Assembly: GCA_027450145.1 (NCBI GenBank)
Contig: DAIDKH010000004.1
Location: 34,826-98,825, forward strand
DNA from: Chthonomonadaceae bacterium
GTDB lineage: Bacteria > Armatimonadota > Chthonomonadetes > Chthonomonadales > Chthonomonadaceae
Length of the DNA: 64,000 nt
Direction: 5' to 3'
This document shows, one piece after another, positions 1 to 64,000 of this stretch (within the stretch, counting starts at the first letter, position 1; every line of letters starts with the position of its first letter). The position numbers and the translations under genes were made by a program. The notes below the pieces were generated by a model. The model was not told where the DNA came from and did no database searches. It saw only the letters and a list, made by a program, of their open reading frames with translations.

Positions 1-546
1 GTACACGAGCACGTAATTAAGCCCGTACTGCAGTCCTATCAGAGATATGCGACTCAGCCGATTAAGTACCATATCAACCCAACCGGAAGATTTGTAATTG
101 GTGGACCGCAGGCGGATACAGGTGTCACTGGCCGAAAGATTATAGTGGATACCTATGGCGGCGCTGCGAGGCACGGCGGTGGTGCATTTTCTGGCAAGGA
201 TCCATCAAAAGTCGATCGATCTGCCGCATACACTGCGAGATATGTAGCCAAAAACATAGTCGCAGCAGGTCTTGCCGATCGCGCTGAACTTCAACTTGCT
301 TATGCAATTGGGGTCGCGGAACCGGTAAGTGTACTCGTGGACACGTTTGGTACAGGCAAGATAGCAGATACTGAAATTGCCAAGCGAGTGCGCAAAGCCA
401 TTGACCTGCGACCGCACGCCATGATTAACAAGCTGCACTTGCTAGATCCCACAAAAATCAAGTACATCGAAACGGCACGCAATGGCCACTTTGGCAAAAG
501 CGCCTTCCCGTGGGAACAGACTGACCTGGCAACTGCTTTAAACTAA
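1..546 (+). CDS. metK: S-adenosylmethionine synthetase, C-terminal part (5' truncated by window edge)
   Basis: The frame is open from base 1 and ends at TAA 544-546, giving about 181 residues of the C-terminal half of methionine adenosyltransferase. This cytosolic enzyme makes S-adenosylmethionine from methionine and ATP. Diagnostic stretches are visible: [20 protein letters not shown], then [26 protein letters not shown] cut by its conserved glycine-rich loop, then [13 protein letters not shown] and the [11 protein letters not shown] segment. These carry the family's ATP/phosphate and metal-binding residues. The start codon lies outside the window. An ORF caller would start at the GTG at 145, but the homology clearly continues upstream of it. 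A strong hairpin follows 18 nt after the stop. Family assignment is secure; paralogue status cannot be judged. Confidence 0.97.
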
Positions 547-563
547 CAACGATATCACAAAAT

Positions 564-610
564 AAAATGGGTACGTCTGGTTTCCAACATGGAATCGACG
601 TACCCATTTT
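564..610. terminator. Bidirectional Rho-independent terminator
   Basis: A perfect 14-bp inverted repeat (564-577 with 597-610) encloses a 19-nt loop. The arms begin with AAAA and end with TTTT, so a U-tract is produced in either direction. It separates convergent metK (plus) from the minus-strand gene ending at 631. Confidence 0.85.
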
Positions 611-630
611 TATGACCACAGGTTGTCACT

Positions 631-1428
631 CTAAATGACCCAGTGAGCATCCTTTGGAGGCGTGAACTGGAACACGGTGTTTGCAATTGGCTGGTTGATG
701 TGAATATCCTCCAACACCTCAATGGTACTCTCCTTCACGTTGGTCTCTCGAATGACGACCTTGTGAATGAGGTGAGTTTTTGCGTTGAAGTAGATCACGG
801 CAGGCGGTGCATCTGGTACTAGCGATGCAGTAAGCGTCTGGTATTGCACTCCGTTGTCCGTCTCCATCACGACCGCTCCCGCGTGTTCAAACGCATTGCG
901 GATCTGTGGATCAGCTAACGGACGATTTTGAATCATAAGCGCCACCAGGTAAGTGCCTACTGCATCAAAATTAACACCGTTTACGATGTCGATGTCGTTA
1001 AGCGATGGAGGCGCGGCGGAACGAGTGTATGTGTGATCGGTACCGGAATAGTTCACGTAATAACTGCCATCACAAACGGCAGCGCCCTGCGAGGCATCGT
1101 CAGATTTGTACACAAATTTGTTGGGCCGCTCAATGGCTAGTGTATACGCATGGTCTGACTCTATTGCATTCTGCGCATTTCTCTGAATAACCTCCGCAGT
1201 ATGCTGGTAACTTGACATTTTGCTATACACCGCTGTGGCTTCATCTATGAGCCTCATGACACTCGGCCTAATAGTCCCGGGTACACTTGTACGTGCCGAA
1301 GTTAGCGCCTGTTTAGGAGCCGTCGTAGATGCGTTCTGTTGAGCAACAGCCGGAATTGCTATCGCGGTACTTAACAGTATTAGCGGGATCTTTAAACCGG
1401 TGCGACCTAGAGGTGATAGTTTTCTCAT
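631..1428 (-). CDS. DUF2092/LolA-like exported protein
   Basis: This is a 265-aa exported protein. The N-terminus has a basic MRKL start, a hydrophobic stretch (about residues 13-28) and an AVAQQ-type signal peptidase site near residue 30. The mature part looks like the DUF2092 family, which adopts a LolA/LolB-like incomplete beta-barrel. Typical features are a helix like LIDEATAVYSKMSSYQHTAE, a strand reading RPNKFVYKSDD, then GSYYVNYS and TYTRSAAPPSL, and a late FNAKTHLIHKVVIRE strand. Members are thought to bind lipids or other apolar ligands in the periplasm, but the ligand is unknown. It is the last gene of the minus-strand block, about 300 nt after the GH42-like gene and possibly under its own promoter. 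Family call is from motif recollection, so moderate confidence. Confidence 0.7.
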   Translation of the reverse strand: MRKLSPLGRTGLKIPLILLSTAIAIPAVAQQNASTTAPKQALTSARTSVPGTIRPSVMRLIDEATAVYSKMSSYQHTAEVIQRNAQNAIESDHAYTLAIERPNKFVYKSDDASQGAAVCDGSYYVNYSGTDHTYTRSAAPPSLNDIDIVNGVNFDAVGTYLVALMIQNRPLADPQIRNAFEHAGAVVMETDNGVQYQTLTASLVPDAPPAVIYFNAKTHLIHKVVIRETNVKESTIEVLEDIHINQPIANTVFQFTPPKDAHWVI

Positions 1429-1630
1429 GCAACACTCCCATTAGTATTTGGATCGGCCATCGAAGTCACTGCCGGTCATTACCGTAAGGCAAATCGCACT
1501 GTTGGAATGTAGAATTATACGGTAATGTGCCACGAATCATCGCCAAAACCAATAAGGTAGACGACTAAGAGATGGAATCATATCGTCACTATACATATCA
1601 TCATTCACTTTTTACACTTCGTTTTACACA

Positions 1631-1659
1631 CAAACAGCGCTGTCTACCAGCGCTGTTTG
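1631..1659 (-). terminator. Hairpin downstream of the GH42-like gene
   Basis: A perfect 12-bp inverted repeat (1631-1642 with 1648-1659) has a 5-nt loop and lies about 70 nt past the stop of the gene at 1731-5252. No clean U-tract follows on the minus strand, so termination strength is uncertain. The rest of 1429-1730 shows nothing else I can name. Confidence 0.5.
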
Positions 1660-1730
1660 AGATTGAATCGACCACAGACAGTGAGTAGCTACTGCCGTGC
1701 CTCGAGGCGCACGAATGGCAGCCACCCGTA

Positions 1731-4700
1731 TTACGACATACCGGGTGGTGGTGGCAGTCCGCCGTCGTCCAGTTCAGGACGCCTGCCACGCCCCCTGCCT
1801 CCTCTCCGGCGACGTCTTCTTGCTTCCTGGGTATCACCGGCGCGCAACAACTCGTCAAGGGTCAATGCGGATGCAGCGCGCTGCTCTTCCGTCACTGGCG
1901 TCAACGGCAGATCGTCTTCATCATCAGCGTAGGCTTCCATAAAATCGTCATCATCCATGGCCGGAATGTCCATGGTAAGAACAGCACGCAGCGTCTCAAG
2001 ATCATCGTTTTGCGGAGCTGGCAGATACGGCTCAGGTTCAGGCAGAATAGGATCCGGCTCTGGAAAGTCGAAGTCCGGTGGCGGAAGTTCATCAGAGTCC
2101 AGCTCGGTGGCATGAACCACAGGAAGGGCTGTGGGCATCCCAAGGGATTGTATCTGGCCCAGGGTCCCCATATAAAACAGACGGGTCGCGCCGGCCCGCA
2201 TAAAGAAGCGATGATCACGCTGCTTTTCGGACGGATTGATCACCATGCGATTTTCCAGCAAGTCATAAAGTCCGCTAGGCTCAGGAAGTCGCACCGTTCG
2301 ATGTCCGTCACGGCTGGCATGCAACGATATCCAGCCATTCCCAACATTCACAATATCCTCTTGATCTGTGTACAGCGGCACCCCGGCAAACATACAGATA
2401 CCTCGCAGGAGTTCAGGAGTGAGCATTGGATCGCCAACAAAGATGGACTTCCATCCATGCATCTCTTTCACCACAATAGATGGTAATCCAGACTGAGCAT
2501 ACTCAGCCAATACGGTAGCTGCCGCATCGTCCGCGAATAACGATGGATTAAGCCGACGCCGCGTCCCGTAGTCCTTTCCAGACATCCGCCTGGTAATGGG
2601 ATGATTAGTCTCGAGGATTTTCGATCCAACCTCGGAGTCGTAGGGTTGACGTCGAAGAACAATTCCTACGGAACCACCGGCAGCGTCGTCAACAATTCCA
2701 GACGAAGGTATTCTCTCGCAGAGGCCTGGCCCATACACCCAGACGAGTGTGCGATTTCCCGAGTGCAGCTTCTCGTGAACAGCATTTCGTTGTTCTACGG
2801 TCAATCGATAGGGATTCAGAAATAGATAGAGTTTCGCGTCGAGAGGAAATTCTGAGTGCACGATGTCATTTTGAAGAAAGACGCCAATTCGTGCCCCTGT
2901 TCGTGATAGAGTATCTCGCATCCCGATTGTGAGCTGTGCGAAGATATCCTCATCGGGCTGCAGATGCAACAGGCTTTTCTCATCCACCAGGGCGATTACG
3001 TCATATCGAGGATGGAGATGAGCGGGTGCCGGAGCAGACTGAGCGAGTGTGGTAAACCGCGAAATGCGAGCCCATATTTCGGTATCGTTAAGCCAGCCCT
3101 CACCCCAAAGGTCCATCCAACCAATGGATGTGCCCGTTGCCAGCGCACGTCCTATTGCACGCAGGTGGGCCTGCTCCGTTTGCCCCTTGTCCGCAAGCCG
3201 CGGATTAAAGTCATCCGGAGCTTGAACTGATGTAGCGAGCCAAGTTTTGGTATCATCCTCGCTAAGCCACAATTTGCCGTGAAGCCTTACCGAATCGTGT
3301 AGACCTGGGATAGACGCCGCCCCGCCCGGCTTACGGTCCTTATAAGAGGGCGGCCCGCAAATGAGATCAACACAGGGATCATTAAGGACAATGTCCAGTG
3401 CAAGATGACCACTATAACTGTGAGTAAACTCGGTGGTGTAACCGTAACAGATGGAGACCAGGGCGGAGTATTGCGAGGCGCGTTTCACCGCGCGGGCCAA
3501 TGCACACAGTCTGTGAGCAGTAGACTCGGATGTGAATTCATTGAAATCAATGGTTCGACGATCCCTGCGGGTTTCCATGAACATCCTGCCCGGCACGGGT
3601 TTGGCAGGAGCAGCCGGAATCTCTGCAGTATGGAACTGAACGTCTGCATCGTACCACGAACTGCGCAGAGCAACAAGATTGTGATTATAACGCTCACGAA
3701 GCCAGTCTCTAAATGCATCGCGGTTTGCTATGCTTCGGTCGTAGCCAAGTGCTGCCGGCTGAAACCATTCACCACGCTCCAGGTGGTATCCAAATACACG
3801 GCTCCCCCACAGCTGGCCCCTGATATGTGTAACCAGCGCGTGTAGAGCGCGTTCACACTCCTGCCAAAAGCGGACGCTGGTAATGGACGGATCGCCTGCC
3901 GACCCATCGGCATATTGGCTAATATCCGTGGGATACTCGCGGCGCCAGCCTCGAGCCGGCACAAACACAATTCTAGGCATAACGTATGCGTTAGGATCAG
4001 CATCTAGCAGAACACGCAACTGGTTGTCGATTTTATCCAAACTCTGGGCGTCCTCCGACAGAGGACAATATAGCTCAATAATGGTGGATAAAAGGTGTAC
4101 CCCCGACTCGGAGGCGCGTTTTACCTGAGCCAAAACATGTTCACGGGAAACGTCGTCTTCAAAGCCACCGAAGAAAAGTGTTGGTGGATACGGATATCCA
4201 TTAATATGAATTACCGGAACACCGCCGCGTTCAATAAGATGTGCACCAATAGACCGGTCGATATACGGTAGCGGTTCGGGTTCTGGCTGGCGTGCGATTG
4301 GCGCAGTCACCTCAGATTCCGTGAAAGGTTCTGCGGATGTAGTTGTCGACTTCGACGGTACCTGCGCCACAGCCTCGCCTGATGCCGACTTGCGGGAACG
4401 CCGCGTACGACGCCTTTTTTTGCGAACTCCGGTGGCGTCGGGAACGGTGCTGTCTGCGTCGCTCTCCACCTCACCCAAGGTGGTTTCCGTATCTGCAATC
4501 GCGGAAGAATCTAAGGCTAAGGAAATGTTGTCAACTTCCTCTGTTACCACCTCGTCGACGGTTGGTTCTATTACCTTTTTCTTGCGGCTGCGTGCTGAAC
4601 CGGAGCGTGATCGCGACGCCCTTACAGGAGCGGCTACTTCAACAGGAGTATCCTGTGGCACTGTTTCAGCAGGAGAGGCATTGAGCAGTTCCACAGACTC

Positions 4701-5252
4701 ATCTGCTGCCAAGACCGCAATAGTCTCTTCCTGTTTGACAGGGCTCTTCTTACGCCTGGTACTGGATCGACGTGGTGTCGGTTCCGGGGTCGCTGTGCTT
4801 ATGGCCTCGGGAAGAACTCCCTGAACAGACGGGCCACTGCTCTCCGTGCTGTTATCACTTACAGGGGATTCCTCAGCTGCCGTACTCTTTGCGCGAGGTT
4901 TGCGACTTCGACTAACCTTTTTAGTGGTGCCTGTCTCATTACTATCGATTGAGACTAATTCCTGCGAATTTGCATCAACCGCCCGATCGCTCATGGCCGG
5001 TTCAGTAGTCGATGGTGCCTCGGGCGAGGGGCTCTTTTTTCTAGTCGTACGCCTAGTTGTAGAAGACTTAGGGACAGAAATCTCATCGGGGTCTGTCGTG
5101 GATGCTGCGTCGGTCCCCGCGGATTTCACCCGTCTGGATCGGGTACGTAGCGCGGGCGGCGCATCCGCAACAGACGGACTCTGCTCGACTGAAGTCTCGA
5201 CCACATCGGGGCGGGCTTCATTGGTGCCGAGCGGGAGCTCGTCGAAGCTCAT
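1731..5252 (-). CDS. GH42-like (beta-galactosidase-type) protein with long basic low-complexity arms
   Basis: This 1173-aa protein has three parts. (1) About 330 N-terminal residues rich in Ser/Thr/Pro/Glu carry at least six clusters of Arg/Lys (e.g. RTRSRRVKSA, TTRRTTRKKSP, RRSSTRRKKSP, RKKRRRTRRSRKS). No signal peptide is visible, so the protein is probably cytoplasmic. (2) A TIM-barrel region resembles clan GH-A/GH42 glycosidases. GYHLERGEWF and GKLWLSEDDTKTW are in the places where the acid/base and nucleophile glutamates would fall. A segment beginning YDVIALVDEKSLL then resembles the beta-galactosidase trimerisation (GATase-like) domain. (3) The acidic C-terminal linker ends in a run of Arg and RG repeats before GLPPPPGMS. 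A good Shine-Dalgarno (GGAGGGCATAGGAG) precedes the ATG. It lies about 165 nt downstream of the thioredoxin-like gene. Substrate is unknown; the arms look nucleic-acid-binding, like RNase E tails, which is unusual for a glycosidase. Confidence 0.65.
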   Translation of the reverse strand: MSFDELPLGTNEARPDVVETSVEQSPSVADAPPALRTRSRRVKSAGTDAASTTDPDEISVPKSSTTRRTTRKKSPSPEAPSTTEPAMSDRAVDANSQELVSIDSNETGTTKKVSRSRKPRAKSTAAEESPVSDNSTESSGPSVQGVLPEAISTATPEPTPRRSSTRRKKSPVKQEETIAVLAADESVELLNASPAETVPQDTPVEVAAPVRASRSRSGSARSRKKKVIEPTVDEVVTEEVDNISLALDSSAIADTETTLGEVESDADSTVPDATGVRKKRRRTRRSRKSASGEAVAQVPSKSTTTSAEPFTESEVTAPIARQPEPEPLPYIDRSIGAHLIERGGVPVIHINGYPYPPTLFFGGFEDDVSREHVLAQVKRASESGVHLLSTIIELYCPLSEDAQSLDKIDNQLRVLLDADPNAYVMPRIVFVPARGWRREYPTDISQYADGSAGDPSITSVRFWQECERALHALVTHIRGQLWGSRVFGYHLERGEWFQPAALGYDRSIANRDAFRDWLRERYNHNLVALRSSWYDADVQFHTAEIPAAPAKPVPGRMFMETRRDRRTIDFNEFTSESTAHRLCALARAVKRASQYSALVSICYGYTTEFTHSYSGHLALDIVLNDPCVDLICGPPSYKDRKPGGAASIPGLHDSVRLHGKLWLSEDDTKTWLATSVQAPDDFNPRLADKGQTEQAHLRAIGRALATGTSIGWMDLWGEGWLNDTEIWARISRFTTLAQSAPAPAHLHPRYDVIALVDEKSLLHLQPDEDIFAQLTIGMRDTLSRTGARIGVFLQNDIVHSEFPLDAKLYLFLNPYRLTVEQRNAVHEKLHSGNRTLVWVYGPGLCERIPSSGIVDDAAGGSVGIVLRRQPYDSEVGSKILETNHPITRRMSGKDYGTRRRLNPSLFADDAAATVLAEYAQSGLPSIVVKEMHGWKSIFVGDPMLTPELLRGICMFAGVPLYTDQEDIVNVGNGWISLHASRDGHRTVRLPEPSGLYDLLENRMVINPSEKQRDHRFFMRAGATRLFYMGTLGQIQSLGMPTALPVVHATELDSDELPPPDFDFPEPDPILPEPEPYLPAPQNDDLETLRAVLTMDIPAMDDDDFMEAYADDEDDLPLTPVTEEQRAASALTLDELLRAGDTQEARRRRRRGGRGRGRRPELDDGGLPPPPGMS

Positions 5253-5416
5253 AAACTTTCTCCTATGCCCTCCTCAAATCGAGGGCGGTGCCGGATTGCA
5301 AAGGCTTAAAATATATCAAAACCTAATCCCGGCTTGCAAAAGTATACATCATTCTAACGAATGGGGTCAATTACTATGCGTAATGAACGGACCAGCAAAC
5401 AACAGCGGCTGTTCAA

Positions 5417-5851
5417 CTAGCGCTGAAGTGCAACACTCACGACTGAGCAAAGCTCCGCAGGTGACACGTAACCCGCTTTCTCCCACAGTACTGTGCCGTG
5501 CCGGCCCACCAACACTGTCGATGGCCATGCGTGAACCGCAATAACCTGGTTGGCCTTTGAGGTCACTCCGCGCTCAATTCGAACACACACGGTACCAGCA
5601 AGGAGACTCACCGTTTTAGGATCAACAAAAGTATTGGCGTCCATCCGCGAACAGTCGCTGGTACCTTGCTCATCAAAACTGATGAGCAACGGACGGTGCG
5701 TTGCAACCGCAAGTCGTTCTGCAACACGATAACTCCCTAACCAATTAACGTCTCCACCTGGACGAGGGGCGTGCATTGCTCCAAGAGCGCCAACCGAGGT
5801 AAGCAGTAAAAAAGGAAACGCCCAGCCCCGTAATCGGTTAGGAATCTGCAT
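5417..5851 (-). CDS. Exported thioredoxin-fold protein with a single-Cys active-site region
   Basis: This 144-aa protein has an N-terminal hydrophobic segment (about residues 9-25) that should act as a signal peptide or anchor. The rest resembles the thioredoxin_7/DUF255-like fold: a strand reading RPLLISFDEQ, then GTSDCSRMDANTFVDP at the position of the redox motif, then a cis-Pro-like AWPSTVLVGRHG and a C-terminal helix. Related proteins have C-x-x-C (CHWC type); here only the second Cys remains (T-S-D-C). It may therefore be a single-Cys redox or chaperone-like protein, not a classical disulfide reductase. It starts 17 nt after fabF and is probably transcribed with the fab genes. Fold assignment is by motif only. 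Confidence 0.6.
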   Translation of the reverse strand: MQIPNRLRGWAFPFLLLTSVGALGAMHAPRPGGDVNWLGSYRVAERLAVATHRPLLISFDEQGTSDCSRMDANTFVDPKTVSLLAGTVCVRIERGVTSKANQVIAVHAWPSTVLVGRHGTVLWEKAGYVSPAELCSVVSVALQR

Positions 5852-5868
5852 GCGTGTTTTACCTCTCT

Positions 5869-7161
5869 CTACAGCCTGTGTGCTGTACCACGCGAGAAAA
5901 TAAGCGATGCGTTATGACCGCCAAATCCAAATGAGTTGGACATTACAACCTGCACATCCGCCTTACGAGCAATATTTGGAACGTAATCCAGATCACAATC
6001 AGGATCGGGATTCTCGTAATTGATCGTTGGCGCGATCACACCGTCCCGTATTGTAAGCGTGCACAGTACTGCTTCAATGGCACCGGCGGCCCCAATGAGG
6101 TGCGCGGTCATCGACTTTGTGGAGCTCACGGCAAGCTTCGCAGCATGGTCACCAAAAACGTCCTTGATGGCAAGAGTCTCGGTTCTATCGTTCACTTGAG
6201 TAGAGGTACCATGCGCATTGATATAGTCTACTGCATTCGGCGCCATACCTGCATCCGCCAGAGCCGCTTTCATGCACCGTATAGCACCATTACCATCGGG
6301 CGGCTGGCCCGTGATGTGGTATGCATCGCCACTCATTCCATAACCACAGATCTCGCAGTAGATACGCGCACCCCGTGAAATGGCGGTCTCGAGCTCCTCT
6401 AGAATAAGCACGCCTGCTCCCTCGCCCATGACGAAGCCGTCCCTGTGAAGGTCAAAAGGCCGGCTGGCTCTCTTGGGGTCATCATTGGCCGTACTCATGG
6501 TCCGCGCAGCGGCAAAGCCCGCCAAACTAAGAGGCGTGATGGATGCTTCTGTTCCACCGGCGATCATCATGTCGGCGCGCCCGTAGCGTATTGCATCCAC
6601 AGCATCGCCAATATTATTGGTTCCCGTGGTACAAGCAGTGGTCACGCAGGAATTCGGTCCTTTAGCGCCTAGCTCAATCGAAACCATTCCCGCACCCATA
6701 TTACAGATAATTCCGGGAATCAGAAATGGAGATATCCGTCCAGGACCACGGTCAAGTAGAACCTTATGCTGCTCTTCTATGGTTGATAGGCCACCAATCC
6801 CCGAGCCCAGAAAGACGCCAATGTGATCCCGATTAGAGTCGTCTATTTCCAGGTTCGCATCTTGTACAGCCATTCGGGAGGCGGCTACAGCAAATTGCAC
6901 AAATCTGTCTACCCTGCGGGCATCTTTTCGAGACTGAAAAAACGGCGCAGGGTCCCAATCCTTTATCTCGGCTGCTATCTTCGTGGGAAAGTCTGCAACA
7001 TCAAATGACGACACAGTATCTATCGCCGTACAGCCGGACTTACAGGCCTGCCAAATTGCCTCTGCAGTGTTGCCCTGCGCTGTGACAGCACCGACGCCCG
7101 TAACGACCACCCGCCGTCGATAGTCTCGGCTATAGTGAACTGATTCATTCGCAACCGACAT
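5869..7161 (-). CDS. fabF: 3-oxoacyl-[acyl-carrier-protein] synthase II (KAS II)
   Basis: KAS II condenses malonyl-ACP with acyl-ACP in cytosolic fatty acid elongation. The 430-aa product has the thiolase fold and full catalytic triad: Cys177 in TTACTTGTNN, His317 in NAHGTST and His354 in KSMTAHLIGAAG. The family more often has KSMTGH, so Ala replaces Gly before the second His. The C-terminal SNSFGFGGHNASL motif is intact. The first ~17 residues (MSVANESVHYSRDYRRR) extend ahead of the usual RVVVTGVG start and may be partly untranslated. acpP lies 18 nt upstream and fabG, fabD, fabH and plsX precede it, the classic order for fatty-acid synthesis operons. Confidence 0.97.
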   Translation of the reverse strand: MSVANESVHYSRDYRRRVVVTGVGAVTAQGNTAEAIWQACKSGCTAIDTVSSFDVADFPTKIAAEIKDWDPAPFFQSRKDARRVDRFVQFAVAASRMAVQDANLEIDDSNRDHIGVFLGSGIGGLSTIEEQHKVLLDRGPGRISPFLIPGIICNMGAGMVSIELGAKGPNSCVTTACTTGTNNIGDAVDAIRYGRADMMIAGGTEASITPLSLAGFAAARTMSTANDDPKRASRPFDLHRDGFVMGEGAGVLILEELETAISRGARIYCEICGYGMSGDAYHITGQPPDGNGAIRCMKAALADAGMAPNAVDYINAHGTSTQVNDRTETLAIKDVFGDHAAKLAVSSTKSMTAHLIGAAGAIEAVLCTLTIRDGVIAPTINYENPDPDCDLDYVPNIARKADVQVVMSNSFGFGGHNASLIFSRGTAHRL

Positions 7162-7179
7162 CAGATAAGCATCTCCAGT

Positions 7180-7416
7180 TCAGGCTTTGGTCTTGGAATC
7201 TACATGGCTAATGATATCCTGAACCGTCTTGATCTTCTCGCCCTCGTCGTCAGGAATGTCAATAGTAAACTCTTCCTCAAGCCCCATTATGATTTCTACC
7301 ACGTCCAGCGAGTCTGCCTTAAGGTCGTCTACAATGGAAGCAGTTGGTACAACTTCATCTTCGCTGACTTCCAGCTGCTCCATCAATACCTTGCGCACAC
7401 GCTCGAATGTAGTCAT
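7180..7416 (-). CDS. acpP: Acyl carrier protein
   Basis: This 78-aa acidic four-helix protein carries growing acyl chains as thioesters on 4'-phosphopantetheine. The prosthetic group attaches to Ser36 in [12 protein letters not shown], where Lys replaces the more usual Gly of DLGADSLD. Helix II ([15 protein letters not shown]) and the following [18 protein letters not shown] segment are typical. It sits between fabG (68 nt upstream, with an intervening hairpin) and fabF (18 nt downstream). A purine-rich AAGGAGAA Shine-Dalgarno lies just before the ATG, consistent with high expression. Confidence 0.98.
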
Positions 7417-7443
7417 GTATAGAGGTTCTCCTTAGATGAATGT

Positions 7444-7469
7444 GGTAATGCTAGAATACCCGCATTACC
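7444..7469 (-). other. Intercistronic hairpin between fabG and acpP
   Basis: A perfect 8-bp inverted repeat (7444-7451 with 7462-7469) with a 10-nt loop lies in the 68-nt gap between fabG and acpP. There is no U-tract, so it is more likely an RNA-stability or processing element than a terminator. Confidence 0.4.
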
Positions 7470-7484
7470 TGGTAATATTGCCGC

Positions 7485-8222
7485 TTAAATAAACAGGCCG
7501 CCGTCTACGGTTATTACAGTTCCGTGAACGTACGCTGCACCGGGTGAACACAAAAACAGAACAACAGAGGCGATATCTTCAGGCTGCCCTAATCTTCCCA
7601 GTGGGACCTGTTTGATTGCTGCCTCGCGCTGTTCTGGTTTAAGTACCTGCGTCATGTCGGTGTCAATAAAGCCCGGACACACCGCATTTACTCGTATATT
7701 GCGAGTACCCAGCTCGCGGGCAAGAGATTTGGTAAGCCCTACCAGCCCAGCTTTGGCCGCGCTGTAATTTGCCTGCCCTGCAGCACCGGCAGTTCCTATC
7801 ACACTACCGATATTTATGATGACGCCCCCCTTTTGCTTAAGCATTAGAGGAGCTGCAGCGCGGCAGCACCGGAATGCGCCGCCCAGATTCGTAGTAATTA
7901 CACTATCCCAGTCGTCATCGGTAAGGCGCATCAAAAGCTTGTCTCGAGTAATTCCTGCGTTGTTTACAAGCACATCCACACGCCCAAACTGTTCTTTTAC
8001 AGCCTGGAACATTTCGTTCACATCGTCAGTGTTGCCGATATTGGCTCTAATTGCGATTGCTTTGCCGCCAGAATTACTGATCTGGTTGACAACCTCGTTT
8101 GCCGCTTCTTCATTCGATTGATAGTTTACCACCACTGTGGCGCCCAGGGTGCCCGCCTGCAACGCAATGGCACGCCCGATACCGCGGCTGCCTCCGGTGA
8201 CTAACAGCACCTGATCTTTCAT
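7485..8222 (-). CDS. fabG: 3-oxoacyl-[acyl-carrier-protein] reductase
   Basis: This NADPH-dependent short-chain dehydrogenase reduces 3-oxoacyl-ACP in each elongation cycle. From the chosen ATG at 8222 the protein is 245 aa, the usual family length. Visible elements are the TGGSRGIGRAI Rossmann loop (residues 9-19), the NNAG motif (87-90) and the catalytic Ser140, Tyr153 and Lys157. A longer ORF reaches 8303, but its extra 27 residues have no family resemblance and overlap fabD. The ATG at 8222 overlaps the fabD TGA in an ATGA arrangement and has GGAG upstream, so translation is probably coupled to fabD. The C-terminal VHGTVITVDGGL is normal. Confidence 0.97.
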   Translation of the reverse strand: MKDQVLLVTGGSRGIGRAIALQAGTLGATVVVNYQSNEEAANEVVNQISNSGGKAIAIRANIGNTDDVNEMFQAVKEQFGRVDVLVNNAGITRDKLLMRLTDDDWDSVITTNLGGAFRCCRAAAPLMLKQKGGVIINIGSVIGTAGAAGQANYSAAKAGLVGLTKSLARELGTRNIRVNAVCPGFIDTDMTQVLKPEQREAAIKQVPLGRLGQPEDIASVVLFLCSPGAAYVHGTVITVDGGLFI

Positions 8223-9178
8223 ACTTCTTGCTCCGCGACCGAATTCAGTGATTCCATTGTCTTTAGTACGTCGTCGGGAGATTGGACGGAAAAGGTACGA
8301 CAACCTTTATTAATTCGCCGCATCAGACCGCATAGCACCTCACCGCAGCCGGCTTCAATAAACGTATCAAAGCCATCAGCGATCAGTTTTTGCATCGATT
8401 GTTCCCATAGAACGCTGCCGCTAACCTGCCGTGTTAGCCCAGCTAAAACGTCGGCGGGTGAATTGAAATAGTCTGCTGTAACGTTACTAACCACAGGGAT
8501 ATGTGGCTTTGTTAACGACGTATCTGCAAGGACATGGAATAACGCGTCACCTGCAGTGACCATAAGCGGTGAATGAAATGGGCCGGAAACAGATAGAGGT
8601 AATACCTTTCGAGCCCCGGCTGCCTTGGCGAGGTCACTTGCGCGTTCCATTGCATCAGCCGACCCGGAAATAACAATCTGTCCCCCGCCGTTCACATTTG
8701 CAACTGCCGCGACACCGCCGTCCACCTGCGCGTCTCGGCATACATCTTTCACTATGGCAAGATCAAGCCCCAGCACGGCATACATTGTGCCTGGCGACGA
8801 TAGCGCGGCATCCCGCATGAGTTCTGCGCGCTTCCTTACTAAACGAACACCCGCACTAAAATCTAGAACGCCTGCCACTGTAAGCGCGGCGTACTCTCCA
8901 ACACTGTGTCCCGCAACGGCGTCAGGTTCGATATGTGACACCGCGCGGATCTCGTTTGCGGCGATGACGGCAACAACGTAGAGTGCGGGTTGCGCGTTTT
9001 CTGTACGACGCAACGTATCTTCGGGGCCATTAAAACAGAGATCGCTAAGGTCATAGCCCAGCAGATCATTCGCTTGATCGAAAAGCGCCTTCGCTTGTGG
9101 AGAAGATTGATAGAATGCCTGCCCCATACCCGGCTTTTGAGAACCCTGGCCCGGAAAAACAAACGCTATCTTGCCCAA
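8219..9178 (-). CDS. fabD: Malonyl-CoA:ACP transacylase
   Basis: FabD moves malonyl from CoA to ACP to feed fatty acid elongation. I chose a TTG start at 9178-9176 (319 aa), preceded by AGGAAACTGAA and giving the canonical N-terminus GKIAFVFPGQGSQ. An ATG at 9217 would add 13 unrelated residues and overlap fabH. The catalytic nucleophile is Ser92 in AGHSVGEYAA, with Arg117 in VRKRAELM and His202 in GPFHSPLM completing the acyltransferase site. It begins 2 nt after the fabH stop and overlaps fabG by 4 nt. Confidence 0.96.
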   Translation of the reverse strand: MGKIAFVFPGQGSQKPGMGQAFYQSSPQAKALFDQANDLLGYDLSDLCFNGPEDTLRRTENAQPALYVVAVIAANEIRAVSHIEPDAVAGHSVGEYAALTVAGVLDFSAGVRLVRKRAELMRDAALSSPGTMYAVLGLDLAIVKDVCRDAQVDGGVAAVANVNGGGQIVISGSADAMERASDLAKAAGARKVLPLSVSGPFHSPLMVTAGDALFHVLADTSLTKPHIPVVSNVTADYFNSPADVLAGLTRQVSGSVLWEQSMQKLIADGFDTFIEAGCGEVLCGLMRRINKGCRTFSVQSPDDVLKTMESLNSVAEQEV

Positions 9179-9180
9179 AT

Positions 9181-10197
9181 TCAGTTTCCTGTCCACTTTA
9201 TAACATTCACTGCCCACGTAAGACCAGCACCGAATCCCGCAGTGACTACAATAGCACCAGGTTTCAGTCTACCTTGTTGGGCTGCCTCCGCTAGAGCGAT
9301 AGGCACAGATGCCGCCGAAGTGTTGCCATATCGATCCACATTCGTAAAACAGCGACTCTCGTCGATGGCCAAACGCTCCGCAACCGCACCTATGATCCGA
9401 AGATTCGCCTGATGAAGAACCAGCAGGTCTACATCGGAAGGTTTGAGACCGACGCGGCAGAGGCTCTCGACAATCGACTTGGGCACCACCTCCACACAAA
9501 AGCGATAGACGTCTCGACCGCGCATTTGAAGACCAAACTCATTGTTAGCCAGCATTTCAGCAGTCACTGGATTGGCGCTACCCCCTGTCGGCATCCAAAC
9601 GTGTTCAACCATCGAGCCATCGGCTCCCAACGTCGATGTCAGTATGCCAGCATCCGCAGAGCCTGCCGTGAGTACGGCCGCGCCAGCCCCATCACCAAAC
9701 AGTATGCATGTAGATCGATCCGACCAATTGACATGACGCGAGAGGCAGTCGGCTCCTATAACCATAACGGTGCGGGCTACACCGCTCTCGATGAACGCAG
9801 CAGCGGACGCGAGCGTGTAACAAAAGCCGGAGCATGCAGCCGATATGTCAAACGCTGAAGCGCGTTTCGCACCAAGATTGCCTTGAACTACACATGCCAT
9901 TGCGGGCCATAGGTAGTCACCGCTTGTGGTAGCACACAAGATCATGTCCAGGTTTTCTGCCGACAGATTTGCGTTGGCGAGTGCGGCTTTTCCGGCCTCT
10001 GTTGCAAGATCCGAAAGCCGCTCCCCGCTACGTAATAGACGCCTGGAACGGATGCCGGTTCGCGTGGTGATCCACTCGTCAGTGGTGTCAACCATTCCAG
10101 CAAGCTCATCGTTTGAGAGAACACGCTCAGGAACCGCAAACCCCAGCCCGGCAAAATGTGCTCGTGAAACTGGATGCGTTAACCCGGTGTCAACCAT
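9181..10197 (-). CDS. fabH: 3-oxoacyl-[acyl-carrier-protein] synthase III (KAS III)
   Basis: KAS III starts fatty acid synthesis by condensing an acyl-CoA primer with malonyl-ACP. The 338-aa protein shows the full Cys-His-Asn triad: Cys122 in SAACSGFCY, His262 in LHQANLRI and Asn292 in YGNTSAAS. The EWITTRTGIR motif near residues 41-50 and the terminal GFGAGLTWA are typical. It lies 21 nt downstream of plsX and 2 nt ahead of fabD. The primer specificity (acetyl or branched) cannot be read from the sequence. Confidence 0.97.
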   Translation of the reverse strand: MVDTGLTHPVSRAHFAGLGFAVPERVLSNDELAGMVDTTDEWITTRTGIRSRRLLRSGERLSDLATEAGKAALANANLSAENLDMILCATTSGDYLWPAMACVVQGNLGAKRASAFDISAACSGFCYTLASAAAFIESGVARTVMVIGADCLSRHVNWSDRSTCILFGDGAGAAVLTAGSADAGILTSTLGADGSMVEHVWMPTGGSANPVTAEMLANNEFGLQMRGRDVYRFCVEVVPKSIVESLCRVGLKPSDVDLLVLHQANLRIIGAVAERLAIDESRCFTNVDRYGNTSAASVPIALAEAAQQGRLKPGAIVVTAGFGAGLTWAVNVIKWTGN

Positions 10198-10218
10198 TTA
10201 CACACCTCTTACAGTGCC

Positions 10219-11283
10219 CTACTCCGCAGGAGGTGGCGAGGGCGCCTTTGAAATTCTGCATCTAATAACTTCCACAACCTGTTGGCCCGCCGCGCGTTCT
10301 GCTGCAGCACAGGCATTTGCAACTGCGCGTACATTGGAGCGACCGTGGCCAATTATGCAGATGCCGTTTAAGCCAAGTAGAGGCGCACCGCCCCGTTCAG
10401 CGTAATCTATTCGCCTCCGCAGCTTCCGCAACGTTGGCCTGAGAGGTGCGGCAAGTACTTTCGTCCACAGGCGCTGCCTCAGCTCCTGCTGAATCAGCGA
10501 CATAGTCATTTCTGCAACACCTTCCGCAGTTTTCAAGGTCACGTTGCCCACGAACCCATCGCAGACAACCACGTCAGCGGTACCCTTAAAAACGTCCCGC
10601 CCCTCGACATTCCCTACAAAACAAAATGGTGGTGCATCCTGTGCGGAATCGGCCAGTAGTGCGTGTGTTCTCTTGACGAGATCGTTACCCTTCTGTGCCT
10701 CCTCTCCGTTCGAAAGGAGACCAACTCGCGGGCTGCGCACACCCATTACGCGCTCGCAATACACGCTTCCCATAAGGGCAAACTCGTACAGATTGTTAGG
10801 GTCACAATCAACTGTCGCGCCTGCGTCCATCAGTACGACGGTTTTGCCGTCCACGGTGGGTAAAGGAGTAGCGATAGCAGGTCGATCTACACCCTGAATT
10901 CTCCCAAGGGTTAATAGGGAAACGACCATCGCCGCGCCCGTGTTGCCGATGGAGATTAACGCATCTGCCTCACCAGCTTTCACCAATCTCGCAGCTACAA
11001 CGAGAGAGGCATCAGGCTTACGGCGAAATGCAACCGCAGGCTGATCGGACATGAGGATTACCTGCGTGGTACCGCGGATCGACACGTTCCCTGGGCATTT
11101 TCCCCGGCTATTGAGTGCTTGCTCTAAAGTTGCCTTCTCACCCACCATGATAAATTCGGACTGTGACTTACTTGCAGCAGCCAGCACTCCGTCTACAACA
11201 ACTTCAGGCCCCAAGTCGCCCCCCATCGCGTCCACCGCGATTTTGAGGGGTCGATCAAGAGTTTCAGGAGTGACGGAATTCAC
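10219..11283 (-). CDS. plsX: Phosphate acyltransferase PlsX
   Basis: PlsX converts acyl-ACP to acyl-phosphate, the first step of the PlsX/PlsY route to phosphatidic acid. It is a peripheral membrane enzyme with an isocitrate-dehydrogenase-like fold. Family signatures are IAVDAMGGDLGPEVVV near the N-terminus, the ALISIGNTGAAM motif mid-protein and DGFVGNVTLKTAEG later. The start is GTG at 11283, which overlaps the rpmF TGA (GTGA) and implies coupled translation. It runs about 354 aa, slightly longer than common because of a 14-residue N-terminal lead. rpmF-plsX-fabH is a widely conserved order. Confidence 0.96.
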   Translation of the reverse strand: MNSVTPETLDRPLKIAVDAMGGDLGPEVVVDGVLAAASKSQSEFIMVGEKATLEQALNSRGKCPGNVSIRGTTQVILMSDQPAVAFRRKPDASLVVAARLVKAGEADALISIGNTGAAMVVSLLTLGRIQGVDRPAIATPLPTVDGKTVVLMDAGATVDCDPNNLYEFALMGSVYCERVMGVRSPRVGLLSNGEEAQKGNDLVKRTHALLADSAQDAPPFCFVGNVEGRDVFKGTADVVVCDGFVGNVTLKTAEGVAEMTMSLIQQELRQRLWTKVLAAPLRPTLRKLRRRIDYAERGGAPLLGLNGICIIGHGRSNVRAVANACAAAERAAGQQVVEVIRCRISKAPSPPPAE

Positions 11284-11483
11284 TGTCCCGCAGCACTGTC
11301 TTCCTGCATGTCAAATACTTGGCGGCCTTTGTAGCGGCCAGTAGCCTGATCGACATGGTGCAGCAACGACACTCCTCCTGGACTTTCAAAGCTGGGTACG
11401 ATTGCTGGGTGATGAGAAAGTTTGTAATGAGTACGACGCTTGCGAGTTCTCTGATTACTGTGGCGTCGTTTTGGCAATGGCAT
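11280..11483 (-). CDS. rpmF: 50S ribosomal protein L32
   Basis: This 67-aa basic protein starts MPLPKRRHSNQRTRKRRTHY, the recognisable L32 signature (P-K-R-R-x-S, then a dense Arg/Lys block). L32 is a component of the large ribosomal subunit. It is of the Cys-free type: the zinc-ribbon cysteines of some L32 proteins are absent. GGAGATAAAAACCA precedes the ATG. DUF177 lies upstream and plsX downstream (4-nt overlap), the classical DUF177-rpmF-plsX arrangement. Confidence 0.93.
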   Translation of the reverse strand: MPLPKRRHSNQRTRKRRTHYKLSHHPAIVPSFESPGGVSLLHHVDQATGRYKGRQVFDMQEDSAAGQ

Positions 11484-11557
11484 TGGTTTTTATCTCCGTA
11501 AAGTATCACCGGTTCTATTCCGGTAATATTGGTCTAATTTCAAGTGAAACACATAGA

Positions 11558-12121
11558 CTACTGGATGTCGTCGTTGCTCTTTTCCAGCAGAGTCTTTAGG
11601 CTAGAGAGTGCATTGTTGCCGGTAGAGGCATCCTGCTCATTCTCTTGCACACGGCTTAAAACTTCACTTGCGGTTCTGTGGCAATGAGAGCAACGATCGT
11701 CTTCCCACGGCGGCAAGGGGCGTGTCGGTTCGTCCAAAAGAATGTACTGGCGTAGTAATTCGGTTAGGTCAAACAACATACCATCAAACATTTTACCCGC
11801 AACAGGGCTTTCATCTTCCTCAACCACCCTTATTGTTGGCAAACTGTGGGCACCCTTCGAGTGAGTTTCCAATTCAAACTGCTCATCAATATCTAGCGCA
11901 ACTGGTTGTTCGAAATAATCGGCACATCGGCTGCACACTAATGCCACAGTGGTAGTTCCCTTACCCTTTACAAGGAGTGCCTCCCCGGCGTTAGTAAAGG
12001 TGAGCCTTCCCGTGATCTTGGCAGTACACTCCAGGTTCTCATCCACCAACGCTGGCTCATCAATAGTGTACGATGCAGATCGGCCCGGATCAAGTAAAAT
12101 TTCAGTTAAGTCTAAACGCAT
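11558..12121 (-). CDS. DUF177 (YceD-like) protein, 23S rRNA accumulation family
   Basis: This 187-aa protein begins MRLDLTEILLDPG and has the DUF177 hallmark LVCSRCADYFEQPVALDIDEQF. That is a C-x-x-C followed by a hydrophobic/acidic strand near residues 82-101. A second pair, CSHC, lies near residue 143. Members (YceD, and plastid DUF177A) are linked to 23S rRNA accumulation and 50S assembly, consistent with the adjacent rpmF. It starts 19 nt after the SepIVA-like gene and precedes rpmF by 74 nt. Confidence 0.88.
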   Translation of the reverse strand: MRLDLTEILLDPGRSASYTIDEPALVDENLECTAKITGRLTFTNAGEALLVKGKGTTTVALVCSRCADYFEQPVALDIDEQFELETHSKGAHSLPTIRVVEEDESPVAGKMFDGMLFDLTELLRQYILLDEPTRPLPPWEDDRCSHCHRTASEVLSRVQENEQDASTGNNALSSLKTLLEKSNDDIQ

Positions 12122-12140
12122 TTTGGTCTCTTGATAACAC

Positions 12141-12908
12141 CTATTTCGTTGAGAGGTTCTGCTCTAATAAATCACGTCCGCGTTGGATCTGACTCAGTGC
12201 CTTACCAAGAACCCCGTCCAGATTATCCAGTACCGTACGCGCGTACTCGTCCGCACCCATCCTCACAGATTTGGCGTCATCTTCGGCGGCAGCCCGCATG
12301 TTCTCTGCGATTACCATCGCTCGCTGAACAATCTCACTAGTTGACACCAACTCTTCACTCTTGATGCGTGCTGCCTCAACAATGCCTTTAGCTTCGGCTT
12401 TCCCAGCTTCGATTATGTCACGGCTTTTAGATTCTGCGTCCGTTCGGCATCGCTCAAGTTCCTTGACGGCTGCCTCGTGCGTTTCTAAGAGCACCGCCGA
12501 CGACTCATCGCGCACCCTCTCGAGAAGCTCTTCCTGTTCTCGCGCCAGCGCCGAAGCACGCTTCATCTCTTCCGGCAGATTCGCCCGTATTTTAAGCAAC
12601 ACGGTGTGGAACCGATCCTCAGGAAATCCTATAAGGATACCAAGAGGGCCCCGCCGAGTTGACTCCACCAGGTCCTCCAGCTCCGTCAGTAATTTCAGAA
12701 TATCCACATCACTGCGAGTTGGCGGAACAAATCTAGGTTTCTGGTTGGCTGTGGCTGCAGCTTGCACCACGGCAAATTGTTCCTCTGCAGCTGCCTGCGT
12801 GAGTTCGGGCGCCACAACATCCGTTTGATTAATTGTTTCCGTACGCAAATTTCGTGCGGAGCCGTTGTTGGACAATTTCAGGAACCAGCCCTTCCACCGC
12901 GCCGCCAT
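12141..12908 (-). CDS. SepIVA/DivIVA-like coiled-coil protein
   Basis: This protein of up to 255 aa has a variable N-terminal segment and then a small domain (SDVDILKLLTELEDLVEST). A long Ala/Glu/Arg-rich coiled coil follows from about residue 120, containing AEAKGIVEAARIKSEELV. Its position between coaD and DUF177 matches the mycobacterial SepIVA gene, which also neighbours DUF177 and works in septation. By analogy it may organise division or envelope growth; that is inference. The start is uncertain. ATG at 12908 overlaps coaD by 80 nt with a poor Shine-Dalgarno, while TTG at 12848 or a GTG further in would shorten the overlap. The coiled coil also resembles ATP-synthase b-type proteins, but no transmembrane helix is present. 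Confidence 0.65.
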   Translation of the reverse strand: MAARWKGWFLKLSNNGSARNLRTETINQTDVVAPELTQAAAEEQFAVVQAAATANQKPRFVPPTRSDVDILKLLTELEDLVESTRRGPLGILIGFPEDRFHTVLLKIRANLPEEMKRASALAREQEELLERVRDESSAVLLETHEAAVKELERCRTDAESKSRDIIEAGKAEAKGIVEAARIKSEELVSTSEIVQRAMVIAENMRAAAEDDAKSVRMGADEYARTVLDNLDGVLGKALSQIQRGRDLLEQNLSTK

Positions 12909-13317
12909 GGCGGGCGATTTCTTTTACGATACTCGAACTTAAATCTGAATACTGCAGACCCGTTGGTAGAAACACCGTCTCAAGCTCGCTGTTAAGGCGC
13001 TGATTAGCAAGGGCCATTTGAAGTTCGTATTCGAAATCGGAAACAAACCGCAAACCCTTCACTATTGCGGTAGCACCGTGAAGCCGCGCATAGTCTACCA
13101 AAAGTCCGTCGAAAGAGTCTACCACGACTCGGTCCATCTCTGCACAAAGTTTTGCAAGCATTTCCACGCGTTCCTCAGTAGTAAACAGTGCAGACTTGGA
13201 GGAATTGCGGGCAACGACTACCCGTACGTCCTGAAAAAGGCCCTTAGTCCGTCGAATAATATCAAGATGTCCGTAGGTTACGGGATCAAAACTTCCCGGA
13301 ACAAGTGCTATTGACAC
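12829..13317 (-). CDS. coaD: Pantetheine-phosphate adenylyltransferase
   Basis: CoaD makes dephospho-CoA from 4'-phosphopantetheine and ATP, the penultimate CoA step. The 162-aa nucleotidyltransferase has the PGSFDPVTYGHLDII motif with T/YxGH His17, a middle VKGLRFVSDFEYELQMA segment and the late YSDLSSSIVKEIA motif, a variant of ISSTxVRE. It starts 2 nt after the recG stop and overlaps the next gene's longest reading frame. Supply of CoA next to fatty-acid genes is functionally sensible. Confidence 0.96.
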   Translation of the reverse strand: MSIALVPGSFDPVTYGHLDIIRRTKGLFQDVRVVVARNSSKSALFTTEERVEMLAKLCAEMDRVVVDSFDGLLVDYARLHGATAIVKGLRFVSDFEYELQMALANQRLNSELETVFLPTGLQYSDLSSSIVKEIARHGGAVEGLVPEIVQQRLRTKFAYGNN

Positions 13318-13319
13318 GT

Positions 13320-15404
13320 TTATCCCACTTTCGCTAGTTCAATATTTTGCGGTCCAGACTGGATCAGACGCTTCAACGGTTGGTGTTGCGGTAGGATCAA
13401 ATCTGGATCGTGCTCGGCAATGGCAGCTGCAGCGGCCTTGCACTCTTCTATCACCTGAATATCTGCCGCAAGATCACCTACCTTAAGCTCCATTGCGCCA
13501 CTTTGACGCGTACCGAAAAACTCGCCGGGCCCCCGTAGCCGAAGGTCCTCATCGGCAATCTTGAACCCATCGGTGGTATGGGTCATTATCTCCATTCTTG
13601 CACGGCCTTCAACGGATTTTGGCGAGGCGATTAAAATGCAGTACGACGCATGCTGCCCTCGCCCAACCCTGCCTCGCAGTTGGTGAAGCTGAGCCAAACC
13701 AAATCTGTCGGCGTCCTCTATGAGCATCACAGATGCATTTGGAACATCAACACCCACCTCAATCACGGTGGTGGAGACCAGGATATCGAGCTCATGCGCT
13801 TTGAACTGAGCCATTACCGACTTTTTCTCATCAGGCTTCAATTGCCCGTGCATTAATCCAACCCTGTATTCCGGGAAAACCACATTTTGCATATGGGTAT
13901 AGGTCTCAATTGCGCTCTTTGCCTGCAGTGCCTCGCTCTCCTCCACCAAGGAACAGACCACATACGCCTGACGGCCCTGGTCCAGCATTTCTCGGATGCC
14001 GCTGTACACACGGTCGCGCATTTCGTGCGTTCGCCAGTGTGTAACCACAGGTCTTCTGCCAGGAGGCAGTTCGTCGATGATTGTGCTGTCCAAATCACCG
14101 TACATCGTGAGCGTCACCGTCCTGGGTATAGGTGTTGCGGTCATGACCAGAATGTGTGGTGAGTCGCCTTTTAGACCTAGCGCCTGGCGCTGCAGTACGC
14201 CAAACCGGTGCTGCTCGTCTATTATAACCATGCCTAATTTTGCAAACTGTGTATTATCCTGAATTAGAGCATGCGTACCGACGCCTACTCTTGCCTGCCC
14301 AGTTTCCAGGTGCACTCTCGCCGCTTGCCGCGCCTTATTAGTCATGCTGCCCGTCGCTAGCGCAATTGGTATGCCAAGGGGCTCTAGCAGCTGTTGCAGC
14401 GCAAATGCATGCTGCTGTGCCAACACCTCCGTAGGCGCCATGAGCGCTGCCTGGCAGCCGTTCTGCACCGCCATTAAAATGGCGGCGACTGCTACGATAG
14501 TCTTTCCACTGCCAACATCCCCCTGCACTAACCGATTCATTGCATGACCACTGCTGATATCGGCAGCAATGTCGCCAATAGCTCGTCGTTGAGCACTCGT
14601 AAGTTCAAACGGAACTATCTCGTGTAACTCGGCTATCAGCTTGTGAAGGTTCACAGGCATTCGTATGCCGGGCTTTCCTGTGGTGTGCCGCTGACGCCGA
14701 AAGTAGGCGAGAGTCTGTATTACTAAAAACTCCTCAAATGCGAGGGTGCGCCGCCCGGCGTCACGGTGAATCCACTCTTCGGGAAAGTGCAGCGCCTTAA
14801 AAGCCTCTGATGCTTTCATGAGGTTGTACTGTCGGCAAATATCTTCAGGAATAACCTGCGGAAAGTCGCTCTCTGAAGCCTCGAGAGCTTGCATTACAAG
14901 GCGCCTTAAGGTTCGCTGTCGAACACCTTCAGTGAGAGGATAGATAGGGACAATTCGATTCATACTAAGGGAGTCTTGACTTGCAATCTCCCATTCAGGT
15001 GAATTCATCTCCGGTGCAAACAGATTATCCGCTTTAACCGATCCATATACAATCACGTCTTCATTTAAGTTGGCTGCGCTAACCAGCGCTTTTTCAACAA
15101 ACGGTTGATTAAAAAACACCAGCGTAATGCTGCTTCCACCGTCCTCAAGGATAGCCTTCGTTATGCTTATTCTTCCCTTGGGTCTCGTGGTCGATACCGC
15201 GCGGATCTTGCCGCGAAGTGTTACAGGCTCGGTCGAGCGAATATTGCGTATGCTCACAAAGGTCCTGCGGTCCTCCCAGCGGCGAGGAACGTGCCAGAGA
15301 ACGTCGCCAAGCTTATTCAGCCCCAATTTGGCCAAAGGCTTAGCAAGTCCCGGCCCAATCCCCTTTACATATTGTAGAGGACAATCAAGCTGACCTTGAG
15401 GCAT
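13320..15404 (-). CDS. recG: ATP-dependent DNA helicase RecG
   Basis: RecG remodels stalled forks and recombination intermediates. The ATG at 15404 (MPQGQLDCPLQYVKGIGPG) gives 694 aa, close to the usual length, and has AAGGAA about 10 nt upstream. Longer starts at 15449 or 15512 lack a Shine-Dalgarno. Visible parts are a wedge/OB domain (residues about 1-240), Walker A GDVGSGKT, DEQH (motif II), MTATPIPRT (motif III) and the C-terminal helicase half with STTVIEVGVDVPNAS and QLRGRVGRG. The final TRQSGAMELKVGDL region is the RecG C-terminal motif. It heads the minus-strand block leading to coaD and the fab genes. Confidence 0.96.
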   Translation of the reverse strand: MPQGQLDCPLQYVKGIGPGLAKPLAKLGLNKLGDVLWHVPRRWEDRRTFVSIRNIRSTEPVTLRGKIRAVSTTRPKGRISITKAILEDGGSSITLVFFNQPFVEKALVSAANLNEDVIVYGSVKADNLFAPEMNSPEWEIASQDSLSMNRIVPIYPLTEGVRQRTLRRLVMQALEASESDFPQVIPEDICRQYNLMKASEAFKALHFPEEWIHRDAGRRTLAFEEFLVIQTLAYFRRQRHTTGKPGIRMPVNLHKLIAELHEIVPFELTSAQRRAIGDIAADISSGHAMNRLVQGDVGSGKTIVAVAAILMAVQNGCQAALMAPTEVLAQQHAFALQQLLEPLGIPIALATGSMTNKARQAARVHLETGQARVGVGTHALIQDNTQFAKLGMVIIDEQHRFGVLQRQALGLKGDSPHILVMTATPIPRTVTLTMYGDLDSTIIDELPPGRRPVVTHWRTHEMRDRVYSGIREMLDQGRQAYVVCSLVEESEALQAKSAIETYTHMQNVVFPEYRVGLMHGQLKPDEKKSVMAQFKAHELDILVSTTVIEVGVDVPNASVMLIEDADRFGLAQLHQLRGRVGRGQHASYCILIASPKSVEGRARMEIMTHTTDGFKIADEDLRLRGPGEFFGTRQSGAMELKVGDLAADIQVIEECKAAAAAIAEHDPDLILPQHQPLKRLIQSGPQNIELAKVG

Positions 15405-15801
15405 GTCAATACGATTCCTTAGACGTTTCGCATCACGATCCGTCGGCATTGGGCGCGGTACCAGCAACAGAATGAGGTTATTGTACAAGTATAAGCAAAG
15501 AGGAGTCAACACACAGTCGTCTCAGGTTAAAGCCGCCAGAACACAGTTCACCTGGATTTTGAAGCTGAGTGCAGGGCGTAGACTAGTTATTTTATGGACG
15601 AGCTCAGTCGTAAGATAGTTAACGAAAGTTGGGTGTGTTCAGCCAATAGGCAGGAAATCGGCTGCACGTAATAGAACTAGGTACACATATAATGCTACTG
15701 AAGAGACGTTCCCAAATTACGTAACAGAATGGCTCACGAAGCGTCCTACATTGTAATCAATCGCGTGTAAACATCGCGCACCGCAGCCCTAAGGAGAATA
15801 G
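15405..15801. other. Intergenic region between divergent recG and the toroid-protein gene
   Basis: About 400 nt lie between divergent genes, so promoters in both directions are expected here. I see no RNA gene, repeat or convincing ORF. An AAGGAGAATAG ribosome-binding site sits directly before the plus-strand ATG at 15802. Confidence 0.5.
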
Positions 15802-16935
15802 ATGAAGCCGTATGCATCATTTGTACGGATACCCTGGTTAGCTGTTCTAATGGTAGGTATCTGTGTCCTGTCGACAAATCGTGACGCATGGGCGGTACCA
15901 CATTCTAAACCTGATCGGCAAGTACTACTCGCGAAAGCTGCAGTAAAGCGCGGTATCCAGTACCTCAAGCGCGTACAGGAAAACGATGGTTCGTGGTCGC
16001 ACTACCCAGCCACAACGGCTCTCGCACTCATTGCACTGCAGCGCAACGGATACAGTTTTCACACCGACGCGGCAGTGCGCCGAGGAATACAATATCTCCT
16101 TAAATGGCAACAGCGTAATGGATCAATATGCAACCCATCTGATCCGAATACTGCCCTACCAAACTACAATACCGCACTGTCGCTTATAGCCCTGGGGTTG
16201 ACGAAGGATGCTGAATTTAGGCCAGTGATAGCCCGCGGACAAAAGTACCTCGAGAACCTCCAGTTCGGCGCAGTGGATGGCATGCAGAAATCCAATCCAC
16301 TCTACGGTGGGATCGGATATGGAAGTGATCCCGATGATCATCCTGACGTTTCTAACCTCGCGACGGCATTAGAGGCTCTCAAACAGACGGGTGTTCCTTC
16401 CCAAGCCCCGGTATTTCAACGCGCGATAGTATTTCTGCAAAGGGTACAGAACCGCGTAGACAGTAATGATCAGGCATGGGCGAAATCCGGCCCCAACGAT
16501 GGCGGGTTCACCTACGACCCATATGGAACAAGTAAAACCGTGACGGGTGGTCATCGCTCAATGGGGGCTATGACCTACCAGGGCATGGAGAGTTACATCT
16601 ACTGCGGTCTTAACCGCAATGATCCCCGAGTGGCCGCCGCCTGGCACTGGATTCGCGGTGATTACACGGTTACCCACCATCCCGGCGAAGGCACCACTGC
16701 ACTGTACTACTACTACAACGCAATGGCAAAAACGCTTGCTGTTTATGGCCAGAAGACAATCACCGATACCCGTGGTGTCAAACACAATTGGGAGTCTGAT
16801 CTCGAAGTGCAGCTTAGCAAGCTGCAACATCCGGATGGCTCATGGTTTAACAGCAACCCAAGGTACTGGGAGAATCAGCCGTCGCTTGTCACCAGCTACA
16901 CACTGATAGCGCTCTCCTATTGCCTGCACCCGTAA
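15802..16935 (+). CDS. Secreted prenyltransferase/squalene-oxidase-repeat (alpha/alpha toroid) protein
   Basis: This 377-aa protein has an N-terminal signal (hydrophobic residues about 10-25, cleavage near DAWAVP). The mature part is built of repeats typical of terpene-cyclase/prenyltransferase toroids: GIQYLKRVQENDGSW, TALALIALQRNGY, GIQYLLKWQQRNGS, TALSLIALGLTK, LATALEALKQTGV, then DGSWFNSNP and a last SYTLIALSYCL. No DxDD or DCTAE motif marks it as a true cyclase, so enzymatic activity is doubtful. It may be a periplasmic scaffold or sensor. It ends 20 nt before the moxR gene and is probably co-transcribed with it. Similar pairings occur in Planctomycetes-type genomes (family knowledge). 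Confidence 0.8.
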   Translation: MKPYASFVRIPWLAVLMVGICVLSTNRDAWAVPHSKPDRQVLLAKAAVKRGIQYLKRVQENDGSWSHYPATTALALIALQRNGYSFHTDAAVRRGIQYLLKWQQRNGSICNPSDPNTALPNYNTALSLIALGLTKDAEFRPVIARGQKYLENLQFGAVDGMQKSNPLYGGIGYGSDPDDHPDVSNLATALEALKQTGVPSQAPVFQRAIVFLQRVQNRVDSNDQAWAKSGPNDGGFTYDPYGTSKTVTGGHRSMGAMTYQGMESYIYCGLNRNDPRVAAAWHWIRGDYTVTHHPGEGTTALYYYYNAMAKTLAVYGQKTITDTRGVKHNWESDLEVQLSKLQHPDGSWFNSNPRYWENQPSLVTSYTLIALSYCLHP

Positions 16936-16955
16936 TCGAGAGGACACCTTATAGC

Positions 16956-17984
16956 ATGACTTCAGCAGCAAAATCGAACTCGGATGATGACCTCCAGAGT
17001 TTGGAGCGCCTAAAGACCGCTTACGACAGCATGAGATCCAGTATATCTCAAGTCGTGATCGGGCAAGACGCGGTAATTGAGGAGCTGTTGATGGCAGTGT
17101 TCTCGCGGGGTCACTGCATACTGGTTGGCGTACCGGGCCTCGCGAAAACATTGTTGGTAAGCACCATATCCAGGGTTCTTTCCCTGTCATTCAAGCGCAT
17201 TCAATTTACCCCCGACCTTATGCCGGCAGATATCACCGGCACTGAAATCATTCAGGAGGACCCACTTACACGCGAACGCAAGTTCGTGTTCCTTAGGGGC
17301 CCATTGTTCGCAAATATGATTCTGGCGGATGAAATCAACCGGACTCCACCCAAAACTCAAGCGGCGTTGTTAGAGGCAATGCAGGAACACAAAATAACAG
17401 TGGGCGGTCAAAGCCACGTGTTAGCCGAACCGTTCTTCGTACTCGCGACCCAAAATCCGATCGAGCAGGAAGGTACATACCCGCTGCCAGAGGCGCAACT
17501 TGACCGGTTTATGTTCATGATCGTCGTGGGCTATCCAAGCGCTGAAGAAGAGTTACAGATAATGCGCTCAACAACCGGTGGCGCGCAGCCTACTCTCGCC
17601 ACAACTTTAACAGGTGAGGATATCCTTTCGGTTCAGGATACCGTTCGACGTATTCCTGTTGGTGACCACGTTTTTAGATATGCTGCCAACCTTGTGAGAG
17701 CCACCCGACCTCGTGAAACAGGTACGCCCGATTTTGTGAATGAGTGCGTGGCATGGGGAGCTGGCCCGCGCGCGTCGCAATACCTCATTATGGGAGCAAA
17801 GGCACGCGCCGCTCTGCAAGGGAGAGCCTACGCAACCACCGAGGACGTAGCGGCAATAGCGCTGCCGGTATTGCGCCATCGCATAGTTACGAATTTCAAT
17901 GCTGAGGCAGAGGGTCTCACCACCGATGCAATTGTGCAACGGATACTGCAAACATTGCCTCGCCCAACAGACGCGATGCGATGA
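16956..17984 (+). CDS. MoxR-family AAA+ ATPase
   Basis: This 342-aa AAA+ ATPase probably acts as a chaperone for the von Willebrand factor-domain proteins encoded next to it. The Walker A motif is GVPGLAKTLL and the Walker B/sensor region is MILADEINRTPPKTQAALLEAMQE cut at its core DEINR. Further signs are ATQNPIEQEGTYPLPEAQLDRF and the MoxR lid segment VPVGD-like RRIPVGDHVFRYAANLV. I chose ATG 16956 (GAGAGGA upstream). A TTG at 16920 overlaps the previous gene and adds non-conserved residues. The stop overlaps the DUF58 start by 4 nt (ATGA). Confidence 0.95.
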   Translation: MTSAAKSNSDDDLQSLERLKTAYDSMRSSISQVVIGQDAVIEELLMAVFSRGHCILVGVPGLAKTLLVSTISRVLSLSFKRIQFTPDLMPADITGTEIIQEDPLTRERKFVFLRGPLFANMILADEINRTPPKTQAALLEAMQEHKITVGGQSHVLAEPFFVLATQNPIEQEGTYPLPEAQLDRFMFMIVVGYPSAEEELQIMRSTTGGAQPTLATTLTGEDILSVQDTVRRIPVGDHVFRYAANLVRATRPRETGTPDFVNECVAWGAGPRASQYLIMGAKARAALQGRAYATTEDVAAIALPVLRHRIVTNFNAEAEGLTTDAIVQRILQTLPRPTDAMR

Positions 17985-18904
17985 CGGACATCAATGGCGT
18001 AAAACCGGCAGCAACGGCCCTGGCAAGCCCTCAGTCACTTGCGCGCATCGCCCGCCTTGAACTACGTGCCCGCACGGTGGTGGACGGGATGCTCTCGGGC
18101 ATGCATAGAAGCCCTCACCGCGGCAGCAGTATTGAATTTGCGCAACACAGGGATTACGTTCCTGGCGATGAGATAAGGCACATCGATTGGAAAGTCTATG
18201 CACGTTCGGATAGGTACCACATTAAGCAGTTCGAAGAAGAGACAAATCTCCGTGCCACCATTCTGATGGACGTAAGCGCGAGTATGAACTACAAAGGCTC
18301 TCAGTCTCCGCTGTCTAAACGAGAATACGCGGCAGTTTGCGCAACTGCGCTGGCATCGCTCCTAATTCGTCAGCGCGACGCAGTGGCGTTAGCTCTGTGT
18401 GGTGATGGCGTAGAGCAGTTTGTACCGCATTCCTCTACGCCTGGGCACATCCGGGTAATTGCCGAAACAATTGAAAAGGTTCAATCCAGCTCAAAGTCTA
18501 GCCTCGGCAGCAGTCTCCATGACCTCGCCGAAAGAATGCAGCGCCGCGGGCTTCTCCTGGCGCTTAGCGACTACTTGGCGGAGCCCGACGAGATTATGCG
18601 GGGCCTACAGCATTTTCGCCACCGTCATCACGAGGTTGTGCTTTTTCATGTTCTGGATCGCGATGAAATTGAGTTCCCCTTTAAAACCGCTGCATCATTT
18701 AACGATATGGAGCTAGACACTGCCATAACCGCTGAACCAAACGCTCTTCGTCGGGAATACCTTGCCTCTTTTGGTGCATTTGTCGAAGATCTGAAGCGGG
18801 GTTGCCGGGAGCTGGGAATGGATTATGTGCTGTTAAGAACTGATCAGCCGGTCGATACAACCCTGGCTCACTACCTCGCTAACAGAATGAACCGCGCGAG
18901 GTGA
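17981..18904 (+). CDS. DUF58 (vWA-like) protein
   Basis: This 307-aa cytosolic protein belongs to DUF58, always found beside MoxR. The conserved core is YVPGDEIRHIDWKVYARSD, followed by a MIDAS-like DVSASMNY (D-x-S-x-S) typical of a von Willebrand A fold, and the late ALSDYLAEPDEI strand. It overlaps moxR by 4 nt and is followed 4 nt later by the BatA-like gene, so the three form a tightly coupled unit. Its molecular role is not firmly known; it is likely an assembly or metal-insertion partner. Confidence 0.93.
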   Translation: MTDINGVKPAATALASPQSLARIARLELRARTVVDGMLSGMHRSPHRGSSIEFAQHRDYVPGDEIRHIDWKVYARSDRYHIKQFEEETNLRATILMDVSASMNYKGSQSPLSKREYAAVCATALASLLIRQRDAVALALCGDGVEQFVPHSSTPGHIRVIAETIEKVQSSSKSSLGSSLHDLAERMQRRGLLLALSDYLAEPDEIMRGLQHFRHRHHEVVLFHVLDRDEIEFPFKTAASFNDMELDTAITAEPNALRREYLASFGAFVEDLKRGCRELGMDYVLLRTDQPVDTTLAHYLANRMNRAR

Positions 18905-18908
18905 CCGC

Positions 18909-21059
18909 GTGACATTTCTGAACCCTATTCTGTTGGCGGCTGCGGCACTCGTATCAATACCGCTCCTCATACATCTCCTGCGTAGACAAAAGCTCCCAGT
19001 AATTCCGTGGGCGGCCATGGAGTTTCTGCGTCAATCGCAAAGCAAGCTCCGTCGCAGAGTGAAGATTGAGGAGCTAATTCTGCTTCTCATCCGGATGTCG
19101 ATCATCGCAACGGTAGTTTTTGCACTAGCTCGCCCAGTGCTGCGCTCTCTATCGGTGCCGATCATATCCCAAAACAGCCGAGTATATGCCGTCGTTGTTA
19201 TAGACAACTCCTATAGTATGGGGCAGGTCGCGGAGCACGGAAACACGGCGTGGCAAACGACCAAACGAACTGTGCATCAACTGTTAACATCCATACTTCG
19301 ACCTGGTGACGACGTTTCCGTCCTGCTGATGAACCACAGTACAACGCCTCTGATAGGAAGCCCAACCTACGACCTGGCGATGGCCGACCGGCAAGTGCAA
19401 AATGCTACGCTCTCATACAACGACACAGACTTTACTTCAGGTGCGCGAGCTGCTCTTGCGCTGGTTGACCACGCTACCGCCCCTGTTCGCGAAGTCTATT
19501 TTTTCACTGACAATCAAAAGACGGGTATGTCACGGGCGCCAGGGCAACGGGCTGTTTGGCAAAAGCTTTCGAAGGCAGCAAATGTCGTCTGGGTCTCGGC
19601 AATTCCGGGTTCAACGCCAGTCGCCAATATTGCACTGCACCTCTCGCCTCCTTCGCGCGAATTGGTAACGGCCAATCTCCCTGCCAGGCTCGAGGCAACT
19701 GTTAGCAACTATAGCGGCGAAACGCGCAATATCACAGTCCAATTACGACTTGATGGTGGCCCTCCCAGTGCGCCCCAATCAATGGAGATACCTGCATACG
19801 GCTCACAATCTGCTGTATTTACACCATACCTCCCACAACCTGAAACCCATTTTGGTACCGTCACAATAGCAAACAGCTCGACTATTGACGGCCTTGCGGC
19901 AGATAACTCGGCCTCATTTGTACTACATTCGCGAAGCGATATTCCAGTTCTATTGCAGGATATGTCACCGGCATCTGGCGGCAGTTCCGCGTCGTCGTTC
20001 TACCTCTACACAGCACTGCAGCCAGATAGTACCAGCCATATTTTTGCACCAACCCTCGTCAATGGCTCATTAGGAGCAGTGAATCTCAGTAAATTTGCAT
20101 GTGTCGTGATTACTGGAGTAACCACTCTAAGCACAAACGAATCTGCGGCTCTATTGCATTTTGTGAGTGCTGGGGGCGGTTTGCTGGTATTTCCCGGACC
20201 GTCCACAAATCTAGCATCAATCAATCAGCTCACAGCGTCGCTGCTTCCAGCAAAACTTACAGAACGGGTCATAGCACCAACTAATCAACCATTGACACTT
20301 GACAGCGGTAGCATTGGCGATGATCCATCCTTAGAGATATTTCGCGATGCTTCGATCCTGAACATTGGTGATGCGACGTTCAACACCTACTACAATCTTG
20401 TTCCTACCCCCTCCCACGAAGCCCAGGCTGTTCCCCACATCCTCGTGAAATTCAGTAACGGCAAACCCGCTGTCGTATCCCGTACACTAGGTCTAGGGAA
20501 GGTAATACTTTTCGCATCGACCGCCAATACGGAATGGAATAATCTTCCGGCAAGAGGCGCTTACCTTCCGCTCTTGTACCAGATAATCACGTCGCTGGCA
20601 GCTGGGCCACAGGCGCACATGAATTTAGCGCTCGATGCGCCAGCCGTTCTCTCCCTGCCCATCGCCTTTACTGGCAGAAGTGTGACAATCACGCGTCCTG
20701 ACGGCCGTACGGCAGTCATTCCCACGGTACTTGGTCCAAACGGCGTCACGGTGCAGTACAACAACACGGATGTTCCTGGTGTATACAAAGTAGCGGCAAC
20801 CGGGTACCACGATGCCTTTGCGGTGACACTGCCATCGGATGAGGGCGACCTACGCCAAATGACTAACACTGCAGCTGATCTGCAACAGGCAGGTGTTAAT
20901 CCTGCGCGACTAACCGTTGTTAATAAACCCCAGCAATTAGCGGCTGCAATTCACCGGTCACGGTACGGATCAGAGATCTGGCGGTCACTCATAGTGGCAG
21001 CACTACTCCTGATGGGCGTCGAGAGCTTCCTTGCCCGCATTTTTGGAAGGCGGGGCTAG
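18909..21059 (+). CDS. BatA-like membrane protein with vWA domain
   Basis: This 716-aa protein starts with GTG at 18909. The N-terminus is the BatA_N module: a transmembrane helix (about residues 2-20), IPWAAMEFLRQSQ, then a second helix (about 57-78). A periplasmic vWA domain follows with the MIDAS motif DNSYSMGQ. A long Ser/Thr-rich beta region and a GATase-like segment (GGGLLVFPGPSTN) come next, and a final transmembrane helix lies near the C-terminus (LIVAALLLMGVESFLARIF). It is likely the envelope component handled by MoxR/DUF58. The usual extra large membrane partner of such operons is missing, because the next gene is convergent. Confidence 0.88.
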   Translation: MTFLNPILLAAAALVSIPLLIHLLRRQKLPVIPWAAMEFLRQSQSKLRRRVKIEELILLLIRMSIIATVVFALARPVLRSLSVPIISQNSRVYAVVVIDNSYSMGQVAEHGNTAWQTTKRTVHQLLTSILRPGDDVSVLLMNHSTTPLIGSPTYDLAMADRQVQNATLSYNDTDFTSGARAALALVDHATAPVREVYFFTDNQKTGMSRAPGQRAVWQKLSKAANVVWVSAIPGSTPVANIALHLSPPSRELVTANLPARLEATVSNYSGETRNITVQLRLDGGPPSAPQSMEIPAYGSQSAVFTPYLPQPETHFGTVTIANSSTIDGLAADNSASFVLHSRSDIPVLLQDMSPASGGSSASSFYLYTALQPDSTSHIFAPTLVNGSLGAVNLSKFACVVITGVTTLSTNESAALLHFVSAGGGLLVFPGPSTNLASINQLTASLLPAKLTERVIAPTNQPLTLDSGSIGDDPSLEIFRDASILNIGDATFNTYYNLVPTPSHEAQAVPHILVKFSNGKPAVVSRTLGLGKVILFASTANTEWNNLPARGAYLPLLYQIITSLAAGPQAHMNLALDAPAVLSLPIAFTGRSVTITRPDGRTAVIPTVLGPNGVTVQYNNTDVPGVYKVAATGYHDAFAVTLPSDEGDLRQMTNTAADLQQAGVNPARLTVVNKPQQLAAAIHRSRYGSEIWRSLIVAALLLMGVESFLARIFGRRG

Positions 21060-21074
21060 CCGCCCTCCTGCTGG

Positions 21075-22709
21075 TTACCTAACAGTGGGAATGAGGATGA
21101 AGAGCGCGGCGTCGTGAGCACCAACCGACTGTTTGATCGCCTCTTTGTTAGTCAAATTCATCTTCGAGCGCTTCCACACGTTGTATGCAAGCACCCGGCC
21201 CTTAAGGCTTAGATCGGCGAGAGGCACCGTCATGGTTACAGGGCGGTCACTGCGGTTAAACATTCCCACGGCCACTTTTCCATTAGACAGTGGTCGCACC
21301 CATACCTCGGTGGGACCGGCGCTACCAACGAGCCGTGCTCCAATGCCTGCGCTGTCCTGATTAATGGCGATCAAATGGCTATTGGTTAGCATCTCTCGGG
21401 TACTTAATGGAAGGTCAGGAAGAAACCCACCTGCCATGAGCGGCGAAGGCAGCAAGGACCAAAAACTTAGCAGCATCCTTTGCTCGTTCATGCTGAAGTT
21501 GCTCATACGATCAGGGCCAACTGGTCGCCCACCCATTGAGAGATGCCCAACGGGAAGCATGTCAGCATCTGGCCAATGTCCTGGACCTACATAGGCCTGC
21601 CAGCGTCTCGCCAGGGTAAATTCATGGTTAAGTGAGTTCCAATTATCCCAGAAATCACCAGAAACGCGCCACATGTTCGCATGCAATTCTACGTGCATGG
21701 CATCTTGAATTGGGGTTTCCCCCGGCGATAAACTAAGCGTTATGGTTCGACCGCAATGCAGGATAGCATCATGCACTGCGTCAATTTCGTCCCGATGATA
21801 TGGCTGGGAGGTGTCGTCCATTTTAACAAAGTCAACGCCCCACGATGCGTACAGTTTGAATATACTGAGGTAATAAGCTCGTCCAGCGGGGGTATCGCCA
21901 CGTACACCATACATATCTGGACACCACGAGCAGTTGTCATGAACGTTAGCCGCATCACGAGCATGGAATTTCGATCCTGCGATCGGGAGATTCTCTTCCA
22001 CCGCAAGGCGAGGAATGCCTCGCATGATATGTATCCCGAACCGCAACCCCATGGCGTGTAAATGGTGTGCTAGAAGTCGAAACCCATTTCCATTGCCAGC
22101 TGAAGGAAATCGGTCCGCTGCTGGAATTAATCTTCCATATTTGTCCATTGAGAGAGATTCGCCAGGAGCGCCATTATCGGGTTCAGGATCGGCATTGCCA
22201 TCGTACCACCGGTAGTCCACAACGATAGTATTCCACCCAATATCCTGTAGATACCTGTGGACATATTGAGCATTTATCAACATTTGTGCCTGGTTTACTC
22301 TATCGCCGTAATAGTCATAGCTATTCCAGCCCATTGGCGGTGTTAAGGCAACATGATCTCCAACGGTCAACGTGAATTGATGAGAGGATCTGCCCACTGA
22401 GTTAGCAACATCAACAGTGAAATGATAGACACCTGCTCGGGATGCCACGCCCGTGATTGCACCCGTAGCACGATTTATGACCAAGCCGCTCGGAAGATGT
22501 ACTGCGGTGAACGATACAGAACCATGCCGTGTTGCAACTACCGGAAGCATCACCGCAGAGTGTGGATAAGCCCCGAACACGAATGGCGGCCGTAACTTAG
22601 GCGCAATCGCGTTTGCAGACAGGCCGGAACATTTTGGAACTGACAGGGCCAACACAGTTACTATTAGGGAAAACCGACCTAAGTTCACACGGCAGATTCC
22701 AGGAAGCAA
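21075..22709 (-). CDS. Secreted GH27 alpha-galactosidase with N-terminal Ig-like domain
   Basis: This 544-aa secreted glycosidase is predicted to remove terminal alpha-galactose. It has a signal peptide (hydrophobic about residues 13-30). An He_PIG-type Ig domain (LPSGLVINRATGAITGVAS) comes next, then the GH27 TIM barrel beginning TPPMGWNSYDYYGD. The nucleophile Asp sits in WGVDFVKMDD. The acid/base Asp is in NMWRVSGDFWDNW. A WPDADMLPVGH motif and the C-terminal beta-sandwich (WVRPLSNGKVAVGMFNRSD) complete the family pattern. It is convergent with the BatA-like gene (15 nt apart). Upstream lies a strong hairpin belonging to qNorB. Confidence 0.92.
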   Translation of the reverse strand: MLPGICRVNLGRFSLIVTVLALSVPKCSGLSANAIAPKLRPPFVFGAYPHSAVMLPVVATRHGSVSFTAVHLPSGLVINRATGAITGVASRAGVYHFTVDVANSVGRSSHQFTLTVGDHVALTPPMGWNSYDYYGDRVNQAQMLINAQYVHRYLQDIGWNTIVVDYRWYDGNADPEPDNGAPGESLSMDKYGRLIPAADRFPSAGNGNGFRLLAHHLHAMGLRFGIHIMRGIPRLAVEENLPIAGSKFHARDAANVHDNCSWCPDMYGVRGDTPAGRAYYLSIFKLYASWGVDFVKMDDTSQPYHRDEIDAVHDAILHCGRTITLSLSPGETPIQDAMHVELHANMWRVSGDFWDNWNSLNHEFTLARRWQAYVGPGHWPDADMLPVGHLSMGGRPVGPDRMSNFSMNEQRMLLSFWSLLPSPLMAGGFLPDLPLSTREMLTNSHLIAINQDSAGIGARLVGSAGPTEVWVRPLSNGKVAVGMFNRSDRPVTMTVPLADLSLKGRVLAYNVWKRSKMNLTNKEAIKQSVGAHDAALFILIPTVR

Positions 22710-22836
22710 TTTTTAAATCCTCATTTCAGCGGATTGTATCTAGACCACTACCATTTTACTTACTTTTCGTTAGATATTCACAACTAAGCAGGAGAAAGCC
22801 CATTTGCCTATCAACCGTCCCGTCATTTGCGCTAAA

Positions 22837-22883
22837 ACCACTCATTCGCCCAGATAGTGAAACGGTCTACGCGAATGAGTGGT
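22837..22883 (-). terminator. Terminator downstream of qNorB
   Basis: A perfect 13-bp inverted repeat (22837-22849 with 22871-22883) surrounds a 21-nt loop and starts 12 nt past the norB stop. On the minus strand it is followed by TTTTAGCG. Confidence 0.75.
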
Positions 22884-22895
22884 ACCATACTGGGT

Positions 22896-25202
22896 CTAGC
22901 TCGTAATTGCTTCACCACGCGGGTGCGAACTGTGGGACCCTTTTTCGCTTCTCTGAGTTTCAGACTGTATTGACCAGCCCAATTTGATACCAGCAATGAA
23001 GTAAACCAGAGCCACCACCCCCGCGCTAAATGTTACATCCCCTACCACTCGCATCCAACGAAGGGTCTGCAGTAATGGCTGTTGCATGAACTGAGCTGAT
23101 CGTGCAAACCAATATCCGTGCGATATGCTGGCTTGCATCTGCAACAGGCCAATCGGCAGCAGGCTAAGAACGGCCATGGCACCCACGCCCACGTTAAGGC
23201 ACCAGAAGGCTATCTGAAGGCTTTTAGTATTCCAGGTAGAACGCACCGTCATGCTGCGAAGACAGAACAACATGAGGCCGATACCCAACATACCATAAAC
23301 ACCAAACAGCGCGGTGTGGGCATGTACCGGAGTAGTATTGAGACCCTGAACATAGTAGAGTGAAATAGGAGGGTTAATAAGGAACCCAAACACTCCTGCC
23401 CCAACCAGGTTCCAGAACGACACAGCGATGAAGAACATTATTGGCCATCGGTAAGCCTCCACCCAACTTGCGCTTTTTAGAAGGCCCAGGTTCTCGATTG
23501 CCTCAAAGCCGATGAGTGTAAGCGGCACCACCTCGAGTGCCGAGAAGGACGCTCCCAGGGCCAGCACTCCTGTAGGCGTGCCCGTGAAGTACAGGTGGTG
23601 CATTGTGCCGATAATGCCCCCTGCTAGAAACACAGCAGTTGCAAATAGTGTAGAAGTAGTTACTGTTGCCAACCTTAAAAGCCCCATACGGACAAAAAGG
23701 AAAGCTATAACGGTCACTGCAAATACTTCAAAAAATCCCTCTACCCAAAGGTGTACTACCCACCATCGCCAGTATTCCTCAACTGAAAGGTTGGTATGTT
23801 GCCCCCAGGCAAGTCCGGCCCCATAGAAACCGGCGATTGCAACACAGGACAGTGTAAACAGAGACAATAAACTACGGTGTTCACTAGGAGACTTCAAGGC
23901 CGGCCACAAAGCGCTCAGCATGAGCCCCAACCAAATGATTAGGCCAGCAAAAAGAAATATCTGCCAGAACCTTCCAAGATCAACGTATTCGTAGCCCTGG
24001 TGCCCAAACCAGAAATTTGCAGTGTTTCCCAATCGCTGTTCTACACCAAGCCACTGCCCTGCCATACTACCCCCGACTATAACCAACAGCGCACAAAACA
24101 GTAAATTGACTCCGACTGCCTGGTATTTTGGCTCGTGACCGGACACGGCAGGCGCAATAAATAGCCCTGTGGCGAGCCAAGCGGTAGCAATCCAGAAGAT
24201 CCCAAGCTGTAAATGCCAGGTTCGCGTGACCGCATATGGAAGCCAGCGATCCAGCGGTATTCCATAGAAGCTATTACCCTCCACCCCATAATGAGCTGTA
24301 ATGATGCCCATGAGTACCTGAAGGCATATGAGGGCCACGACTGTCCAGAAGTATTTCAATGTAGCAGACATGGACGGTGTCATCTTAACACGAAGCAGCG
24401 GGTCCGAATCCGGCGCCGCTGGTGCGGGCTCTTCGCGCGACCTCAAGGCCAAATAGTGCCAGGCCAGGGCCCCAATACCTGCCAGTAACACTACGATACT
24501 TATCACGCTCCAAATAACCATGGATGCAGTTGGCCTGTTGCCGATTAGAGACTCGGCCGGCCAGTTATTTGTATAGGTAATCGATTGTCCCGGTCTGTCC
24601 GTGCTGCAGGACCACGCGGCCCAAAAGAAAAAGGCACATATCTGTCTTCTGCGAGCAGCCGTTTTTATGCTGTTAGATGGAATCGCGTAGTCCTTACGAA
24701 GACCATTGAGTGCCGGATCATCACCAAAGAGTTTCTCATAGTGATGGGCCGTTTGCTTCATTGCCCATGCTTCATCGTCGCTAACCGTAAGCACCTTCGT
24801 AGTTGGGTTATAGGTGTTAGCGCGAATCGTGAGCTTTAGCCGCTCTCTTAGAGCCGCCTGCTTTTCGGGTGTTAGGGTATTGTAGGCAGGTGCTCCGTCG
24901 TCTGTAGCCCACCTGTTTAGAAGCGCGATGCATTCACGATGAAGCCAATCGGCAGACCAATCCGGCGCAACATAAGCTCCGTGCCCCCACACCGTTCCGA
25001 CCTCCTGCCCACCAATAGACTGCCACACATTCTGGCCGTTCTTTATATCGGCTCGCGTGAACACCACTGCGCCGTTCTGCGCTACGACCTGTGTCGGCGT
25101 GGGAGGAGCCTCAATGTAGATTTCGCGACCAAAGTAGATGAGCACTGCAAACGAACATGCTATTACAGTAAACAGGCCAATCCACAAGCGTCGGTAACTC
25201 AT
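22896..25202 (-). CDS. norZ: Quinol-dependent nitric oxide reductase (qNorB)
   Basis: This 768-aa single-subunit membrane enzyme reduces 2 NO to N2O with quinol electrons. An N-terminal helix anchors a long extracytoplasmic domain (GQNVWQSIGGQEVGTVWGHGAY, then ICAFFFWAAWSC and TYTNNWPAE). That domain has no heme-c CxxCH, which points to qNor, not cNor. Then come about a dozen helices with the heme/FeB histidines in HLWVEGFFEV, GTMHHLYFTG and VHAHTALFGVYG. The Glu in VEGFFE and EVVPLTLIGFEA is family-typical. ATG 25202 has AGGAG nine nt upstream, whereas TTG 25211 has none. It probably detoxifies NO, since no other denitrification genes are seen here. Confidence 0.95.
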   Translation of the reverse strand: MSYRRLWIGLFTVIACSFAVLIYFGREIYIEAPPTPTQVVAQNGAVVFTRADIKNGQNVWQSIGGQEVGTVWGHGAYVAPDWSADWLHRECIALLNRWATDDGAPAYNTLTPEKQAALRERLKLTIRANTYNPTTKVLTVSDDEAWAMKQTAHHYEKLFGDDPALNGLRKDYAIPSNSIKTAARRRQICAFFFWAAWSCSTDRPGQSITYTNNWPAESLIGNRPTASMVIWSVISIVVLLAGIGALAWHYLALRSREEPAPAAPDSDPLLRVKMTPSMSATLKYFWTVVALICLQVLMGIITAHYGVEGNSFYGIPLDRWLPYAVTRTWHLQLGIFWIATAWLATGLFIAPAVSGHEPKYQAVGVNLLFCALLVIVGGSMAGQWLGVEQRLGNTANFWFGHQGYEYVDLGRFWQIFLFAGLIIWLGLMLSALWPALKSPSEHRSLLSLFTLSCVAIAGFYGAGLAWGQHTNLSVEEYWRWWVVHLWVEGFFEVFAVTVIAFLFVRMGLLRLATVTTSTLFATAVFLAGGIIGTMHHLYFTGTPTGVLALGASFSALEVVPLTLIGFEAIENLGLLKSASWVEAYRWPIMFFIAVSFWNLVGAGVFGFLINPPISLYYVQGLNTTPVHAHTALFGVYGMLGIGLMLFCLRSMTVRSTWNTKSLQIAFWCLNVGVGAMAVLSLLPIGLLQMQASISHGYWFARSAQFMQQPLLQTLRWMRVVGDVTFSAGVVALVYFIAGIKLGWSIQSETQRSEKGSHSSHPRGEAITS

Positions 25203-25268
25203 AGCTAACAACTCCTTTATATCTCATATGCCTTGTGTCAATGACTTCACCGCACGAATAAATTATAC

Positions 25269-25294
25269 TTGGATATTTGGATACATAAATCCAA
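25269..25294. promoter_or_regulatory. Repeated TTGGAT motif in the qNorB / esterase divergent promoter region
   Basis: TTGGATA occurs at 25269 and 25277. An inverted ATCCAA at 25289-25294 pairs with the second copy across a 6-nt AT-rich spacer. The position, about 70 nt upstream of norB, suits an operator for an NO-responsive regulator. The motif is not one I can assign to NsrR, NorR or FNR. Confidence 0.35.
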
Positions 25295-25512
25295 TTTTCT
25301 CCACATTTCGACTGATTCTGAACATCACTGCGAATAACTCGCGCTGCGTCCTGGTGACTAGATCCTCTGCTAATCAGCCGTTTCAGGTTGTTTAGCGACA
25401 ACAGGCTGCGGGTCGATTGACGACACCGCAGGAGGATTCGTGTGGGTGATAACCGAATACTATTGATACATCCAAAAACCAATTGCCTACCATGTTAGGT
25501 AAAGGAGCTAAA

Positions 25513-26472
25513 ATGCCACTTGTCGACATGCCGTTGAAACAACTCCACGAATACGGCGGCATAAACCCTAAACCGGACAATTTTGACCAGTATTGGGATA
25601 ATGCGCTTGCAGAAATGCACGCATTAGATCCGCAGGTTGAATTAGTTCCGCATGAGCTGGATGCACCATTCGCCGAATGTTTCCACCTCTACTTCACAGG
25701 TGTAGGTGGCTCTAGGGTTCATGCTAAGTACCTGCGACCAAAGAACAGCACGGCGCCGCATCCTGCAGTTTTATTCTTTCACGGCTATTCCGGTCACAGC
25801 GGCGAGTGGTGCGATCGTCTTGGCTACGTTGCGCGAGGGTACAGCGTGGCAGCTCTTGACTGCCGTGGGCAGGGTGGTCTCAGTGATAATAGTGAGGGCG
25901 TAAGAGGTACCACGCTACGGGGTCACATTATTCGCGGTCTAGACCACTCTCCCGAGAACCTCTATTACCGCAACATGTTTCTCGATACCGCTCAGCTAGC
26001 CCGTATAGTTGGCTCTATGGAGGAGGTAGATGCTAATCGAATTGGCTGCACAGGCGGATCTCAGGGTGGCGGCCTCACTTTAGCCTGTGCTGCGCTGGAG
26101 CCTACGATACGCCGAGCCGCCCCGGAATACCCGTTCCTGTGTGATTATAAGCGCATTTGGGAAATGGACCTTTCTGTAGCAGCCTATGAGGAGCTTCGAA
26201 CGTTCTTCCGCCATTTTGATCCAATGCATCAGCGTGAGGAAGAGATATTTACTCGCCTAGGCTACATAGATATCCAACACCTTGCGTCGCGCATTAAAGC
26301 CGAGGTCTTAATGTTTACAGGCCTTATGGATACAGTTTGTCCACCATCCAGTCAATTCGCCGCCTACAACAAGATCACTAGCCCCAAAAAGGTGGTCATT
26401 TATCCGGACTACGGGCATGAGGGCTTGCCTGGCTGCAAGGATATGATATACGACTTCTTGGCCAAACTATAG
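25513..26472 (+). CDS. CE7-family acetyl esterase (acetylxylan esterase / cephalosporin deacetylase type)
   Basis: This 319-aa alpha/beta hydrolase probably removes acetyl groups from xylo-oligosaccharides or similar esters. The CE7 signatures are LYFTGVGGSRVHAKYL, the oxyanion region FFHGYSGHSGEW, RGQGG, nucleophile Ser in GGSQGGG, Asp in GLMDTVCPPS and His in YGHEGLPG. The ATG at 25513 has AAAGGAG upstream; a TTG at 25483 would add ten unconserved residues. No signal peptide is seen, so it should act inside the cell, as CE7 enzymes usually do. The cysteine desulfurase follows after 57 nt. Confidence 0.93.
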   Translation: MPLVDMPLKQLHEYGGINPKPDNFDQYWDNALAEMHALDPQVELVPHELDAPFAECFHLYFTGVGGSRVHAKYLRPKNSTAPHPAVLFFHGYSGHSGEWCDRLGYVARGYSVAALDCRGQGGLSDNSEGVRGTTLRGHIIRGLDHSPENLYYRNMFLDTAQLARIVGSMEEVDANRIGCTGGSQGGGLTLACAALEPTIRRAAPEYPFLCDYKRIWEMDLSVAAYEELRTFFRHFDPMHQREEEIFTRLGYIDIQHLASRIKAEVLMFTGLMDTVCPPSSQFAAYNKITSPKKVVIYPDYGHEGLPGCKDMIYDFLAKL

Positions 26473-26529
26473 TGCACAATGGAGTAAATGAAACTGAAAA
26501 GTTATCAGCCACGGCGTGAGCTCCACTAA

Positions 26530-27684
26530 ATGAACCGCCAAGTAGTCTACTTAGACAATGCTGCCAGCACCCCGATTGATCCCGAGGTGCTGGATGCCAT
26601 GTTACCGTGGCTTCAAGGCATTGCGTCCGCAGGCAATCCCTCCAGCATTCATTCAGTGGGCCGTGCTGCACGGTCTGCTATCGACCTTGCACGAGAGTCC
26701 GTAGCCGATCTGATTTCTGCTGATTTTAGCGAAATAACGTTTACCAGCGGCGGTACCGAGGCAGACAACCTAGCGATATTGGGGAGCGCGAATGCAGAAA
26801 AGCGCGGCCGTAGCCAGGTTGCCACAACAGCCATAGAACATCATGCAGTGCTTAATGCAGTTCATCTGCTGGAGGATCGTGGCTGGACCGTTAACACGGT
26901 GCAGTCAGACAGAACGGGCCACATACCCTACTCAGAATGGGGCACTGCAATATCCGAGCAAACGGCCATCGTAGCGTGTATGCACGCTAACAACGAGCTC
27001 GGCACCATGCAGGATATTAGGGCAGTGGTGCAGGCAGCGAGCAAAGTAAATGCCACTGTGCATGTTGATGCAGTACAAAGTTTGCCATGGGTTGATCTCA
27101 ATGTTCGGACATTAGATTTTGATCTGTGTGCTATTTCTGCCCACAAGATTTATGGTCCGAAAGGAATTGGAGCACTTTACATCAAACAGGGCTGTTCAGT
27201 TTTTCCGCTTTTGGTAGGTGGCAGCCAGGAACGCGAAAAGCGAGCGGGGACTGAAAACGTAGCGGCAATTGTGGGTTTTGGAGCTGCTGCGCGCCTGCTC
27301 AAAGGGCGTAGAGCCGAAGACGCTAAGCGCGTTGCCTTATTGCGGGATCGCCTAATTCAGAGGATGTCAAACACCCTTTCAGGATTAAGAATTCATGGCG
27401 GCGAGCCTATGCTACCGAACATCGTCAACTTCGCAATTGTGGGCGTCGAGGGACCAACGTTGTTGATGAACCTGGATCGTGAAGGTATCTGCGCATCGAG
27501 CGGAGCTGCGTGCTCGTCGGGATCTATTGAACCATCACATGTCCTACGAGCTCTTGGATGTTCGTCTACCCAGGCAGCATCGGGCGTACGTCTTTCCTTA
27601 GGACGCACCACTACGATCGAGGAAGTAGACCATGTAGTGGACACTCTTCAGAGGATCGTAGAGCGACTGCAAAGTAGGGGTTGA
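26530..27684 (+). CDS. Cysteine desulfurase (NifS/IscS type, class V aminotransferase)
   Basis: This 384-aa PLP enzyme takes sulfur from cysteine as an enzyme-bound persulfide. Visible features are YLDNAASTPID at the N-terminus, TSGGTEADNLAI, the PLP histidine in TAIEHHAVL and the PLP lysine in SAHKIYGPKGIGALY. RAGTENVAAIVGFGAA follows, and the active-site Cys lies in the loop SSGAACSSGS. The loop length is that of the NifS/IscS group. No IscU, MnmA or Suf partner lies nearby, so its acceptor (Fe-S, tRNA thiolation or selenium delivery) cannot be decided. It is convergent with the epimerase gene. Confidence 0.94.
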   Translation: MNRQVVYLDNAASTPIDPEVLDAMLPWLQGIASAGNPSSIHSVGRAARSAIDLARESVADLISADFSEITFTSGGTEADNLAILGSANAEKRGRSQVATTAIEHHAVLNAVHLLEDRGWTVNTVQSDRTGHIPYSEWGTAISEQTAIVACMHANNELGTMQDIRAVVQAASKVNATVHVDAVQSLPWVDLNVRTLDFDLCAISAHKIYGPKGIGALYIKQGCSVFPLLVGGSQEREKRAGTENVAAIVGFGAAARLLKGRRAEDAKRVALLRDRLIQRMSNTLSGLRIHGGEPMLPNIVNFAIVGVEGPTLLMNLDREGICASSGAACSSGSIEPSHVLRALGCSSTQAASGVRLSLGRTTTIEEVDHVVDTLQRIVERLQSRG

Positions 27685-27719
27685 TCGGCTCTAATATGCT
27701 CAACTGGCATTGACAAATT

Positions 27720-28589
27720 CTACTCTCCAGGTATAACTTCTTCCCGCCAGCTATGTTTAGCCTTCCACCCCAACACTTCAAACGCGCCGCTGCAATCGAA
27801 AAACGACCGATAAGGATTGTCCTGAGTATATACTGAGGAATCTACCTTCCAAACTGCGTCAGGATAGCATTGCCGAGCCGCTTCAACAGTACACACATCA
27901 AGAACCGTGTCTTCCGCAGTGAGCAGCAGACCGTGATATCCTGTTGCGGAAGTGCTCAGGCATCTCATCGCCGCGTCTACCACGTCGCGATTATCTACGT
28001 AAGCGAAATATTCGCCTTGCATATGGTGATTGTCTATTCGCCCACGATGTTTCAACCAGTGATATTCGTCGCCATTGGCAACGAAAACAGGCCGCAAGCA
28101 AAATGTATTCATGCCGTACCTTTCGCTGAAGGAACGACAGCTCTCCTCCAGCAAGTGTTTCGATAACTGATACGGACTATTAGGATGATGCGGGTGTTCG
28201 TCGTCAATTGGTAGGTAATCGGCAGAGCGACGACCTCCGACACAACCCAGCGCATTGACACTGGAAAAGACGACCACTTGCTGAACTTCGGCCTCAAGTG
28301 CCGCAAACAGAACGTTCCAGGTACCCTGGACATTGACGTTCAACACCTCTAGCGACGCCCCATGTCGATCGTTTGGTATGGCCGCCAGGTGTATCACGGC
28401 ATCCATACCCTGCATTGCTTGTCGCACGGTATAGGGATCGCAAATATCGCCACAAATATGTTCACACGGTGCATTGCGAGGGGCAGCCGTACGATCGAGG
28501 GTGCGAACCGCGTGCCCCGCTTGCGCGAGCGCAATAGTTTGAAGCTTACCAATTTTGCCGTGGCCGCCCGTAACAAGTACTCGCAACAA
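27720..28589 (-). CDS. NAD-dependent epimerase/dehydratase (extended SDR)
   Basis: This 289-aa extended short-chain dehydrogenase probably acts on a sugar nucleotide or uronate. A Rossmann motif LVTGGHGKIGKLQ lies at the N-terminus. Then come GDICDPYTVRQAM, DAVIHLAAIPND, FSSVNALG and the catalytic Y-x-x-x-K in SPYQLSKHLLEES. A GMNTFCLRPVFV strand follows. No residues settle the substrate. It lies 24 nt downstream of the PhyH-type dioxygenase and is likely in one transcript with it. Confidence 0.88.
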   Translation of the reverse strand: MLRVLVTGGHGKIGKLQTIALAQAGHAVRTLDRTAAPRNAPCEHICGDICDPYTVRQAMQGMDAVIHLAAIPNDRHGASLEVLNVNVQGTWNVLFAALEAEVQQVVVFSSVNALGCVGGRRSADYLPIDDEHPHHPNSPYQLSKHLLEESCRSFSERYGMNTFCLRPVFVANGDEYHWLKHRGRIDNHHMQGEYFAYVDNRDVVDAAMRCLSTSATGYHGLLLTAEDTVLDVCTVEAARQCYPDAVWKVDSSVYTQDNPYRSFFDCSGAFEVLGWKAKHSWREEVIPGE

Positions 28590-28613
28590 TCGCTCCTTAC
28601 CAGAATGACTAGC

Positions 28614-29393
28614 CTAGCCCACCGGTGATTGCGGCACCAGTGCATTCTCGCCAAAAACACGCGGGAATTGGTGACCACTCTTCACGTGCCGCGTCTCACC
28701 ATCCATGTAGCACACCGTGAATGCACGACGGGGCTCGCTTGTGTGGTTTACGCCTGAGCGATGCAACAACCAGTAATGTAGTAAAATTGCCTCCCCGCAT
28801 TTTGCCTCAAGGTAAACCGATTTGTCATCTTGGGCATAGAGCCTCTCGTGTTCCTCTGATATCACGTGCCCATATTCACTTAACAGTCCCAGTTTATGCG
28901 AACCAGGAACAACCTGCATACAGCCATTCTCACGCGTCGCGTCATTAAGCGCTGTCCATACTGTCATGAGTGGATTACAATCGAGCCCCCATATGCCGCC
29001 GCCATCTTGATGATACGGCAAAATGGTGCCCTTGTGGGCCGGTTTGTTCATGAACATCGCGCGGTAGATTGCTACATTTTCACCGTAAACGGTGTTCGTT
29101 ATCGCACGGAATAGTGGGTTCTGTATGTACTCGAGGAAAATGGGATCCATCTCCAGCAGTTCAATCTTGCGGTAATCGAGCGTGGCCCCACTCCACTCAC
29201 CTCCTCCGGGTACATCCTTATACTCTCCAGTGGCACTGTCGAGTTGAAAATACATGTCCGGATACCGCACCTTGCCAAGCATAATATCGTCAATGCGATC
29301 TTGCATTGCAATTAGTTGAGTCGAACTGGCGACCTGCCCCAACAAAAGATAGCCCTGCTCGTCGTACTGTTTCCATTGTGCGTCAGTTAACAT
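28614..29393 (-). CDS. Phytanoyl-CoA dioxygenase (PhyH) family oxygenase
   Basis: This 259-aa Fe(II)/2-oxoglutarate-dependent oxygenase has the double-stranded beta-helix iron triad. His and Asp lie in LPYHQDGGGIWG, and the distal His in LLHRSGVNHTSEPRRAF with the Arg that binds 2-oxoglutarate. The N-terminal EQGYLLLGQVASSTQLIAM is typical of PhyH proteins. The substrate is unknown; bacterial members hydroxylate varied small molecules. It precedes the epimerase by 24 nt. An AAAGGAACACGTT leader precedes its ATG. Confidence 0.9.
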   Translation of the reverse strand: MLTDAQWKQYDEQGYLLLGQVASSTQLIAMQDRIDDIMLGKVRYPDMYFQLDSATGEYKDVPGGGEWSGATLDYRKIELLEMDPIFLEYIQNPLFRAITNTVYGENVAIYRAMFMNKPAHKGTILPYHQDGGGIWGLDCNPLMTVWTALNDATRENGCMQVVPGSHKLGLLSEYGHVISEEHERLYAQDDKSVYLEAKCGEAILLHYWLLHRSGVNHTSEPRRAFTVCYMDGETRHVKSGHQFPRVFGENALVPQSPVG

Positions 29394-29426
29394 AACGTGT
29401 TCCTTTCGAAAAGCGAACGTTGGTGA

Positions 29427-30257
29427 TTACGTCTCGTTCTCTAACCACGTACACATAGACTGCAAATCGCGAACGTATTTGCGGGCTAGCCCCAATAGCT
29501 CGCGTCTATTCTCTCGAAAAATAGCATCCCAGAGACTCCGATTTGAGGCAGATATTCTAGAAAAGTCTCGGTAGCTGCCTCCGGCAAGCTTTAGCGCCAT
29601 CTCGTGATCTTCGCTAGTCTCAACAAGAGACTGGTAGGCGAAGGACAACATGTGGGGAAGATGGCTAATCAGCGCCGTGCACCTATCATGTTCATGGGCG
29701 GTTAACAGTACAGGATTAGCACCAATTGCCCGTATAAAATGGCAAAGTACCGCAGTGGGGCTGCCCACTGCTTCAATGGGCTGGTCAATTCCAACAACAG
29801 CCCAAGCAGCTCCTTCAAATAACCCCTCGTGGGCGGCGCCTATTCCGCATTTTGCGGAGCCGGCCATTGGATGGCCCCCAACAAATCGTTCGCCAAAGAG
29901 CCCCTCACCCACCGTACATGGAGACATCTTCACACTGCCCAGGTCGGTAATTATGGCGGGTAATGGTGAAGCCTGTGCGATCTCCTGAAGTACAGTCGGT
30001 ATATACTGTGGTGGTGGCGCAACTACGACTAAATCGGCACCGGCAGCAGCTTCAGCAACAGAGGCACCAACTGAGTGGGCAATCCCCCGGTTGAGGGCTT
30101 CGTTCAGAACAGTCGGGGAGGGATCCCAAATCGAAATGAGCTGCGCGATATTGCGCGCAGCGAGATCACAACAAAGGGATCCGCCCAACAAACCTACGCC
30201 TATAACTGCTACCTTATTAAAGATTGGCGCTTTAAGGGACACTGGATAGGTTCTCAA
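29427..30257 (-). CDS. tyrA: Prephenate dehydrogenase
   Basis: TyrA oxidatively decarboxylates prephenate to 4-hydroxyphenylpyruvate for tyrosine synthesis. The 276-aa product shows the NAD-binding VAVIGVGLLGGSLCCDLA, DLGSVKMSP and the catalytic GGHPMAGSAKCGI histidine motif, plus a helical dimerisation C-terminus (LPHMLSFAYQSL). There is no ACT regulatory domain. The TTG start at 30257 overlaps the aroF TGA (TTGA) but lacks a strong Shine-Dalgarno; a GTG slightly downstream is an alternative. Coupling to aroF places both shikimate-pathway steps in one operon. Confidence 0.93.
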   Translation of the reverse strand: MRTYPVSLKAPIFNKVAVIGVGLLGGSLCCDLAARNIAQLISIWDPSPTVLNEALNRGIAHSVGASVAEAAAGADLVVVAPPPQYIPTVLQEIAQASPLPAIITDLGSVKMSPCTVGEGLFGERFVGGHPMAGSAKCGIGAAHEGLFEGAAWAVVGIDQPIEAVGSPTAVLCHFIRAIGANPVLLTAHEHDRCTALISHLPHMLSFAYQSLVETSEDHEMALKLAGGSYRDFSRISASNRSLWDAIFRENRRELLGLARKYVRDLQSMCTWLENET

Positions 30258-31288
30258 GCATTTGGGGCTATTGTTCGACCAACGGCTTCAACCACGGGCT
30301 TAATCGCTTCCAGTAATTGCTCAAATTGCTGGAAGGTCAGGGACTGTGGCCCGTCCTTAACGGCTGTCTCAGGTGAGGGATGAACTTCCACAATTACTCC
30401 ATCCGCCCCGGTTGCAACTGCGCCCATGCTGACCGCAGTAACCAGGCTTCTACGACCAGTCGCATGACTAGGATCTGCAAAAATAGGGAGGTGGCTCAAC
30501 TCACGCACTGCGGCAATTGCATTGATATCGAAGGTATTTCTCGTGTAGTTTTCAAACGTTCGTATGCCGCGTTCGCATAAAATAATCTCGTAGTTGCCTT
30601 GGCTTGCAATATATTCTGCTGCCTGCAGCCACTCTTCAATTGTGCTGGCCCATCCACGCTTCAACATGACGGGTTTTCGTTGAGTGCCTACCTCGCGAAG
30701 TAATGAAAAGTTTGCCATGTTGCGAGTACCGATTTGAAAAATATCGGTATATTTACCAACCAGTTCAACATCTCGGGTATCCATTACTTCAGTGATAATG
30801 GGTAGGCCAGTCTCCTCCCGTGCCTCAGCCAGTAACTTGAGACCGGTTTCGCCCAGACCGTGAAACGAGTATGGCGATGTTGATGGCTTGAATGCGCCCC
30901 CACGAAGAACATGGGCACCTGCTGCCTTTACAAATCTTGCCGTCTCAAAGAGCATCTCGGGTGACTCAACCGTGCAGGGTCCCGCCATGATACAGACAGT
31001 ACCACCGCCTATTTGCACATTGCCCACGTTAATAACAGTACCAGCAGGCTTAAACGGCTTGCCAACAAGTTTATACGGCTTCAGTATAGGCACAACGCGC
31101 TCAACAAACGGAAACGCCTCAAAGTGTTCGACCAGGTTATCCTTGTCACGTTCAGGTGTACCGATTACACCTATGATAGTGCGCTCAACACCCTCAGAGA
31201 GGTGCACACCGTATCCCCTGGATTTTAAATCGGCTATTAAACTGTCACGGTCCGCTACTTTCGCGTCGGACTGCAAAATAATGATCAA
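30254..31288 (-). CDS. aroF: 3-deoxy-7-phosphoheptulonate synthase (type I-beta) with N-terminal ferredoxin-like domain
   Basis: DAHP synthase catalyses the first step of aromatic amino acid synthesis from PEP and erythrose-4-phosphate. Of its 344 aa, residues about 1-65 form the ferredoxin-like regulatory domain known from Thermotoga-type enzymes (IIILQSDAKVADRDSLIADL). The barrel follows: CIMAGPCTVESPE, HVLRGGAFKPSTSPYSF, QIGTRNMANFSLL, LKRGWASTIEEW, FADPSHATGRR and VIVEVHPSPETA. The N-domain usually mediates Tyr/Phe feedback inhibition, which fits the coupled tyrA. The start at 31288 is an ATG after GGAGCAGGAG. Confidence 0.95.
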   Translation of the reverse strand: MIIILQSDAKVADRDSLIADLKSRGYGVHLSEGVERTIIGVIGTPERDKDNLVEHFEAFPFVERVVPILKPYKLVGKPFKPAGTVINVGNVQIGGGTVCIMAGPCTVESPEMLFETARFVKAAGAHVLRGGAFKPSTSPYSFHGLGETGLKLLAEAREETGLPIITEVMDTRDVELVGKYTDIFQIGTRNMANFSLLREVGTQRKPVMLKRGWASTIEEWLQAAEYIASQGNYEIILCERGIRTFENYTRNTFDINAIAAVRELSHLPIFADPSHATGRRSLVTAVSMGAVATGADGVIVEVHPSPETAVKDGPQSLTFQQFEQLLEAIKPVVEAVGRTIAPNA

Positions 31289-31444
31289 GACTCCTGCTCC
31301 TTAGCATTGCTGCTCTAAATCTCTACCAAATAATTCAAGATATTATAGCACGGCGCGTAGGTGGGGTATCCGAACAGGTCAAGCGAACAATGGATCTAGT
31401 CAAAGCTCGCATACCCGCCTCAAGCAGAAATACCACTAGGCTCC

Positions 31445-34225
31445 CTACCCCCCGGCAAGCAGTTTCCTATGTTCTGCCAGACGCGCATGTTTCTCCTGCC
31501 AATCTGCAAAGGCAGCGCGCTCCTTATCGACAACCTCAGCCGATGCGCGAGCCAGAAACTGCTCGTTAGACAGCATACCCCTGCTTCGGGTCAGTTGCTT
31601 TTCAACTACGGCAAGTTCCTTATCAACGCGCTCAAGCTCGCGAGGAATGTCTAACGCCGCACCAATTTCGATACGCACTTCACCGCCGGCGATGGGGGCA
31701 GCCACCCATTTGCCCGTTTGCTGGCCATGCTCCACACTAAACTCCGAGAGGCGCGCAAGTTCGCGCACTATATTGGACGCCTCTGCAAGTGCTGTGTGCG
31801 TCTGTTCCTTTTCCGCCTTCGCCAGTCCCTCCACCCTTAGCGACGGCGGTATAGAGAGCGATGCCCTCAAATTCCTTATGGCCCGCACGGCATCAATTAC
31901 GATTTCCATTACACCAGCTGCCGCGGCATTGTGCAACGATAGATTTGTCGTAGGGTATGGTGCAACGGAGATGGACGGTGCTGGCTCATGAGGTAAGTAC
32001 TGCCAAATCTCCTCGGTAATGAATGGAATCATGGGGTGCAGCAGACGTAGCGTCGTTTCAAGCACAAAACTGAGTACATTCCTCGTATTCGTATTGCGTG
32101 ACGAGTCAGTCCCTCTAATTGAGACCTTCGCAATTTCAACGTACCAGTCGCAGTAGTCATTCCAGAAGAACGTCTGTGCAGCGCGAACTGCATCGTCCAT
32201 ATCGTAAGTGGCCAGGAATGTATTGACCTGATCGATAGTCTCGTTTAAACGATGAAGTATCCATTTGTCAGCCGAGGTGAGCGCTTCTATTTGAGGCAGT
32301 ACACCGGTTGTGCTGTCATCCAGGTTCATCATCACAAATCGCGAAGCATTCCAAAGTTTCGTGCAAAAATTGCCAGCGATGTCAGTTCTCTGTTCGCTAA
32401 AGCGAATGTCCTGGTTTTTTCCTGCTTGTTGCAGTAGAGAAAGGCGAGTAGCATCGGCACCGTGCCGGTCAATAAGATCTATAGGATCGATACCATTGCC
32501 TTTCGATTTTGACATCCGTTCGCCTTTTGCATCCAGTACAGTAGCGTGGACATACACATCGCGGAAAGGAATAATAGCTCGCGTAATGCCGTCCTCAAGC
32601 AGCAAACCATCCTTGTCATCGGTAATTGCTGCCGGTCGATGCACAAAATCCAGCCCCGTCATGACCATACGAGCCACCCAAAGGTAAAGAATCTCTTGCG
32701 CTGTTGAGAGTAGGTCGGTGGGATAGAATGCTAGCAGGTCGTCCGTATTCTTTGGCCAGCCAAGTGTTGCATGGGGCCAAAGTGCACTGGAGAACCAGGT
32801 ATCCAATACATCCTCGTCCTGCCAACAGTCTGTGGTTCCCAATTTGATTTGGGCCTCCTCGCGAGAGGCAGCGTACGTGTAGCGGCGCGCGCCGTATGCC
32901 CTGGGTCCCTCTTCAGCTGCCAGTTCGACGGTGTTCCCTGGCACGTCCGTCCACCATACTGGTATTCGATGCCCCCACCAAAGCTGCCGGCTGATACACC
33001 AATCGCGAATGTTATTCATCCATCGCAGGTAGATTGCTTGGTAACGTTCCGGATGAAAGGTAATTAGCCCCTTTTCAACCGCCTCAATGGCGGGCCTAGC
33101 GAGGGGCTTCATATCCACAAACCACTGTTCTGAGAGCAAAGGTTCCACAACTTCGCCAGAACGATCGCTTACGGGCGTTTGTATGGTGTAGTCCTCAATT
33201 TTCTCAAGGAGGCCCAACTTGTCCATTTCCGCCACGACCTTTTTGCGCGCCTCAAACCTGTCCAATCCTACAAAGTCAGGACCAGCAGCATCGGTCATTC
33301 TGCCATCTTTGCCAATTACAACAATCTGCGGCAGGTTATGGCGCAAGCCACATTCAAAGTCGTTCAAATCGTGAGCAGGAGTCACCTTAACCGCACCAGA
33401 ACCAAATTCCGGCCGTGCATAATTGTCCGCAATGAGCGGAATAGTCCGATTGGTTAATGGCAAACGTAGAGTTGCGCCAAACAGGGACTGGTAACGGTCG
33501 TCGTCTGGATTTGCCGCAACAGCCGCATCCCCAAGCATCGTCTCCGGACGTGTTGTGGCTATAGTAATGTAGCCGCTTGCGTCCGCCATAGGATAGCGAA
33601 AGTGGTACAGACTGCTTTTGCGCTCTTGTGTGACAACCTCAATGTCAGAAATTGCTGATTGAAATTTGACGTCCCAGTTCACCACACGTGTGCCTCGGTA
33701 TATGAGCCCACGGTGAAACCAATTTTTAAACTGCTCATGAATTGCACTCACGTACGATTCATCCATTGTAAACCGAACGCGATCCCAATCATACGAACAG
33801 CCAAGCTTTTCAAACTGAAAATAAATGCGCTTGCCGTACTGTTCGCGCCATTCCCAGCACTTCTCGATGAACCGCTCCCTACCCAAAGAGTGGCGATCTG
33901 TATTTTGCGTTGCCAGGCTCTTCTCGACCATGTTCTGGGTGGCTATGCCTGCGTGATCAGTTCCCGGTAAACACAGTGTAGTAAAACCACGCATTCTGTG
34001 CCACCGGGTAAGCGTATCTAGAATGGAATTGTTAAGGGCGTGGCCCATGTGAAGGCTGCCCGTAATATTGGGCGGCGGAATTGTAATGCAGTAGTTAGGA
34101 CGCCCTTGTTCCGGTTCCATGTGGAACAAGCCTTCCGCCTTCCAACGTTGATACCACTTGTCCTCAATGTTAGCCGGAACGTAGGTTTTGTCTAATTGAG
34201 GTTCGCGCGACTCATGCTCAGACAT
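31445..34225 (-). CDS. valS: Valyl-tRNA synthetase
   Basis: This 926-aa class I synthetase charges tRNA-Val. The HIGH region is PNITGSLHMGHALN, followed by the CP1 editing domain. KMSKS is GERMSKSKGNGIDP. An anticodon-binding domain and a C-terminal coiled-coil arm (ELERVDKELAVVEKQLTRS) finish the protein, as in bacterial ValRS. The 5' leader contains a T-box with a GUC valine specifier, so transcription should respond to uncharged tRNA-Val. AAAGGGGAAAC precedes the ATG. The upstream DUF5679 gene ends before the leader. Confidence 0.98.
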   Translation of the reverse strand: MSEHESREPQLDKTYVPANIEDKWYQRWKAEGLFHMEPEQGRPNYCITIPPPNITGSLHMGHALNNSILDTLTRWHRMRGFTTLCLPGTDHAGIATQNMVEKSLATQNTDRHSLGRERFIEKCWEWREQYGKRIYFQFEKLGCSYDWDRVRFTMDESYVSAIHEQFKNWFHRGLIYRGTRVVNWDVKFQSAISDIEVVTQERKSSLYHFRYPMADASGYITIATTRPETMLGDAAVAANPDDDRYQSLFGATLRLPLTNRTIPLIADNYARPEFGSGAVKVTPAHDLNDFECGLRHNLPQIVVIGKDGRMTDAAGPDFVGLDRFEARKKVVAEMDKLGLLEKIEDYTIQTPVSDRSGEVVEPLLSEQWFVDMKPLARPAIEAVEKGLITFHPERYQAIYLRWMNNIRDWCISRQLWWGHRIPVWWTDVPGNTVELAAEEGPRAYGARRYTYAASREEAQIKLGTTDCWQDEDVLDTWFSSALWPHATLGWPKNTDDLLAFYPTDLLSTAQEILYLWVARMVMTGLDFVHRPAAITDDKDGLLLEDGITRAIIPFRDVYVHATVLDAKGERMSKSKGNGIDPIDLIDRHGADATRLSLLQQAGKNQDIRFSEQRTDIAGNFCTKLWNASRFVMMNLDDSTTGVLPQIEALTSADKWILHRLNETIDQVNTFLATYDMDDAVRAAQTFFWNDYCDWYVEIAKVSIRGTDSSRNTNTRNVLSFVLETTLRLLHPMIPFITEEIWQYLPHEPAPSISVAPYPTTNLSLHNAAAAGVMEIVIDAVRAIRNLRASLSIPPSLRVEGLAKAEKEQTHTALAEASNIVRELARLSEFSVEHGQQTGKWVAAPIAGGEVRIEIGAALDIPRELERVDKELAVVEKQLTRSRGMLSNEQFLARASAEVVDKERAAFADWQEKHARLAEHRKLLAGG

Positions 34226-34251
34226 ATGTTTCCCCTTTAACGGGCCGGGTA

Positions 34252-34506
34252 CAAAAATGCCCGCGCCCTAAAGCAATAAATTGCAGAAGGACGCGGGCAA
34301 TCCGCGCGGTACCACCTTCTTTCCCAGCAGAAAAGCCGGGCACTCGAAGAAGCGATAACGGGCTTGAACCGGAACGCCTAAGCACCGCTATGAGGCGATG
34401 GTCAGCGTACAACTCCAGGGTGACATTCAGCAGAAACGTAGCCGAGAGGCTTTCACCAGCTCCTCCCTCGCTGTGGCAGTAATCTGCTTACTCTTCCCCT
34501 TCGCAG
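34252..34506 (-). ncRNA. T-box riboswitch leader of valS (specifier GUC, Val)
   Basis: On the minus strand the leader shows the standard parts. In stem I, a GAAGAGTAA strand faces GAATGTCA across a specifier loop flanked by complementary AGCAGA and TCTGCT. The specifier GUC lies at complement 34422-34424. GGTGAAAGCC lies in the upper stem I. The antiterminator T-box sequence AAGGTGGTACCGCG is at complement 34305-34318. A terminator pairs GCCCGCG with CGCGGGC (34292-34298 with 34259-34265) and is followed by a U run. GUC matches valS. Confidence 0.93.
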
Positions 34507-34516
34507 TCTGTTATAT

Positions 34517-34747
34517 TTAGCTATTTCCTGCAGTAGCTTTGGTAACTTCTTCCTGCACGGAAACCGCAGTATCCCAACCTCCCAGGCGATACATGCCCTT
34601 GCCGCATGCGGAACAGTTTCCTTTTAAATCGTACCTGCCCCTGCGATTGCAGACTTGTATGGTATTTACCATAACTCTTTGGCTGCGGCAGTGCACGCAG
34701 TACCCCATTACTGGTTGGCCGCTTTGTTGACTGCCCGTGGCAGACAT
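34517..34747 (-). CDS. DUF5679-like small zinc-ribbon protein
   Basis: This 76-aa protein has two Cys pairs spaced like a zinc ribbon: YCVHCRSQRVM near residue 17 and GNCSACGKGMYRLG near residue 44. This matches the DUF5679 pattern (YCVKC...KG-C--CG-KM-R-G). Function is unknown; the fold suggests nucleic-acid or protein contact. It sits 2 nt after the next upstream small gene (34750-34947) and just before the valS T-box. Confidence 0.75.
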   Translation of the reverse strand: MSATGSQQSGQPVMGYCVHCRSQRVMVNTIQVCNRRGRYDLKGNCSACGKGMYRLGGWDTAVSVQEEVTKATAGNS

Positions 34748-34749
34748 GC

Positions 34750-34947
34750 TTAGTTTGCTCGCTTTAGAAGTGGCATTCCTGTGGCTGCCTCGGAAACAAC
34801 GTATCCTTCTGGCTGCGTCTCAACAGCGCCCTCTTCCTTCTTGCTGAAGTAATAGAGAACCACCGTTTTGCCCGTGTTGGTCGTACGAGGCATAGCGTGC
34901 AGGAAGTACTTCGTTCCTGATTTCTTGCTAACTACCGAGAAAGGCAT
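34750..34947 (-). CDS. Conserved small protein of unknown function (MPFSVVSKKSGTKYFLH type)
   Basis: This 65-aa protein begins MPFSVVSKKSGTKYFLHAMP and continues with a TVVLYYFSKKEEGAVE strand. The beginning and Tyr/Phe pattern recall a short conserved family seen in several phyla, with no known role. I chose ATG 34947 because GGAGAG lies 8 nt upstream; ATG 34965 adds six residues and has none. It abuts the DUF5679 gene and both may be one transcript. Confidence 0.6.
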   Translation of the reverse strand: MPFSVVSKKSGTKYFLHAMPRTTNTGKTVVLYYFSKKEEGAVETQPEGYVVSEAATGMPLLKRAN

Positions 34948-35225
34948 TACGTTCTCTCCTGTCAAAAGTTGATAAGATTTGCATGATTCCTGCTACGCTC
35001 GTCGGGAAGTTCACTACTAATTGTAGTCGAGCAATTTACCATCACCGCATTGTACGAAACCGCGATCTTACAGGTACTCTGGTGCGAAACTCGGGTTCAA
35101 GGATTATTCGAGGAATCTATGTGCCGAGGACTATAATAGCACAGTACCCTACGAAACGCAATAAGAAATCGACCTCAGTGCAAGTTATTTATCTTGCAGT
35201 TAATCCCAGTATTTGGGACAGTATG

Positions 35226-35516
35226 CTACCAGTGTCCTAACATGACAAACACAACAATTATGGTGAGTATCGAGAGCATGATAATGACCATTGCAAGGCT
35301 CAGTTTAGTACCGTCGTTCTTCTTCTCCTCCTTGCGTTTGGCAACACGCTCTTCTAGTCCCAATTGTGGCACGGCCTGCTTAACTTGAACTACAGGAGCA
35401 ACCGCTGCTCCATCCAACCGATTGCCACATTGCCAGCAATTGTCCACGGGTTCTACGTCCTGATTCATAGCACTGCAATGAGGACACCGAATCTTTTCCA
35501 CATTGTCTCCCTTCAT
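35226..35516 (-). CDS. Zinc-ribbon protein with C-terminal transmembrane helix
   Basis: This protein of about 96 aa has a short zinc ribbon (CPHCSAMNQDVEPVDNCWQCG), a charged linker (ERVAKRKEEKKNDG) and one C-terminal transmembrane helix (LSLAMVIIMLSILTIIVVFVML). It should be tail-anchored, with the ribbon in the cytoplasm. The start is uncertain. ATG 35516 is used here, but GTG 35501 has AAGGGAG five nt upstream and may be real. It is divergent from folP, and the 260 nt between it and 34966 shows no other feature. Function is unknown. Confidence 0.6.
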   Translation of the reverse strand: MKGDNVEKIRCPHCSAMNQDVEPVDNCWQCGNRLDGAAVAPVVQVKQAVPQLGLEERVAKRKEEKKNDGTKLSLAMVIIMLSILTIIVVFVMLGHW

Positions 35517-35590
35517 AATAGGTCTAAACGAGAAGCGGTAAACTAGTGTACCGCGTTTACCTAGGGTATTAGAACGGAGGTTCCCCTTCA

Positions 35591-36520
35591 TTGGCACAGA
35601 TCGATTCGCATCGAGTTAGCAACAGAAGCAGTTACGGTGCTCTCAGGTCGCTTTTAAAACGATTTGAGGGCGACAGAATTCCAATAATCATGGGGGTTCT
35701 GAATGTCACTCCGGACTCGTTCTCGGACGGAGGCGAGTACCTCGAGGTAGAAAAGGCGTTGGCGCGTGCTTCGGAGCTTGTAAGCCAGGGCGCAGAAATC
35801 ATCGACGTTGGGGGAGAGTCCACACGCCCTTCTACATTTCGATCTGGAACCCCACTAGGGATTGATGAGGAAATAGGGCGAGTAATCCCTGTCATAGATG
35901 CAGTAAGCGCGCAATACCCTGACTTACCCATCTCCATAGACACGTACAAAGGACCAACTGCCAACGCCGCACTAAAATGCGGTGCGGTAATGGTGAATGA
36001 TATTAGTGCTCTCCGCGCAGATCCTGACATGGTGCACATAATACGCCGCTCAGATGCTTTTGCGTGCCTGATGCACATGCCCGGTCTACCAACTGCAATG
36101 CCACAATCACCCACTTACGAAAACGTGGTCGCGGAGGTACACCGACACTTGGCCGAACAGGCCGCTTACGCCGAGAAATGCGGTGTAGGAAGACGCCAGA
36201 TTTGTATTGACCCCGGTATAGGTTTTGGTAAGTCGGTAGAACAAAATCTACAACTGATTAATCAACTGCAAACCTTAACCAGAGCCCCCTGGCCGGTGCT
36301 TGTAGGTCCCTCTCGCAAATCGTTTCTGGGAGCCGTACTGGGTGGTGTGGAACCCTCTCAGCGACTGGAAGCCACCCTGGCAGCGGTAACACTTTGCGTC
36401 TCCAAAGGGGCGGCAATTGTAAGGGTACACGATCCCGCAGCGGCCAGAAGGGCGGCACTAGTGGCAGCTGCGATTTGTACAGAGCGCTACAATTCCAGCG
36501 GACTACCGATCGGGTTGTAG
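35591..36520 (+). CDS. folP: Dihydropteroate synthase
   Basis: FolP joins para-aminobenzoate to dihydropterin pyrophosphate in folate synthesis and is the sulfonamide target. The 309-aa TIM barrel shows IIMGVLNVTPDSFSDGGEY, EIIDVGGESTRPS, ISIDTYKGPTANAAL, MVNDISAL, ICIDPGIGFGKS and VGPSRKSFLG, then the terminal VRVHD motif. The start is TTG at 35591 with GGAGG about 11 nt upstream. It is convergent with ppc (11 nt apart). Confidence 0.96.
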   Translation: MAQIDSHRVSNRSSYGALRSLLKRFEGDRIPIIMGVLNVTPDSFSDGGEYLEVEKALARASELVSQGAEIIDVGGESTRPSTFRSGTPLGIDEEIGRVIPVIDAVSAQYPDLPISIDTYKGPTANAALKCGAVMVNDISALRADPDMVHIIRRSDAFACLMHMPGLPTAMPQSPTYENVVAEVHRHLAEQAAYAEKCGVGRRQICIDPGIGFGKSVEQNLQLINQLQTLTRAPWPVLVGPSRKSFLGAVLGGVEPSQRLEATLAAVTLCVSKGAAIVRVHDPAAARRAALVAAAICTERYNSSGLPIGL

Positions 36521-36531
36521 CACCACCGTTA

Positions 36532-39303
36532 CTACCCTGTGTTGCGCAAGCCAGCCGAGATGCCGTTAATTGTAGCCGAAAGCGCATAATCCAGGGCCTC
36601 ACCGTGTTCCCCTGTGCGCTTCCTTTTTAGTAGACTCAGCTGCACAAGGCTCATGGGGTCTACATAAGGGTTTCTCAGCCTGATGGAGTTTGCTAACCGC
36701 TGATCGTGCTCAAGAACCGCCTCTTGTTTGGTGATCGTTAAGATCATGCGTAAACTGCGCTCGTATTCTTCTTCAAGCATCGTAAAAACACGGTTCCTCA
36801 ACGCTTCATCCTCAACAAGTTCTGAATAGCGCTTGGCTATGCGGTAATCGGCTTTGGCCAGGCCAGTCTCCACGTTCCGCAGCAGGTCCTCAAACAATGG
36901 AAACTTCTCAAGCATCTCCTGCAGAAGTGCTTCGTTGCCTGCAGCTTCCTCTACAAATTGCTCCAACGCGTATCCAACGCCAAAAAATGCCGGTACAACC
37001 AACCGGCTTTGCATCCACCCGAATACCCACGGGATGGCGCGTAGGTCGTCCAAGCTCCTCCGTGCGGAACGTCGAGCCGGTCGACTGCCAATGCGAGCAT
37101 TGTCAAGTTCACTAGTGGGCGTTGCCTGTTCAAAGTAAACAAGGATATCTGGGTTCTCAGCTATACGGCTGCGATAGTACTGAAACGCAATCTGAGAAAG
37201 CCGCTCCATCGCCTGTTCCCACCTGGGATTCAGGACAGCCCCCCACCCGCCTGCTCGAGTGAGTGCCTCTAACGACGCGGCTACCATGAGTTCCAAGTTT
37301 CGCGCTGCCACTAGTGGATCCGAATACTTCCAGTTCATTACCTCACCTTGTTCGGTGATGCGCAAGCAGCCTGTGAAAGCACCGGGTGGTTGTGCGGTAA
37401 TGGCCCGGTGCGTTGGACCACCTCCCCGACCTACCGTCCCACCACGGCCGTGGAAAAGCCTGAGTTGCACACCGTGCTCCGCCGCAACCTTGTGAAGGTC
37501 ACGATGCGCTTTAAATATCTCCCACATCGAGGTGATCATGCCGCCATCTTTGTTCGAGTCGCTGTAGCCCAGCATAACCTCCTGTCGCATTCCCCAACTG
37601 TGTAGCAACTTTCTGTACTCGGGAAGCGACCATAGCTCTGCGCAAATCTGGGGACAACGGCGCAAATCATCAATTGACTCGAAAAGAGGCACCGGCATCA
37701 GCCCAGGATCATTCTCTGTAGCAGCAACGGAGACACCATTAGCTTGCATCAGCCATATAAGTCCAAGTACGTCCTGACGGCAGCTTGCACCGCTAATAAT
37801 GAACTGGCGTATGGCCTCAGATGGAAACTCCGCCTTCAACCTAGCAATGGTGCGCATAGTCTCCATAAGCTCTGCAGTGGTTGGAGACGGAGGTTCACCC
37901 GCGCTTGACGCATCATCCTGGGTAGCATCGACACCGTGCGACATATCCCGGATTGCACCAGCGTGAACACGCGCGTGTTGCCGTATATCAAGGGTATGAA
38001 GGTGGAAACCAAACGTGCGTACTTGCCTTAATAGAGGCTTCAAGTAGTTATCTGCTATTCTGCCCCCTCTGTTACTCGTTAGGCTGGAGTAGGCCGATTT
38101 GAGGTCATCCAAGAACTCTTGCGCAGTGGCGTACGCACCTACTGCCAGGTTTTGGTCTGTAGCCTTTAATCGGTGCATCACATAGGCAAAGAAGGACCTG
38201 TACATTTCATCCTGCGAACGCGACCGGAAGACGCTTTCATCCAAACGATACTTTTCCCTGTACTGTGCAAGGCGATCTAAAAGCTCCTGCGATACAGGCA
38301 CCTGACACCGGGATGCGCTCACCTGTTCAATGAGAACTTCAATTGCAGATATGTATGCGGACAGTACCGTAGTGCGAGCAACTCGCAGAGCATCCTCGGT
38401 GATGGCTGATGTAACGTTGGGGTTACCGTCCCTATCACCGCCGATCCATGAGCCAAACTCTACGAGATCTGGTAGCTGTTGATCATCGATTGTAACGTCG
38501 TAAACTGCTTTAAAGGCCTCAACGACGACCGTGTAAAGGCGTGGCACTGTCGCTATTAATACTCGTGAATAGTAATCCAGCCCCATCCGAATCTCATCGC
38601 GTACCGTTGGTGCTCGCCTGCGAACCTCGTCAGTTTGCCATAGCTCCGTGATGTTAGCTACAATCGTAGCCTGCCGCTCACTAGCTTCCGCATCTGTAAG
38701 AGGCATCCAGTCAATCTGTTCAATCTGGTGCCCTATTTCGCGGCGCTTGCTTAACACCGTTCGCCGTGCCACTTCGGTGGGATGTGCGGTGAACGTTGGA
38801 ATGACCAACACTTGGGACAGAATTGCCAAGGCATCTTGAGCCGTGACACCTGCACGTTTAAGGCGCTGGAGGGTACCTGCAAATGATCCCGGCTGCGGGG
38901 CCTTCCCGGTAAGGACACGACCAGCCCGCAACCTCCGTTTTCGGTGATTTGCCTCGGCAAGATTGGTGAGCTCGAAGTAAATGGCGAATGCTTTGGTCAC
39001 CTCATAGGCACGCTCTACCGACAGCTTATCAATCAGCTCCTCAAGGGTCTGCAGGCGCACCTGGCAGTCATTACTGGCACCGTCTTCTGCCTCTCGATAT
39101 TCTATAGCAAGCCGACGAAGTTCCTCCACGGTACCAAAAAGATCAGCCCCGCCTTGCTCCTGCAAAATCACACCCAGTAATTTGCCAAGAGATCGCACAT
39201 CGCGTCGCAGTGGCACCTCTTTTAGTGGAGCTTCAGTTGCAAGTAATTCAGCCAATCGCTCTTGCTGATTAGTTGCCGCCCACAGTGGTTCAATCTCTGC
39301 CAT
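36532..39303 (-). CDS. ppc: Phosphoenolpyruvate carboxylase
   Basis: PEPC carboxylates PEP to oxaloacetate, an anaplerotic step feeding the TCA cycle. The 923-aa enzyme has LVIPTFTAHPTEVARRTVL with the catalytic His, the GSWIGGDRDGNPNVT loop, MLGYSDSNKDGGM, LFHGRGGTVGRGGGPTHRAI and the C-terminal LRNPYVDPMSLVQLSLL. It ends in NTG, the standard PEPC terminus. Genes for isocitrate and malate dehydrogenase lie 2-4 kb away in the other orientation. Confidence 0.97.
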   Translation of the reverse strand: MAEIEPLWAATNQQERLAELLATEAPLKEVPLRRDVRSLGKLLGVILQEQGGADLFGTVEELRRLAIEYREAEDGASNDCQVRLQTLEELIDKLSVERAYEVTKAFAIYFELTNLAEANHRKRRLRAGRVLTGKAPQPGSFAGTLQRLKRAGVTAQDALAILSQVLVIPTFTAHPTEVARRTVLSKRREIGHQIEQIDWMPLTDAEASERQATIVANITELWQTDEVRRRAPTVRDEIRMGLDYYSRVLIATVPRLYTVVVEAFKAVYDVTIDDQQLPDLVEFGSWIGGDRDGNPNVTSAITEDALRVARTTVLSAYISAIEVLIEQVSASRCQVPVSQELLDRLAQYREKYRLDESVFRSRSQDEMYRSFFAYVMHRLKATDQNLAVGAYATAQEFLDDLKSAYSSLTSNRGGRIADNYLKPLLRQVRTFGFHLHTLDIRQHARVHAGAIRDMSHGVDATQDDASSAGEPPSPTTAELMETMRTIARLKAEFPSEAIRQFIISGASCRQDVLGLIWLMQANGVSVAATENDPGLMPVPLFESIDDLRRCPQICAELWSLPEYRKLLHSWGMRQEVMLGYSDSNKDGGMITSMWEIFKAHRDLHKVAAEHGVQLRLFHGRGGTVGRGGGPTHRAITAQPPGAFTGCLRITEQGEVMNWKYSDPLVAARNLELMVAASLEALTRAGGWGAVLNPRWEQAMERLSQIAFQYYRSRIAENPDILVYFEQATPTSELDNARIGSRPARRSARRSLDDLRAIPWVFGWMQSRLVVPAFFGVGYALEQFVEEAAGNEALLQEMLEKFPLFEDLLRNVETGLAKADYRIAKRYSELVEDEALRNRVFTMLEEEYERSLRMILTITKQEAVLEHDQRLANSIRLRNPYVDPMSLVQLSLLKRKRTGEHGEALDYALSATINGISAGLRNTG

Positions 39304-39541
39304 AGTGCCAGTACGCTCTCCTTAAGCTCTTAGATAGTTGCTTAGCTAATAATAATACTCCCATTCGTACAGCACCGGTATGCTTGCAAACACAGGTTAG
39401 CGCTTTACAATAGCCCTGCCGTTTCAAAATCGCCGCATTTACCCATCACCTGCGTGCGTCTGACGTCTCAAGTGGTGTGGACCTTCGGGGATGACCTTTG
39501 TATTCGATATTGAGCTTCAACACGGTTATTAGTCGAAAAAA

Positions 39542-39567
39542 AGCCGCGCGACGTCTGCCGCGCGGCT
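39542..39567 (-). terminator. Terminator for the Spy-like gene
   Basis: A perfect 9-bp GC-rich inverted repeat (39542-39550 with 39559-39567) with an 8-nt loop lies 25 nt past the stop. It is followed on the minus strand by a run of T residues (complement of 39536-39542). Confidence 0.9.
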
Positions 39568-39591
39568 CAAAACAACAGACCTAATCGATAC

Positions 39592-40542
39592 CTAGCCTGA
39601 TTGCGACGACAAGTCTACAACGGTGGTGTTAGGATTGAAATAGAAGCCGGTTCCCACGAGCCCCGTCCAAAGCTTTTGCTGATCGGGGGTCAGCAGCGCC
39701 ACAATTACTTTGCCGTATTGGACGCGCTTCTGAAACAGCGTATTCGCGACCTTAAGTGATTGTGCCTTAATATCTGCCTGGTGTTGCTGCAGATCCTGCG
39801 CCATCTGCGTCATGCGCTGCGTAAAGTATTGCCGGCGTTCCTGTGGGGTCATGCTGCCAATGTTGGCATTATTGGGCGGTGGCGGCATTACCGACTGCAT
39901 CATGGTTCGTATCGCAGACATCTGATCTCTCTGGTAATCCCTCAATTGCTGTGCTATTTTCGTAGCTTGATCCGGCGTGAGGTTAAATGACTTAGCAAGA
40001 TCAGGATTTGCCAGGGCCAACTGCGTTCGCCACTGGTAATCCAACTGGTGCAAACGAGCAACTTGAGAAGGTGTGAGTACTGCCTCAAGTGATTTTGCCT
40101 GTCCGTCGGTTATTTTGCTCACTGCAAGCTGCACTTTTTGCTGCGCTTGCTGAAATAGTGCGCGTCGATCCTCTGGGCTCATTGACCGCATGTTCTGGCC
40201 GTTTTGTTGGAACATCTGCCGGAATGTCTGCTGTCTGGCACTCATGACTGCCGAATTAGTGGCAGCAGTGGACGATTGCAGCAAGTTGTTCAACTTCACC
40301 TGCTGATCACCGTCAAGAAACAATGCTCGTCGTACATCGTCACGGAGCAACAACTGTGCCTCGGTATTCTGGGTTGGGTCTATGTTTACAGGGCCAATTG
40401 CATTCATGATGCCGCCCATCCGCTGCATCATGAATCCTGGTGCTCCGCCCCCAAACCCGCCTGGCCCCTGGGCCAACGCCGCCGTTCCAAACAAAAGTCC
40501 TGCAGCACAGATCAAGGACGTATAAAATGCTCTACCTCGCAT
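39592..40542 (-). CDS. Periplasmic Spy/CpxP-like LTxxQ-motif protein
   Basis: This 316-aa secreted protein has a signal peptide ending near ALAQ (residue 25), then a Gly/Met-rich stretch (GGFGGGAPGFMMQRMG). A long, Gln/Met/Arg-rich helical part follows. LTxxQ-like motifs recur (LTPSQVARLHQL, LTPDQATKIAQQL, LTPDQQKLWTGL). That pattern resembles Spy/CpxP chaperones and zinc-resistance-associated proteins of the periplasm. It is twice the usual length, perhaps a tandem fusion. Monocistronic, with a clear terminator. Confidence 0.7.
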   Translation of the reverse strand: MRGRAFYTSLICAAGLLFGTAALAQGPGGFGGGAPGFMMQRMGGIMNAIGPVNIDPTQNTEAQLLLRDDVRRALFLDGDQQVKLNNLLQSSTAATNSAVMSARQQTFRQMFQQNGQNMRSMSPEDRRALFQQAQQKVQLAVSKITDGQAKSLEAVLTPSQVARLHQLDYQWRTQLALANPDLAKSFNLTPDQATKIAQQLRDYQRDQMSAIRTMMQSVMPPPPNNANIGSMTPQERRQYFTQRMTQMAQDLQQHQADIKAQSLKVANTLFQKRVQYGKVIVALLTPDQQKLWTGLVGTGFYFNPNTTVVDLSSQSG

Positions 40543-40685
40543 GGGCGTTCCTCCAAATGAACTCGCCTGCTAGTTCGTATACAGGTACTACTACTTACGC
40601 AAAGCTCGCCATCTGCTCTACGTATCACTCTACAAATTAGACGACACATATCCGCAACAGTTTACATTCTTGCAGGAACCCAGTG

Positions 40686-40714
40686 TTACGATGCAGAATT
40701 ATATAGGTTAAAAT
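40686..40714 (+). promoter_or_regulatory. Possible sigma-70 promoter of the AhpD-like gene
   Basis: TTACGA (40686-40691) and TAAAAT (40709-40714) are separated by 17 nt, placing a start about 20 nt ahead of the ATG at 40742. Matches to consensus are partial. Confidence 0.35.
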
Positions 40715-40741
40715 GCACCGGTTTACTATGGAGATGGAATT

Positions 40742-41323
40742 ATGACTTGGATTAAAACTATACTGGCAAAGGACTGGGATGAGACGCTACGATCGGCTGT
40801 GTCGTGGCGCAAGAAAATGCCAAAGGAATACGGCACCACGCCCATACCTTCCCTGGCGGTACTGGCAGCGCCAGAAAACGGTGGCGGGATAGTAGAATCT
40901 CACACACTCCTGCCGGAAACCCTGCTCCACGCGTTTTCAACACACACATCATTAATGAATGAAAATCTTCCTTTGAACCGTGCGCAGCATGAGATGATCG
41001 CCACAGTTGTCTCAGTGGCTAACCACTGCTTTTATTGAACAGAATCTCACGCAGAGTTTCTGCGTGCTATTGTTCGTGACGATGACCTTATCACTGCATT
41101 GAAATCGGACTTCCGCACGGCTAAGGTGTCAGCGCTCGATATGGCGATTATGGAGTACGCCGTTAAGTTAACGCTTCACCCTGCGTCCATGGCACGGGAT
41201 GACGTGGAGACGCTTCACGGTCTTGGACTGGACGACACCGGGGTGCTTCAGGTTACACTGATCGCCGCCTGGTTTAATTATATAAACCGAGCTGCCGATG
41301 CCCTCGGAGTTGGCCGAGCTTAA
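40742..41323 (+). CDS. AhpD-like peroxidase-related protein, predicted selenoprotein (in-frame TGA = Sec99)
   Basis: One frame runs from ATG 40742 (GGAG eight nt upstream) to TAA 41321-41323 and is broken only by TGA at 41036-41038. Read through, it is a 193-aa protein of the AhpD/carboxymuconolactone decarboxylase superfamily, peroxidase-related group. The halves join without a gap: RAQHEMIATVVSVANHCFY, [TGA], TESHAEFLRAIV. The second half continues KVSALDMAIMEYAVKLT and ends WFNYINRAADALGV, the family C-terminus. The AhpD catalytic pattern is E-x11-C-x-x-C-x3-H; here it is Glu84, Cys96, TGA99 and His103, so TGA replaces the second redox Cys. A SECIS-like hairpin follows. The protein likely reduces peroxides or alkyl hydroperoxides in the cytosol. 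The alternative is a nonsense pseudogene or read error, made less likely by the exact position and the hairpin. Confidence 0.8.
41048..41066 (+). promoter_or_regulatory. Putative bacterial SECIS element
   Basis: A perfect 8-bp stem (41048-41055 with 41059-41066) carries a three-base loop GTT (41056-41058). The loop G is the 18th base after the TGA. E. coli fdhF has its apical GU at a similar spacing, and bacterial SECIS elements are usually placed 16-37 nt after UGA. The element lies inside the coding sequence, as expected. Confidence 0.7.
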
Positions 41324-41460
41324 ACGTTGGAATTGTCACCGGTACTTTCTAGAAGGTAAAGGCATCCAATTTTTAACGGTTTGTTACACCGCGCTTTAAA
41401 CCGTGGTAACATTTGACTCACGGGACAACCCGCATACCCTCAATTACCAAGGAGATTGAA

Positions 41461-42531
41461 TTGGTACACAACGTTACGCTCATACGTGGTGATGGCACTG
41501 GGCCGGAATTGGCCGAAGCTTCACGCAGAGTATTAGATGCTACTGGCGTACAGTTTAGCTGGGATATTCAGGAAGCCGGCGTAGACATTATGGAGACAGC
41601 CGGAACACCCCTTCCCCCGGCGGTTATCGAATCAATTCGAAGAAACAAGGTCGCACTGAAGGGACCAATCACCACGCCGATCGGCACAGGGTTCCGCAGC
41701 GTAAACGTTGCACTACGCAAAGAACTTGATCTTTACGCCTGTCTTCGACCGTGCAAATACTATCCCGGTATTCGCTCAAAATATGAGGATGTTGACCTCG
41801 TAATTGTCCGCGAAAACACAGAGGATTTGTACGCCGGCGTAGAGTACGACCAATTTACCGAAGAGGCCAAGTCAATTATTAAAATGGCCGGTCCTGGCAA
41901 AATACGCGAGGACGCTGCTATTTCGATTAAGCCAATTTCGGCTAGCGGCTCCCGCAGAATCATAGAATTCGCCTTCAAATACGCTCGTGAAAACGGCCGA
42001 AAAAAGGTAAGTGCGGTTGCAAAAGCCAACATCATGAAGTACACGGACGGTCTGTTCTTCCGCGTTGGCCAGGAAGTCGCTAAGGAGTTCCCGGAAATAG
42101 AATACCAGGAGGTGTTGGTGGACAACATGTGCATGCAGCTGGTTCAGAAACCTGAGCTGTATGATGTGTTGGTACTGCCAAACTTGTATGGCGACATCTT
42201 GTCAGACCTGTGTGCGGGTCTAGTTGGCGGATTGGGTGTGGCGCCAGGGGCTAACATTGGCGACGGTATTGCCCTTTTCGAACCGACCCATGGCTCCGCA
42301 CCGAAATACAAGGGGCAGAACAAGGTAAACCCAACTGCTCTTCTCCTCTCCGGTGTCCTCATGCTTCGCCATCTCAAGGAAACTGAGGCCGCCGACAGGC
42401 TGGAAAATGCCATTGCAAAAGTAATTAAGGCCGGTCGTGACGTAACATACGACATGAAGCCCGATCGAAATGATCCTACTGCGGTAGGTACTTCGCAGAT
42501 GGCGGACGCGATTATCGCGGCAATGGGTTAG
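41461..42531 (+). CDS. NAD-dependent isocitrate dehydrogenase (IDH/IPMDH family)
   Basis: This 356-aa beta-decarboxylating dehydrogenase should convert isocitrate to 2-oxoglutarate. It shows [22 protein letters not shown], the substrate motif [33 protein letters not shown], the Lys/Asp region [13 protein letters not shown] and [12 protein letters not shown], then [27 protein letters not shown] and RKELDLYA favour the IDH group over isopropylmalate dehydrogenase, and there are no leucine genes near. The start is TTG 41461 with AAGGAG six nt upstream; the longer TTG at 41413 lacks one. mdh follows. Confidence 0.88.
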
Positions 42532-42546
42532 GTCTCATCGCAAATG

Positions 42547-42570
42547 CCCAGCATTCTTTTGAATGCTGGG
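42547..42570 (+). terminator. Terminator between isocitrate and malate dehydrogenase genes
   Basis: A perfect 10-bp inverted repeat (42547-42556 with 42561-42570) has a TTTT loop and TTTCGTTTT directly after. It lies 16 nt past the upstream stop. The mdh gene 97 nt beyond may depend on readthrough or its own promoter. Confidence 0.88.
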
Positions 42571-42666
42571 TTTCGTTTTGATAATAGCACGCCTCGGCAG
42601 TTTGGTACCCGGAGTTGGTTCAGCTTCGCAGTGACTGCCACATGCTATTCGGTTAAGGAGATAATA

Positions 42667-43623
42667 ATGCGAAAGAAAATTACTATTGTAGGCTCGGGCC
42701 AAACGGGTGCGACGCTCGCCCATTGGTTAGCCATTCGTGGCGATGTAGACGTTGTACTTTATGACATTGTAGAGGGCATGCCTCAGGGTAAAGCACTGGA
42801 CCTCATGGAAGCCATGCCAGTTATTGGCAGCGATGCACACATAACGGGAACCAACGCCTGGTCGGATACGGCGAACAGCGATATCGTGGTCATTACAAGT
42901 GGCCTACCGCGTAAACCCGGCATGAGCCGTGACGACCTACTAAAGGTGAATGCCGGAATAGTAGCAGATTGCACTCGCAACGTTGCTGCGCTCTCTCCCA
43001 AGGCCATTTTAATCCTGCTAACCAATCCACTGGATGCAATGTGTCACATCGCGCTACATGTGAGCGGCTTTCCTGCCGAACGTGTCTTTGGACAAGCTGG
43101 CATCCTTGACACGGCCAGGTTCCGCGCGTTCTTAGCGATGGAAACGGGCATGAGTGTGGCCGAAGTAAATGCCTACGTGCTAGGTGGCCATGGTGACGAC
43201 ATGGTACCACTGCTCGGCAGCACCAATATTGGGGGCGTACCCGTATCAAAATTAATTCCGGCGGATCGCCTTAGCGCTATAGTAGAACGCACGCGCAAGG
43301 GCGGTGGCGAAATTGTGTCGTTACTGAAAACCGGCTCTGCGTTCTACGCTCCTTCGGCGGCGCTAGCACAGATGATTGACGCTGTTCTAAACGACAGAAA
43401 GCGGATTCTTCCGTGTGCTGTCTATACCGGGTCAAATGACGGAGGCTATGGCGTTAGCAATCTGTACCTTGGTCTGCCAGCGGTGATTGGCGCCGCGGGC
43501 GTAGAGAAGATCGTTGAGGTTGATCTCACAGCAGAAGAGTCCGAAGCACTACAGAAGAGTGCTGGTGCGGTAAAAGAGCTGGTGGAGGCACTACGGAGCT
43601 TCGATCCGCCATTGTTACCATAG
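42667..43623 (+). CDS. mdh: Malate dehydrogenase (LDH-like type)
   Basis: This 318-aa enzyme interconverts malate and oxaloacetate with NAD. Visible are the nucleotide loop VGSGQTGATLAHWL, the substrate arginines in LPRKPGMSRDDLL, NPLDAMCH, and the proton-relay His in LGGHGDDMVPL. The arginine pattern supports malate over lactate. ATG 42667 follows TTAAGGAGATAATA. A start at 42544 would run through the terminator hairpin and adds 41 unrelated residues, so it is rejected. A terminator follows. Confidence 0.95.
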   Translation: MRKKITIVGSGQTGATLAHWLAIRGDVDVVLYDIVEGMPQGKALDLMEAMPVIGSDAHITGTNAWSDTANSDIVVITSGLPRKPGMSRDDLLKVNAGIVADCTRNVAALSPKAILILLTNPLDAMCHIALHVSGFPAERVFGQAGILDTARFRAFLAMETGMSVAEVNAYVLGGHGDDMVPLLGSTNIGGVPVSKLIPADRLSAIVERTRKGGGEIVSLLKTGSAFYAPSAALAQMIDAVLNDRKRILPCAVYTGSNDGGYGVSNLYLGLPAVIGAAGVEKIVEVDLTAEESEALQKSAGAVKELVEALRSFDPPLLP

Positions 43624-43656
43624 GCGTGTCTGCTACCCAAGAGTTGAAACTAGAAT

Positions 43657-43691
43657 CGCCCTGCCGCTGCCGTGGCAGGGCGCTCGCTTTT
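43657..43691 (+). terminator. Terminator downstream of mdh
   Basis: A perfect 9-bp GC-rich inverted repeat (43657-43665 with 43674-43682) with an 8-nt loop is followed by CTCGCTTTT. The next 270 nt, to 43960, hold no gene I can identify. Confidence 0.85.
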
Positions 43692-43960
43692 GCTCCTCAC
43701 CTCCCAGAGGCAACTAGGACACAGCGACAAATTACGTGAATCTATGCCAGCTAGCAGTTCATCTGCCACTACAAGGTAACGCACATATCGATACCGCGTG
43801 ATAATGCTAACGACGGAATTCCTGTTTCAATGGGCACCAGCTAAGTTCGTTAGATAAGCAGGATATGTGTTGCCCAGTGGGAACGATTGAGCAGGATGAG
43901 GAGAGGTTACGAAAGCGAGGCGAAGGGTAATTTTAAATCTGTGAGGGATAGCACAACAAG

Positions 43961-44033
43961 CGGGGATGACGGGACTTGAACCCGCGACTTCCTGCGTGAC
44001 AGGCAGGCACTCTAACCACTGAGCTACACCCCC
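43961..44033 (-). tRNA. tRNA-Asp (anticodon GTC)
   Basis: The 73-nt cloverleaf starts GGGGGTGTAGCTCAG and has anticodon loop CTGTCAC on a CCTGC/GCAGG stem (anticodon at complement 43998-44000). The T-arm is GCGGG-TTCAAGT-CCCGT. The 7-bp acceptor closes with discriminator G, typical for Asp. CCA is not encoded. It is 11 nt downstream of tRNA-Val. Confidence 0.96.
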
Positions 44034-44044
44034 GTGTACAAACA

Positions 44045-44117
44045 TGGGCGAACAGGGACTCGAACCCCGGACATCTTCGGTGTAAACGAAGCGCTCTACC
44101 GACTGAGCTATCCGCCC
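44045..44117 (-). tRNA. tRNA-Val (anticodon TAC)
   Basis: The 73-nt cloverleaf starts GGGCGGATAGCTCAG and has anticodon loop TTTACAC on a CTTCG/CGAAG stem. The T-loop is TTCGAGT. The acceptor GGGCGGA pairs with TTCGCCC, with discriminator A. It lies directly behind a consensus promoter and ahead of tRNA-Asp. This is the UAC isoacceptor; the valS T-box reads the GAC one. Confidence 0.96.
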
Positions 44118-44131
44118 CCGAACGCATTAAA

Positions 44132-44160
44132 AGTATACCCTTGCCGAGGGACATTGTCAA
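44132..44160 (-). promoter_or_regulatory. Consensus sigma-70 promoter for the tRNA-Val/tRNA-Asp unit
   Basis: On the minus strand TTGACA (complement 44155-44160) and TATACT (complement 44132-44137) are separated by exactly 17 nt. This predicts a start around 44125, a few bases before the tRNA-Val 5' end at 44117. Confidence 0.85.
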
Positions 44161-44179
44161 TGCCAACGACGTACATAAT

Positions 44180-44200
44180 ACTCCCATCGGGAGTTTTATT
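44180..44200 (+). terminator. Small hairpin with U-tract
   Basis: A 6-bp perfect stem (44180-44185 with 44189-44194) with a 3-nt loop is followed by TTTTATTTT. No plus-strand gene ends immediately before it; it may shield the fluoride unit from upstream readthrough. Confidence 0.5.
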
Positions 44201-44256
44201 TTGCTCATTGGTCGTTACGCTTAGCTCTAGGGTAAACTGATATAAATGTTAGCAAA

Positions 44257-44358
44257 AAGGGCGATGGAGGCCGCCTGCATTCTTGCTAGAATGCGAACCG
44301 CATTTACGCTAATGGCTCCTGATCTTACCACCATGGTAAGATCGGGAGCCTTTATCTT
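44257..44358 (+). ncRNA. Fluoride riboswitch (crcB motif) with terminator expression platform
   Basis: The aptamer begins GGCGATGGAGGCCGCC near 44260, continues through a small stem (GCATTC...GAATGC) and ends CGCTAATGGCTCCTGATC, matching the crcB RNA consensus. The GGCTCC end of the aptamer is also the 5' arm of a 16-bp terminator (44314-44329 with 44335-44350, one U-G pair) followed by TTTATCTT. Fluoride binding should therefore prevent terminator formation and turn on the crcB genes. Confidence 0.93.
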
Positions 44359-44394
44359 GCGCCCCAATAATTTGCCTTTAAGGTGACACGCAAA

Positions 44395-44784
44395 GTGAAC
44401 ATAACTTTCTACGATATGATAGTGGTTGGTACGGGCGGCGTGTTGGGTGCAAACGCCCGATTTTATTTGAGCCGTTGGGTATCTAACAGAACGGATACAT
44501 CCCTACCATACGGTACATTAGCTATAAACGTGAGCGGGTGTTTCGTCATGGGGCTATTCATGACACTCTTTTCTACGCTGCACCTAACTGAATCCATGAA
44601 GCTGCTGGTAGCCATGGGATTTACAGGGGCGTATACCACCTACTCGACGTTTGAATTTGAAACTTTCGCACTGGTACAAGATGGGCAGTTCTGGCGTGCC
44701 GGTGCAAACTTTGCCGTTAGTTTTATACTTGGCTTGGCGGCACTCGTACTTGGAGTGTTTACAGCAAGGCTGGTGACTGTATGA
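44395..44784 (+). CDS. crcB: Fluoride channel Fluc/CrcB (first copy)
   Basis: This 129-aa four-helix membrane protein exports fluoride. It shows GGVLGANARFYLSRW, the pore motif GTLAINVSGCFVMGLF, FTGAYTTYSTFEFET and a final helix (AVSFILGLAALVLGVF). The start is uncertain. GTG 44395 follows AAGGTGA at good spacing, GTG 44383 has no Shine-Dalgarno, and an ATG lies at 44416. It directly follows the fluoride riboswitch and overlaps the second crcB by 4 nt. The two probably form a heteromeric channel, as in other tandem pairs. Confidence 0.93.
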   Translation: MNITFYDMIVVGTGGVLGANARFYLSRWVSNRTDTSLPYGTLAINVSGCFVMGLFMTLFSTLHLTESMKLLVAMGFTGAYTTYSTFEFETFALVQDGQFWRAGANFAVSFILGLAALVLGVFTARLVTV

Positions 44785-45254
44785 CTTCCTCAGAAGAATA
44801 TGAGACCTCGACCATCGAAACATCTGCAACCGAAACCGGGATGGATCGTAAATCAACCAAAACATCGACCTTTACATTTCGTGACGTCGCTGCAATTTCA
44901 GCCGGTGGTTTTGTCGGTGCAAACGCACGATATATCCTGGGCACGTGGGCAACCTCCGTGCTTGGCTCTCAATGGCCCTTTGGTACCTGGCTTATCAACA
45001 TCACCGGTTGCTTTGTGTTGGGGCTTTTTGTCCCAATGCAACAAGCCCGAGGTTGGAGCGATCAAATGCGGCTTGCAGTTGCTATTGGCTTTCTGGGAGC
45101 CTACACGACTTACTCCACGTTTGAATTGGATACCTATGGTTTGATTGAACAACATCGTTACGGAGCCGCGGTAGGATACGCGGCGTCTAGTTTTGCTGTA
45201 GGTTTCCTTGCAGTGTACCTAGGTTCCGTGACAGCGCGTTTACTAAACCGGTAG
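44781..45254 (+). CDS. crcB: Fluoride channel Fluc/CrcB (second copy, with hydrophilic N-terminal tail)
   Basis: This 157-aa second CrcB protein begins with about 33 Ser/Thr/Glu-rich hydrophilic residues absent from the first copy. It continues GGFVGANARYILGTW, GTWLINITGCFVLGLF and FLGAYTTYSTFELDTYG. Its ATG overlaps the first copy's stop (ATGA). Both paralogues keep the conserved Asn and phenylalanine-box sequences, so neither looks degenerate. The N-terminal tail is unexplained. DUF190 follows 29 nt later. Confidence 0.93.
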   Translation: MTSSEEYETSTIETSATETGMDRKSTKTSTFTFRDVAAISAGGFVGANARYILGTWATSVLGSQWPFGTWLINITGCFVLGLFVPMQQARGWSDQMRLAVAIGFLGAYTTYSTFELDTYGLIEQHRYGAAVGYAASSFAVGFLAVYLGSVTARLLNR

Positions 45255-45283
45255 CAACATACTTTGAACTCGAGGATATTAGG

Positions 45284-45631
45284 ATGAATTTACACGGAAA
45301 AGCGAAGACGCTCACCATATACATCGGTAGCCACGACCAGGTCAACGGTAAGCCACTTTATCATTTTATCGTTGAACGAGCCCGGTCGTTGGGCTTGGCG
45401 GGGGCAACGGTTACTGAAGGAATAGAGGGATATGGCGGCGCCAGCATAATTCACAGGGCAGGCCTACTGGACCTTAGTGTAGACCTGCCCATCGTTATAG
45501 AGATCATTGACACGGAAGAGAAGATTGAAAGACATCTCGCTGAGCTAACTGCTCTGGTTGGTGGAGGCATTATAACGCTTCGAGATTGCGAAATTGTTCA
45601 TTACCTACCTGGCCCCAAGCGTGAACTATGA
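45284..45631 (+). CDS. DUF190 (PII-like) protein
   Basis: This 115-aa protein matches DUF190. It has the KAKTLTIYIGSHDQVNGKPLYH-type start, ARSLGLAGATVTEGIEGYG with the GA-T-EGI-G-G signature, and a DLPIVIEIIDTEEKIE strand. The fold is related to PII signalling proteins and often accompanies CrcB in fluoride operons. It probably modulates fluoride export, but that is inference. An AGGATATTAGG leader precedes the ATG. The end overlaps the convergent gene by 6 nt. Confidence 0.93.
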   Translation: MNLHGKAKTLTIYIGSHDQVNGKPLYHFIVERARSLGLAGATVTEGIEGYGGASIIHRAGLLDLSVDLPIVIEIIDTEEKIERHLAELTALVGGGIITLRDCEIVHYLPGPKREL

Positions 45632-45976
45632 GGCGGCATCTTTAGCGCGATCTTCCTCACTAAGGTCCCCATCCGTTACAACTCGCCAATTTCCTCCACC
45701 CACGTAGCAAATAATCGCGCCACAACCACTGCATTTTGCACGACTTTCGTAGCCTGTGCCGACAGGGGGTGCTTTTGGCTCACCAGTAAATCGATCTCGG
45801 GGAAAAAGGGGTTTATTGCAGACAGGACACCGTCCAAAAATGGGTGGTAGTTCACCAGTGTCAAGAAGTTCTGCCTCTTCAATCTCATCGAGTTTTTCGG
45901 GGTCCAGTATTTCAATGGCCAACTCGTAAGTCCTCCCAAGTGAATGCCGGTGCATTTGAATACATTGTCGGATCAT
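45626..45976 (-). CDS. Unrecognised zinc-ribbon protein
   Basis: This 116-aa soluble protein has an acidic N-terminal half and two Cys pairs: CPVC (about residue 50) and CSGC (about residue 82). They are separated by FTGEPKAPPVGTGYESRAK and followed by GAIICYVGGGNWRVV. It probably binds one zinc. I do not recognise a family. Real coding is supported by the balanced Cys pairs and a clean end facing DUF190, but its start is uncertain: ATG 45976 has no clear Shine-Dalgarno. Confidence 0.6.
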   Translation of the reverse strand: MIRQCIQMHRHSLGRTYELAIEILDPEKLDEIEEAELLDTGELPPIFGRCPVCNKPLFPRDRFTGEPKAPPVGTGYESRAKCSGCGAIICYVGGGNWRVVTDGDLSEEDRAKDAAS

Positions 45977-46187
45977 TCTTTCTATACAATTATACCGGTA
46001 AGGCTGAAACTATGACACCCAATCGATTTTATTGCTAGTTATGCATGGTGCCTGATTTGCACGCCGAACGGAATGCTGGGCAACCAACAACAGACATTGG
46101 GAGCCGCAGCAGTACATCCTACGTGATCACGTACAAACTTTCGCCTATGACATTTGCCATCTATGCTGTAGGAATCGATTAGCACTC

Positions 46188-46217
46188 TTGACCCATAACT
46201 GCCAACAGAGGTACAAT
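46188..46217 (+). promoter_or_regulatory. Promoter of groESL
   Basis: TTGACC (46188-46193) and TACAAT (46212-46217) are separated by 18 nt. The expected start near 46224 is immediately ahead of the CIRCE element. A perfect CIRCE half-site TTAGCACTC adjoins the -35 on its left (46179-46187). Confidence 0.75.
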
Positions 46218-46227
46218 CTTGCTGAAA

Positions 46228-46254
46228 TTAGCGCTCGCAAGATGATAGTGCTAA
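46228..46254 (+). promoter_or_regulatory. CIRCE element (HrcA operator)
   Basis: TTAGCGCTC-N9-TAGTGCTAA differs from the consensus TTAGCACTC-N9-GAGTGCTAA at one base per arm. It lies just after the promoter of groESL, the standard place for HrcA repression relieved by heat shock. hrcA is not in the window. Confidence 0.9.
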
Positions 46255-46332
46255 TCCCCAGCAGTCGACGACACAGATGCGTATGGCGCTGGTGTTACAT
46301 AATTTAAACAATATACTGAAGGAGGTCTCGGT

Positions 46333-46623
46333 ATGCCTACACTTAAGCCGATTAACGACCGACTTGTTGCCAAAGTTGTTACTCCTGTCGAGAAGTCGTC
46401 TGGCGGCATTATACTGCCAGATAGCGCTCAGGAGAAACCGCAGGAAGCAGAAGTCATTGCAGTTGGACCTGGCAAGACATTGGAAAATGGCAAGGTAGTT
46501 CCTATGGAGGTGCAGGCCGGCCAAATTGTGATCTTCGCAAAATACGGCGGTACAGAAGTTAAAATCGGTAACGAAGAGTTCGTAATTCTTCGCCAGGACG
46601 ACGTTCTGGCCATCAAAGGTTAA
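46333..46623 (+). CDS. groES: Co-chaperonin GroES
   Basis: This 96-aa protein caps the GroEL folding chamber. It starts LKPINDRLVAKVV and has the mobile loop EKSSGGIILPDSAQEKPQEA, then the AVGPG, GQIVIFAKYGGTEVKI and DDVLAIKG strands. AAGGAGGT precedes the ATG. groEL follows after 17 nt. A sigma-70 promoter and CIRCE control the pair. Confidence 0.98.
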   Translation: MPTLKPINDRLVAKVVTPVEKSSGGIILPDSAQEKPQEAEVIAVGPGKTLENGKVVPMEVQAGQIVIFAKYGGTEVKIGNEEFVILRQDDVLAIKG

Positions 46624-46634
46624 GGAGGTACTGA

Positions 46635-48260
<1,626 letters not shown>

Positions 48261-48288
48261 TCTTAACCCAATATTAATCCTACAAAGT

Positions 48289-48321
48289 GAGGCCCTGGCA
48301 CGGAATTGTAGCCGGGGCCTC
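48289..48321 (+). terminator. Terminator downstream of groEL
   Basis: An 11-bp GC-rich inverted repeat (48289-48299 with 48311-48321, one U-G pair) with an 11-nt loop lies 28 nt past the stop. The following CTATCTTT is only partly U-rich. Confidence 0.7.
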
Positions 48322-48367
48322 CTATCTTTACGTACCTATGGATGACTGAAGCAATACATAACTATCC

Positions 48368-49432
48368 CTAATGGCGGGTCGGCCGTAGAACCAGTATGTG
48401 GAGCGTGTTGCGTAAATACGGCTTCCGCCAGAACGGCGTGCCCGCGGGCATCGGCTTAGGGTCTGGTCTAGCGGTACAGACCAGAAGATCGTGAGTCATA
48501 TCATCTACCGCCATCGTTCGAGCCCCAGGCTCGGTGGTAACAGTAGCCAACGTAGACAACTTCCCACTGGGCCCATTGCCTATCACAGAAATCGTTCCGT
48601 CGCCATTTGAACTAAACGCCAGTCCCAACGCCTTATCAAATCCGGCGGCATCCGGACCGTTACCTATGCGCGGCGTCGCTATCACTTGTCCCGTCTGGTC
48701 GTTCAGCACCGTCATCATTCCGTTGTGACAGGTAGAAAATACCAGATGATTACGCGGATCCACGGTAATACCCGATGGTCCATGGCCTGGAGCAAGAGAC
48801 CAAACCGCAGTAACGCGAAGCTTACGCGCGTCGATTTTTGCAACCTGACTTTTGCTCTCGATGTTGACGTATATGCGGCCGTTGTTACCGGCAACCGCAA
48901 ACTCCGGCCGGCCGTCCAACGGGATTTCACCGATCAAAGATTGGGATTTACAGTCAATAACGCTCGCTTCATTACTTCCACCGTCAAAGGCAAACACCCT
49001 ATTCGTATTTGGATCGTAGATGATGCAATCGGGCATACGGCCGACCGGTATCGACTTTATTACAGAAAGAGTGCTTAACTTAAATACGACGACAGCATTC
49101 ATGCCGCCTGCACTAGCAAAGCCTAGACCGTCGCGATGATCAATAGCGACTCCATGGACGCCAGGTGTAGGTAATACGGCGCCTATTACCTTGCCTTTGT
49201 CAACATCCACAACAGTCACCTGATTGCCTTGCGCTACATACAAACGACGCGACTGCGCATCCATGTGCAGGTAATCCCATCTGGCGGCACCAGGCAATTC
49301 GATCGTAGTGGAGACTACATAGCGGGGAGACATTGATGGCGTGGAAGCTAAAGCGGCAAACGGCAGTAACGCCGACACAATGCACACCGCAGGCAAAATT
49401 AAGTTCACCCTCGACAATTTTGAATGTAACAC
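48368..49432 (-). CDS. Secreted YncE/YVTN-type beta-propeller protein
   Basis: This 354-aa protein has a signal peptide (hydrophobic about residues 10-29, ending AALAS). It is then made of repeated propeller blades: RRLYVAQGNQVTVVDVDKG, VVFKLSTLSVIKSIPVGRMP, NRVFAFDGGSNEASVID, KLGLAFSSNGDGTISVIG-type DKALGLAFSSNGDG and AVDDMTHDLLVCTARP. These match the YVTN/YncE family. It should lie in the periplasm or outside and may bind a ligand or DNA-like polymer; no activity can be predicted. Confidence 0.82.
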   Translation of the reverse strand: MLHSKLSRVNLILPAVCIVSALLPFAALASTPSMSPRYVVSTTIELPGAARWDYLHMDAQSRRLYVAQGNQVTVVDVDKGKVIGAVLPTPGVHGVAIDHRDGLGFASAGGMNAVVVFKLSTLSVIKSIPVGRMPDCIIYDPNTNRVFAFDGGSNEASVIDCKSQSLIGEIPLDGRPEFAVAGNNGRIYVNIESKSQVAKIDARKLRVTAVWSLAPGHGPSGITVDPRNHLVFSTCHNGMMTVLNDQTGQVIATPRIGNGPDAAGFDKALGLAFSSNGDGTISVIGNGPSGKLSTLATVTTEPGARTMAVDDMTHDLLVCTARPDPKPMPAGTPFWRKPYLRNTLHILVLRPTRH

Positions 49433-49575
49433 AAAACAGCTCCCAATCGTTACAAATATTCGTCACCATATTGCGCACGGATTTAGGACGACCACCGTCG
49501 GCGGCTGTTTCGGTACCTGAGCAAACTCTAAGTCATCACAGGTCTAAACCAGAATGCGTTGGGTTGCTTGGCAAC

Positions 49576-50289
49576 TTAGTCCATAAGCCGTCGCTCCTTA
49601 AGCGATATCCAACAGTTATGGCCAATGACAATGTGGTCGAGCAGCTGAATATCTATAAGTTTGCCAGCCTCCTGGACTCGATTTGTAACCAATTGATCAT
49701 CGCGACTTGGCGTGGGATCTCCGCTTGGATGGTTATGCACGAGGATTATGCTCGCGGCATTTACCTGTATAGCTTCGCGAAAAATACCTGATATATACAC
49801 CGGAGCACTGTTGTGCGTGCCAACTGTGACTGAACTGGTACGGACAAGCCTGTTTTTTACATCCAGCAGAAGCACTCTTAGATGCTCCTGGGTAAGATCA
49901 CGCATTTCTGGCATAAGGATGTTCGCTACATCCTCTGGCCCCGTAATCGAAGGACGATCATCTGCATTTATCACTGCCAAGCGCTTGCCAAGCTCAACGG
50001 CTGCCATGATCTCTACGGCTTTGGTTTGGCCAACGCCCTTTATTTGTGTCAGGCCGCCGACACCAGCTATTGATATGCCTCGTAAACCGTTAAAATGGCT
50101 TATTAGCTGCTCTGCAAGGCCTATTGCGGAGCGCTCTCGTGTGCCTGTTCGCAACAATATTGCCAACAGCTCTGCACTTGAGAGAACACCGGCACCATAC
50201 TGCAGCAAGCGCTCACGAGGTCGGTCGCTAGCCGGTAGTTCACGGATCGCTGCGTTATACCGCACAGGTACGGAAATATCCGAGGTCAT
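49576..50289 (-). CDS. radC: RadC/MPN-domain protein
   Basis: This 237-aa protein has the RadC arrangement. An N-terminal helix-hairpin-helix part (LSSAELLAILLRTGT, IAGVGGLTQIKGVGQTKA) precedes a JAMM/MPN domain with LLDVKNRLV, the metal motif VHNHPSGDPTPSRDD and the terminal DHIVIG region. The JAMM set (His, His, Asp) is complete. Despite the name, a DNA-repair role has not been shown, and the function is unsettled. It is transcribed away from the sigma factor gene region by about 300 nt. Confidence 0.93.
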   Translation of the reverse strand: MTSDISVPVRYNAAIRELPASDRPRERLLQYGAGVLSSAELLAILLRTGTRERSAIGLAEQLISHFNGLRGISIAGVGGLTQIKGVGQTKAVEIMAAVELGKRLAVINADDRPSITGPEDVANILMPEMRDLTQEHLRVLLLDVKNRLVRTSSVTVGTHNSAPVYISGIFREAIQVNAASIILVHNHPSGDPTPSRDDQLVTNRVQEAGKLIDIQLLDHIVIGHNCWISLKERRLMD

Positions 50290-50534
50290 TCACAGTCTCC
50301 TGACACGACAAAAGCTAATTGCGGTGTTCCATTGCTTGATAATGATACTGTCAACGTAGTAAAAGTCACGAAAGCCAAGGCGAAGACGCTACTGCAACGC
50401 CATCCATTCGTTGTAATGGTTTACACAGCAGCCATATAATTCAATGGGGATACGGGACGAACAATAAATTGTAATGGTTTGGAACATTTGTGTCAACTGA
50501 AACGGCACGCTATTTCGCTGTTAAAAAACAAAAA

Positions 50535-50568
50535 AGCGCGCCACCCACTTTAACATAGGTTGCGCGCT
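50535..50568 (-). terminator. Terminator of the sigma factor gene
   Basis: AGCGCGC arms (50535-50541 with 50562-50568), extended by partly paired bases, lie 19 nt past the stop. On the minus strand they are followed by TTTTTTGTTTTTT. The remaining space to radC (50290-50522) has only a 12-nt direct repeat (see findings). Confidence 0.9.
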
Positions 50569-50587
50569 CTGCGGAAGTGAGAGACGG

Positions 50588-51478
50588 TTAGCCTGTAAGG
50601 TACCCTCGCAGGTTGCCCTGCTTTGCAGCGTACTTCATCTTCTTCACGGCGAGCAGTTCGATCTGCCGAACACGCTCTCGCGATATTTGCATCGCCTCTC
50701 CGATTTGCTGAAGTACCTGAGCAGCCTCTTCTTCGAAGCCGAGGCGCTTTCGCATTACCTCAGCCTCTCTAGGTGTAAGCACTGCAAACAGATTATCGAG
50801 CTGTGCAGTTTTCTCGTTCGACAACATTGCTTCCTGAGGATTCGCTGCCCCACCATCATTTACAAGCGCCATTAGGGATGTGTTGTCATCCTCACCCACT
50901 AGCATATCGAGCGATACTGGCTCTTGCGCAGATGCCCGCAAAGCTTCGACCTTGCGAATAGTTACGCCAAGGAGTTCAGCTAGTTTCTCGGAAGACGGCT
51001 CTTCACCGTTATCCCTTATCCATTGCGCACGAGTGCGATCAAGTTTTCGAACAGATTCGGACACATGAGCTGGAATTCGGATGAATTTCGCTTTGTTGTC
51101 TAACGCACGACTGATCGATTGTCGTATCCAGTGCGTCGCATAGGTGCTGAACCTAAATCCACGGGAGGCATCAAACCGCTCCGCAGCGGTCATCAGGCCG
51201 ATCGCGCCTTCCTGAACAAGGTCCTCAAATGGCAGGAGATGAGTGTTGTAGTTCTTTGCAATATTAATCACAAGGCGCATGTTAGCTTCTACGAGTGCAT
51301 CGCGAGCCGCTATATCGCCCTGCTGAATGCGCTTTGCCAATTCGAGTTCTTCAGCACTAGAAAGCAAAGGGCGCTTCGTTAGTTTGATTATATAAGATGC
51401 AATCTCCGAGGGGGTGCCTGGTACATCCGGAGTTGTGTTACTATCCCCTACTCGGCTCGGATTCTGCGTTCTCTTCAT
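50588..51478 (-). CDS. RNA polymerase sigma-70 family factor (RpoD-like, no region 1.1)
   Basis: This 296-aa sigma factor has region 1.2 (PSEIASYIIKLTKRPLLSSAEELELAKRI) and region 2 (EANMRLVINIAKNY, FEDLVQEGAIGLMTAAERFD, FRFSTYATHWIRQSISRAL). Region 3 includes IRIPAHVSESVRKLDR. Region 4 shows LTPREAEVMRKRLG and the helix-turn-helix QQIGEAMQISRERVRQIE. Region 1.1 is absent, so it may be an alternative group 2 factor or a short primary factor; the sequence cannot decide. Its ATG overlaps by 4 nt with a possible 62-aa upstream ORF. Confidence 0.92.
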   Translation of the reverse strand: MKRTQNPSRVGDSNTTPDVPGTPSEIASYIIKLTKRPLLSSAEELELAKRIQQGDIAARDALVEANMRLVINIAKNYNTHLLPFEDLVQEGAIGLMTAAERFDASRGFRFSTYATHWIRQSISRALDNKAKFIRIPAHVSESVRKLDRTRAQWIRDNGEEPSSEKLAELLGVTIRKVEALRASAQEPVSLDMLVGEDDNTSLMALVNDGGAANPQEAMLSNEKTAQLDNLFAVLTPREAEVMRKRLGFEEEAAQVLQQIGEAMQISRERVRQIELLAVKKMKYAAKQGNLRGYLTG

Positions 51479-51683
51479 CGGAAATATGATCCCTCTCTGT
51501 CATGAGACGTCTCGTTCGCCATTCGTTGCTGCGCCAACACGTTTGCTGCGGTTTCACACGTACCTTGTTCCACACCCGCATGGCTTGCAGACACCGTACA
51601 AATAGCGATAATCTCAAAACCGGCAATTGCACGCTCACCAATATCCATTAGACGAAGAAACACGGGAATAGGATTTAGTGAAG

Positions 51684-51703
51684 GGTGTGAATGTTTTCAC
51701 ACC
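51684..51703. promoter_or_regulatory. CRP/FNR-type operator-like palindrome
   Basis: A perfect 8-bp palindrome with a 4-nt centre contains TGTGA-N6-TCACA, the E. coli CRP core. It is about 205 nt upstream of the sigma factor start. No CRP-family gene is visible in the window. Confidence 0.45.
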
Positions 51704-52187
51704 GCAGATGCAATTGATTTAACACACCTAGATCCAGTCTCCTTCGGCGCCTATGCAATAGCGCCCACGGTTCGCGTTCTAGCTTTGCAGCCATTATGTG
51801 TACACCGGTCCGACATAATAAGGAATGAATAATTGCCGGGAAATGAAATTGTGGTGTATTGGACTCAATACCAGACGTCGCGACCAAGTAGTCCGAATTT
51901 AACCATGTGTCAGCAAGATTCCTGCCAACCTATGTATAAATTGTGGATATTCTCATCTATTAAGACGATACATCACTGCAAAAGGTTTTGCAAACCCTTG
52001 AGCGATGCGAAAATGTTGGTGCGATCCAGCAGACGATAGCTTCTGATAAGCACCTAAACAGGTGTAAGTTAACGGTATATCGCGATCAAGTTTGAGCGGT
52101 AATCATATCGTAAACCGAAAACGCCATGTTTACCATCGATAACTCTAGATGCGGAGCCAGTATTGGGAGGACGGATGAGGGGAACAT

Positions 52188-52224
52188 CGCAGCCCGGTAT
52201 TGCCATGGGATACGCCGGGCTGCG
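52188..52224 (-). terminator. Hairpin after the outer-membrane protein gene
   Basis: A 10-bp GC-rich inverted repeat (52188-52197 with 52215-52224) lies 8 nt past the stop. No U-tract follows, so it may be a weak terminator or 3'-protecting structure. Confidence 0.5.
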
Positions 52225-52232
52225 AACTTAAA

Positions 52233-52763
52233 CTAGAACTTGTAGCCCAGTGTTAAACTGTAGCCATCCAGTTCATTGCTGCTGCCCGAGATGAAGAAGT
52301 ATCTCAAATCGAGAGAAAGCGGATTAGTCGTGTGCGTAAGCTGATATCCCAAAATGAGATCCAGCGCGACGCCGTTAGTCCCCTTGCCGTTGTCTCGCTT
52401 GCCAAAGGAGTAGCCGGCACCAAGACCGTATCGAATGTTGTGGTGATGCAGCACCAGGTTGATCAACAGCGGGATGCTGTAGACCTTATCGAAGCCGTTG
52501 TAGCCAAGGCCAATCAACAGGTCGTAGTTGGATGCGGCATACACGCGGCGTTCTAGCGTGCCACTGATACCAACATCGCCCATCACCTTGCGCGTGGTGT
52601 TGCTTTGGGCGACGAATACACCTAGACGAAAATACCAATCTCGCGATAGCTCCGGATTCACACTGGTATCAAACTGCGCACGGGCCGGCCTAGCTGCCGT
52701 AAGGCCTCCGATGGCCACCACGAGCGCCAGCAGGATAGTCCAGGGAGCAACAGATCGTTTCAC
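52233..52763 (-). CDS. Small outer-membrane beta-barrel protein (predicted)
   Basis: This 176-aa protein has a signal peptide (hydrophobic about residues 8-23, cleaved near ARA-QF). It is followed by alternating amphipathic strands: WYFRLGVFVAQSN, YDLLIGLGYNGFD, IRYGLGAGYSFG, VALDLILGYQL and the last GYSLTLGYKF ending in Phe. An aromatic C-terminus is typical of outer-membrane barrels of about 8 strands. It implies a diderm envelope. I cannot name the family. It is monocistronic. Confidence 0.7.
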   Translation of the reverse strand: MKRSVAPWTILLALVVAIGGLTAARPARAQFDTSVNPELSRDWYFRLGVFVAQSNTTRKVMGDVGISGTLERRVYAASNYDLLIGLGYNGFDKVYSIPLLINLVLHHHNIRYGLGAGYSFGKRDNGKGTNGVALDLILGYQLTHTTNPLSLDLRYFFISGSSNELDGYSLTLGYKF

Positions 52764-52906
52764 TGAGTGTCCTCCTTAAATTTGGCGTGTCGTCGCGGCG
52801 CTGCTTTCCAAAGTTTCCAGCGCCGATCCAATCCGCGCCGACATTCTAGTCGGTAGTATTAGTATTGCATTCACTGCAGGCAATTTCCTGCCCGATTTCG
52901 AAAATA

Positions 52907-52945
52907 GCCCACCAGCCAACCGCAGCAGAGGAAGGACTGGTGGGC
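52907..52945 (-). terminator. Terminator of the upstream TlpA-type gene
   Basis: A perfect 9-bp inverted repeat (52907-52915 with 52937-52945) lies about 16 nt past the stop at 52962. The minus-strand continuation is TATTTTCG. Confidence 0.75.
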
Positions 52946-52961
52946 AAACCTACCAATGAAT

Positions 52962-54254
52962 TCAGCCGGTTACTTTCACACCAAGTTTTTGAAGCGCCTT
53001 GTCCAGGCTCTCATCACCCTGATCGTACCCAACAAGCTCCGCACTGACTTTGCCTTCAGCATCAATAACATAGGTTGTGGGGATCCCAGTCACCTTGTAC
53101 AGTTTGGAGGATACGGCATCTGGTTGATCTTTATCAAAGGCAAACGTCCAGGTGTAATCGTTCTTATGGTCTTTTAGCCACTGCCGGTAAGCGGGCTCTT
53201 TGTCCCATGTGCACACACCTAGAACAACAACCTTAGAAGGATCAAGCTGTTTGAATATCTTCTCCATGTGCGGCATTGATGCCTGACATGGACCGCACCA
53301 TGTCGCCCAAAAATCGAGAACGACAATCTTACCGCGGTAATCTTTCAGCGACACTGGCTGTCCGTCGGACTTCATGAGTGTGAAGTTGGGTGCTTCGGAA
53401 CCAATGGGAAGCATAGCCGGTTGCGGTGGCGCAGCTGGTACGTAGGCTGGCGCGGTGGTGCGTGTAAGAGTAAGCGTGGAGCCATCGGCAGAGAGACGCG
53501 GCGTGTAATTGGTGCCATTTAACGCGAAGGTGTAGAGACCATTCGCGCGGAAGGCAAATTTTCCATCATGCCCAGTGTCTATCCGGATATCCATCGGACG
53601 ACTTTTCGGGTTTCCAACCGGGTTTCCTTTTTGGTCGAGCTCTCCGTGTTTATTGTATAGCCCGTCACAATCGTTTTCGTCTACCATTATCTTGGTTGGT
53701 GTACCGCTAAGCATCATTGTACCCATGCGTGCGGCTTCGCGAAATCGCTCTAGGTGCACCTGACCATTTTGAACTATGCAATAAATCGCAACACCGTACG
53801 GTGCACGCGACGTTTCAACGGATTTTGTACCATAGGAGGCATTGAGCACTAGCTCTTCCGGACCGTATAATTCACGGCCCTGTTGAGTTCTGTAAGTCCA
53901 GTTGATGTTTGTTGCTGCTGCCAGATTACCAGAATGATCACCGTCAAGGTAGAATTTGAAATGGCCAGGCTTCTCGTCCACGGCAATAACATACTTGCTT
54001 TTAGGTCCGTTACCTAACGAAAACTCACCGTATTGAACCTTTCCACTATATTTCGGTTCGTTGGTAATTCCGGCCGGCTTTGTATCGGATAGTGGAATGG
54101 CTACGGGGTAATATCCCGCCTCATACTGATTCATTCCTGCCATATTTAAGGCCGTAGGATCCATTGTGAGCTTCAGATGGTACTGCGCGGGTGCCGCCCA
54201 CGCTGCGGTTGCGGTGCACAACAAACATGCAACCGCACCTAATAGTCTCTGCAT
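52962..54254 (-). CDS. Exported protein: unknown N-terminal domain plus TlpA-type thioredoxin domain
   Basis: This 430-aa protein starts at ATG 54254 (GAAGGAG upstream), giving the signal peptide LLGAVACLLCTATAAWA. ATG 54326 would add 24 unrelated residues. Residues about 20-290 form a domain I do not recognise, including an Asp/Asn-rich MVDENDCDGLYNKHGE. The C-terminal ~140 residues are a TlpA/ResA thioredoxin fold with the redox motif WATWCGPCQASMP and cis-Pro TGIPTTYVID. It should act as a periplasmic disulfide reductase, perhaps on a partner bound by the N-terminal domain. It lies about 100 nt past the BNR gene. Confidence 0.85.
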   Translation of the reverse strand: MQRLLGAVACLLCTATAAWAAPAQYHLKLTMDPTALNMAGMNQYEAGYYPVAIPLSDTKPAGITNEPKYSGKVQYGEFSLGNGPKSKYVIAVDEKPGHFKFYLDGDHSGNLAAATNINWTYRTQQGRELYGPEELVLNASYGTKSVETSRAPYGVAIYCIVQNGQVHLERFREAARMGTMMLSGTPTKIMVDENDCDGLYNKHGELDQKGNPVGNPKSRPMDIRIDTGHDGKFAFRANGLYTFALNGTNYTPRLSADGSTLTLTRTTAPAYVPAAPPQPAMLPIGSEAPNFTLMKSDGQPVSLKDYRGKIVVLDFWATWCGPCQASMPHMEKIFKQLDPSKVVVLGVCTWDKEPAYRQWLKDHKNDYTWTFAFDKDQPDAVSSKLYKVTGIPTTYVIDAEGKVSAELVGYDQGDESLDKALQKLGVKVTG

Positions 54255-54357
54255 TTCGCACTCCTTCAGAAAAGTCTCAGTGTTCCTGCTTGTGGCAGGC
54301 CCAAGTTTCGCCGCGTGAGCGTGCAACAGATTTCATTGCATCTCACCAAACTAATCT

Positions 54358-57003
54358 CTATTTGCCAGGTATTGCAGACAGAGAAGGATCTCCCGAAATC
54401 ACCACTTGCTGGGTATAGCTAAACTTCCCCAGCCTAAATGTTACCGTATAACTGCCAGGGGTTACAAATTTAGCTGCATGGTCGCCCTCACCCCACCCAT
54501 TTGGCGGGGCGGGTACCTTCAGGTTCCAGTGAATAGACTGCAGACCTGGCATCTGACTGCCAGTCGTGCTAAACACTGTTTTGCCTTTACCATCCTTCAC
54601 ATCTATGTCTGGACCTGCCGACTCTAATTTAGGTAACCAGTAGTTCACCACTAATCCCGACGGTGGGTTGCCTGCCACAAAGTGGCCCTGTCCCGAAATG
54701 GAGGTGAATCGGCCATTGTATTCCAATGCAGGTTGTAGGGGAAACAGGTATGGCGCGGCACCGTTTGGATTTGATGCCAGAGCCTCCAGTTCTGTTATAT
54801 TGTCCAGCACCCAAACGCTTCTGCCATGGGTACCTGCTACTAGAGCGTGGTCACGCGGCTGTATTGCAAGGTCATCGACCGCAACGGTAGGAAGGTTTTG
54901 ATTCAAGTTGTACCAATGTCCACCGTCGTTAAACGACACCCATGCACCGAATTCCGTACCTGCGAACAACAGGTTGCCGTTAACGCCGTCCTCCTTAAGG
55001 GCTTGCACCGGTCCATCGGCTGGAAGATTCGATATGATGGATCGCCAGGTCTTTCCGAAATCCTCTGTCTCAAAGATGAACGGCGATAGATTATCGCTTC
55101 TATGCCCGTCTATGGAGATATATGCACGACCTTTTTGAAAATGCGATGCAACAATTCGCGTGACCCAAAAGTTGCGAACTACCACCGGTAGGTTATCTGT
55201 AACGTTGGTCCATGATTTCCCTCCATCCTGAGTCACCTGGACATTACCGTCATCGGTTCCTGCCCATAGCACTTCCTTGTCGAGAGGCGATTGCGCGAGT
55301 GAAACGATGGTGCCGTATGTCTCAGCACCAGAGCCAACGGAGGTGATGTGGGGACCAACCTGCTTTGATAGATCTGGGCTGATCTCTTTCCAATCACGGC
55401 AGTGATTGGTAAATTTCAACAGGACACTGCCGCCAACGTACAGGGTTCCTGGGTTAAATCGGTCTAACATCATAGGTGTGTTCCAATTAAACCTGAAATC
55501 CGGGTACCCTTCGGGTGCGACGGGAGAAATACCACGCGCAGTGTTAGTGTGATGGTTTAGTCGTTGAATTCCTCCGTTTTGAGACTCCGCATAAACAATC
55601 TTGGGATCGCGGGGATCTGCAAAAGCGTAAAACCCGTCTCCCCCGTTTAAAGCTTGCCAGTTACAGTTTGTAATGCCTGGATAGGCCATGCTATTCGACG
55701 GCCCCATCCAACAGCTATTGTCCTGCATGCCGCCATAAATCCAATAGGGCTGTTGTGAATCTACGCTTACCTCATAGAATTCACCCATGGGAAAGTTGTT
55801 AACTGCCTGCCAGTGTTTGTTTGCGTCATACGAGACGAAGATACCTCCGTCCGTGCCAAGAATGAGATGGTCGGGGTGCGCCGGATCAATCCACAGAGCG
55901 TGCAGGTCTGGATGAACAGGCCCACCGTAACCTGGCTTCACAAACGTTTTACCACCGTCAGTGCTTACGGCAAGCCCAAATCCTAGCACGTAAACGTTAT
56001 CCGGGTTGGTAGGATTCACACGAATTTGACCAAAATAGAAACCACGGGGCGCAATATGGTTTACACGTTCCCAGGTAGCACCGTAATCGGTAGATTTAAA
56101 GATACCACCGTATTTACTGTTAGTATCGAAAAGGTTCCTCGCCCCGCCCTCATCGCATTCAACTACCGAGTACATGATATTTGGTTTCGAAGCAGACTCG
56201 GCTAATCCTATCCTCCCAACTTCATGGGACGGTAAGCCAACGACCTTTTTCCAAGTGGCGCCATCGTCTGTGGAGCGATAGATTGTATTTCGATGATTGA
56301 TGCCGTAATAACCCCAAGGGGTCCTCAGCCGGCTGTAGGCGGCGGCAAGCACTATGTGGGAACCGGGTGGTCCAAGTAGAACGTCGGTCACTCCCGTTTT
56401 CGGACCAAGATTTAGGACGTTATGCCATGTCTTTCCTCCGTCGGTGGTTTTGAAGAGGCCCCTTGAGGCGTTGTACCCCCACAGGTCACCCATAGCCGCG
56501 ACGTACACCGTGTTGGGGTCCTTGGAATCCACGACCACGCGGGCGATCTCACGTGTATGATCTAAGCCCATGTGGGTCCACGTTCGCCCAGCATCAGTTG
56601 ACTTATATATGCCGTCGCCCCAAGAACTGCTGTTTCGGCCATTGGCCTCACCCGTACCAACCCACACTATCGCGGGGTTTGATGGTGCAACGGCGACAGC
56701 CCCAACCGACCCAACTGGTTCATGATTAAACACGGCATGCCAGGTTGTACCGTTGTCTGTCGTCTTGATAACGCCGCCTGTGGCCATAGCTACGTAATAG
56801 ATATAGCTGTTCGTCGGATCAACAGCAATATCGGATACCCTGCCTCCGGTGTTTGCGGGCCCAACCGACCTCCAATGAACGGCCGATAAAACCGCTTGGC
56901 GAAGTGAAGGTGGATTTTGTGCCACAGCCGATGACGGTGACATACCGAGTGTGGCAAGCGGCAATAGCAAGGCGATAATCGACATTGGAGTACGACAACT
57001 CAT
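54358..57003 (-). CDS. Secreted sortilin/VPS10-like BNR beta-propeller protein
   Basis: This 881-aa exported protein has a signal peptide (hydrophobic about residues 8-28). It then has many Asp-box/BNR repeats of the S-x-D-x-G-x-T-W type: STDAGRTWTHM, TTDGGKTWHN, STDDGATWKK, STDYGATWERV, STDGGKTFVKPGYG, VTQDGGKSWTNV. Two propellers are likely, with a small C-terminal beta domain (TPGSYTVTFRLGKFSYTQQV). Such proteins are often annotated as glycosyl hydrolase, but no catalytic residues can be shown. The role may be carbohydrate or protein binding outside the cell. It is divergent from the second TlpA gene. Confidence 0.88.
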   Translation of the reverse strand: MSCRTPMSIIALLLPLATLGMSPSSAVAQNPPSLRQAVLSAVHWRSVGPANTGGRVSDIAVDPTNSYIYYVAMATGGVIKTTDNGTTWHAVFNHEPVGSVGAVAVAPSNPAIVWVGTGEANGRNSSSWGDGIYKSTDAGRTWTHMGLDHTREIARVVVDSKDPNTVYVAAMGDLWGYNASRGLFKTTDGGKTWHNVLNLGPKTGVTDVLLGPPGSHIVLAAAYSRLRTPWGYYGINHRNTIYRSTDDGATWKKVVGLPSHEVGRIGLAESASKPNIMYSVVECDEGGARNLFDTNSKYGGIFKSTDYGATWERVNHIAPRGFYFGQIRVNPTNPDNVYVLGFGLAVSTDGGKTFVKPGYGGPVHPDLHALWIDPAHPDHLILGTDGGIFVSYDANKHWQAVNNFPMGEFYEVSVDSQQPYWIYGGMQDNSCWMGPSNSMAYPGITNCNWQALNGGDGFYAFADPRDPKIVYAESQNGGIQRLNHHTNTARGISPVAPEGYPDFRFNWNTPMMLDRFNPGTLYVGGSVLLKFTNHCRDWKEISPDLSKQVGPHITSVGSGAETYGTIVSLAQSPLDKEVLWAGTDDGNVQVTQDGGKSWTNVTDNLPVVVRNFWVTRIVASHFQKGRAYISIDGHRSDNLSPFIFETEDFGKTWRSIISNLPADGPVQALKEDGVNGNLLFAGTEFGAWVSFNDGGHWYNLNQNLPTVAVDDLAIQPRDHALVAGTHGRSVWVLDNITELEALASNPNGAAPYLFPLQPALEYNGRFTSISGQGHFVAGNPPSGLVVNYWLPKLESAGPDIDVKDGKGKTVFSTTGSQMPGLQSIHWNLKVPAPPNGWGEGDHAAKFVTPGSYTVTFRLGKFSYTQQVVISGDPSLSAIPGK

Positions 57004-57182
57004 ATGGAAGACGGCCTTTCTAAAATTCTTGGGGGTGTGGCTTTAAATCAACACGATATGGCTACAGCCCACGTTTGACAGGCATTAGAACTTTGACGCC
57101 AGTGTTGGTCGTTCGTTCCGCCAAATACTCGCTAAAGTATACTGTAATCAGTGATTGCAAATACAGGAGGTTTTACAAGATT

Positions 57183-57785
57183 ATGCTGCTTAAACGCGTG
57201 CTAATGGCACTGTTAATTACGAGCGTAGTATCACTCGCCGTGTATATGGGTTATGCGACGATTACAGCACCGGATGGGTACCTGGCTCAGAACTTGCCCT
57301 CAATGTCTAATCCATCTAGCCGTCCGCCGAGTGCCGATGCACCGCTGCCGCTATTGGGTCCTGCGGCGCCAACTACCTTGGCATCGCTAAAGGGAAAGGT
57401 AGTCATTCTCGATTTTTGGGCCTCATGGTGTGGGCCATGCCGGATGAGTATGCCGCACCTCGAAAAGCTTTATAAAAAGTACAACACTAAAGGACTTGAG
57501 GTAATTGGAGTCAGCCAGGATGGTCCCGACAATCCATCGCCGTCGGATACAATTGCCGCCGAGAAAACTGCAGTAGACGCTGCAAAGGAGATTGGAATAA
57601 CATATCCAATCATGCTTGCATCGTCATCTCCAAGCCTGCTCACAACCTATCCTCATGATGGAATTCCTGCCCTTTATGTTCTTGATAAAAAAGGGCGATT
57701 GGCATACAAAGAGGAGGGGTTTGACCCCGAAACCGGTCTCACAGATGTTGAGGCAGCCGTCCAGAAGCTGCTAAAAGAGAATTAG
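57183..57785 (+). CDS. TlpA/ResA-family thiol-disulfide oxidoreductase
   Basis: This 200-aa membrane-anchored thioredoxin-like protein starts at ATG 57183 with one N-terminal helix (LLKRVLMALLITSVVSLAVYMGY). A Pro/Ser-rich linker follows. The redox domain contains LDFWASWCGPCRMSMPHLEKLY (the two Cys flanked by Trp and Pro) and a cis-Pro near HDGIPALYVLDKKG. AGGAGG lies about 12 nt upstream. It probably keeps extracytoplasmic thiols reduced. A hairpin follows its stop. Confidence 0.92.
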   Translation: MLLKRVLMALLITSVVSLAVYMGYATITAPDGYLAQNLPSMSNPSSRPPSADAPLPLLGPAAPTTLASLKGKVVILDFWASWCGPCRMSMPHLEKLYKKYNTKGLEVIGVSQDGPDNPSPSDTIAAEKTAVDAAKEIGITYPIMLASSSPSLLTTYPHDGIPALYVLDKKGRLAYKEEGFDPETGLTDVEAAVQKLLKEN

Positions 57786-57805
57786 AGTACTAACTAAAAC
57801 AAATT

Positions 57806-57840
57806 GCCCGAACAAGCCCACTGATTGAGCTTATTCGGGC
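57806..57840. terminator. Shared terminator between convergent genes
   Basis: A 12-bp inverted repeat with one mismatch (57806-57817 with 57829-57840) lies between the TlpA gene and the ABC permease end at 57865. The minus-strand side is followed by AATTTGTTTT. Confidence 0.7.
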
Positions 57841-57864
57841 ATGCACCGAAGCTTACTAGAATAG

Positions 57865-58932
57865 CTAGACAGTAGGACGATTCTTTCTCTGTTGAAACGC
57901 ACTAGCTAACACAGCGAAAAGCAACACGCCTCCCACTACAGTCCCCTGCCACACGGTTGGATTGGCCAACTTTATATTGATGGCAGCAAGCAGAATCTCA
58001 AGCAGTGCGGCGCCAAGGATGGTGCCCATTATACTTCCTTCACCGCCCATAAGGTTCGCTCCGCCAATAACCGCTGCTGCTACAGCGTTGAGTTCGTACC
58101 CTACGGCGCTTGTGGGGTCACCTTGCTGACCGTACCCCGCGAAGAGGATACCGGCAATTCCACCCAACACAGCACTAAGGCAGTAGACAAACAACTTGAC
58201 CTTAGCCACATCAATTCCAGATAAGCGGGCCGCCTGTTCGTTGCTTCCTACGCTGTAGATGTATCTGCCAAGCGGACTTCTAGCCAGTATAAGGTGAGAA
58301 ATTACCGCCAGGACGATCATTAGAACAAACGGAATAGGAACCGCGAAGCTGGTGTTCGCAAAAAACTGCCCGTTTGCAAGGGTGTTTAAAAATCCGTACT
58401 GGGAAATGGTAACGGGTAGCTGATTATTTAGGACCAGCGCTTGGCTTCTCAACAGCGTAAGCGATGCTAGCGTAACCACGAATGCAGGCAGTTTAAGCCA
58501 CGCTACCAGTACACCGTGTATTGCACCAATGAATAACGACACCAGCAGGGTGAAACTTATCGCCGCAATCATCACTAGCGTCATTGAATAGTGATGGTGC
58601 AAGGCATTCGCCGACATTGCCAGCACCATTCCAGTAAACGCCATTAACGACCCCAACGATAGATCTATGCCACCAGTGATGATGACCACCGTTTCTCCAA
58701 TGGCGTAAATTGCAAGCAATGCTACCTGCAGCAGGGTGTTCAGGATATTCTGTTGACTGAAGAATGGTCCACGCACTGATGAGTTGAACATAACCAACAG
58801 CAACGCAACAAGTACAACCACGACGCTTGATTCCCTAGCCATAAGCAGACTCTTAATAGAGCTGCCTATGGAGGAACCCTGCCTACCGGAGAGCGTATTG
58901 TTGTTCGCTGCCTGGGAATCAGGTTGAGGCAA
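57865..58932 (-). CDS. Sugar ABC transporter permease (RbsC/BPD_transp_2 family)
   Basis: This 355-aa membrane protein has about nine helices and the ribose-type permease signatures: AIGETVVIITGGIDLSLGSLMAFTG, NEQAARLSGIDVAKVKLFVYCLSA, then GYELNAVAAAVIGGANLMGGEGS. It overlaps the binding-protein gene by 14 nt, so translation is coupled. It should pair with a sugar ATPase that is not found beside it here. The substrate is unknown; the adjacent isomerase suggests a sugar or inositol. Confidence 0.95.
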   Translation of the reverse strand: MPQPDSQAANNNTLSGRQGSSIGSSIKSLLMARESSVVVVLVALLLVMFNSSVRGPFFSQQNILNTLLQVALLAIYAIGETVVIITGGIDLSLGSLMAFTGMVLAMSANALHHHYSMTLVMIAAISFTLLVSLFIGAIHGVLVAWLKLPAFVVTLASLTLLRSQALVLNNQLPVTISQYGFLNTLANGQFFANTSFAVPIPFVLMIVLAVISHLILARSPLGRYIYSVGSNEQAARLSGIDVAKVKLFVYCLSAVLGGIAGILFAGYGQQGDPTSAVGYELNAVAAAVIGGANLMGGEGSIMGTILGAALLEILLAAINIKLANPTVWQGTVVGGVLLFAVLASAFQQRKNRPTV

Positions 58933-59989
58933 TCCCCTTCTCCTTCAGCATCTGTAGAAAAGCTGGCGCATTCGCAGGTGTAACCACGGTTACGCCGGTA
59001 TCAATGGTGTGGTTTTTCATATCTAGTGGCATTTTGAGCTTGTCGAGTTCTGGCTTCAGTTGCCCCAGCGCCTCATCTACATTGCCATTATCTTTATTGA
59101 GGTAATTAAGCAACATGATGGACAAGCGGCCCTCTTGGTATGGAGACTGTACTACGGTAAGGTCGACCATACCATCAGCCAGACCCTTCAAGGTCTCAGG
59201 ATCGCCGTCGAAGCAGATAATCTTCATTTTGCTTCGAAGGTTCTCCTGCTGCACGACATTAATGATAGCTGGACCGTCGTAGGAATAGAGACCTACAAGT
59301 CCGTTAAGGCCCTGGCTCTGGTATTTGGTAATAGCGTTTTGAACGTTCGTCTGTGCAACATTCTTGTCCTGATTGTCGATCATAGGCTGCGCAAGGAAGG
59401 TAATGTTGCTGCCCTGTAGTGCCTTAAGGAAGCCGTTATAACGGTCGATCGCGTTCTGCTGACTCATGGTTCCAACAAACGCCATTAGCTTACCGCCGTT
59501 TGGAAACAGCTTTCGCGCCGCCTGGCCAGCAAGAAAGCCCGCGTTGAAGTTATTGGTGCCAAGGTAAGCGAGCCGATTAGAGTTAGGCGCATCGGAGTCA
59601 AAGCAAATGACCGGCACATGGCTGGCTACAGCCTGGTTGATGGTAGTAGTCATAGCAGCGGGATCGATTACCGAAATGCCAATTCCCTTCACACCTTTAG
59701 CAAGTGCATCCTTAAAAATACGAATTTGCTGTACGGTGTTACTAGGGTTTGGGCTCTGGCGCTCCGCATCTACTTTGAGGGTAGCCCCAACTTCCTTAGA
59801 TCCCTTATCCAGCGACACCCAGAACGGTGATGTACCGTTTGTGATGAGCATATATGTTGGTTTTGATGACGACGAGGATCCAGTGGAAGAGGCAGTGCCC
59901 CCATTTCCCCCGCTGCTGTTACTGCAGCCTGCCACAGCAGCCATAAGCGCCGCGGCAACTGCTCCCTGCCATAGGAAGCGACATTTCAT
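58919..59989 (-). CDS. Sugar ABC transporter substrate-binding lipoprotein (RbsB/Peripla_BP_4 family)
   Basis: This 356-aa binding protein starts at ATG 59989, giving a lipoprotein signal (MKCRFLWQGAVAAALMAAVAGCS, lipobox AVAG-C). A Ser/Gly linker and a periplasmic-binding fold follow: YMLITNGTSPFWVSLDKGSKEVG, ISVIDPAAMTTTINQAV, VICFDSDAPNSNRLAYLGTNN and GLYSYDGPAIINV. An ATG at 60040 would bury the signal peptide. AAGGAGAAG precedes the chosen start. The permease overlaps its end. Confidence 0.94.
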   Translation of the reverse strand: MKCRFLWQGAVAAALMAAVAGCSNSSGGNGGTASSTGSSSSSKPTYMLITNGTSPFWVSLDKGSKEVGATLKVDAERQSPNPSNTVQQIRIFKDALAKGVKGIGISVIDPAAMTTTINQAVASHVPVICFDSDAPNSNRLAYLGTNNFNAGFLAGQAARKLFPNGGKLMAFVGTMSQQNAIDRYNGFLKALQGSNITFLAQPMIDNQDKNVAQTNVQNAITKYQSQGLNGLVGLYSYDGPAIINVVQQENLRSKMKIICFDGDPETLKGLADGMVDLTVVQSPYQEGRLSIMLLNYLNKDNGNVDEALGQLKPELDKLKMPLDMKNHTIDTGVTVVTPANAPAFLQMLKEKGIAST

Positions 59990-60049
59990 GGTAAAGTTTC
60001 TTCTCCTTATGGAAATGAATGGTATCGAAGCGATCTGCACTAAGAACCG

Positions 60050-60829
60050 TTAGAGGCCCAGTGAACTCTTCAAAAAGTGTCTGCTAATAGAGAGAGACTC
60101 ACGCGGAGTCAGCACCGTTCGATCCTGTTCTGTGACCACCCACATTGCCGCTGTATCTTCCACCGCGGCATATGCACTCTTAAGATCCACGTCACCGCCG
60201 CCTAACTCTAGAAACTGCGGTACCGATTTTCCCACTGCATCAACTACCCGTTTGCCATCCTTGAAATGAAAATACCCGGCACGGTTCGCATTCCTGCGAA
60301 TAAATTCAGCAGGATCCTGCCCGGCATACCACAGCCAGAACACATCGATGTTTAGAAAAACCAGTTCGGGATCAGTCTCTTGAAGCAGCACATCCATTCC
60401 TGTACTGCCACCCAGGTCCTTAAACTCCCAATCATGGTTATGGTAGTTGAATTTCACACCACAATCTGCAAGCAGCCTGCCAACCTCGTTGAACCTTTTG
60501 GCGGACGCCATATATCCCGCCACAGAATTGCCATCGGCCACACCTGAGCACATCATGTATTTAACACCTGCATCATTTGCATATGACAATGCAGACCTAA
60601 GTAGGTCATCATCGGCAAAGGTGTTATAACCGAAATGGGCTCCTGAAATGCGTACACCATGTTGGGAGAGCGCAGTATCTACCTGTTCCTTCCCATGTGA
60701 AGCGTAGAGATTTCCAGCCTCGATGGCGCCGAATCCTGCAGCAGCGATATCTTCTATCATCCCATTGAGGTCCGTACTGTTGCGCCCACCAAAAATGATC
60801 GACTGCACAGCTAGCTCAGGTCTGGCCAT
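60050..60829 (-). CDS. Sugar phosphate isomerase/epimerase (xylose isomerase-like TIM barrel)
   Basis: This 259-aa protein belongs to the AP-endonuclease-2/xylose-isomerase-like superfamily. It shows DIAAAGFGAIEAGNLYASHG, SGAHFGYNTF, the metal-binding FNYHNHDWEF, LNIDVFWLWYAGQDP and YFHFKDGKR. Those residues (Glu, Asp, His, Glu) build a metal site used for sugar or inositol isomerisation. It starts the minus-strand unit ahead of the ABC genes (60 nt gap), suggesting it processes the imported sugar. Confidence 0.9.
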   Translation of the reverse strand: MARPELAVQSIIFGGRNSTDLNGMIEDIAAAGFGAIEAGNLYASHGKEQVDTALSQHGVRISGAHFGYNTFADDDLLRSALSYANDAGVKYMMCSGVADGNSVAGYMASAKRFNEVGRLLADCGVKFNYHNHDWEFKDLGGSTGMDVLLQETDPELVFLNIDVFWLWYAGQDPAEFIRRNANRAGYFHFKDGKRVVDAVGKSVPQFLELGGGDVDLKSAYAAVEDTAAMWVVTEQDRTVLTPRESLSISRHFLKSSLGL

Positions 60830-60985
60830 ATTCCCCTCATAAAGCCCGTCGTTAAATTGGCAGTACTATTCTGCACGCCCTATTAAAATACCTTCAAAGT
60901 GTCCACAATGTTTGTAAAGATTCTACATTAATTCGTTTAAGTGAGTTTAATCGCCTAATCGAGCATTTGGCAAGGCTGAGATACC

Positions 60986-61027
60986 AAACGACACCCCACT
61001 GCGAAATAGTGCAGCGGGGTGTCGTTT
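60986..61027. terminator. Strong bidirectional terminator
   Basis: A perfect 12-bp outer stem (60986-60997 with 61016-61027) encloses an inner CTGC/GCAG pairing. T-rich flanks occur on the plus side; the minus-strand end is followed by GGTAT. It lies 17 nt beyond the chemoreceptor stop. The rest of 60830-61044 shows nothing else. Confidence 0.8.
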
Positions 61028-61044
61028 TGAAGTTACTAGTGCGG

Positions 61045-63777
61045 TTAGGCGGCCCGTTTAGTATCCTTTTCATCGTCTCCAAACCGGCTTAATGCACTGT
61101 CTAGTATTCCCTTCTTGCGCCTATCAGGGAACGGCAAGCTGCCTGTTTGCGGCGTTTTCCGTCTATCCCAATCGAAGCTCTGGAACTTGGCAACCAAGGC
61201 CATCACCTTTTGATTGGTTTCGCTAAGCTTCTCTGCCTCTTCCAGCACGTTGCTTAATTCGGCGCTCTGTTTACCTACGGTCTCCAACACCTGCTCCGCA
61301 TTGCGAGAGAAATCGGCAGCCGCAGCACTCATCTCCTGCGCGCCTGCTGCTGTCTCCTGGCTTACAGAAGCCACTGTAAGTATGGCCTGCCCCACATTGT
61401 CGCCATACTCCACAACGTGTTCCACGGTTTCAAGGTTGCGTACTGCACTGCTTGCAACCTGTTCTATTGCAGTTTGAACCTGTTGAATGGATGTTGCCAT
61501 GTCGCGGGCCTGTTCTGTCATGTTAGAAATGTCTGCAGACACCGCAGAGACCTGACTCACGATATGCTGAAACGCCTCACCCGCCTGCTGGCTCTTTGCA
61601 GACTCTTTTATGACCTGTTCGCTATTCCGCGCCATTGAGGTAACAGTTTCTTCTACGGTAGATCGCACCGATGCAATCAAACCAGCTATTTCGCGGGTGG
61701 CCAATGCAGACCTCTCGGCCAACTTGCGTACTTCGTCCGCTACCACGGCAAAGCCTCGACCATGTTCACCGGCCCTGGCAGCCTCGATCGCGGCGTTAAG
61801 TGCTAAAAGATTAGTCTGTTCTGCAATCTGATCGATGGTCTCGACGATTGCGCCAATCTCCTGGCCCCTCTGATCAAGCTGTTTCACACGATCCGCAGTG
61901 GCCTCAACCTGCTCCCGTATAGTGAGCATTCCGGAGATAGCGCCCTCAACCGCAACCGCTCCTTCCTGTGCAGCCTTACCTGTGGTGTCCGCGCTCTGCT
62001 CCATCGCTTGGGCGGCTGTAAGTAGCCTGGAGACTGCAGATTCCAGCGAACGAGCACCGTCATCTACGTGATCGGCAGACTGCTGTTGCATCTTGCTGCT
62101 GGCTTGCACTTCCTCAATGGCAAGTCGCAAGCGTTCCATTGCATCCGCGGCCAATGTAGCCGATTGCGCTAGCTGTTCGCTGCCACCTGCAATTTGACGG
62201 CTCGTACCGGCAGTCTGCTGCGCCATCTCCGCAACATGCCTCATGGCGTCCATCACCGAAAGATTTGCATCATTGGAGCTTTTGCTGGAGCCGACCAACG
62301 ACTTGCTGCTCTCGACGGCTGCTCCCACGCTACTTGACAAGGCGCCAATTAGCATCCGCATGCTGTCGGTCATGCGCAGGAACGAATTGCCCAATGTGTC
62401 GCCCTCGCAAATGGGCTCAATCTTGACAGTAAGATTTCCGTTAGCTACTTCTGTTGCCATAGATGCCATGTGCTGAAGATAGCCGGCGATCTTGGCAAAT
62501 GCCTGCCCTAAACTCCCAATTTCGTCGTTACCAGTATCGGGTGCCTCCAGGTCAGTTTCGCCATTCGACAACCTTGTAGCAGCGGAAACAATGGCTTTTG
62601 TTCGTTTGGATAGTGCTTTCGCAATGGACCAACAGACTAAACTACATGCCAATGCGGCTACGACCGCGGCCGCCCAGAACCAGCCGATCATTTTATGACT
62701 GCCCGTCTCAAGGTGCCGCTCAATCGACTGAAAGTCTTTCTGAGGAGCCTGCGCAACAATGACCCAGTTCCATGGTTTGTAGTATTCCGCATGCAACAGC
62801 ATTGGAATTGGCCCCCCGCTCCCGCTGGAAGGCGCAGTATAGGCAAGTGAAACTGGCACTCCGTCACCACTTTTCACTGCGCTATCGATTGCCGTCGCGA
62901 AAGGGTGCCCTCCCGCCGTATCTGAGACATCCAGTGTGCTGGCGCCCTGTAACGCAGCCGGCGCGATGAGGTAGCTACCGCGTGAATCTCCCAATGCCGC
63001 AACAATGGATACGCTGCCGGATTTACCAACCACCGTATTGAGAATTGCGCTTCGAAGTGCCGATACGGATTCTTCCTTCACTCCCACGTACAGGCATCCT
63101 ATCACGCGTCCTGCCGAGTTTTTAAGGGGATGATATACTGTTTCGTACCATGCATTGACAACGTAAGCGGTACCACGATAATCTTCCCCTGCCATTATCG
63201 CCCGTGCCACTGCATTTGCAGTACCATTGGGATTGACAGCCGGAATATAAGTACCAATGGCACGTTGGCCATTTTTAAGCTTCACATTTGTAGCAACACG
63301 CAGTAGGTCGCCTGCGGCGTCCATTCGTTGAAAAACAGTGCAAGTGCTGCCTGTCAGGTCCCATACACGATCCACGAGTGGGTCGTACACTTTGGGGTCA
63401 ACAATACGACCCATCCATTCTCCGCCCCACCGCATCTGCTTGAGGTGAACAATCTTGGGCACCTTGTCAAACTGATTAATCGCCTTCCAGGTGACTTCAC
63501 TGCCCCCAGTATCCAGTTTACCGCGCTGTTTTACAACGAACAGCGCGGTATTTAGTGAACTGCTTACCTGCTGCGTGACAGACTGCTGCTGTGCTTGAAC
63601 AAGGTCGTAAACGCCGTTAGTGATATGATCCAGTTCTTGCGTTACAAGGTGATTAGCTTCGGTTTGAGTTTCGGATGTGAACTGCCGCGCCTGCCACATG
63701 CCAACGCCAACAAGCGCAGTGGCAGTTATTAGTACACTACCCACTCCAATTGCGAATAATTTCGTTCCTATATTCAC
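61045..63777 (-). CDS. Methyl-accepting chemotaxis protein with Cache_3-Cache_2-type sensor
   Basis: This 910-aa chemoreceptor has an N-terminal helix ([22 protein letters not shown]). A large extracytoplasmic Cache-type sensor follows to about residue 355, with [39 protein letters not shown] and [15 protein letters not shown] second helix ([23 protein letters not shown]) precedes HAMP. The signalling tip [38 protein letters not shown] is intact. Two HAMP-like stretches precede the coiled coil. The C-terminus lacks a CheR-binding pentapeptide. No che genes are visible. Its ligand is unknown. Confidence 0.95.
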
Positions 63778-63907
63778 TAAATTGACCTCGCTCGATTTAA
63801 AAAGAGTTTGTGGTTAGGTGTTAAAACTACTTTAAGGCTAATAAATATCGGCAAGATTACGCGGTTCCACAGGCCAATAGTCAACAATCATCCAGGAAAA
63901 ACAGAAA

Positions 63908-63945
63908 ACTGGCCACGGCAGCGCGTAAACGAAGCCGTGGCCAGT
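63908..63945 (-). terminator. Terminator of the gene entering from the right edge
   Basis: A perfect 12-bp inverted repeat (63908-63919 with 63934-63945) is followed on the minus strand by TTTTCTGTTTTT. It ends a minus-strand gene lying to the right; the bases 63778-63907 are otherwise featureless. Confidence 0.88.
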
Positions 63946-63969
63946 CAAAATAATTCTAATTAAATGGAG

Positions 63970-64000
63970 TTACTGTCTTATGAGTTCCAACACTTCATCA
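63970..64000 (-). CDS. C-terminal end of a minus-strand gene cut by the window edge
   Basis: The minus-strand frame ends in DEVLELIRQ followed by TAA (complement 63970-63972), 25 nt before the strong terminator. Only nine residues are visible, so no family can be named. It is inferred to be real from the terminator placement. Confidence 0.45.
   Translation of the reverse strand, partial: DEVLELIRQ

What the first reader, a model, noticed from the sequence alone, without database searches (positions are those of the whole stretch)
40742..41323. Predicted selenoprotein: AhpD-like peroxidase with a C-x-x-Sec active site
Seen: one uninterrupted frame apart from TGA 41036-41038, with both sides matching consecutive parts of one AhpD-like family protein. 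The TGA falls on the second redox Cys: Glu84, Cys96, [TGA]99, His103 keep the E-x11-C-x2-C-x3-H spacing of AhpD. Known: AhpD-like selenoproteins with C-x-x-U have been reported from sequence surveys. Inference: TGA encodes Sec. TGA is a normal stop for fabD, rpmF and groEL here, so wholesale reassignment is unlikely.
Basis: partly seen in the sequence, partly recalled or inferred. Interest (0 to 1): 0.93.

Follow-up and report, generated by a model that had tools for sequence, protein, structure and literature searches.

The report
Selenocysteine AhpD-like redox enzyme, Armatimonadota
A bacterium that likely belongs to the phylum Armatimonadota carries a gene whose in-frame TGA codon very likely encodes selenocysteine in the active site of a predicted peroxide- or disulfide-reducing enzyme; the enzyme family was already reported to include selenoproteins, so this is a well-supported new member rather than a new kind of thing.

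Summary
One frame (40742-41323, +) is broken only by TGA 41036-41038; the protein read through it matches TIGR01926 (AhpD/CMD) on both sides, with the TGA on the second redox cysteine (E84-x11-C96-x2-[TGA]99-x3-H103). The same genome has tRNA-Sec(UCA), selA, selB and a selD with its own in-frame TGA. The nearest relative (89% identical) keeps the TGA in one frame. Of 91 homologue rows read from DNA, 78 have TGA there and 13 Cys. tRNA-Sec hits over 60 bits go with TGA (17 of 19 genomes examined) and not with Cys (1 of 10). A bacterial SECIS-like hairpin starts 9 nt after the TGA; its 18-nt core is identical in 50 of 63 TGA genes encoding the same hexapeptide (0.07 expected from codon use), across several phyla. 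TGA is an ordinary stop elsewhere in the window. The family was reported as a CxxU selenoprotein in 2005 and is listed as TIGR01926 in a 2026 review: a new member of a known kind. The catalytic role is inferred from fold and motif; selenium incorporation was not measured.

The parts
40742..41323 (+). AhpD-like (TIGR01926/CMD) selenoprotein gene, 193 residues plus stop with TGA read as Sec
40730..40733 (+). GGAG, likely ribosome-binding site, 8 nt before the ATG
   Evidence: read by eye; no test
40991..40993 (+). codon of Glu84, proton-relay residue by analogy with AhpD Glu118
   Evidence: invariant in 42 rows; analogy from PMC3141380 passages
41027..41029 (+). codon of Cys96, predicted resolving residue
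   Evidence: Cys in the TGA rows, moved or missing in most Cys rows
41036..41038 (+). TGA codon, predicted Sec99
   Evidence: TGA in 78 and Cys codon in 13 of 91 rows
41048..41066 (+). upper stem-loop of the predicted bSECIS (arms 41048-41055 and 41059-41066, loop G 41056); its 18-nt core is 41048-41065
   Evidence: fold -16.3 kcal/mol for 41030-41085; 18-mer identical in 50 of 63 HAEFLR TGA rows; pattern found only in this gene in 291 genomes
41048..41050 (+). codon of His103, proton-relay residue by analogy with AhpD His137 (also the 5' end of the hairpin)
   Evidence: invariant in 42 rows

Best explanation
The gene at 40742-41323 is predicted to encode an AhpD-like (TIGR01926) redox selenoprotein in which TGA 41036-41038 is very likely read as selenocysteine by the tRNA-Sec/SelA/SelB/SelD system whose genes are found in the same genome, probably guided by the hairpin just after the TGA. 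Shown by calls: the frame, the machinery genes, the conservation of the TGA and of the hairpin core, and the pattern of TGA with machinery against Cys without it. Inferred: SelB binds the hairpin through its loop (G 41056) and Sec is inserted. Inferred by analogy with M. tuberculosis AhpD and PA0269: Glu84, Tyr98 and His103 act as a proton relay that activates Sec99; Sec99 attacks a peroxide (or a disulfide of a partner peroxiredoxin); Cys96 then resolves it as a selenenylsulfide that a cellular thiol system reduces.
For: Frame and family. Complete Sec machinery in the genome. Same TGA in 78 of 91 rows, the other 13 being Cys codons. In the phylum, 24 genomes with a TGA gene: selB over cut-off in 22, tRNA-Sec over 60 bits in 20, either in 23; 3 genomes with a Cys gene: none has either. 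In 29 genomes of the second set: tRNA-Sec over 60 bits in 17 of 19 TGA and 1 of 10 Cys. Hairpin core codon bias: 50 of 63 against 0.07 expected, with FNYINR and other control hexapeptides much more varied. Loop G in 77 of 78 TGA rows; distance UGA to loop 16 nt, within the 16-37 nt quoted in PMC13188914. Predicted fold and AhpD-type residues.
Against: No experiment. Rfam reported no SECIS in 40700-41400. Folding energy alone is weak: 387 of 5000 synonymous recodings of the window stretch fold as stably, and only 10 of 78 TGA rows are at the 5% level (0 of 13 Cys rows). Nearly all helix pairs are invariant, so covariation is almost silent; the clearest compensated pair is C-G to T-A in one row, L034. 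The outer pair C13/N31 pairs in only 10 of 78 rows. TGA genes without strong machinery hits exist: G030 (78% complete) in the phylum set, L059 and L075 in the second set. At Rfam's own cut-off of 47 bits the second-set tRNA-Sec counts are less sharp, 18 of 19 TGA and 3 of 10 Cys.
Confidence: 0.94

Rival explanations
1. Sec is inserted as above, but the enzyme works mainly as a thiol-disulfide adaptor or on another substrate (for example dehalogenation), not as a peroxidase in its own right.
For: AhpD is described as an adaptor for AhpC (PMC3141380 passages); 18 AhpC-TSA domain matches in the genome; the fold also covers the debrominase Bmp8 and sestrins; an ORF cluster of amino-acid permease type lies directly upstream in 11 of 60 loci of other phyla (2 of the 11 checked by Pfam).
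Against: No partner gene lies beside it in the window: neighbours look like phosphoenolpyruvate carboxylase, a Spy-like protein, isocitrate dehydrogenase and malate dehydrogenase (names by eye). PA0269 of the AhpD-like family has weak H2O2-reducing activity.
Confidence: 0.4
2. The TGA is a real stop: a 98-residue truncated protein, or a decayed pseudogene.
For: TGA is a normal stop elsewhere in the window (9 of 39 long ORFs).
Against: The TGA is shared by 78 of 91 rows; the part after the TGA is under purifying selection (29 same, 50 synonymous, 14 non-synonymous codons against the nearest relative) and matches the family to residue 190; His103 lies after the TGA.
Confidence: 0.03
3. The TGA is read as another amino acid (Trp by code 4 or suppression, or Cys) rather than Sec.
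For: 40 of 120 listed database homologues carry Trp at this place.
Against: In 91 rows read from DNA the alternatives to TGA are Cys codons only. P0002, one of the Trp entries, differs from the TGA gene of G005 at W99 and one other of 168 residues, so that W looks like a gene-caller's code. Nine of 39 long ORFs end in TGA. TGA goes with Sec machinery.
Confidence: 0.02

Closest known systems
AhpD-like protein selenoprotein family, COG2128/TIGR01926, CxxU (PMC1088965, 2005; PMC2398784, 2008; listed in review PMC13188914, 2026)
   Same: Same profile family (TIGR01926), same C-x-x-U with Sec on the second residue, bSECIS after the UGA (passages).
   Different: Those were metagenomic marine sequences (2005, 2008); this one lies in a genome inferred to be Armatimonadota with its whole Sec machinery. 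The letter-fixed hairpin core across phyla was not seen described in the passages read.
NF041238 alkylhydroperoxidase-related (seleno)protein AhpD_rel_CFYUT
   Same: Shares the C-F-Y-U-T stretch in its model name with this gene (HCFYUTESH).
   Different: Model of 357 positions; this protein scores 62.1 bits against a cut-off of 175: not a member.
AhpD of Mycobacterium tuberculosis (1gu9, 1knc) and PA0269 (2o4d, 2ijc)
   Different: 10% identity to 1gu9; 16 bits to TIGR00777 against a cut-off of 191.95; Tyr98 in place of His132; Sec in place of the second Cys.
Cys-type peroxidase-related proteins of solved structure (2prr, 2pfx, 6k40, 3c1l, 2oyo)
   Different: The three shown in alignment (2oyo, 6k40, 3c1l) have C-x-x-C, not C-x-x-U.

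Membership tests
TIGR01926 peroxidase-related enzyme | Profile score over the curated cut-off | tested here: met
   118.9 bits, cut-off 81.8
AhpD-like CxxU selenoprotein | In-frame TGA at the second Cys of CxxC with Cys homologues at that place | tested here: met
   78 TGA and 13 Cys codons in 91 rows
AhpD-like CxxU selenoprotein | Sec machinery in the same genome | tested here: met
   tRNA-Sec, selA, selB, selD
AhpD-like CxxU selenoprotein | bSECIS: stem-loop with G in first or second loop place, 16-37 nt after UGA | tested here: met
   loop AGUUU 16 nt after the UGA, G second; no Rfam match
AhpD-like CxxU selenoprotein | Selenium in the protein | not testable with these tools
   needs 75Se or mass spectrometry
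NF041238 AhpD_rel_CFYUT | Profile score over the curated cut-off | tested here: not met
   62.1 bits, cut-off 175
AhpD proper (TIGR00777) | Profile score over the curated cut-off | tested here: not met
   16 bits, cut-off 191.95
AhpD-like mechanism (works like) | Glu, Cys, His/Tyr, Cys/Sec, His relay in the AhpD spacing | tested here: met
   Glu84, Cys96, Tyr98, Sec99, His103; residues of the relay from passages of PMC3141380
AhpD-like mechanism (works like) | Peroxidase or disulfide-reducing activity | not testable with these tools
   needs the purified protein

The most novel reading that the evidence does not exclude
Loss of Sec in this enzyme was not a one-letter swap: the Cys genes of the phylum's Sec-less members belong to a separate branch whose partner cysteine is moved by one place or missing (NCTFYC or NRTxYC instead of NxCxYU), so a differently wired enzyme took over, while the Sec form keeps a near-invariant 18-nt SECIS core across several phyla. 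A Latescibacterota gene with TGC above an intact 18-nt core, in a genome that still has tRNA-Sec, would be a Sec-to-Cys switch caught in the act.
Probability: 0.35. Interest if true: 0.5.

Novelty: new member of a known kind. Interest (0 to 1): 0.42.

Why it matters
Genes like this are cut short at the TGA under the standard code or, it seems, called with Trp under code 4 (one database entry checked against a TGA gene, 40 of the 120 listed carry Trp), so a redox selenoenzyme of Armatimonadota, Acidobacteriota, Planctomycetota and other phyla is easily misdrawn. The letter-fixed 18-nt core gives a simple search key: a 29-nt pattern found only this gene in 291 genomes. The TGA and Cys relatives are natural pairs for asking what Sec buys this enzyme.

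Tried and rejected
Rfam scan of 40700-41400 gave no SECIS family, only a CRISPR-repeat hit at E=9, taken as chance. Folding energy against synonymous recodings gave weak support and is not used as proof. Pair-by-pair covariation says little, because most pairs never vary. Gene neighbourhood: apart from the gene itself, window ORFs clustered only with those of L054, the same-genus record; an ORF cluster of amino-acid permease type lies directly upstream in 11 of 60 loci of other phyla (2 of 11 checked), not in the window, so it is not used for the window's function. The 47-locus and 33-locus clusters look like chained antisense ORFs and were set aside without a test. Reassignment of TGA and a pseudogene were considered and rejected (see rivals). 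Structure libraries 'viral' and plain 'pdb' were not searched; residue distances in the model were not measured.

Rows dropped: of 93 loci (L022-L051, L054-L116), L049 and L113 (gapped copies, apparently one gene, unreadable at residue 99), L051 (distant, 29% identity, turned the wrong way by my script; read the other way it has Cys there) and L054 (same gene as L023) were left out, and L052 and L053 added: 91 rows. Four rows under 150 residues were left out of the tree, 87 kept. For the phylum counts I used genomes whose best match had 89 bits or more (27) and set aside 9 of the 36 with a match: G081 (gapped) and 8 with weaker matches only. In one search I gave 29 of 63 loci: all 10 Cys rows of that set and 19 TGA rows of my choosing. 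The 60-bit line for a strong tRNA-Sec was set after seeing that weaker hits, two of them checked as tRNA-Ser, fill the range below.

Full report
OBSERVATION. The + frame 40742-41323 starts with ATG, ends with TAA and holds one internal stop, TGA 41036-41038. With the TGA read through, the protein matches TIGR01926 over residues 57-190, spanning the TGA, at 118.9 bits (cut-off 81.8), and the CMD domain PF02627. Nine of 39 long ORFs in the window end in TGA, so TGA has not been reassigned wholesale.

MACHINERY. The window lies on contig C4 of a 4.14-Mb, 168-contig genome (96.65% complete). It has tRNA-Sec at C2:37112-37207 (61.4 bits over a gathering score of 47; ARAGORN calls SeC with anticodon TCA), selD at C2:37763-38707 (356 bits, one in-frame TGA in HCAG-TGA-AGKIG), selA at C2:40357-41700 (477 bits) and selB at C33:24533-25606 (313 bits for its first part). 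The other ten tRNA-Sec matches in this genome are below the gathering score, and the two checked are tRNA-Ser.

ORGANISM. One genome of the same family (G008) encodes a protein identical over its matched 188 residues to P0061; its contig is 5119 bases, the length listed for P0061, which NCBI names 'Chthonomonadaceae bacterium'. NCBI places Chthonomonadaceae in Armatimonadota. The phylum is therefore inferred from kinship.

RELATIVES IN THE PHYLUM. Of 151 genomes, 36 have a match. Twenty-seven have a best match of 89 bits or more: 24 with TGA and 3 without stop, with Cys at residue 99 (G006, G008, G068). G081 has a gapped copy that cannot be read, and 8 have weaker matches only. Of the 24, selB is over the cut-off in 22, tRNA-Sec over 60 bits in 20, and at least one of them in 23; the exception, G030, is 78% complete in about 960 contigs. 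None of the 3 Cys genomes has tRNA-Sec at E<=1e-7 or selB over the cut-off; G006 has a full-length selB-like gene at 214 bits, below the cut-off of 242. For scale, 78 of all 151 genomes have selB over the cut-off. The tRNA search used stricter filters, which can lose weak matches.

RELATIVES ELSEWHERE. A scan of named genomes gave 63 loci in Acidobacteriota, Planctomycetota, Gemmatimonadota, Chloroflexota, Poribacteria, Zixiibacteriota, Latescibacterota and others. In all, 91 rows could be read at residue 99: 78 TGA, 13 Cys codons and nothing else. Of 29 genomes then examined for tRNA-Sec, hits over 60 bits were in 17 of 19 with TGA and 1 of 10 with Cys; at Rfam's own cut-off of 47 bits, 18 of 19 and 3 of 10. 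Of 238 database homologues, 120 are listed, and 40 of those have Trp at this place, one (P0006) Leu, and four escaped my motif. P0002 differs from the TGA gene of G005 only at W99 and one other residue of 168, so at least that W looks like a TGA called under code 4; the DNA of the others was not seen.

HAIRPIN. The RNA of 41030-41085 folds into a stem-loop (-16.3 kcal/mol, 5 of 200 dinucleotide shuffles as stable). Taken as AGUUU, the loop starts 16 nt after the UGA with G in its second place, which fits the bSECIS model quoted in PMC13188914 (passages); the predicted minimum-energy form closes one more pair and leaves the loop GUU. Of 63 TGA rows that encode HAEFLR here, 50 use the identical 18 nt CACGCAGAGTTTCTGCGT; 0.07 are expected from the same genes' codon use. 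Six codings occur in all, against 27 codings in 55 rows for the control hexapeptide FNYINR and similar variety in five more controls. Rows with the exact 18-mer come from Armatimonadota, Acidobacteriota, Planctomycetota, Gemmatimonadota, Chloroflexota, Poribacteria and KSB1. The loop G is kept in 77 of 78 TGA rows. Twelve of 13 Cys rows lack the 18-mer. In 291 genomes of the phylum, TGA plus nine bases plus the first 17 nt occurs 21 times in 19 genomes, each time in this gene, and the reversed control gave none. In the own genome the 18-mer with up to 2 mismatches occurs once. Rows are related, so they are not 63 independent draws. Against the hairpin: Rfam found no SECIS, folding energy barely exceeds synonymous recodings (387 of 5000 as stable for the window; 10 of 78 TGA rows and 0 of 13 Cys rows at the 5% level), and nearly all pairs are invariant, so covariation is almost silent. 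The clearest compensated pair is in L034 (GTA...CTA for GCA...CTG). The lower helix was not tested in relatives.

EVOLUTION. A tree of 87 rows needs 4 changes between Sec and Cys. Ten Cys rows, among them all three of the phylum, form one supported branch (98/93) whose motif is NCTxYC or NRTxYC: the partner Cys is moved by one place or missing. L104 (NKTHYC) stands apart without support. Two Cys rows lie among the Sec rows and keep C-x-x-C: L095 (Acidobacteriota, no tRNA-Sec hit at E<=1e-7) and L068 (Latescibacterota, TGC). L068 keeps the 18-mer letter for letter and its genome has tRNA-Sec at 70 bits. The tree is unrooted, so direction is not shown. Against the bold reading: many Cys homologues in the database list have ordinary C-x-x-C (for example RCFYC, RCYYC, GCYYC), so the moved partner Cys is a feature of one Cys branch and not of Cys forms in general. 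On this recheck I lowered the probability of the novel case from 0.45 to 0.35 for that reason.

WHAT IS KNOWN. PMC1088965 (2005; passages) reported 27 AhpD-like CxxU selenoprotein sequences under COG2128 with a predicted SECIS. PMC2398784 (passages) lists 299 and 70 in two AhpD-like CxxU groups. PMC13188914 (2026; passages) lists 'AhpD-like protein, TIGR01926, CxxU' and cites the 2005 paper. Searches for selenocysteine with Armatimonadota (0 papers), selenoprotein with 'peroxidase-related enzyme' (0) and selenoprotein with Armatimonadetes (1 paper, on Planctomycetes genomes, passages seen) showed no report for this phylum; the library lacks most subscription papers, so this is no proof of absence. 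Hence a new member of a known kind.

Noticed in passing
L139 (G000:C18:46021-46350, TGA at 46099): An AhpC-TSA/thioredoxin-like gene of the same genome has an in-frame TGA that would give U-G-T-C (UxxC): a further selenoprotein candidate.
   Followed up: partly
G000:C2:37763-38707 (L018, L140): The genome's selD itself has an in-frame TGA at the HCAG-TGA-AGKIG stretch, so SelD is likely a selenoprotein too.
   Followed up: partly
L068:6001-6567 (SICM01000011.1, Latescibacterota): TGC instead of TGA at codon 99 above a letter-for-letter intact 18-nt hairpin core, in a genome with a 70-bit tRNA-Sec: possibly a recent Sec-to-Cys change.
   Followed up: partly
G006:C263:11762-13642: A full-length selB-like gene below the family cut-off (214 against 242 bits) in a genome with no tRNA-Sec hit at E<=1e-7: a possible leftover or repurposed SelB.
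   Followed up: no
upstream of the gene in L069, L070, L075, L078, L080, L084, L088, L094, L095, L098, L099: One ORF cluster lies directly upstream on the same strand in 11 of 60 loci of other phyla; the two checked (L088, L099) are amino-acid permeases, PF13520.
   Followed up: partly
P0002, P0010, P0007 and other database homologues: 40 of 120 listed homologues carry Trp at the Sec position; where checked (P0002 against L025) this looks like TGA called under code 4.
   Followed up: partly
weaker matches, e.g. G028:C350, G034:C33:62589-63023, G042:C1:1468013-1468369: More distant CMD-type genes with an in-frame TGA occur in the same phylum, in G034 about 1.2 kb from the main-family gene.
   Followed up: no
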